Positions 1 to 22,523 of a stretch of DNA of 22,523 bases are shown one piece after another (position 1 is the stretch's first letter; each line of letters starts with the position of its first letter). The position numbers and the translations under genes are program-made. A model generated the notes under the pieces. That model was not told the origin of the DNA, did no database searches, and worked only from the letters and a program-made list of their open reading frames with translations. Source of the DNA: a virus; IMG/VR virus record IMGVR_UViG_3300000553_000363, positions 1 to 22,523 of that record; one strand, written 5' to 3'.

Positions 1-106
1 AAAGGATGCCTTGACGTGCAAGCTCATCAGCTTTCTCTTTAAGCACAAAGCTCACGATAGCACCTAAAACATATGCTACTACAGTTAATATCTCGAATAT
101 GGACAT
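1..106 (-). CDS. Small membrane protein, N-terminal part (runs off the window)
   Basis: The reading frame starts with ATG directly after the TAA of the upstream gene and stays open to the window edge, about 35 codons. It begins MSIFEILTVVAYVLGAIVSF and then turns charged (KEKADELARQG), so residues about 5-21 look like one transmembrane segment followed by a helical tail. There is only a weak GGAA-type ribosome site, consistent with translational coupling to the preceding gene. It lies at the downstream end of the capsid cluster. A membrane-anchored phage accessory or lysis-related protein is possible, but the family is not recognised and the C-terminus is missing. Confidence 0.6.
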   Translation of the reverse strand, partial: MSIFEILTVVAYVLGAIVSFVLKEKADELARQGIL

Positions 107-355
107 TTAACATTTCCATTTTCTCAATGATTTGTTAATTCGACTGTTTGGATCATTGGCAGTCTCCGCACTGGTCAATCTCTTTTTCATTCCTTCCATA
201 CGAGCACAGAATGATTTTTTACGGCTACCACCTTCAGGTTGTGGTGCTTTTAAATGAGCACCATGCTCTTTGTTATAAGAAGCTCTTCCTTTGGCGTTTA
301 AACCGCCATTGGGATTTTTACCTTCTTTACGTTGCCAAGCAGCAGTTTTAGGCAT
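107..355 (-). CDS. Small basic conserved phage protein (DUF6321-like)
   Basis: This 82-residue protein is rich in K, R, N and S. It opens MPKTAAWQRKEGKNPNGGLN and ends with the pattern ANDPNSRINKSLRKWKC. I recognise this start and end pattern from short proteins common in marine and freshwater phages. To my memory the family is DUF6321, but that name is unverified. The gene sits 2 bases after the stop of the neighbouring virion protein and its own stop abuts the next ATG, so it belongs to the leftward structural operon. Its basic character could suit nucleic-acid binding or a minor virion role; this is inference. No catalytic motif is visible. Confidence 0.75.
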   Translation of the reverse strand: MPKTAAWQRKEGKNPNGGLNAKGRASYNKEHGAHLKAPQPEGGSRKKSFCARMEGMKKRLTSAETANDPNSRINKSLRKWKC

Positions 356-357
356 GA

Positions 358-1158
358 TTAGTTTCCGTTAGAAATTAACTTACCAGCAATAATAACGCCT
401 ACTTGCACAGCAGAACTATTTGAAGTACCTACTTGCCATTGAAGATCCGTTTTTTCTGAATACAAAAATGGAACTTGGCTTCTGTAAATGGTATAAATTG
501 AAGTAAATGCTTGTTGCAAAATGGTAGTTTCTACACCTGTAGCATTGTTAATTGCTTGTACTTGGTAATACATATTTGAACCACCATAGCCATTATCGGT
601 ATTGACCTCTACAATTTCTAAATAAAAGCTAGAACCAGCTGGCACTGTATATATAGTGCTTTGGCTTTTACCAATACCAACATTTATTTGAGCTACTACG
701 TTAGTGCTTTGTTTAACAGTAATAGTACCTTGGTTAGTTATATAACCAGATGGAGCTGTCAATAAAGATAAGTTATTGATGCGTAAATAGCTTTTGGCAG
801 TAGTTACACCAGTAGTTCCATTAACTCGAATTACTTCTGAAATGGAGTTAAAGTTTGCATCTAAACCGCTAATTAACATATTACATACGTCAGAAGTTGA
901 CGTACTAACTACAGTCATAGTAGTTGCAGTTGTTGGGTATACATACGCAGCAGCATTTTCCCAAATAGGAGCTGGGGTAGCTTGAGGCGATGTTGTAGCG
1001 GTAATATTCGTGTTGTAACCAAAAATGGTTAAAGAACTATGACCATAGATTTGCCCACGAGAAACTTGTAAATCAAATGGCTCAGTCTGTCCTTTACGAG
1101 TGATAGACGTTACCGAATTATTGGTATTTGGTATTCCATTTGGGCTTTGATTTGCCAT
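358..1158 (-). CDS. Beta-rich virion structural protein
   Basis: This 266-residue protein is rich in T, S, N, V and I with few charged residues, has no membrane segment, and has the regular alternation typical of beta-sandwich virion proteins. It begins MANQSPNGIPNTNNSVTS and is preceded by AGGAG with a 6-base gap, which fixes the start. It lies downstream of the major capsid gene and a second structural gene and is separated from the latter by a G/C hairpin. Position and composition suggest a capsid-exterior, head-completion or tail component. I recognise similar proteins as unnamed structural proteins in uncultured phages. The exact role is unknown. Confidence 0.7.
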   Translation of the reverse strand: MANQSPNGIPNTNNSVTSITRKGQTEPFDLQVSRGQIYGHSSLTIFGYNTNITATTSPQATPAPIWENAAAYVYPTTATTMTVVSTSTSDVCNMLISGLDANFNSISEVIRVNGTTGVTTAKSYLRINNLSLLTAPSGYITNQGTITVKQSTNVVAQINVGIGKSQSTIYTVPAGSSFYLEIVEVNTDNGYGGSNMYYQVQAINNATGVETTILQQAFTSIYTIYRSQVPFLYSEKTDLQWQVGTSNSSAVQVGVIIAGKLISNGN

Positions 1159-1174
1159 ATTAATCTCCTAAGTT

Positions 1175-1202
1175 TTAAAAAGTTGGGGGGCCGAAACCCC
1201 CC
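1175..1202 (-). terminator. Hairpin terminator between two structural genes
   Basis: Read on the minus strand there is a perfect GGGGGG/CCCCCC stem (1185-1202) with a 6-base loop (TTTCGG), followed by AACTTTTTAAAA. The T-run is short and starts three bases after the stem, so it may be a partial terminator or an mRNA 3'-end stabiliser after the 1215-1925 gene rather than a complete stop. Confidence 0.6.
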
Positions 1203-1214
1203 TAAGAGGATTAA

Positions 1215-1925
1215 TTAGTCAAAGTTACCGTATGGGTAAGTTGTACTTGTACCAATGTTCATATCATTCTGGTTGTAACGTAAAGTTACTTCAACTTGAC
1301 CTGAAGATAGACCAGCAGCAGTTGTAGTCATTGCCAAAGTAACAACTACTTGGCTAAACCATGAAGGCTGTTGACCAGGTTGCAAGTTTTGAAAATCTTG
1401 CAAAGTTGCATTGCTATTGGTTAACTGTGAGCCAACATAAGTTGCTGTATAACGCTGTGCAGCTGGGCTAGAGATGTTTGCAAATGTTGCATAAACACCA
1501 GTAGAAGTTGCAAAGTTATTTGAAACATATGGCTGAATTGCGCTTACAGCTACTGGAGTACCAGCTGAATCTTTTGGAACTGTGCCAACATCAAAAATAA
1601 CGTCAGTGATATTGCAGCTATATGGCAAATAAAACACTACGCCACGATAAACAGTGTTAGTCGCATCAGCTGTAGGAGCAGATGCTTTAGTAGGACCGTT
1701 TGTGCTATATACACCAGATTGTGGGGTATAAATAGTTGCAGCACTGTTTGGAATGTTGTTAGAAGCAACAAAAACACCAGAACCACCACCATAGTTAGCA
1801 CCAGGTGCAGTTACTGAAAAATCTAAAAGTGCGGTTTGAACGAGGTCTGTATAACCAACGTCACGAACTGGACCAAAACGATTATCGCCAGATAGAATTG
1901 GCCCTTCAAATGTACTACGTCCCAT
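1215..1925 (-). CDS. Beta-rich virion structural protein (MGRSTFEGP family)
   Basis: With the start at 1925 this is a 236-residue protein beginning MGRSTFEGPILSGDNRFGPV. I prefer this ATG because AAGGAG lies 6 bases upstream. A longer in-frame ATG at 1943 would overlap that ribosome site. The protein is Ala, Thr, Ser and Gly rich with a long beta-type pattern and no membrane segment. It lies immediately downstream of the major capsid gene, which in related phages is a usual place for capsid or tail accessory proteins. I recognise the N-terminal pattern from unnamed structural proteins of environmental phages. Its place in the virion is not known. Confidence 0.7.
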   Translation of the reverse strand: MGRSTFEGPILSGDNRFGPVRDVGYTDLVQTALLDFSVTAPGANYGGGSGVFVASNNIPNSAATIYTPQSGVYSTNGPTKASAPTADATNTVYRGVVFYLPYSCNITDVIFDVGTVPKDSAGTPVAVSAIQPYVSNNFATSTGVYATFANISSPAAQRYTATYVGSQLTNSNATLQDFQNLQPGQQPSWFSQVVVTLAMTTTAAGLSSGQVEVTLRYNQNDMNIGTSTTYPYGNFD

Positions 1926-2040
1926 AATGGACTCCTTATGCAAAAGTTACTATTCCGATCATTGCATTGTCTGCTGGGGCAGTGGTGGAATAGTTAATCA
2001 CCCAGATATATGAATAATACAACAAATAAAAAATAAAGCA

Positions 2041-2068
2041 ATAAAAAGGGGGCCTTTTGAGCCCCCTT
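2041..2068 (-). terminator. Intrinsic terminator after major capsid gene
   Basis: On the minus strand an AAGGGGGC/GCCCCCTT stem (2046-2068) with a 7-base loop is followed by TTTTTAT. It begins 12 bases beyond the capsid stop codon. A terminator directly after the capsid gene is common in phages and would raise capsid mRNA relative to downstream structural genes. Confidence 0.8.
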
Positions 2069-2079
2069 CCTAGTACTGC

Positions 2080-2982
2080 TTAGTATGAACCGTAAACACC
2101 TAATGGATCAGAAACGCCGAAGCTGTAACGCTCACGGGATTTGTAACGTACGTTACCGGTGTCAAAGTCACCGTCCATGCTGTTTTGCAATGGGATACGA
2201 ACAAAGTGTTTCAAACCATTTGGTACATCAGTTGTCAAGAACCATGCATTGGTTGCGGTCAAGAAGTGGTTAATTGTGTAACCTTCTGGAACAGAACCGT
2301 TGTTCTTAATAGCGTTGATATCGTTGTTGTTTGTACCAACACGGAGTTCTGTGTCAAGCAAACGGGTAGCAACGAATTGCAATGCTGGTGGAACTACAAG
2401 TTTCTTAGGACGAGCAGCGATCAACAGACCACGTTCATCAGTCCAAGCTGCAATCTGAATAACAGCGTTTTCCAACGCAGTTTCGTTCAAGTCAGCAGGG
2501 GTAGATGGAGTGTTGGCGTTAGTACCACCAGAAATCAAAGGATGCGCTGTAGAGAACAAAGGTTGTCCGTCACCGTAGGTAACTTGACTATTAAAGCCGT
2601 TATTCAATACCGCAGCAGCTTTTACCTGTTTGGTATAAGCCATAGCACGAGCTAAACCTTTGGTGTAGCGAGCAGATAAAGAGTCGTAGAGGTTGTCCTC
2701 AATTGCCTCTTCAGTCAAGCTAAAGCCAAGGGCGATAGTTTCGTGGTTGTAGCGAGCTGTCCATGCTTCTTGTGCATTGTCATACGCGATGGCTTGGCCT
2801 TCGTTTTTGACTGGAGCAGCTGAAAAGCCTGACAGTTTTGTTTCTTCTTCAAAAGAACGCTCAGAAGTCTCTGTTTCATAGATCTCTTTGTGTTCTTCAC
2901 CGTAGCGAGCATACTCTAAACCGAACAATGCGTTCAATCCAGGGAGCAACTCTTTCAGTAGTTGTGCGCGTGAAATAGCCAT
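2080..2982 (-). CDS. Major capsid protein (HK97-fold, Mu gpT-like)
   Basis: This 300-residue protein forms the icosahedral shell. It begins MAISRAQLLKELLPGLNALF. A charged region (about residues 28-50) precedes a core containing YNHETIALGFSLTEEAIEDN and TARYTKGLAR-like helices, a layout I recognise from major capsid proteins of environmental phages, usually assigned to the Mu gpT-like HK97-fold group (assignment from memory). The length fits that group. AAGGAG stands 8 bases before the ATG. Upstream come a putative decoration protein, a conserved 150-aa protein and the scaffold; a strong terminator follows. This order (scaffold, decoration, capsid) supports the call. No N-terminal protease-cleaved delta domain is evident. 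Confidence 0.88.
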   Translation of the reverse strand: MAISRAQLLKELLPGLNALFGLEYARYGEEHKEIYETETSERSFEEETKLSGFSAAPVKNEGQAIAYDNAQEAWTARYNHETIALGFSLTEEAIEDNLYDSLSARYTKGLARAMAYTKQVKAAAVLNNGFNSQVTYGDGQPLFSTAHPLISGGTNANTPSTPADLNETALENAVIQIAAWTDERGLLIAARPKKLVVPPALQFVATRLLDTELRVGTNNNDINAIKNNGSVPEGYTINHFLTATNAWFLTTDVPNGLKHFVRIPLQNSMDGDFDTGNVRYKSRERYSFGVSDPLGVYGSY

Positions 2983-2997
2983 TTAAAAGCTCCTTAA

Positions 2998-3867
2998 TTA
3001 AACGCCATTTGCATTGTTGTAACCATGGTAACCTGCGTTCCATGTTACTAATGCTTCTGGGTAGCCAGTGAAAGAAAACTGTGCAGCTGTCGACTGAGCA
3101 GTAGAAACTGCTGTGTTGATAGTTACAGTAGTGCCAGATACTGCTGTTACATAAGTATTTGAACCTTGGTTAATACCAGGGCCATTTACTGCCATACCAG
3201 GAAGGATTGCACTGTTTGCAGCAGATAAAGTGATAGTAGTGCTAGAAGATGTAGCATTATTTGTCACAGTAACAGCTGAAGCAGGAACCATACCAACGAT
3301 ACGGAAAGCAGCAGAAGTAGTGATAGGTGTGCTTACAGTAGCAGTTGCAGAAACTGCAATACCTGCTTGTGAGTCACCTGTTGTAGTAGAACCAGTGTTA
3401 CCAGCAGCAGCACCAATGTAATAAGCATTAGAACCGATGAAAGCTGGGTTAATGTACTGAATAGTAGTAGAACCACCAGTACCAGCTGGGCTTACAACAA
3501 CTGCAGCTTGGAAAACAGCTTGAGGATCATCTACAACATAACCTTGTGCATCAGGAGCAGTTGTTGAAGACTGCCAGAACTGATAACGGTTTTTGCCGTA
3601 AATTGGACCGCCAGTAGTTGAATACTCGCAACCAACAAACACGCCAATAGTACCTGCAACAGCGCTAGAAGCGTTGTATGTAAGAGTAGAGGCAACTAAA
3701 GCACCAATATTGGCGCCAGTACCCAGCTGAACAACGTCGCCGTTGTATAGGCTGGTGTTATAGCCATTAACGATTGGGAACATACGAGTAGAACCCGCAA
3801 ATACACGTCCACCAATGAGGTTAACAGGCTTTAGACCGTAAGGGGCCGAAACTGTAGGATAAGCCAT
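2998..3867 (-). CDS. Putative capsid decoration/structural protein with inserted beta module
   Basis: This 289-residue virion protein begins MAYPTVSAPYGLKPVNLIGG. I recognise this start, and the C-terminal YPEALVTWNAGYHGY, from proteins encoded just before the capsid gene in many environmental phages. Residues about 198-267 look like a separate beta module containing ILPGMAVNGPGI and VTAVSGTTVTI, a pattern that recurs in unrelated phage surface proteins. The flanks (FRIVGMVP before, YPEALVTW after) read as one continuous protein with this module inserted. AGGAG before the ATG fixes the start, and its TAATTAAGGAG end supplies the ribosome site of the capsid gene, implying coupled expression. 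Decoration is inferred from position and composition. Confidence 0.72.
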   Translation of the reverse strand: MAYPTVSAPYGLKPVNLIGGRVFAGSTRMFPIVNGYNTSLYNGDVVQLGTGANIGALVASTLTYNASSAVAGTIGVFVGCEYSTTGGPIYGKNRYQFWQSSTTAPDAQGYVVDDPQAVFQAAVVVSPAGTGGSTTIQYINPAFIGSNAYYIGAAAGNTGSTTTGDSQAGIAVSATATVSTPITTSAAFRIVGMVPASAVTVTNNATSSSTTITLSAANSAILPGMAVNGPGINQGSNTYVTAVSGTTVTINTAVSTAQSTAAQFSFTGYPEALVTWNAGYHGYNNANGV

Positions 3868-3881
3868 GTAAATCTCCTAAA

Positions 3882-4334
3882 TTATTGAGAACCTTTACCA
3901 AAGGTCACACTAGACTTCCGTTCCATAAAGATTGGCATTCTAGAATCACTTTGGCGCATTAAATTATTATCTACAGCTTCTGTCTGAGCTTGTGTCTGGT
4001 TATTTTCATAATCCATACGTTGCTTCACAAGTTCTTCTGGAATCTTGCAGAGTAATAACCCACCGATCTCGATATTGTCTTTATATTGACCTTCACGAGC
4101 GGCTAGCAGTTTGTATTTCGGTTGTTCGTCTACATGCACTGGCTCCCAACCCTCACGAAATTTTGCAGAAATGTTCCGAGGATCAGCAGCATTTAACATT
4201 GATACACGAATCCAGCGATAGGCAAAACCAGCTTGTTTATCAGGCTCAGGTAAAAGTTCAGGTGGCATCCACTGCTTAGGACGCTCTGTAATTTCACGGT
4301 TTTCCATCTCACGTTGTAATCTATTTGTTGCCAT
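3882..4334 (-). CDS. Conserved phage capsid-cluster protein, function unknown
   Basis: This 150-residue soluble protein begins MATNRLQREMENREITERPK and contains WMPPELLPEPDKQAGFAYRW, KFREGWEPV and IGGLLLCKIPEELVKQR. I recognise this set of motifs in a protein regularly found between scaffold and capsid genes of environmental phages, always without an assigned function. The C-terminal third (MDYENNQTQAQTEAVDNNLM) is likely helical. GGAGG precedes the start. It sits 2 bases from the scaffold gene and 14 bases from the decoration gene, so it is co-transcribed with both. A role in head assembly is inferred from this fixed position. Confidence 0.75.
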   Translation of the reverse strand: MATNRLQREMENREITERPKQWMPPELLPEPDKQAGFAYRWIRVSMLNAADPRNISAKFREGWEPVHVDEQPKYKLLAAREGQYKDNIEIGGLLLCKIPEELVKQRMDYENNQTQAQTEAVDNNLMRQSDSRMPIFMERKSSVTFGKGSQ

Positions 4335-4336
4335 TA

Positions 4337-5311
4337 TTAGGCCTCCAATTTGCTAAGTTCACGGGCGTATTGCTCTGGGGATAGACCGAGTTTTTTGGAC
4401 AAGGCTACCTGCGTCTTTGTAAGTACCACTCTTTTAGAAGAAGTGCTTCTCTTCGCGGGAGCTACGACCGTACTCATTTTCGTACGCTGAGGTTTATCGT
4501 CCTCATCGTTTCTTGATGCAGCGTCAAATTCTTCTGGGAACCGACGTTTTACTTCGCTGTCAATAGACTTATAGTACTCATCGGTACCAATAAAGCCCAT
4601 GCCATATTTCTCTGCAAGTTCTTCGTGAACGCCTTCAGCATATTTGCGCATCGACTTTTTGGTCGGATCAACAAACCACTGATTCCGTGACACCCACTCT
4701 GCAACTCTTGGATCCATCTGGGGCTGCTGCGGTTGTACATTAGCCCTTTGAGGTATTTGTACATCATTTTGAGAATTTTGTACAGTATTTTTACTTTTTT
4801 TAGTTTTATCAAGTTTGATCTGAGCTTTAGTTAGCTTTTCTTGAGCATCTAATAACTTATCAGAGTCACCAGAGTCATAAGCATCCTTATATTCCTTTTT
4901 AGCTTTTTCTAACTCAGCTTTTGCTGCATCTTTAGACGCAGTATTTAACTCTTTTTCACCTGATTGCAACTGTTTTTTGAGTCGTTTATTCTCATCTAGG
5001 ATGGCTTGCGCCGCCGCTAAAGCTTCTTGTTGCTCGCGCAACGCTGCTTCTTTAGCACGTCTTTCTTCATGCCAAGCCTTTTTATACTGAGAAAACTTGT
5101 CTTTTACATTCTTAGAATACTCTTCAGACTCGTCTAGATTCTCCAATTGCGCCTTAGCTTCTGGCTCAAGTGGCTTTCTATTACGGTCTTCTTTAGGAGT
5201 ATCGTCAACTATTTCTATACTAATATCATCATTATCATCAGTATCTTGATTAGTATCTACGGGTTTACCCTGATCTTCTATTTCATCAGGAAATTTAAAT
5301 TCGTCTGGCAT
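4337..5311 (-). CDS. Capsid scaffold protein
   Basis: This 324-residue, highly charged protein has an acidic N-terminus (D/E-rich, residues about 1-55), a long predicted coiled coil (about 75-180, with many KAELEKAKKEYKDA-type heptads), a Q/P-rich hinge (about 185-205) and a C-terminal helical region ending with VLTKTQVALSKKLGLSPEQY. That design (acidic tail, coiled coil, basic C-terminus) is what scaffolding proteins of tailed phages look like. The gene lies between the GroES-like gene and the capsid/decoration genes, the normal site for a scaffold. AAGGAG precedes the ATG. It would direct procapsid assembly and then leave the head. No protease domain is visible. Confidence 0.75.
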   Translation of the reverse strand: MPDEFKFPDEIEDQGKPVDTNQDTDDNDDISIEIVDDTPKEDRNRKPLEPEAKAQLENLDESEEYSKNVKDKFSQYKKAWHEERRAKEAALREQQEALAAAQAILDENKRLKKQLQSGEKELNTASKDAAKAELEKAKKEYKDAYDSGDSDKLLDAQEKLTKAQIKLDKTKKSKNTVQNSQNDVQIPQRANVQPQQPQMDPRVAEWVSRNQWFVDPTKKSMRKYAEGVHEELAEKYGMGFIGTDEYYKSIDSEVKRRFPEEFDAASRNDEDDKPQRTKMSTVVAPAKRSTSSKRVVLTKTQVALSKKLGLSPEQYARELSKLEA

Positions 5312-5321
5312 TTATAGCTCC

Positions 5322-5735
5322 TTAAATGAATTTGCGAGTAATCCCACGAGGATCTTGGACTACAGCCTCTACGGAATCATCATTAATAATGCGAAACTCA
5401 CGACCGTGAATTACAAGGCGTGTACCTGCATTAGGTCTTGTCAACACAAAGTCGCCCTCTTGGCAATAAGCGCCAGTTGGAAAACGCTCTGGGTCTTTGT
5501 AGCAATCTGGTCCCATTTTGACTACAAATAACACTGTAGTTAGGAGTTCATCATGCCGACGAGTTTCATCTGATTTAAGGATGCCACTATCAAAAGCCTC
5601 TTCTGCTTCTGGGATTGCGCACAAGATGCGATAACCCTTTGGCTCTGGAAGCTGTTTGGCTTTGTCTTCAGCTTCTTTCATTACCGCTCGTAAGTCAATT
5701 GCTTGACTCAAATCTACTACCGTTTGGTCACTCAT
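5322..5735 (-). CDS. GroES-like co-chaperonin
   Basis: This 137-residue protein has a GroES-type core from about residue 31 to 128. PKGYRILCAIPEAEEAFDSG resembles the first GroES strand running into a mobile loop (about 44-62, GILKSDETRR). It is followed by a V-x-MGPDCY segment (about 72-79), FPTGAYCQEGDFVL (85-98), and a closing stretch GREFRIINDDSVEAVV (111-126). The N-terminal 30 residues are an extra helical extension. Known phage analogues such as T4 gp31 replace host GroES to enlarge the GroEL cage for capsid-protein folding. The position between portal and scaffold fits that role. The 5' end overlaps the preceding gene by 8 bases. The family call is by motif recognition, not alignment. 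Confidence 0.62.
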   Translation of the reverse strand: MSDQTVVDLSQAIDLRAVMKEAEDKAKQLPEPKGYRILCAIPEAEEAFDSGILKSDETRRHDELLTTVLFVVKMGPDCYKDPERFPTGAYCQEGDFVLTRPNAGTRLVIHGREFRIINDDSVEAVVQDPRGITRKFI

Positions 5736-5925
5736 CGGAGTTCTCCATCGTTTTATTAAGGTCCGTTATAAAGTTTCGTGCGGTAAAGAGACCTCTCACT
5801 TCTCCGCATACTTTCTTGTACTCTTCAATTGTTTTGCAGTTGTCGTCTGCTAGACTTTCTTGGAGTTGCAAAATTCTTTCATCTAACTGTCGTGTTATAT
5901 GAGCCAGCGCTTGGCTTGCGTCCAT
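5728..5925 (-). CDS. Small helical protein downstream of portal
   Basis: This 65-residue protein (MDASQALAHITRQLDERILQ...) is predicted to be almost entirely helical and possibly coiled-coil, with an RGLFTARNFITDLNKTME C-terminus. The ribosome site AAAGG lies inside the end of the portal gene, and the stop overlaps the GroES-like gene start by 8 bases, giving tight coupling to both. Similar short helical proteins follow portal genes in related phages, where they are unnamed. A minor assembly or connector role is possible but nothing in the sequence proves it. Confidence 0.65.
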   Translation of the reverse strand: MDASQALAHITRQLDERILQLQESLADDNCKTIEEYKKVCGEVRGLFTARNFITDLNKTMENSDE

Positions 5926-8495
5926 TATTTACCTTTCGTTTCCTTTTTAATTTCTTTAGTTTGCGCTTGGGTTTCAGCCTGTTTCGCGGCTAGCTCCCTT
6001 TGCACATCCGTCTGCATTTTTGTTACTTCTTTTTGATGCTGATGTTGTTCACGTTGTTTACCTAGATCAATAGCCATGCGAGCACCTTCAGTTTCCTGCT
6101 GGTTCTTCTCTTTATGCTTAGCTAATGATGCTTGGATAGCCATCTTTGCACCTTCAGTTTCCTGCTGCTTAGCAATACGGTCGCGTTCAAGTTGAATCTG
6201 CGCCAACTTAAGCTGGAAGTCGTCTTGGTCTTTCTTAGCTTTACGTTGTTGTTCTTGAGCTTTAATCTGTAACTCTTGTTGTTGCAACTGGATAATTGGG
6301 TCTTGAGCTTGCTGTTGAGCTTGCTGTTGTTGAGCTTCTTGTTGATGCTGTTGCAACATTTGTTGCGCCGCTTGCGCTGCCATTTGAGAAATCTGCTCTT
6401 CCATCTGCGGAGACATATTTGGCTCCTCATCATCTGGGTCTTGTGGAACTGCAGGCAATAGCGTACCCATCCGTTGCTCCATTTGTTTGCGATACTCCAT
6501 TCCCAAGTGCTCAGCTACGTGAGCAGACAACTCGGCTTGAATCTGTTGCGCTAGTTGTGGGTTTTGTTGTATCAACATTTGGATATGTGGGTCTTGCGCC
6601 ATACTCATATGCACCGTAATATGAGATTGGTGATCTTGCGCCAAGAATGCTTTGACAGGTTTATTCATCAAAATATTCTGGTTCTCAGAAACTGGGTCAC
6701 GAGGCTTCATATCTTCGGGCATCGGTACTAGCTTCTGATAGTTTTTGATTCCCAACACGTCTAACATCTGACGATGCAGAAGTGGAAGATCATAGAGCTG
6801 AGGTGCGGTTTGAGCGAGTTGTAGAGCTGCTTGATACTGCACGACTTTTTGCGCCATAGTAGCCGCGTTGGGATCGGACACAGGAATAACAGCAACCATG
6901 TCATAGTCTGATTGCTTTGCTCGACGATCACCTTCAACTGGGTCGTATGAGTATTCTTCTGGTGTGTAATCTCTGATGATGTCTTTAAGAAGCTTAAACT
7001 CTTGCTTCATTGCGTAGTGGATACGAGCTTGTATCGCACTCATTGACTTCAATGTTCTTTCTAGAATTGCTAGTGTTGTTCCAACTGGCGCATTAGCGCT
7101 CATATCAGATGCTTGAATCTCTGCAGACCCAGCAAACTTACGTCCTTCTTCTACAATAGTTCCTAACAAACTATATAGAACTTGACTTGGTTCTTTGTAT
7201 GGAAGTGGTAATAAGTTATCACGCATTGTCCCTGCTGGAACATCTACATCACGCCATTCACCTGGAGCTATTGGTGTGTCATCGCCTTTGACTCGCATCC
7301 CACGGGCCTTAAAGCCGCCTGGCAGATTTGATAATGTCCCTGCATCAACCAATTGCCTGATAAGAGAAGTACCAGACTTAGCAAAAGCGCCGATAAGGTG
7401 AATAAGCCCAAAAGCATAAAAGCCAAAGCCTGGAATATACGGATAATGGACGAAATGATTTCTCTTATGGTGTTTCTCATCTTCTGGTCTCCAGTTGCGA
7501 CGGATTGCTAGAATAGTACTAGTACCCTTCTCGATTGTGACTACATAAGGTAGACCAATGCCAGTGGGTTCACCATCTTCATCTGTATGCTCAAACCCTT
7601 CAAGGTCAAGCTCCACATGCATTTCTAATAATTTGTAACGATCATCTGTAGTTGCTCTAAAACCAAGCTTCTCAGCAATCTTCTTCTCAATCTCGTCCAT
7701 TACTTGGACTGGTTCGCCCAAGTCTACGTCTCGGTAGAAACCTTCATGCTGCAAACGTCGTACATCATTCTCTGTCTTACGCATCACATGCGTGACACGC
7801 TCAGCTGACTCTAAGCTAGAAGCTCCATAGGGGACAACCACATCTTCCGCAGGAACATACATGGATACTTGACGATCTAATGATGGGTCAAAGTAAACTT
7901 TCTTAAACGCATTACCTGCTAAGCCTAAGCCCCACAGCATGCGCTCATGCTCAGGTCTAAACTCTTTCATTACATCCATCAACTGATAGTTCATGTCATC
8001 TTGAACGCGTTCAGCCGCAGCTTTTTTCTCTGGGGTTTCTTTGCCAACGATCTGAGTCTTTACTGGACCAGCTGCTGGAATCGTTTCCATCATGGTCTCA
8101 GCTTGGAACTTGACTACTGCTTCAGAGAGGAGTGGATGGTACACGCCACAGGCGCCTTCCCAAGGTTCAGCACGCTCTTCAATTTTAAGGCCCAGAAGTT
8201 CTAGACCATCCACATAAGTTTGTATCCAATCTTTTCTAGAGGCTATGTCATTATCAAAATCGGAAGTTAAGTCACTAGCTAATGTAGCTAACAGTCTGTC
8301 ATCTAATTGTTCTGCTAAGTTATCATCAAAGCCGTCTGGCTCATCATCTTTTTCCATGTGCATCTCAAAGCCAGGACCTGAGATGTCTACGCTTTCAGGA
8401 TCTTCAATAGATATTTCTAACGCTGGCTCGTCACCTTCCTCGCCAAGTTGATCTAGTCCTTGAGGGGCTGAGTAAAGTGCCTTATCTATTGCCAT
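5925..8495 (-). CDS. Portal protein (P22-like head-tail connector)
   Basis: This 856-residue protein forms the dodecameric ring through which DNA enters the head. After an acidic N-terminus (about 1-60) comes a portal core with WEGACGVYHPLLSEAVVKFQ (about 110-130), ERMLWGLGLAGNAFKKVYFD, FVHYPYIPGFGFYAFGLIHL and the helical stretch SAPVGTTLAILERTLKSMSA-like around residues 470-490. I recognise this architecture from P22-type portals in environmental phages. The last 150 residues are very rich in Q, with long helical character suggesting the barrel; they contain a 22-residue tandem repeat (QQETEGA at about 777 and 799). AAGGAT precedes the ATG. It lies between terminase and the capsid genes. 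Confidence 0.88.
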   Translation of the reverse strand: MAIDKALYSAPQGLDQLGEEGDEPALEISIEDPESVDISGPGFEMHMEKDDEPDGFDDNLAEQLDDRLLATLASDLTSDFDNDIASRKDWIQTYVDGLELLGLKIEERAEPWEGACGVYHPLLSEAVVKFQAETMMETIPAAGPVKTQIVGKETPEKKAAAERVQDDMNYQLMDVMKEFRPEHERMLWGLGLAGNAFKKVYFDPSLDRQVSMYVPAEDVVVPYGASSLESAERVTHVMRKTENDVRRLQHEGFYRDVDLGEPVQVMDEIEKKIAEKLGFRATTDDRYKLLEMHVELDLEGFEHTDEDGEPTGIGLPYVVTIEKGTSTILAIRRNWRPEDEKHHKRNHFVHYPYIPGFGFYAFGLIHLIGAFAKSGTSLIRQLVDAGTLSNLPGGFKARGMRVKGDDTPIAPGEWRDVDVPAGTMRDNLLPLPYKEPSQVLYSLLGTIVEEGRKFAGSAEIQASDMSANAPVGTTLAILERTLKSMSAIQARIHYAMKQEFKLLKDIIRDYTPEEYSYDPVEGDRRAKQSDYDMVAVIPVSDPNAATMAQKVVQYQAALQLAQTAPQLYDLPLLHRQMLDVLGIKNYQKLVPMPEDMKPRDPVSENQNILMNKPVKAFLAQDHQSHITVHMSMAQDPHIQMLIQQNPQLAQQIQAELSAHVAEHLGMEYRKQMEQRMGTLLPAVPQDPDDEEPNMSPQMEEQISQMAAQAAQQMLQQHQQEAQQQQAQQQAQDPIIQLQQQELQIKAQEQQRKAKKDQDDFQLKLAQIQLERDRIAKQQETEGAKMAIQASLAKHKEKNQQETEGARMAIDLGKQREQHQHQKEVTKMQTDVQRELAAKQAETQAQTKEIKKETKGK
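6082..6167. repeat. 66-bp tandem duplication within portal gene
   Basis: An identical 20-bp string (plus strand GCACCTTCAGTTTCCTGCTG) occurs at 6082-6101 and again at 6148-6167, exactly 66 bp apart and therefore in frame. It encodes two QQETEGA segments, 22 residues apart, in the Q-rich portal tail. It looks like a slippage or duplication product lengthening the C-terminal helix. Confidence 0.85.
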
Positions 8496-8504
8496 AATTT
8501 ATCC

Positions 8505-10028
8505 TTAATAATACGCAGCTTTTTTGCGGTATTTGTAAAGCATGTCGTCTTCTGGTTCATCATTGGGGAGACGAATGAATCCACCTTGCCTGAATCTTAA
8601 CAGAGCTAATGTTGTAGAGTCTACCAAGTCATCGTTCAATCCGCTAGGAAAATCATTACATTCCTCAATCACGTCCTTCGCCCAGCGGTGCGATGGCGCC
8701 CAGACAACCCCACCCGAAAACAAGTCTGAAATAGCGTTAACGCGCGCGATCTTATCCTGACCCTTGCCAGGTGTGAACTCGCCGACAGGTATACCCATGC
8801 GCCTAAGCTCCTGATATAGCGCAGCCCCGTTGGACTTTTTCTCAACCATGAACGCATCTGGTTCCCACGCTTTATACTCCTCAAGTACAAGCTTCTTGAG
8901 TTCTGGAAACTCCAATCGTTTTTTGATTGCATTAAGGAGAATGATGTTGTAATTATTGACTTCTTCGTTGAAGAAGACGCCCCACGTCGTGAGCGCGTTA
9001 TAGTCCGCACGGTTATTTGCCTCCTGAGCCGCGTCTAGCGACATAATAATGAACTCACAATCTGGCGGCGTATCCTTATCCCAGATGTTCCACCACTCCC
9101 GTTTGATCAGCGCACCCTCTTCTGATACTGGGTTTTGCATGTACTGGGCATTCCAATACCTAATATCTAGGGCGGCTTTCTTAGATAGCAGCTCCTCCAC
9201 AGGCCAAAACTCGGGCCACAGGCTCTCGCCGTCATCTTTAATTGCAGGAAACTGAATCACTTCCCACTTATCTACGTCATCATTTGCTTCTTGTTGTTTC
9301 TCTATCTGTCCTGTTAAGTCAAGTTTTGACCAGCGGGTCATCACAATAACAATTGCACCACCAGGCATAAGACGCTGGAGAGGACCAGACTGGAACCACT
9401 CCCACGCAGGCAAAAATACATCGGGTCTTCCAGTCTTAGCATCCTGCTCGGAGTGCGGGTCGTCAATAATAAACAAGTCAGCCCCGCGACCAGCAAGGGC
9501 GCCACCGACACCGATTGCAAAATATTCACCATTAAAGTTTGTTCCCCATCGTGATGCCGATTTACTGTCGGCTTGTAGTTCTACCTGCGGAAATATCTCT
9601 TTATAGTCGTCTGAACCCACAAGGTTTCTAACGCGACGACCAAAGTTAACCGCCAAATCTGCTGTGTGAGACGCCATGATAATCTTCTTCTGGGGGTATT
9701 TTCCCAGGAACCAGGCGGGAGCAAGGTAGGATATGAGTTCAGACTTACCGTGTCGTGGAGCAATATTAACAATGACTCGTTTTTTCTTACCGTTAGCAAT
9801 ATCTTCAAAAATTTGAGCCAGTTTGAGATGATGTTGCCCGACCATATAGCCTGGGTATACGTGTTTAACAAAGTCCAAAAAGGATACTTTTCCTCGTTCT
9901 TGGGTAAGAAATTCATCGTATTTTTCAATTAAATCCTTGGCTTTTCGCTTAACATCGAGGGGTGTTTTTGGGTTTTCTGCCAATAAACGCAGCTTAAATA
10001 GCTGTTCTTGGGACAATTTACTAGTCAT
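8505..10028 (-). CDS. terL: Terminase large subunit
   Basis: This 507-residue DNA-packaging motor has both expected domains. The ATPase domain carries Walker A APRHGKS (90-96), Walker B LFIIDDPHSE (185-194) and a coupling motif VMTRW (229-233). The C-terminal RNase H-fold nuclease shows the acidic residues at MSLDAAQ (D332), VEKKSNG (E396) and NDDLVDS (about 466-470). It works at the portal vertex, cutting concatemeric DNA and pumping it into the procapsid. The start overlaps the end of the small-subunit candidate by 8 bases, implying coupling; the ribosome site is weak. Which terminase class (headful or cos) cannot be told without a phylogeny. Confidence 0.95.
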   Translation of the reverse strand: MTSKLSQEQLFKLRLLAENPKTPLDVKRKAKDLIEKYDEFLTQERGKVSFLDFVKHVYPGYMVGQHHLKLAQIFEDIANGKKKRVIVNIAPRHGKSELISYLAPAWFLGKYPQKKIIMASHTADLAVNFGRRVRNLVGSDDYKEIFPQVELQADSKSASRWGTNFNGEYFAIGVGGALAGRGADLFIIDDPHSEQDAKTGRPDVFLPAWEWFQSGPLQRLMPGGAIVIVMTRWSKLDLTGQIEKQQEANDDVDKWEVIQFPAIKDDGESLWPEFWPVEELLSKKAALDIRYWNAQYMQNPVSEEGALIKREWWNIWDKDTPPDCEFIIMSLDAAQEANNRADYNALTTWGVFFNEEVNNYNIILLNAIKKRLEFPELKKLVLEEYKAWEPDAFMVEKKSNGAALYQELRRMGIPVGEFTPGKGQDKIARVNAISDLFSGGVVWAPSHRWAKDVIEECNDFPSGLNDDLVDSTTLALLRFRQGGFIRLPNDEPEDDMLYKYRKKAAYY

Positions 10029-10587
10029 TTTTGTCTTTATTGACTACGTTTTTGGCTTCTACATCTATATATTTACCCTCAACCTCGTCCAAAAGTGACA
10101 ATAATTCACTTTCAACCTCTTCTTTTGTCTGGATTTTGACAGTAACTTCGGTTCTTTTCTTAAATGCGTCAACCCCATCTATCTCTCCAAGCGCTCTTAA
10201 GGCTGCAATCTTGGTTTTTACATCCTTAGATGCTTCAACCGAATGCAATAGATGGTTAACTACATAAGTTTTTAGTTCAGATAGTTCATCCACAATAGAA
10301 ACATTCATCTGGGCAACCATGCCAGCTAGCATGGCTAGTGTTTCATTGGGGTATTCATTAAATTCTGGACGGAACTTGGGGTCAGATGCCATTTGCACAG
10401 CTAAAGACTTAGCTTGCTCGACATTTTCTTGCGTCGGAGCGATAGGCTGCCCTGTTAAATCGGACATTAGCTTTACTACATTAGCCCGCATATTTAGCTC
10501 TTCTTGTGGCGTGAGAGCAGGAAATGCTTCTTGGGCATTTTTAGGTAGAGGAACGTTCTGCTCAATGTCTGGAATGTACGTGTCCAT
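10021..10587 (-). CDS. terS: Terminase small subunit candidate
   Basis: This 188-residue, mostly helical protein begins MDTYIPDIEQNVPLPKNAQE and includes LTPQEELNMRANVVKLMSDL and KTKIAALRALGEIDGVDAFK, motifs I recognise from the protein encoded directly upstream of terL in many environmental phages. The position (first gene of the leftward late operon, overlapping terL by 8 bases) and the helical, oligomer-like composition support the small subunit, which recognises phage DNA for packaging. No classical N-terminal helix-turn-helix is obvious, so the assignment rests mainly on synteny. The ATG has no good ribosome site; see the promoter candidate just upstream, which would place the transcript start at or near the ATG. 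Confidence 0.68.
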   Translation of the reverse strand: MDTYIPDIEQNVPLPKNAQEAFPALTPQEELNMRANVVKLMSDLTGQPIAPTQENVEQAKSLAVQMASDPKFRPEFNEYPNETLAMLAGMVAQMNVSIVDELSELKTYVVNHLLHSVEASKDVKTKIAALRALGEIDGVDAFKKRTEVTVKIQTKEEVESELLSLLDEVEGKYIDVEAKNVVNKDKND

Positions 10588-10593
10588 GCGCAG

Positions 10594-10623
10594 AGTGTAT
10601 CTTAATTGTTAAGTATGTGTAAA
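10594..10623 (-). promoter_or_regulatory. Candidate late promoter at the terminase operon
   Basis: On the minus strand TTTACA (10618-10623, 5 of 6 consensus) and TACACT (10594-10599, 4 of 6) are 18 bases apart. The expected start falls at about 10587, the A of the terminase small-subunit ATG, which would make a leaderless mRNA. The -35 is overlapped by the inverted repeat 10619-10635. This is consensus matching only. Confidence 0.35.
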
Positions 10624-10635
10624 GAATTTCTTTAC
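10619..10635. promoter_or_regulatory. Inverted repeat overlapping the candidate late promoter
   Basis: GTAAAGA and TCTTTAC are perfect inverted 7-mers separated by ATT. A second shorter one, CTTAA-TTG-TTAAG, lies at 10601-10613. Both fall between the terminator and the first late gene, and the longer one covers the candidate -35, so an operator for a late repressor or activator is plausible. Confidence 0.4.
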
Positions 10636-10637
10636 GG

Positions 10638-10663
10638 AAAAAGAGGGGGCTTACTTCGCCCCC
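10638..10663 (-). terminator. Leftward terminator upstream of the late operon
   Basis: On the minus strand GGGGGC-GAAGTAA-GCCCCC (10645-10663) is followed by TCTTTTT. It is oriented to stop leftward RNA polymerase before the terminase genes, although no leftward gene lies to its right. It may insulate the late operon or act as an attenuator for a transcript started near 10687. Confidence 0.65.
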
Positions 10664-11055
10664 AAAGAACACACCCTCACGTGTATTAAAGAAAGTATAT
10701 ACGTTTTTGGGACATGCATAAATTTTACGGTTTTCTATATAGGTACTTGGGACTCCTATGGGGGGTATTTCGTTTTGCAGAATTGACGGTCGTGTGTGGG
10801 AATAAGAAGTGGGGTAGGGGTATACCCTAATAAATATGTAAAGTAAATAAAGTGTTAATTGGGGGTCGTGTGTTTGAGAAGAAAAGCTTTATAGAACAAG
10901 AAGTTACAAGGATATTATGCAAGTTAAATGTGTAATAAGTATGGGGGCGGATTTGGAGAATTAGGGATGTTATTTGTGCAAATCTTAGAGTAGAGAGGCG
11001 AGATGGAACCATTTCTAAAAAGCGGGGGGTGGGGGGTCGGACTTCGCGCCCAAAC

Positions 11056-11085
11056 TTGACTTATAAGGGGTGGGTCAGCTATATA
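11056..11085 (+). promoter_or_regulatory. Rightward early promoter A
   Basis: TTGACT (11056-11061), 18 bases, then TATATA (11080-11085), within the shared block TCAGCTATA also found in promoters B and C. It lies 44 bases before the first rightward gene. The expected transcript start is about 11092, at the base of a hairpin. Confidence 0.65.
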
Positions 11086-11092
11086 GATCATA

Positions 11093-11110
11093 TGGCAGTA
11101 TGTTCTGCCA
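11093..11110 (+). ncRNA. 5'-terminal mRNA hairpin A
   Basis: TGGCAG and CTGCCA form a perfect 6-bp stem with loop TATGTT, beginning at about +1/+2 of the transcript from promoter A. Equivalent hairpins with different stem sequence stand at the same distance from promoters B, C and D, which suggests a selected 5' mRNA stabiliser. Confidence 0.55.
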
Positions 11111-11128
11111 CTTACAAAGGAGAAGCAG

Positions 11129-11338
11129 ATGTACAAACTATTCTATTCAACCAACATGCAACCTGTTCAAGTCGGTGATGTAGTTCACTTCAGTAATCGT
11201 GCTTGGACTGTTGAGGAGATCAACGAGACACCTAAGTTCCTCGAGACTAAGGTTTGGGTTCGCAGTATGGATGAGCAACACCTGATGATCAACGCATGGC
11301 AAGGTGACTTCGGTGCTCGCTGGGTTCTAACCAAGTAA
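11129..11338 (+). CDS. Small conserved phage protein, first early gene
   Basis: This 69-residue protein begins MYKLFYSTNMQPVQVGDVVH and has a compact beta-type pattern (VQVGDVVHF, RAWTVEEI, VWVRSMD, GARWVL). I recognise the 'PVQVGDVV' opening from unnamed small early proteins of environmental phages, in which an SH3-like barrel would be a reasonable guess. AAAGGAG precedes the ATG by 6 bases. It is the first rightward gene after the divergent region and is followed by a strong GC hairpin. Being first and near a strong promoter, it is likely expressed early and abundantly. Function unknown. Confidence 0.7.
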   Translation: MYKLFYSTNMQPVQVGDVVHFSNRAWTVEEINETPKFLETKVWVRSMDEQHLMINAWQGDFGARWVLTK

Positions 11339-11343
11339 TCAAC

Positions 11344-11361
11344 GGGGGGCGAAAGCCCCCC
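11344..11361 (+). terminator. Intercistronic GC hairpin
   Basis: GGGGGGC-GAAA-GCCCCCC is a perfect 7-bp stem with a GNRA-type tetraloop, followed by AACTTTAAGG rather than a T-run. It probably works as an mRNA 3'-end block or weak terminator between the two small early genes. Confidence 0.55.
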
Positions 11362-11379
11362 AACTTTAAGGAGAAGTAA

Positions 11380-11586
11380 ATGAAACAACTATCACTACTA
11401 CCAACTACTACATATGTAGTTAGGTTTACTGCCACAGACAACAAAGGCAACTTAAAAGCCAGTAGTTGGCATCACTATGATGATTACCGAGACGCGTGCT
11501 TGCGTGCTTATGGTCTTATGCGCAACGCGTTTATCTTAGATGACAGCGTCACAATCCACGCTGAAAACTATTGGGTTGGGCATTAA
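11380..11586 (+). CDS. Small early protein, unknown function
   Basis: This 68-residue protein begins MKQLSLLPTTTYVVRFTATD and continues with ASSWHHYDDYRDACLRAYGL. The pattern is two beta strands followed by a helix and a final strand (SVTIHAENYWV), a small alpha/beta fold of a type common among phage early proteins that bind host factors. TAAGGAG stands 8 bases before the ATG. It shares its transcript with the 69-aa gene unless the intervening hairpin stops transcription, and is followed by another hairpin at 11589-11606. No family is recognised. Confidence 0.65.
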   Translation: MKQLSLLPTTTYVVRFTATDNKGNLKASSWHHYDDYRDACLRAYGLMRNAFILDDSVTIHAENYWVGH

Positions 11587-11588
11587 CC

Positions 11589-11606
11589 AAAGGGCGCAAG
11601 CCCTTT
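11589..11606 (+). terminator. Hairpin after small early gene
   Basis: AAAGGGC-GCAA-GCCCTTT is a perfect 7-bp stem that starts 2 bases after the stop codon. Only the TTT within the stem supplies a T-run, so termination may be weak. Its last two bases belong to the 27-bp repeat R1. Confidence 0.5.
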
Positions 11607-11631
11607 GAAACCAGTTACTTGTTGTCGGGCG
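11605..11631 (+). repeat. 27-bp upstream repeat, copy R1
   Basis: TTGAAACCAGTTACTTGTT followed by G and TCGGGCG. Copies R2 and R3 stand upstream of the next unit and the orphan unit. The core AACcAGTtACTtGTT (11609-11623) is an interrupted palindrome matching its own reverse complement at 12 of 15 positions, so a dimeric protein could bind it. It sits 38 bases upstream of palindrome op1. Confidence 0.75.
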
Positions 11632-11668
11632 TGGCTTTGTGGGGGCGTGATCAAGCGCGCTGTTTAGC

Positions 11669-11688
11669 GTTCCACTTAGGCGTGAAAC
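11669..11688. promoter_or_regulatory. Palindromic operator-like site op1
   Basis: GTTCCAC-TTAGGC-GTGAAAC (one mismatch in the arms), preceded by TTTAGC. It ends exactly at the first base of the -35 of promoter B. Related sites are op2-op5. The arms keep the same sequence from copy to copy while the central six bases vary, as expected for a DNA-binding site. Confidence 0.6.
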
Positions 11689-11718
11689 TTTACTTAACGA
11701 CCTTGTGTCAGCTATAAG
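11689..11718 (+). promoter_or_regulatory. Rightward promoter B
   Basis: TTTACT (11689-11694), 18 bases, TATAAG (11713-11718), with the TCAGCTATAA block shared with promoters A and C. It directly abuts op1 and precedes the first paralogous gene. Confidence 0.65.
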
Positions 11719-11725
11719 TATTACA

Positions 11726-11747
11726 TGGCAGGCAATTCCGCTTGTCA
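11726..11747 (+). ncRNA. 5'-terminal mRNA hairpin B
   Basis: TGGCAGGC pairs with GCTTGTCA (8 bp including two G-U pairs) around loop AATTCC, starting at about +1/+2 of the promoter B transcript. Pairing is kept although the stem differs from hairpins A and C. Confidence 0.55.
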
Positions 11748-11782
11748 TTAACGCAGTACTTCATTTTATGAGGAGAAGCAAA

Positions 11783-12427
11783 ATGGCTACTAAAGCCCTA
11801 GCAGTAGAAGTAAAAGATCAGATCACCAGTCTAAAAGATGGTGCTTACAAGCAAGCAGTAGCAAGCGACAAAATGCGTGGCGTTGCTCGCTATGTTTTAA
11901 CCACTTGTAAGGGTTTCCCTGACGAAGTAGGCGACGAAGTCAAAGAGCAGTTATATGATGGCTATCGTTTACGCTTCAACGAAACCAATCCCGCCAAGCG
12001 GTACGCAGTTGTCAATGATCATTACCTATTGATTGACGGCTCTAATCCTGATCTTGAAAAGGAAAAGGAGATTGTGCAAATTGGTACTGATTATGTGTTT
12101 GCGTTTAGTCAGCAAGAGTATGGCAAGCTAAAGACTAGCGATCCATACAAGCACGCAGTCATCAAGGAATGGCGTGATAAGGTAAACACTTATTGCTCTA
12201 ATCGCTTAGGTGATCTCAAGCGTCAAGCTCGTACGATCCTCAATGAGGGTAAACAGAAAGAGCGCGGTGCTACATTAGATTTTGCTCACCGCATTATTGA
12301 AGTATTCAAAGGTGATCAGGGTTTAATTCAGAAGTGCAAAAATGCTTCCAAGCGCGGTGATACCACTGCTGATGAGAAGCGACTGAAGTTAGCCATTGAC
12401 GCCTTTATGGTTCAATGGAATAAGTAA
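11783..12427 (+). CDS. Early protein of unknown function, paralog 1
   Basis: With the ATG at 11783 (AGGAG 7 bases upstream) this is a 214-residue soluble protein. It shares a chain of motifs in the same order with the next gene: ITSLKD (14-19), EVKEQ (52-56), LRFNETNPA (63-71), SQQEYGKLKTSDPYKHAV (109-126), EWRDK (129-133), SNRLGDL (139-145) and RGDTT (191-195). The pair is therefore a tandem duplication with long divergence. It is basic, mostly helical after residue 105, and has no membrane segment or catalytic motif I can name. It has its own promoter, 5' hairpin and strong terminator, so it is a single-gene unit probably made early in quantity. A nucleic-acid or host-factor binding role is possible; unproven. 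Confidence 0.85.
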   Translation: MATKALAVEVKDQITSLKDGAYKQAVASDKMRGVARYVLTTCKGFPDEVGDEVKEQLYDGYRLRFNETNPAKRYAVVNDHYLLIDGSNPDLEKEKEIVQIGTDYVFAFSQQEYGKLKTSDPYKHAVIKEWRDKVNTYCSNRLGDLKRQARTILNEGKQKERGATLDFAHRIIEVFKGDQGLIQKCKNASKRGDTTADEKRLKLAIDAFMVQWNK

Positions 12428-12432
12428 GACCT

Positions 12433-12468
12433 AGCCCTGCCAGTCCTAGACTGGTGGGGCTTTTTTTT
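12433..12468 (+). terminator. Strong intrinsic terminator after paralog 1
   Basis: AGCCCTGCCAGTC pairs with GACTGGTGGGGCT (13 bp, two G-U pairs, loop CTA), followed by eight T residues. It starts 5 bases after the stop codon. Confidence 0.92.
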
Positions 12469-12494
12469 CGCCCTGATTTTCACAAGCCCCCCAT

Positions 12495-12521
12495 TTGAAA
12501 CCAGTTACTTGTTCTCGGGCG
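12495..12521 (+). repeat. 27-bp upstream repeat, copy R2
   Basis: It differs from R1 in a single base (C in place of G before TCGGGCG). It lies directly after the terminator of paralog 1 and 27 bases before op2, matching the order in the preceding unit. Confidence 0.8.
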
Positions 12522-12548
12522 CGTCCGTGTGTGTGTGGCTTAGATAGC

Positions 12549-12568
12549 GTTCCACTACCCCGTGAAAG
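12549..12568. promoter_or_regulatory. Palindromic operator-like site op2
   Basis: GTTCCAC-TACCCC-GTGAAAG preceded by TAGC. It ends one base before the -35 of promoter C, the same arrangement as op1 and promoter B. Confidence 0.6.
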
Positions 12569-12569
12569 C

Positions 12570-12599
12570 TTGATTAACAGTCTAGCTATCAGCTATAAC
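12570..12599 (+). promoter_or_regulatory. Rightward promoter C
   Basis: TTGATT (12570-12575), 18 bases, TATAAC (12594-12599), with the TCAGCTATAA block shared with promoters A and B. It drives paralog 2. Confidence 0.65.
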
Positions 12600-12606
12600 T
12601 ATCATA

Positions 12607-12627
12607 TCGGATGCAATTACGCACCGA
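12607..12627 (+). ncRNA. 5'-terminal mRNA hairpin C
   Basis: TCGG(A)TGC pairs with GCACCGA (7 bp with one bulged A) around loop AATTAC, at the same distance from the -10 as hairpins A and B. The stem sequence differs from both, with pairing preserved. Confidence 0.55.
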
Positions 12628-12644
12628 TTAACAACGGAGGACAT

Positions 12645-13223
12645 ATGTCCATTAAAACTGAAATAACATCCTTAAAGGATGCATCGTATCAAGGTTGTAT
12701 CAGCGCTGAACGTGGTCAGACTATCGGTCAGTATATTTATAACGTATGCCCTATGTTCCTTGAATCTGTGCCCGAAGAGGTTAAGGCTCAGATTGAAGAG
12801 GGTCAAATGCTCCGATTCCATGAGAATCATCCAGCACAGTATTACACGACAGATTATGTCCCATGTAGTGCTGATACTAAGGGAGCATTTAAAGTGGACA
12901 TCAATGTAGTGATGTCTCACTCCCAGCAAGAATTCGGACGTATGAAATCCGAAGACCCTGTAAAGCATGGCGTCCATGCCAAATGGCGCAAGGATTGGGG
13001 GACATACAAATCCAATCGTATGGCAGACCTACGCAAGTATGTCAAAGCATACAAGGATTTACTCGAGGGTAAAACCACTACCCGTGCCAGCACCAAGGAT
13101 TTTAGCGTATGGCTCAAAGAGACTGTGGACACAATCAAGACCCGAGCTAAGACAGCGAAGGGAAGAGGGGACACTACTGTGAATGACTCAGTAGTCAATG
13201 CGATAGTGAAGGCTATCAAGTAG
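12645..13223 (+). CDS. Early protein of unknown function, paralog 2
   Basis: With the ATG at 12645 (GGAGG 4 bases upstream) this is a 192-residue protein homologous along its length to the preceding gene. Shared motifs in order are ITSLKDASY (7-15), EEVKAQ (44-49), LRFHENHPA (56-64), SHSQQEFGRMKSEDPVKHGV (91-110), KWRKD (113-117), SNRMADL (123-129) and RGDTT (174-178). It is shorter, lacking some of the C-terminal part of paralog 1. It has its own promoter, 5' hairpin and terminator. The upstream region is duplicated with the gene, so the duplication unit was about 0.9 kb and included regulation. No known family or catalytic residues are recognised. Confidence 0.85.
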   Translation: MSIKTEITSLKDASYQGCISAERGQTIGQYIYNVCPMFLESVPEEVKAQIEEGQMLRFHENHPAQYYTTDYVPCSADTKGAFKVDINVVMSHSQQEFGRMKSEDPVKHGVHAKWRKDWGTYKSNRMADLRKYVKAYKDLLEGKTTTRASTKDFSVWLKETVDTIKTRAKTAKGRGDTTVNDSVVNAIVKAIK

Positions 13224-13230
13224 GACTAGG

Positions 13231-13255
13231 GGGAGGCGAAAGCCTCCCTTTTTTT
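13231..13255 (+). terminator. Strong intrinsic terminator after paralog 2
   Basis: GGGAGGC-GAAA-GCCTCCC stem-loop followed by seven T residues, 8 bases after the stop codon. Confidence 0.92.
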
Positions 13256-13266
13256 GGTTGTCCAAA

Positions 13267-13293
13267 TTGAAACCAGTTCTTTGTTTTCGCGCG
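13267..13293 (+). repeat. 27-bp upstream repeat, orphan copy R3
   Basis: TTGAAACCAGTT is identical to R1 and R2; the remainder (CTTTGTT, T, TCGCGCG) is slightly diverged. It again directly follows a terminator and precedes an op palindrome, but no promoter of the A-C type or paralogous gene follows. Confidence 0.7.
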
Positions 13294-13361
13294 CGTGAGC
13301 AAGCAAGGACTTTGTATCATTTAGAATTATCAGATTTGATAGCGCAAGGTCGCTATTTAGC

Positions 13362-13381
13362 TTTCCACGATATAGTGGAAA
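13362..13381. promoter_or_regulatory. Palindromic operator-like site op3
   Basis: TTTCCAC-GATATA-GTGGAAA is a perfect 7-6-7 palindrome. The 16 bases CTATTTAGCTTTCCAC are shared with op4. A hairpin ATAGCG/CGCTAT stands directly before it. Confidence 0.65.
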
Positions 13382-13746
13382 TTGAATTACACATAGTCCC
13401 GACGTGACTAGCTTGCCGTTATGTGTTTGACCAAAAAAGTTCTAAAACCGACTCGGAATTTTTACTACGTCTAGAATTTTTTTATTTAGTAAATTCAAAG
13501 ACTTACAACGAAAATTCTAAATTCCAATCGGATTAGCAGAGGATGGGGGGTAAAAACATAAAAAAGGTGGGAGAGCAAGGCTTGTTTTCCCAATGCAAAA
13601 ATGTAACGCAAGGTATTGTCCTCTCTCAAAATTTATTGGAACATAGAATTTTTCTTCTTTTCTTTTATTTATTTAATAATAATAATAATAATATATCTAT
13701 ATAAATCATACACTTAACCCCTCAAAAAACATTAGAAATAAAGTTC

Positions 13747-13775
13747 CAGACTTTAGTAGACTATTGGTTTATACT
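13747..13775 (+). promoter_or_regulatory. Rightward promoter D
   Basis: CAGACT (13747-13752), 17 bases, TATACT (13770-13775). The -10 is identical to promoters E and F; the -35 keeps only GACT. It lies 56 bases before the HTH-repeat gene. Confidence 0.5.
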
Positions 13776-13781
13776 TGGAAT

Positions 13782-13800
13782 ATTCCGCAAAAAACGGAAT
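13782..13800 (+). ncRNA. 5'-terminal mRNA hairpin D
   Basis: ATTCCG pairs with CGGAAT (6 bp) around loop CAAAAAA, beginning 7 bases after the -10, i.e. at the expected first base of the transcript, just as hairpins A-C. Confidence 0.5.
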
Positions 13801-13831
13801 TTAATTTCCAAACTAACAAGAAAGGTAAACC

Positions 13832-14191
13832 ATGTTTACAAATCAAATTTATAAGTTCAAGAATGAATCACGCACTATGAAGCAGTGGGCACAAAAGACA
13901 GGCTTATCAGTAGATGTGTTGCGCAGTCGTTGGAACAAGGGCAAACGAGGCGATAGTTTATTTGCACCAATCCCTGACCAAGATGAGCAGAACAGTTATT
14001 GCGTATACATCACGCATGACACAGGCGATGGAGAAGAAACAAAGACTCTCAAAGAATGGGCACAGGAGTTCAACATGAACCCTAAAACTTTAGCCGCAAG
14101 GTATGGCAAAGGTGAAAGAGATAGCCACGTATTACTACGACCAAAAGGAGTTCATGCCAAAGTCATTAAACAAAGACATCGTATCAGCTAA
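13832..14191 (+). CDS. Protein with two HTH-like repeats, putative DNA-binding regulator
   Basis: This 119-residue basic protein contains two internal repeats of about 32 residues: TMKQWAQKTGLSVDVLRSRW (15-34) followed by NKGKRGDSLFAP, and TLKEWAQEFNMNPKTLAARY (72-91) followed by GKGERDSHVLLRP. The shape (WA, then a turn, then L-x-x-R, G, D) is like the small helix-turn-helix repeats found in phage regulatory and homing-associated proteins. AAAGG precedes the ATG. The gene has its own promoter and lies beside the cluster of palindromic sites, so it is the best local candidate for a protein that binds them; that link is inference. The C-terminus is basic (KVIKQRHRIS). Confidence 0.65.
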   Translation: MFTNQIYKFKNESRTMKQWAQKTGLSVDVLRSRWNKGKRGDSLFAPIPDQDEQNSYCVYITHDTGDGEETKTLKEWAQEFNMNPKTLAARYGKGERDSHVLLRPKGVHAKVIKQRHRIS

Positions 14192-14237
14192 AAAAGTCAT
14201 ATACCAGCTTGATTTATATGTCAAGTTGTGGTATACT
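14190..14237 (+). promoter_or_regulatory. Rightward promoter E with A-tract upstream element
   Basis: AAAAAAGTCATATACCA (14190-14206), TTGATT (14209-14214), 17 bases, TATACT (14232-14237). The whole arrangement, including the A6 and GTCATATA upstream block, is repeated at promoter F. The first base overlaps the stop codon of the preceding gene. Confidence 0.75.
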
Positions 14238-14264
14238 AATAATGTCGATGGGCGATCTTTTTCG

Positions 14265-14290
14265 ATAGTAGCTGGTTGCACAACGACTAT
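14265..14290 (+). ncRNA. Leader hairpin before op4
   Basis: ATAGT (14265-14269) pairs with ACTAT (14286-14290), and GTTG with CAAC inside, with an asymmetric internal loop. It occupies the same place relative to op4 as the ATAGCG/CGCTAT stem does to op3, giving a two-hairpin leader in both cases. Confidence 0.4.
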
Positions 14291-14295
14291 TTAGC

Positions 14296-14315
14296 TTTCC
14301 ACGGTGTCGTGGAAA
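14296..14315. promoter_or_regulatory. Palindromic operator-like site op4
   Basis: TTTCCAC-GGTGTC-GTGGAAA, a perfect 7-6-7 palindrome in the leader between promoter E and the 66-aa gene. Position downstream of the promoter would suit roadblock repression, or an RNA hairpin. Confidence 0.65.
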
Positions 14316-14363
14316 ACATAACCTAAAGCACCACGCAAGTGGACTCTAATAAAGGAGAAACAA

Positions 14364-14564
14364 ATGGGCAAGTTAAAAAACGCAATCATCCAAGCAAACG
14401 AGGAAGCATTTAGAAGAATCTTTGCGCAAACGAATATCGGGGAAAATGCGCATCCACGCATGAGTGGACTCGAAGATACGGATGAGGCATGGGCGCAGTA
14501 TGAGATGGAGTTCAATGAATGGTTGGATAACTACGAGAAATCATTTGGAGAGAACCATGATTGA
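14364..14564 (+). CDS. Small acidic helical protein
   Basis: This 66-residue acidic protein starts MGKLKNAIIQANEEAFRRIF, is mostly helical and rich in W, E and D at its C-terminus (DEAWAQYEMEFNEWLDNYEK). AAAGGAG precedes the ATG. It is the first gene after promoter E and op4, and its end overlaps the next start by 8 bases. Acidic small early proteins of phages often bind and block host DNA-binding proteins; that is only a possibility here. No family recognised. Confidence 0.7.
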   Translation: MGKLKNAIIQANEEAFRRIFAQTNIGENAHPRMSGLEDTDEAWAQYEMEFNEWLDNYEKSFGENHD

Positions 14565-14775
14565 TGAAACTTTTACACCACAGTGCAAGCTATGCGGTGA
14601 TACCTACGATGAGCAACGCTTTCGGCTGGGCTATGCAGTTTGTTGTCCATGCGGTGATGAGATCGCAAAGAAGGTGGTTCGCACAGTTGCTCCCATGCAC
14701 AAGAGTAATTACGTTCTTATCACAGACAAGTCCGACTTGGTAGGACTCAACAACAAAGGGGGGTTGGTGAAATGA
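14557..14775 (+). CDS. Small zinc-ribbon protein
   Basis: With the ATG at 14557 (GGAG 6 bases upstream) this is a 72-residue protein with two cysteine pairs, CKLCGD (C10, C13) and CCPCGDEIAKK (C29, C32), spaced as in a zinc ribbon. The rest is basic. Such small zinc proteins in phage early regions often contact RNA polymerase, DNA or RNA, but no specific family is recognised. It overlaps the preceding gene by 8 bases and the following start by 4, so it is translationally coupled. Confidence 0.75.
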   Translation: MIDETFTPQCKLCGDTYDEQRFRLGYAVCCPCGDEIAKKVVRTVAPMHKSNYVLITDKSDLVGLNNKGGLVK

Positions 14776-14957
14776 GCACAATCGAAAGACTAAAAGTAGT
14801 AATAGCGAAGTTGGAAGTCATACAAGAAATGGGTGTAGATATGACTGAAATTCAGCGCAAAGAAATATCCCAAGAACTAATCGACATTGTTTTAGCTAGA
14901 GACATTCAGCAACAAAGAGAAAGGGATTTAATTGAAAAACTGGGAGAGTTGTTATGA
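14772..14957 (+). CDS. Small coiled-coil protein
   Basis: This 61-residue protein (MSTIERLKVVIAKLEVIQEM...) is heptad-like along most of its length and ends RERDLIEKLGELL, consistent with a helical hairpin or dimeric coiled coil. It overlaps the zinc-ribbon gene stop by ATGA and the next gene start by ATGA, so it is coupled within the same small-gene cluster. Function unknown. Confidence 0.65.
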   Translation: MSTIERLKVVIAKLEVIQEMGVDMTEIQRKEISQELIDIVLARDIQQQRERDLIEKLGELL

Positions 14958-15151
14958 AAATCATCAAGCTATATCGTAACCCTAATAAGCCTGAGTTCTA
15001 CAAGCTAGTGCGTAGCGATGACCATGCTCTATTAGTTAATTACCCGATAGACAAACCTAACCGCAAGCGAGAGGCGAGGTGGTTTTACCTTGATGAAGTC
15101 TATGTGGACTGGGTTAGAACATTCATAGGAGAAGAGAATGAAAACATTTAA
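14954..15151 (+). CDS. Small alpha/beta protein, unknown function
   Basis: This 65-residue protein begins MKIIKLYRNPNKPEFYKLVR and contains ARWFYLDEVYVDWVRTFIGE. It is basic in the first half and acidic at the end. GGGAG lies inside the preceding gene, 8 bases before the ATG. The stop overlaps a following 34-codon reading frame. No family recognised. Confidence 0.65.
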   Translation: MKIIKLYRNPNKPEFYKLVRSDDHALLVNYPIDKPNRKREARWFYLDEVYVDWVRTFIGEENENI

Positions 15152-15242
15152 GTGGATGGTGCAAATCATCTTAGACCCCACGATAGAGTGGAACATTAAA
15201 AAGCTTGGCGCATATGAAAGGAGAAGAAGATATGGGTTATAG
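15138..15242 (+). CDS. 34-aa small protein (candidate)
   Basis: This reading frame starts 6 bases after AGGAG and overlaps the previous gene by 14 bases and the next by 11. It begins MKTFKWMVQIILDPTIEW and ends with a basic stretch (YERRRRYGL). The N-terminus is amphipathic and the tail basic, like a small membrane-associated peptide. The DNA for DPTIEW holds CCAC-GATAGA-GTGG (15178-15191), close to op3 but with shorter arms. It fits the dense overlap pattern here, yet its short length keeps it uncertain. Confidence 0.5.
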   Translation: MKTFKWMVQIILDPTIEWNIKKLGAYERRRRYGL

Positions 15243-15666
15243 ATCAACAGTTGCATACACCATACGCTTTATCCCACCACAAAAAGATGAACCCGAGAAA
15301 GGTTTAACTGCACAGAATTGTAGGGCTACGTTCTTTACATTCCTAGCCGAAGCAAAAGCAAACGGAGATACGGCTGGTGCGATTGCAGATTCAGAGTATC
15401 TAACCATAGACGAGAAAGAACTAACCCTTAATTTCTTTGCTGATGATGTGAAGTGGTATGAGTCCTACGATGATGTCAAATGCCACGAAGCGTTGATGGA
15501 CTTGTCTAAAGAGTGGGCTGACGATGGTGATTGTTCTAACCCATACATCGCTGGTGCGTTTGCACGAATTGGTGAAGAGATGGAAGACGTAATTGAAGAG
15601 GTATGGGGTGAAGGTTGCTATGACTGGATAAGTATTCATCGTTCTATGTCTTGCGATTGGATGTGA
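15232..15666 (+). CDS. Conserved phage protein of the MGYRS type
   Basis: With the ATG at 15232 (AAGGAG 8 bases upstream) this is a 144-residue acidic protein beginning MGYRSTVAYTIRFIPPQKDE. Further motifs are LNFFADDVKWYESYDDVKCH and FARIGEEMEDVIEEVWGEGC followed by DWISIHRSM. I recognise the MGYRS start, the DDVKWYE centre and the IGEE...D tail from an unnamed family widespread in phages and prophages. It is probably an alpha/beta domain; function unknown. It closes the small-gene cluster and is followed by promoter F. Confidence 0.75.
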   Translation: MGYRSTVAYTIRFIPPQKDEPEKGLTAQNCRATFFTFLAEAKANGDTAGAIADSEYLTIDEKELTLNFFADDVKWYESYDDVKCHEALMDLSKEWADDGDCSNPYIAGAFARIGEEMEDVIEEVWGEGCYDWISIHRSMSCDWM

Positions 15667-15702
15667 AACAAATTAACCGCCAAGAAGTACCTAGTGTCAT
15701 AT

Positions 15703-15751
15703 AAAAAAGTCATATATCACCATTGACTCAAATGTAAAGTTGTAGTATACT
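15703..15751 (+). promoter_or_regulatory. Rightward promoter F with A-tract upstream element
   Basis: AAAAAAGTCATATATCA (15703-15719), TTGACT (15723-15728), 17 bases, TATACT (15746-15751). Spacer and upstream block match promoter E (shared GTCATATA and AAGTTGT-G). It would start the micropeptide-DUF3150-MoxR-VWA transcript at about 15758. Confidence 0.8.
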
Positions 15752-15774
15752 TATCATAGTGAAGGGAGCAATTT

Positions 15775-15852
15775 ATGTTCAAGTTGTTTTTGTTTTTGGT
15801 GTGGTTTTATATAGCGATCCACGTCGTAGTGGATTTCAATTTAATCAAGTAA
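15775..15852 (+). CDS. 25-aa membrane micropeptide leading the MoxR module
   Basis: This 25-codon reading frame stands alone between promoter F and the DUF3150-like gene. AGGGAG lies 6 bases before the ATG and its TAA overlaps the AAAGGAG ribosome site of the next gene, as real phage genes do. The peptide begins MFKLFLFLVWFYIAIHVVVD and ends FNLIK, i.e. one hydrophobic segment covering almost its whole length. The op5 palindrome lies inside it. It could be a genuine membrane partner of the module, or a leader peptide controlling it. Confidence 0.6.
   Translation: MFKLFLFLVWFYIAIHVVVDFNLIK
15817..15834. promoter_or_regulatory. Palindromic operator-like site op5
   Basis: ATCCAC-GTCGTA-GTGGAT, a perfect 6-6-6 palindrome preceded by TAGCG as in op1 and op2. 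It lies in the transcribed leader of the MoxR module, inside the micropeptide frame. Confidence 0.55.
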
Positions 15853-15863
15853 AGGAGAAGTAA

Positions 15864-16778
15864 ATGGAAATGAATCTAGAAATGCCTGAGCATTTAATCT
15901 CATTGGCGAGTAGTGCGGTGCTAGTCAGCGTTGACATCAGCGTGTGGTCAGCAACCAAACAGGATCGGGGTATCAGTGATGAGGTTACTACCTCAAAGAA
16001 CGCTGATAAGTCCGCGGGCAGGTATGTTAAGAATCTCTTAGCTAATCATCCCAAGCACAAGGCAGTCGTTAACTATCGGCAAACCATCTATAACTGGCTT
16101 CAGCGTCGGACTTACAGATGGAATCAATCCCAACAATTACTGCCAAGTATTGATGTGCCTAAATTCAAGCAAGAGTATCACGAGCATGAAATAGCTTTCC
16201 ATGCCCTAGTGGATTCATTGGTAACGGACTATGACTCAATCGTGTCGGACATGGCTTTCAAGCAAGGTGATATGTTCAATCGTGCAGACTATCCAAGTGC
16301 AGAGCAAGTCAAGACGAAGTTCAGCTTGAATCTGTATGTATCAGAAGTGCCTACGAATGACTTTCGCTGTGGCATAGCTAAGGACATCGCTGATGATTTG
16401 TTTACAACACTCAGTAATCAAGCGCAAGGGATCATAGATTCGATTGCCCAAGAACAGTCAGAACGCATGGTCGAGGTGATGGAGTCCATTAGTCATTGTT
16501 GCGGTGTAGATGAGTCAGAAGTAAACGGCGAAGTGCGAACCAAGCGCAGAAAGATTTACGAGGGAACGCTACAAAAAGCTAGAGATTATGTCGAAAGTTT
16601 TAAGCGATTTAATCTTAAGAATGATTCAGGATTAGAGTTGGCTCGTGCGTCGCTAGAGAAAGTTTTAAATGGTGTAAAGGCAGAGGACATCCGTGATTCC
16701 GATGCGGTGCGCCATCATGTTAAGGAAGGGATAGACGATATTCTTTCCAAGTTCGGTAGTTTCAATTCCACGATGTAA
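15864..16778 (+). CDS. DUF3150-like protein of MoxR module
   Basis: This 304-residue protein begins with a hydrophobic strand-like segment (SSAVLVSVDISVWSATKQDR, about 17-35), has a long helical middle and carries the stretch MFNRADYPSAEQVKTKFSLN (137-156) followed by VPTNDFR (162-168). I recognise this combination (early V-S-V-x-I-x-x-W, later DYPS...F...VP..DFR) from the DUF3150 group in phages and plasmids, whose genes often stand next to a MoxR/CobS-like AAA ATPase. That is exactly the context here. The C-terminal half is helical. AAAGGAG precedes the ATG. Its role is unknown; an adaptor or substrate of the ATPase is likely by context. Confidence 0.72.
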   Translation: MEMNLEMPEHLISLASSAVLVSVDISVWSATKQDRGISDEVTTSKNADKSAGRYVKNLLANHPKHKAVVNYRQTIYNWLQRRTYRWNQSQQLLPSIDVPKFKQEYHEHEIAFHALVDSLVTDYDSIVSDMAFKQGDMFNRADYPSAEQVKTKFSLNLYVSEVPTNDFRCGIAKDIADDLFTTLSNQAQGIIDSIAQEQSERMVEVMESISHCCGVDESEVNGEVRTKRRKIYEGTLQKARDYVESFKRFNLKNDSGLELARASLEKVLNGVKAEDIRDSDAVRHHVKEGIDDILSKFGSFNSTM

Positions 16779-16803
16779 TGACATTCTAAATAAGGAGAAG
16801 CAA

Positions 16804-17877
16804 ATGTCTAAATTAAATTTCAATTCCACAGTAACCATCAACGAGTTACGCAAAACCATTCCTACAATAGGCTCATACCTCACACCAATCATACTGTCTG
16901 AACCTGGTTGTGGTAAGACCTCTCTGTTATCTATGATTCGTGAGGATCTTGGCGAAGACTATGACTATATCTATGTAGACTGCCCTGTCAAGGATATGTC
17001 GGACATTGGTATGACTATTCCAAACCATGCAACCAAGTCGTTGGAATACTATGTCTCATCTCTCTTCAAGCTTGACTCTCCTAAGCCAAAGGTCATCTTG
17101 CTTGACGAGTTCATGAAGTCTCCCAAGCTATTGCAAGTTATCTTCACCCGTCTGATGTTGGAAAGAATGGTAGGCGACGAACCACTACCTCGTGGATCAA
17201 TAGTTTTCGGGACATCAAACAATGCAAGCGATGGGGTAGGCGACACAATGCTTGCTCATGCTGGTAATCGTGTGTGCATCATGGAGATGAGTAAGCCAAC
17301 AGTTAATGAATGGTTAGAGTGGTCATCAGCTAATGGTATCTCTCGTGTTGTTCGTGCTTTCGTTGCGATGTTCCCTCGGACATTGGCAAGTTACAGAGAT
17401 GGCAACCAAGATGACAATCCGTATGTGTTCAATCCTAAGAAGACTGCCCTGTCATTCTGCTCTCCTCGTTCTCTTGCGAAGTGCGATGTGATCGTTAAGA
17501 ATAGAGATTACTTAGGCGATAACGCAACGATGGTCGCATTGGCTGGCACTATCGGTGCAAGCGGTGCTGGTGATATGTCAGCGTTCCTATCGTTGGAGAA
17601 AACTCTAGTCGATGTGAAGGACATCGTGAAGTCTCCAGATAGCATTAAAGTTCCCGAAGAAATCTCAGCGCAGTTAATGATTATGTTCCAAGCGGTAGAC
17701 GTGCTAGAGACACAGGATGAGCTAACGAAGTTCATGACATTCGTTAATAAGATTCCTAGTTCAGAGGTGCAAGCGGTGTTCTTTACTATGATGATGCGCA
17801 ATACAAAGGCAATCAAGTTGGCTCGCAACAATCTGCAGATTGCAGAGTGGGCTAAGAATAACCATGAGTTGTTTTAA
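16804..17877 (+). CDS. MoxR-type AAA+ ATPase
   Basis: This 357-residue AAA+ protein has Walker A EPGCGKTS (33-40), Walker B VILLDEF (97-103), sensor 1 GTSNN (136-140) and an arginine region HAGNRV (152-157). The HAGNRV and following EMSKPTVNEW are as in the MoxR/CobS-like branch. The C-terminal part is helical and less conserved. MoxR ATPases act as hexameric remodelling chaperones together with a VWA-domain partner encoded nearby; the VWA gene is two genes downstream. TAAGGAG precedes the ATG. The DUF3150-like gene precedes it by 25 bases, so they are probably co-transcribed from promoter F. The substrate is unknown. Confidence 0.88.
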   Translation: MSKLNFNSTVTINELRKTIPTIGSYLTPIILSEPGCGKTSLLSMIREDLGEDYDYIYVDCPVKDMSDIGMTIPNHATKSLEYYVSSLFKLDSPKPKVILLDEFMKSPKLLQVIFTRLMLERMVGDEPLPRGSIVFGTSNNASDGVGDTMLAHAGNRVCIMEMSKPTVNEWLEWSSANGISRVVRAFVAMFPRTLASYRDGNQDDNPYVFNPKKTALSFCSPRSLAKCDVIVKNRDYLGDNATMVALAGTIGASGAGDMSAFLSLEKTLVDVKDIVKSPDSIKVPEEISAQLMIMFQAVDVLETQDELTKFMTFVNKIPSSEVQAVFFTMMMRNTKAIKLARNNLQIAEWAKNNHELF

Positions 17878-17901
17878 TTAACTATCCACGAGGTGATGGA
17901 A

Positions 17902-18096
17902 ATGGAAATAAGTTATAGCGAAGCGTTCTTAATCGTGTGGGCATCAGTGATGACTATTCTGTATGTAATCACTAGGCACGAAGCAGAGCATTTTAAACGG
18001 CATACCTTATACAAACTAAAGCAAGTGCATGATGGCAACGCAAAGATTGTATGTGGTGAAGATTTTATAGCTATCAAAATGAATGGAGAAGAATGA
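17902..18096 (+). CDS. One-helix membrane protein between ATPase and VWA genes
   Basis: I choose the ATG at 17902 because GAGGTGAT, unusually extensive complementarity to the 16S rRNA end, lies just upstream. This yields a 64-residue protein with one hydrophobic segment (EAFLIVWASVMTILYVIT, about residues 7-24) and a basic, then mixed soluble tail. Earlier in-frame starts (GTG 17893, ATG 17896) overlap the ribosome site. It ends in overlap with the VWA gene start. Placed between a MoxR ATPase and its VWA partner, it may anchor the complex to the membrane; this is inference. Confidence 0.72.
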   Translation: MEISYSEAFLIVWASVMTILYVITRHEAEHFKRHTLYKLKQVHDGNAKIVCGEDFIAIKMNGEE

Positions 18097-19394
18097 TGCA
18101 AGTCAAAAACAAACAGGAAGTCCGCTTAAAGAAAGCGCATATTGCGCTCATGAAACACCACGAGACTGCGCTCTATTCGGGCGTGATGTTGATGGGTAAG
18201 AGTGAGGTGAGTGATAATCTTTTTACGGCATACACCGATGGTGTAAACAAGCGTTACTCTCGCCCATTCCTAGAAACTATCATAAGCGAACCCAAGCTTA
18301 GAGGTCTGGTGTTACATGAGAATCTTCATGTAGCATTGAAACAAATCCCTCGTGGTAAGGATATGTGGAAGGAAGATGCCAAGATCGCAAACATGGCGGC
18401 GGACTTTGTGGTGAACGACATCATAAAGAATATTACAGGAAAGGTGGCTGGTGGCAACGAGCAGTTGGTGGAGTTGCCTGATGGTGCGCTATACGATCCG
18501 TTCTTTCATAACTGGAATATGCGTGAGGTCTATAACTATATCCGTAAGGAGAATCCTCAACGTCAGAAACCACAGTCAGGGGGGTCTAGTAATGGTGGTC
18601 AGGAAGAAGACTCAGATAGCAGTCCATCATCTAGTGGAAAGCAAGATAAGGGTGATGGAAAGATTACTGCCAATGGTAAGGAATACGACATGGGCGGTGA
18701 TGGCTTTGACGAACACGACTGGGAGAACATGAGCGCCGAAGAGGTCAAAGAGTTGAACGACAAAATTGACCGAGCCTTGCGTGAGGGCGGTATGTTAGCT
18801 GGTCGCATGGGTGGGAAGATTCCTAGATCAATCAGCGATCTGCTTGAACCCAAGATAGATTGGCGAGAAGCGTTGCGTGAGTTTGTGTCATCTACTATGA
18901 AAGGCAAGGATGAGTTCACATGGCGCAGAATGAATAAGCGTCAGATGGCGAATGATATTTATATGCCAAGCATGGAGAACGAAACTATCGGCGAGGTGGT
19001 CGTTGCTATTGATACGTCGGGTTCGATTGGTGGTAAAGAACTTACCGAGTTTGCTACGGAACTGGCATCCATTTGCGATCTTGTGTCGCCTGATGCGGTG
19101 CGTGTTCTGTGGTGGGATACCGACGTGCATGGTGAGCAGTTGTTCAAGTCCGACCAGTATCAGTCTATTGCATCGCTACTAAAACCATTAGGCGGTGGTG
19201 GTACTCATGTGGGGTGTGTTAGCAAGTATATCAATGAGAAGAAAATTAACGCAGAAGCGGTCATCGTGTTTACTGATGGCTATGTGGAAAGCGACATCGA
19301 GTGGAATATCGTTCCACCAACCCTGTGGATGATTACTCAGAACAAAGACTTGGACATTCCATGCGGTAAGAAAGTCATGTTTGGAGACGAATGA
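18096..19394 (+). CDS. Metallopeptidase-like / VWA-domain protein (DUF2201-like)
   Basis: This protein of 432-433 residues has two recognisable parts. Using numbering from an ATG at 18093, the N-terminal region has HENLH (75-79), an HExxH zinc-peptidase motif. A Gly/Ser/Asp linker spans about 158-195. The C-terminal VWA-like domain has an intact MIDAS: DTSGS (307-311), GGGGTH (367-372) and FTDGY (393-397). This pairing matches what is known of the putative metallopeptidase plus VWA-like family (PF13203/PF09967, from memory). Two adjacent ATGs, 18093 and 18096, follow GGAG; 18096 has the better spacing. In MoxR systems the VWA protein guides the ATPase. An extra protease-like domain suggests substrate cleavage or metal-linked remodelling. 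Confidence 0.87.
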   Translation: MQVKNKQEVRLKKAHIALMKHHETALYSGVMLMGKSEVSDNLFTAYTDGVNKRYSRPFLETIISEPKLRGLVLHENLHVALKQIPRGKDMWKEDAKIANMAADFVVNDIIKNITGKVAGGNEQLVELPDGALYDPFFHNWNMREVYNYIRKENPQRQKPQSGGSSNGGQEEDSDSSPSSSGKQDKGDGKITANGKEYDMGGDGFDEHDWENMSAEEVKELNDKIDRALREGGMLAGRMGGKIPRSISDLLEPKIDWREALREFVSSTMKGKDEFTWRRMNKRQMANDIYMPSMENETIGEVVVAIDTSGSIGGKELTEFATELASICDLVSPDAVRVLWWDTDVHGEQLFKSDQYQSIASLLKPLGGGGTHVGCVSKYINEKKINAEAVIVFTDGYVESDIEWNIVPPTLWMITQNKDLDIPCGKKVMFGDE

Positions 19395-19606
19395 TGGGTA
19401 GGGGAGATGGCGGTGCATCACGAATAAGACATGAACTCGTGCAAGACTTGATCGAACATCATGGTAAAGGTGCGTATACCTACGCATTACAGAGAATAGA
19501 TCAGTATGAGGGCGATGAAATGATTGTAAGTATGTGGCGCAAAGTATTAGAAGAACTTGATGAACATTTTAAAGGAGAAGCAAATGAGAGCATTGGAATG
19601 GAATAG
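19394..19606 (+). CDS. Small helical protein after VWA gene
   Basis: This 70-residue protein starts MGRGDGGASRIRHELVQDLI and continues with helices (ALQRIDQYEGDEMIVSMW, RKVLEELDEHFK). The start has the same GGAG-N4-ATGATG arrangement as the VWA gene and overlaps its stop. It overlaps the next gene by 23 bases. Basic at the N-terminus and acidic at the end, it is probably a small helical bundle. No family recognised, but tight coupling suggests it belongs to the same module. Confidence 0.62.
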   Translation: MGRGDGGASRIRHELVQDLIEHHGKGAYTYALQRIDQYEGDEMIVSMWRKVLEELDEHFKGEANESIGME

Positions 19607-20609
19607 ACTAACTGAGATCACTAAGACTCAGAAACCTTATCGTGGAACTACTAATCGTTTTCCTATCGGCAAGAGAACTCATAATACAAAGTGTTTTTAC
19701 TTAGAAGAAAGGAATGGCGAGAAGGTATATGTCATCACCTATGGTCATAGTCATAAAGAACACCATCACACAAAGGAAGAGTATGAAGCAAACAAAGGCG
19801 CAATCCATTGTAGAGAGTGGGACACCGATGAATCTACTCGCTATGTCAGCTATACACCTATACCTAGAGAGATGGGCATTGTGCGTTCGGACAATACCTT
19901 TGAGTTTACTGGTAATGGTTACGGGCAAGGCGAGAATATGCTACTTAGTCAATGGAGTCTTGGCACGTTCTTTAGGAGTTCACGACATGGTGGAATGGTA
20001 TATAGGCAGAACTACTCTGATCCTCTGTTCCATCCAATCTTCAAAGGTATGAGAGTTTATTGCGATGATATGAAAGTGCATGAGAGTAGCGAGTATACGT
20101 TGACAGGTCGTCGTGTCAGTCGCAAAGATGCCAATGAATTTCTTAAGCAATACGAAGATTTTTATACCATCAATGAGACGATGTTCAAAGCGATGGAGTG
20201 GAAATCCTTTATGGATACTGTGCTTGATGTCAGCAGTCAGATGGGGATTGACTACGATAAGAATTGGTATATGGCTAACGAAGATAAGTGTCGTCTATTA
20301 GAGTTTGCTAACAAGTCCTTGAATGATGCGCCGTTAGATAGCTGCGTGTGCTTTCTTCTCGCCTATGATATTAAGAATATGTATGCCAATGCGAGAGGTA
20401 ATGCAAACCCTAGCAAAGGTAACTACTACGCTAGAGAGCATCAGCTAGACGTTCTGTTCAGTAATCTCAAACGCAAGCTAAACAAAGAGTTGTATAGCAA
20501 GAACCCGACAGTCATGAAACCCATAGAGCATGAGGCTGGTAAGTATTACCCACCTAGCGAGTGGGGTGTGGAAGTTTATGTTGATGGCAAAGAAGTCGAA
20601 CAATACTAA
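19584..20609 (+). CDS. Phage protein of unknown function (341 aa)
   Basis: With the ATG at 19584 (AAAGGAG 7 bases upstream) this is a 341-residue soluble protein beginning MRALEWNRLTEITKTQKPYR. The first third is beta-rich (CFYLEERNGEKVYVITYGHS), with histidine-rich HKEHHHTKEEY at about 57-67; the second half is helical and includes FKAMEWKSFMDTVLDVSSQM. There is no membrane segment and no catalytic signature I can name. It is in the same gene string as the MoxR module and may work with it or be a separate early protein. Confidence 0.72.
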   Translation: MRALEWNRLTEITKTQKPYRGTTNRFPIGKRTHNTKCFYLEERNGEKVYVITYGHSHKEHHHTKEEYEANKGAIHCREWDTDESTRYVSYTPIPREMGIVRSDNTFEFTGNGYGQGENMLLSQWSLGTFFRSSRHGGMVYRQNYSDPLFHPIFKGMRVYCDDMKVHESSEYTLTGRRVSRKDANEFLKQYEDFYTINETMFKAMEWKSFMDTVLDVSSQMGIDYDKNWYMANEDKCRLLEFANKSLNDAPLDSCVCFLLAYDIKNMYANARGNANPSKGNYYAREHQLDVLFSNLKRKLNKELYSKNPTVMKPIEHEAGKYYPPSEWGVEVYVDGKEVEQY

Positions 20610-20620
20610 GGAGAAAGCAA

Positions 20621-21559
20621 ATGAAATACATAGTAGAAGGATTCGCTACTGAACAGCTCAGTGAATCAATCGAGAACTCACCATGTAAGAGACTCATACA
20701 AGAACTAAACTTTAAGTATGGTCTCAAGGTATTAACTAAAGAAGAACCTCATCCGCTTATGCGTCGTCAATATGATACGTTCTTACTCACCGAATCTACT
20801 GGTGCGTTTGTAGTAGCAAAGGTGTGGATAGATAAGGAAGATGGGCATGATGTGTATAACTATCGTAGTCCATTCTATCGTAAGGATCGTGGATCAGACA
20901 CCGCAGACCGAGAGACTATCCATAGTAAGAAACTCTCAACGCTGATGGCTACTCTAAAAAGGCAGGATGTTGTTCCACCTATTGATGAAATCATGCGTAG
21001 AAGTCATACGAATAATTTTGAGATCGGCAAGAGCCAGCTTGAATCTCATCATGGCAACACTTATAAAAATAATAAGCTAGATGTCGAAGACATACATGAT
21101 TTATTGCGAGCAGTTATTAGGGAAACTCCTAATACATTAGACCTAGAAAAATGTAAAAAAGAACTTGACAAATTAGATCAGATAGATAGAATCAAGGAAG
21201 AGAAAGAAAAAGATATTGAAAGATTCTTTACAGAGTTCTATGCGATAGGCGCAGATAGTTTGAATCATTTAGTTATTGGCACAGTTAAGCGAGTGAAGAT
21301 GGTAGACAAAGATAGTCATATGTTTGAGGTAGTCAAACCCTTTGTGCGTGTGAAAGATTTATCTAATCACGAACATCTACAACCCATCATGCTGATGCAC
21401 AAAGTATACCACGAAGGTAAAAACGTAGAGAAGTTTTACGCAAATTACATTCCACAGTCTAGTGGATACCTAAATGACCTCGATGTAATCAATGCTACCT
21501 ATACTCGTGTAGATGAATATAACCTGACATGGATGCTCACACCATGCTCAACAATCTAA
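20621..21559 (+). CDS. Phage protein of unknown function (312 aa)
   Basis: This 312-residue protein starts MKYIVEGFATEQLSESIENS after AAGGAG. An N-terminal alpha/beta region (YDTFLLTESTGAFVVAKVWI) is followed by a charged coiled-coil stretch (CKKELDKLDQIDRIKEEKEK, about 179-198) and a C-terminal beta-rich region (VIGTVKRVKMVDKDSHMFEV). No known motif or membrane segment is seen. It follows the 341-aa gene by 11 bases and overlaps the next gene. The coiled coil suggests self-association. Confidence 0.72.
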   Translation: MKYIVEGFATEQLSESIENSPCKRLIQELNFKYGLKVLTKEEPHPLMRRQYDTFLLTESTGAFVVAKVWIDKEDGHDVYNYRSPFYRKDRGSDTADRETIHSKKLSTLMATLKRQDVVPPIDEIMRRSHTNNFEIGKSQLESHHGNTYKNNKLDVEDIHDLLRAVIRETPNTLDLEKCKKELDKLDQIDRIKEEKEKDIERFFTEFYAIGADSLNHLVIGTVKRVKMVDKDSHMFEVVKPFVRVKDLSNHEHLQPIMLMHKVYHEGKNVEKFYANYIPQSSGYLNDLDVINATYTRVDEYNLTWMLTPCSTI

Positions 21560-21879
21560 GTCCAGTCGTGCATCAATATAACTGGGACTTGTATCGTGTG
21601 CCACTACGTCGTGTAGGAAACCATTACACCTTGTATGTTGCTGATGGATTTACCAGAGAGTTTGATGAAAACACTTTGCCTGATGAAATCAAATCTAAGA
21701 TGGCGATGATCCTTGCAAGGCATAAACAAATCTTGCAAGACCATGAAGTAAGGGAGATAGAATTGTTATCCACTTGCCAAGATGAGGATATGCAAGAGGT
21801 GGGCTGGCGATCAAGCGACAGTTGGTTTGTGATTGTACTGCCGTATCCATCACTAATGAAACTAAGAGGAGAAAGCTAA
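21529..21879 (+). CDS. Small phage protein of unknown function (116 aa)
   Basis: This frame overlaps the preceding gene by 31 bases if the ATG at 21529 is used, or by 16 if the ATG at 21544 is used; neither has a strong ribosome site, so the start is undecided. It contains NWDLYRVPLRRVGNHYTLYV, a beta-hairpin-like stretch, then an acidic helical part (KSKMAMILARHKQILQDHEV) and a C-terminal WFVIVLPYPSL strand. Its stop shares a base with the VRR-NUC start. Function not recognised. Confidence 0.6.
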   Translation: MDAHTMLNNLSPVVHQYNWDLYRVPLRRVGNHYTLYVADGFTREFDENTLPDEIKSKMAMILARHKQILQDHEVREIELLSTCQDEDMQEVGWRSSDSWFVIVLPYPSLMKLRGES

Positions 21880-22184
21880 TGGCATCAACCCCCGAAGCGA
21901 AAGTTAAAGATAAGGTTAAGAAGTTTTTAAAGTTAAATGATATTTATTTCACTATGCCGTTTACTGCTGGGTATGGTGCGAGTGGTGTTCCCGATATTCT
22001 TGTGTGCTATAAAGGAAAGTTCATAGCGATAGAGTGTAAGGCTGGTGGCAATAAGCCTACGGCATTACAGGCTGAACACATGAATAGGATTACACAGGGT
22101 GGTGGAATCGCAGTTGTCGTTGATGAGAATAATACTGATGCGACTATGGTGAAACTATTTAGTGACGAAGATGGGAGATGCTGA
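21879..22184 (+). CDS. Single-domain VRR-NUC nuclease
   Basis: With the ATG at 21879 (GAGGAG 8 bases upstream) this is a 101-residue PD-(D/E)xK-fold nuclease of the VRR-NUC type. It carries a helix with early E/K residues (about 6-16), GYGASGVPDILVCYKG (31-46, D39), FIAIECKAGG (48-57, E52 and K54), and TALQAEHMNRI (61-71, Q64). These are the expected D, ExK and Q positions. Stand-alone VRR-NUC proteins occur in many phages and are thought to cut branched DNA during replication, recombination or packaging. Coupling to neighbours (1-base overlap both sides) places it in the early operon. Confidence 0.88.
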   Translation: MASTPEAKVKDKVKKFLKLNDIYFTMPFTAGYGASGVPDILVCYKGKFIAIECKAGGNKPTALQAEHMNRITQGGGIAVVVDENNTDATMVKLFSDEDGRC

Positions 22185-22435
22185 TGAACAGTGAACCAGT
22201 AGCGTGGATGGTAGAAGATGATGAGGATAGGTATTTTTTAGTAAACGGCAAAGGATTAGCAAAGCCTGATGATTCATGGAAAAGTGTAATTCCACTCTAC
22301 ACCCATCCAGTAAAAGAACTAACAGATGAAGAAATAACTGCAATTTCCAAAGAAATATTCAAGGACTACAAGAACTACCACTACTACCAAATTGACTTTG
22401 CTAGAGCAATACTAAGAAAGGCACAAGAGAAATGA
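22184..22435 (+). CDS. Small phage protein of the EPVAWM type
   Basis: With the ATG at 22184 (GGAG 6 bases upstream) this is an 83-residue protein. It contains SEPVAWMVEDDE near the start and IPLYTHPVKELTDEEI in the centre, a pair of patterns I recognise from many unnamed phage and prophage proteins. The tail is helical (DFARAILRKAQEK). The start overlaps the VRR-NUC stop and the end overlaps the next start (ATGA), so it is coupled. Function unknown. Confidence 0.7.
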   Translation: MNSEPVAWMVEDDEDRYFLVNGKGLAKPDDSWKSVIPLYTHPVKELTDEEITAISKEIFKDYKNYHYYQIDFARAILRKAQEK

Positions 22436-22523
22436 AAGCCAAGGAAATTGAATTGAAACTTACTTGCCAAATAGCTACCTACAACCAGCAAGAAATACTG
22501 AAGTTGCGTGACAAGTTGTATGA
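22432..22523 (+). CDS. Start of a coiled-coil protein (runs off the window)
   Basis: The ATG overlaps the previous stop (ATGA) and the frame stays open to the window end, about 30 codons. It begins MKAKEIELKLTCQIATYNQQ and continues EILKLRDKLY, a highly helical, coiled-coil-like start. No family can be named from this fragment. Confidence 0.5.
   Translation, partial: MKAKEIELKLTCQIATYNQQEILKLRDKLY

Follow-up and report, generated by a model that had tools for sequence, protein, structure and literature searches.

The window analysed here is the whole of a 22.5-kb virus record (22,523 nucleotides), in which the late genes (terminase, portal and head) lie on the minus strand up to 10.6 kb and the early genes are on the plus strand, starting at 11.1 kb. 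The early arm contains three repeated control units (Table 1), two of which lead into the genes for P0002 and P0001, and at 16804-19394 there is a gene pair encoding an AAA ATPase and a metallopeptidase/VWA protein (phrog_1297, phrog_1314). Distant relatives of the second gene of this pair occur in 724 records of cultured phages, and many of these are N4-like by name. This suggested virion-RNAP hairpin promoters of the N4 type, which were dropped because inspection of the lists of open reading frames by eye revealed no RNA polymerase and the promoters look sigma70-like. No homologue of P0002 or of the neighbouring 304-aa protein was found in a collection of cultured phages, and an Rfam scan of the window gave no match. 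The sole relative among 84,980 bacterial and archaeal species genomes was a 7.6-kb contig (L131, CAIPLJ010000099.1) in an actinobacterium metagenome bin, a weak hint at the host. Tyrosine integrase (PF00589), serine resolvase (PF00239) and ParA (PF13614) had no match in 12 long relatives, and a strictly lytic lifestyle of the lineage is likely but unproven, since the long records are possibly incomplete.

Each unit carries a copy of a 27-bp element and a palindrome and has a hairpin or terminator ahead of it. The initial annotation had observed that this control DNA is better conserved than the coding sequence that it precedes, and the observation has held up: copies R1 and R2 differ at a single base over 27, the proteins that follow them are strongly diverged paralogues (32% identity), both units have a significant 5' leader hairpin, and the third unit has repeat and palindrome with no gene, being followed by non-coding AT-rich DNA. 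The pattern shared by the copies, TTGAAACCAGTTNYTTGTT, has three matches in the window against 0.06 expected, and none of the shuffles reached three. Selection on the control DNA, as had been proposed, is strongly supported, as the element is kept across relatives: 157 distinct instances (family consensus TTTGAWACCAGTTATTTGTnSTCGnGCGCG) retain its sequence in all of the half-site classes described below. In relatives the palindrome usually lies 50-75 bp downstream of the element, with distances peaking near 53 and 63-67; helical phasing of the two is not claimed because the Rayleigh test was weak (R about 0.33, broad). The palindrome is indeed present in all three units, as first described, but is not limited to them. 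The class-independent 27-bp repeat and the class-specific palindrome are distinct elements, and the three units form only one part of a more extensive putative early-gene switch in an uncultured phage family.

Table 1. Positions of predicted control elements and associated genes in the early arm of the window.
Feature	Position	Strand	Remark
Hairpin preceding unit R1	11588..11607	+	
27-bp element, copy R1	11605..11631	+	class-independent
Operator core at P0002 promoter	11671..11686	unstranded	just upstream of -35
Predicted P0002 promoter, sigma70-like	11689..11718	+	TTTACT-18-TATAAG
P0002 5' leader hairpin	11725..11748	+	z = -3.2
P0002, candidate operator-binding regulator	11783..12427	+	214 aa; predicted recognition helix, residues 121-153
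Intrinsic terminator after P0002	12433..12461	+	
27-bp element, copy R2	12495..12521	+	class-independent
Operator core at P0001 promoter	12551..12566	unstranded	
Predicted P0001 promoter	12570..12599	+	TTGATT-18-TATAAC; read from sequence
P0001 5' leader hairpin	12606..12628	+	z = -2.9
P0001, paralogue	12645..13223	+	192 aa; same SNR triad
Intrinsic terminator after P0001	13228..13251	+	
27-bp element, copy R3	13267..13293	+	class-independent; gene-less unit
Operator core of gene-less unit R3	13364..13379	unstranded	
AT-rich non-coding region after R3	13380..13831	+	AAATTCCAA/TTGGAATTT repeats; at the same place in relatives
Predicted early promoter	14209..14237	+	TTGATT-17-TATACT
Operator core in leader	14298..14313	unstranded	60 nt downstream of -10 of promoter 14209
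Operator core within ORF 14364-14564	14453..14468	unstranded	
Operator core	15177..15192	unstranded	1 mismatch
Predicted early promoter	15723..15751	+	TTGACT-17-TATACT
Operator core in leader	15818..15833	unstranded	66 nt downstream of -10 of promoter 15723
Operator core within 304-aa gene	16198..16213	unstranded	same codon in 28 loci
Operator core within AAA gene	17181..17196	unstranded	same codon in 48 loci, 4 classes
Operator core between AAA gene and ORF 17893	17885..17900	unstranded	
Operator core within VWA gene	18623..18638	unstranded	own-class at same codon in 67/69 loci, 8 classes
Operator core within ORF 19557/19590-20609	19979..19994	unstranded	same codon in 43 loci
Operator core within ORF 20621-21559	21451..21466	unstranded	
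Operator core within Hjc-like ORF	22091..22106	unstranded	1 mismatch

The palindrome, TCCAC-N6-GTGGA, is a dispersed putative operator present in about 14 copies. Allowing up to one mismatch, 14 sites occur between 11.67 and 22.09 kb, that is in the early arm, where about one would be expected by chance; the corresponding 32 strand-matches, mostly both strands of the same palindrome, compare with 2.1 in shuffles, and no exact site was found in the late half of the window. All 13 sites of a near-complete 64-kb relative (G003) fall inside 10.7 kb and all seven of another relative (G014) inside 10.3 kb. Pooled alignments revealed outer arms, TAnnTA at -10 to -5 and +20 to +25, that do not depend on class, and therefore the full operator is about 36 bp. 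The arms are symmetric around the palindromic core, the upstream arm being only moderately stronger. Within the coding sequence of the window's early genes seven sites were observed, against a mean of 0.93 in 400 synonymous-codon shuffles, none of which reached seven, and thus the protein sequence does not account for them.

The half-site differs among lineages. The sample, 80 relatives of the neighbouring 304-aa protein, yielded at least nine half-site classes among about 80 related viral contigs, namely TCCAC, CCCAC, CCCAG, TCCGT, CTCAC, TTCAC, TCCTG, TCTTG and TCTGT, each used genome-wide and all with identical geometry, always as 5-6-5 dyads; further loci add the half-sites TTCA[C/G], TTCAA and TTCGG. 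No relatives of the TCCTG and TCTTG classes were found beyond the two known. By parsimony there have been about 11 class changes on the backbone tree, and different lineages have sites at the same codon, each with the sequence appropriate to its class. The site in the VWA gene matched its own class in 67 of 69 loci, compared with a mean of 27 and a maximum of 39 when labels were permuted, the labels having been derived from whole loci that include the tested site (one of about ten per locus) and the permutation removing only part of the relatedness among sequences that are not independent. At one TCCGT-class locus (L122) the VWA-gene site reads TTCACCCAATGATGAG, which is off-class, and the AAA-gene site is on-class; a recent class switch or recombination is possible there. 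At three other loci (L132, L145 and L169) the sites mix TTCAC and TTCAG half-sites, which possibly reflects a degenerate base 5 or heterodimers of both paralogues.

Promoters, which were called as consensus matches, stand in a fixed relation to the operators. At promoters of the P0002 type the -35 most often begins 18-20 bp from the start of the operator core, a spacing seen in 76 of the 154 promoters called automatically; with the core lying just upstream of a sigma70-like -35, its right arm therefore overlaps the -35. Of the 74 TTGACT-17-TATACT early promoters, 67 have an own-class operator downstream, at about 45-80 bp, the full range of distances from the -10 being 41-97 nt, and the frequency of an operator 40-110 nt downstream of an early -10 is 0.905, compared with 0.087 at random early positions. 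Two similar early promoter regions, at 14169-14237 and 15682-15751, consist of AAAAAAGTCATATA followed by TTGAnT-17-TATACT and are conserved in relatives. A site just upstream of a -35 could also serve activation, and the core at the P0002-type promoters is centred near -48, so that P0002 might be regarded as an activator of early or middle promoters. Such a role is improbable, however, given that the operator lies downstream of the start at the 67 other early promoters mentioned above and that most sites have no adjacent promoter. A downstream site cannot easily activate but can block initiation or elongation, which, taken together with the intragenic sites, suggests an autoregulated repressor that acts by occlusion and as a roadblock.

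The gene-less unit deserves separate consideration. An element with its operator, and behind them roughly 500 bp of non-coding DNA that is AT-rich, recurs in 53 loci of many classes, and hence R3 is not a relic. No convincing promoter was found inside R3 itself. The TTGGAATTT/AAATTCCAA repeats of the AT-rich region are present in those close relatives that were aligned, and the region may be a replication origin or a leader region. This resemblance to an origin, found in all classes, and the dispersal of many palindromes across about 11 kb could be taken to mean that P0002 mainly organises, segregates or protects phage DNA in a ParB-like or nucleoid-type manner, or starts replication near R3, with any effects on transcription being secondary. 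It is unlikely that this is its main function, since the operators are fixed relative to promoters and overlap the -35 of the P0002 promoter, and since their intragenic positions are conserved to the codon. Unlike ParB-parS partition systems, moreover, there is no match to a ParA-type ATPase partner in the 12 long relatives and no match of P0002 to the ParB fold.

An HTH-repeat protein (13832-14191) had been put forward as the operator binder, and this is unlikely because a homologue was found in only 10 of 81 loci. It is the product of the first paralogous gene itself that is the likely binder. At matched backbone identity, P0002 identity for half-site distances of 0 to 5 was 0.42, 0.43, 0.35, 0.31, 0.31 and 0.28 respectively, a fall that no other early family showed, and with backbone identity regressed out the partial correlation between P0002 and half-site was -0.57 (0/500 permutations), whereas the other 14 families, including terminase and portal, gave values of -0.10 or higher. 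P0002 is the only one of the 15 gene families tested that covaries with the half-site. The AlphaFold model of P0002 (pLDDT 88.5), a monomer without DNA, contains a 33-residue helix (121-153) in which residues 132, 136 and 140 lie one helical turn apart on one face, in the same order as the bases that they track. Residue 136 tracks base 2 without exception, C being found with T, D, N or S136 (68/68) and T with K, A or G136 (20/20), and residue 132 tracks base 1, T or C going mostly with D or E132, with exceptions. Residue 140 tracks bases 4-5: a half-site ending in AC is accompanied by N140 (71/71), GT by D or T140, TG and GG by E140, AA by T140 and, in four cases, AG by G140; each rare class is represented by between one and four proteins. 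Base 5 is not fully explained, because six segments labelled AG, all of them from TTCA[C/G] loci, have SNR (N140) in place of SG. The paralogues of one genome have the same triad type. P0002 gave no Pfam match, no convincing PHROG match, no match to HTH families and none at E<0.1 to the sequences of solved structures, and its model had no fold match in PDB or BFVD, known DNA-binding proteins included.

The same covariation bears on two further explanations. As RNA, each of the sites could fold into a short stem topped by a loop of 6 nt, so that the palindromes might act as RNA hairpins in early mRNA, in processing or translational control, but this is very improbable: the operators at P0002-type promoters are upstream of the start and outside that mRNA, the loop sequences vary, and the half-site covaries with a protein helix. 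Alternatively, the sites might be recognition or avoidance signals for restriction-modification or recombination and the units mobile regulatory cassettes. In its favour, terminator, element and promoter are joined with a gene in the units, and close relatives differ in whether they possess that of P0001; nevertheless, this explanation is hardly credible, as modification or recombination signals would not be expected to keep to the early arm, to hold their positions to the codon or to covary with P0002, and no methyltransferase was seen in the tested gene families. Mobility of the cassettes would be compatible with a repressor.

From the computed sites, classes, promoter geometry and covariation we infer binding, dimerisation, repression and timing along the following lines. 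P0002, with its paralogue P0001, is probably a dimeric, sequence-specific repressor of the phage's own early region that closes the early phase. Its operator would be a palindrome of about 36 bp with invariant outer TAnnTA arms and inner 5-bp half-sites, 6 bp apart, which would define the specificity class, acting as "passwords" of protein and DNA that match within each lineage. The long helix of P0002 would read the half-site, its residues 132 and 136 lying against bases 1 and 2 and its residues 140-141 against bases 4-5. The first early genes would be expressed at once and P0002 would then accumulate. It would block its own promoters through the operator that overlaps the -35, and the main early promoters from sites a short way past the start of transcription; when bound inside early genes it would form a roadblock that closes the early phase. 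It very probably binds the approximately 14 matching early-region sites and shuts the early genes down, early shut-off being what we infer from the position of the sites. Against this reading, an immunity repressor would be superfluous in a lytic phage.

The majority of genes in uncultured phages lack a function, and here the comparison of sequences alone would give an unannotated family a DNA-binding role, define its operator to the base and yield a residue-to-base code. The chances seem evenly balanced that P0002 founds a new family, possibly with a new fold, of DNA-binding regulators in widespread, apparently non-temperate aquatic phages, that its operator-plus-roadblock regulon for early shut-off has diversified into a dozen specificity classes that exclude one another, that their specificity obeys a short colinear code (132/136/140 to bases 1/2/4-5) which metagenomes alone suffice to read, and that homotypic superinfecting phages might be silenced. 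Natural orthogonal classes of this kind would constitute a ready set of repressor-operator pairs. Dispersed operator/stoperator control is already known in temperate mycobacteriophages; meeting the same design where no genes for lysogeny are detectable points to a further use in early-gene shut-off or in exclusion among lytic phages.

A search of the literature for dispersed operators in lytic phages returned nothing relevant. In the temperate Streptomyces phage phiC31, numerous conserved and nearly identical inverted repeats across the early region go with the phage's repressor, and the present system, with its candidate repressor, may be likened to it in this respect. As far as they are described in the citing source, the promoter-terminator regulatory cassettes of T4 (Arbiol et al. 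2010, as cited in PMC4177764) are similar in being repeated units of terminator plus early promoter beside variable early genes, but differ in that the units here add a class-specific operator, a class-independent 27-bp element and the gene for a probable binder. The Cluster A mycobacteriophages (L5, Bxb1) have a repressor with operators and stoperators, the L5 repressor being an HTH protein that binds as a monomer to asymmetric 13-bp sites, oriented with transcription and mostly intergenic, in phages that are temperate (PMC6550527, PMC9283540). Both systems would have one protein with many, and similarly numerous, sites scattered through the lytic region, of which only a minority are at promoters, and in both the site consensus differs among lineages and tracks the repressor, here a candidate one. 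Membership of that system is rejected, however, because the sites here are palindromic, about 36 bp long and often intragenic, because P0002 has no detected relation to L5 gp71 and no detected N-terminal HTH, and because lifestyle probably differs, the 12 long relatives lacking integrase, resolvase and ParA matches. The likeness is retained, and the stoperator system of Cluster A is the closest working parallel.
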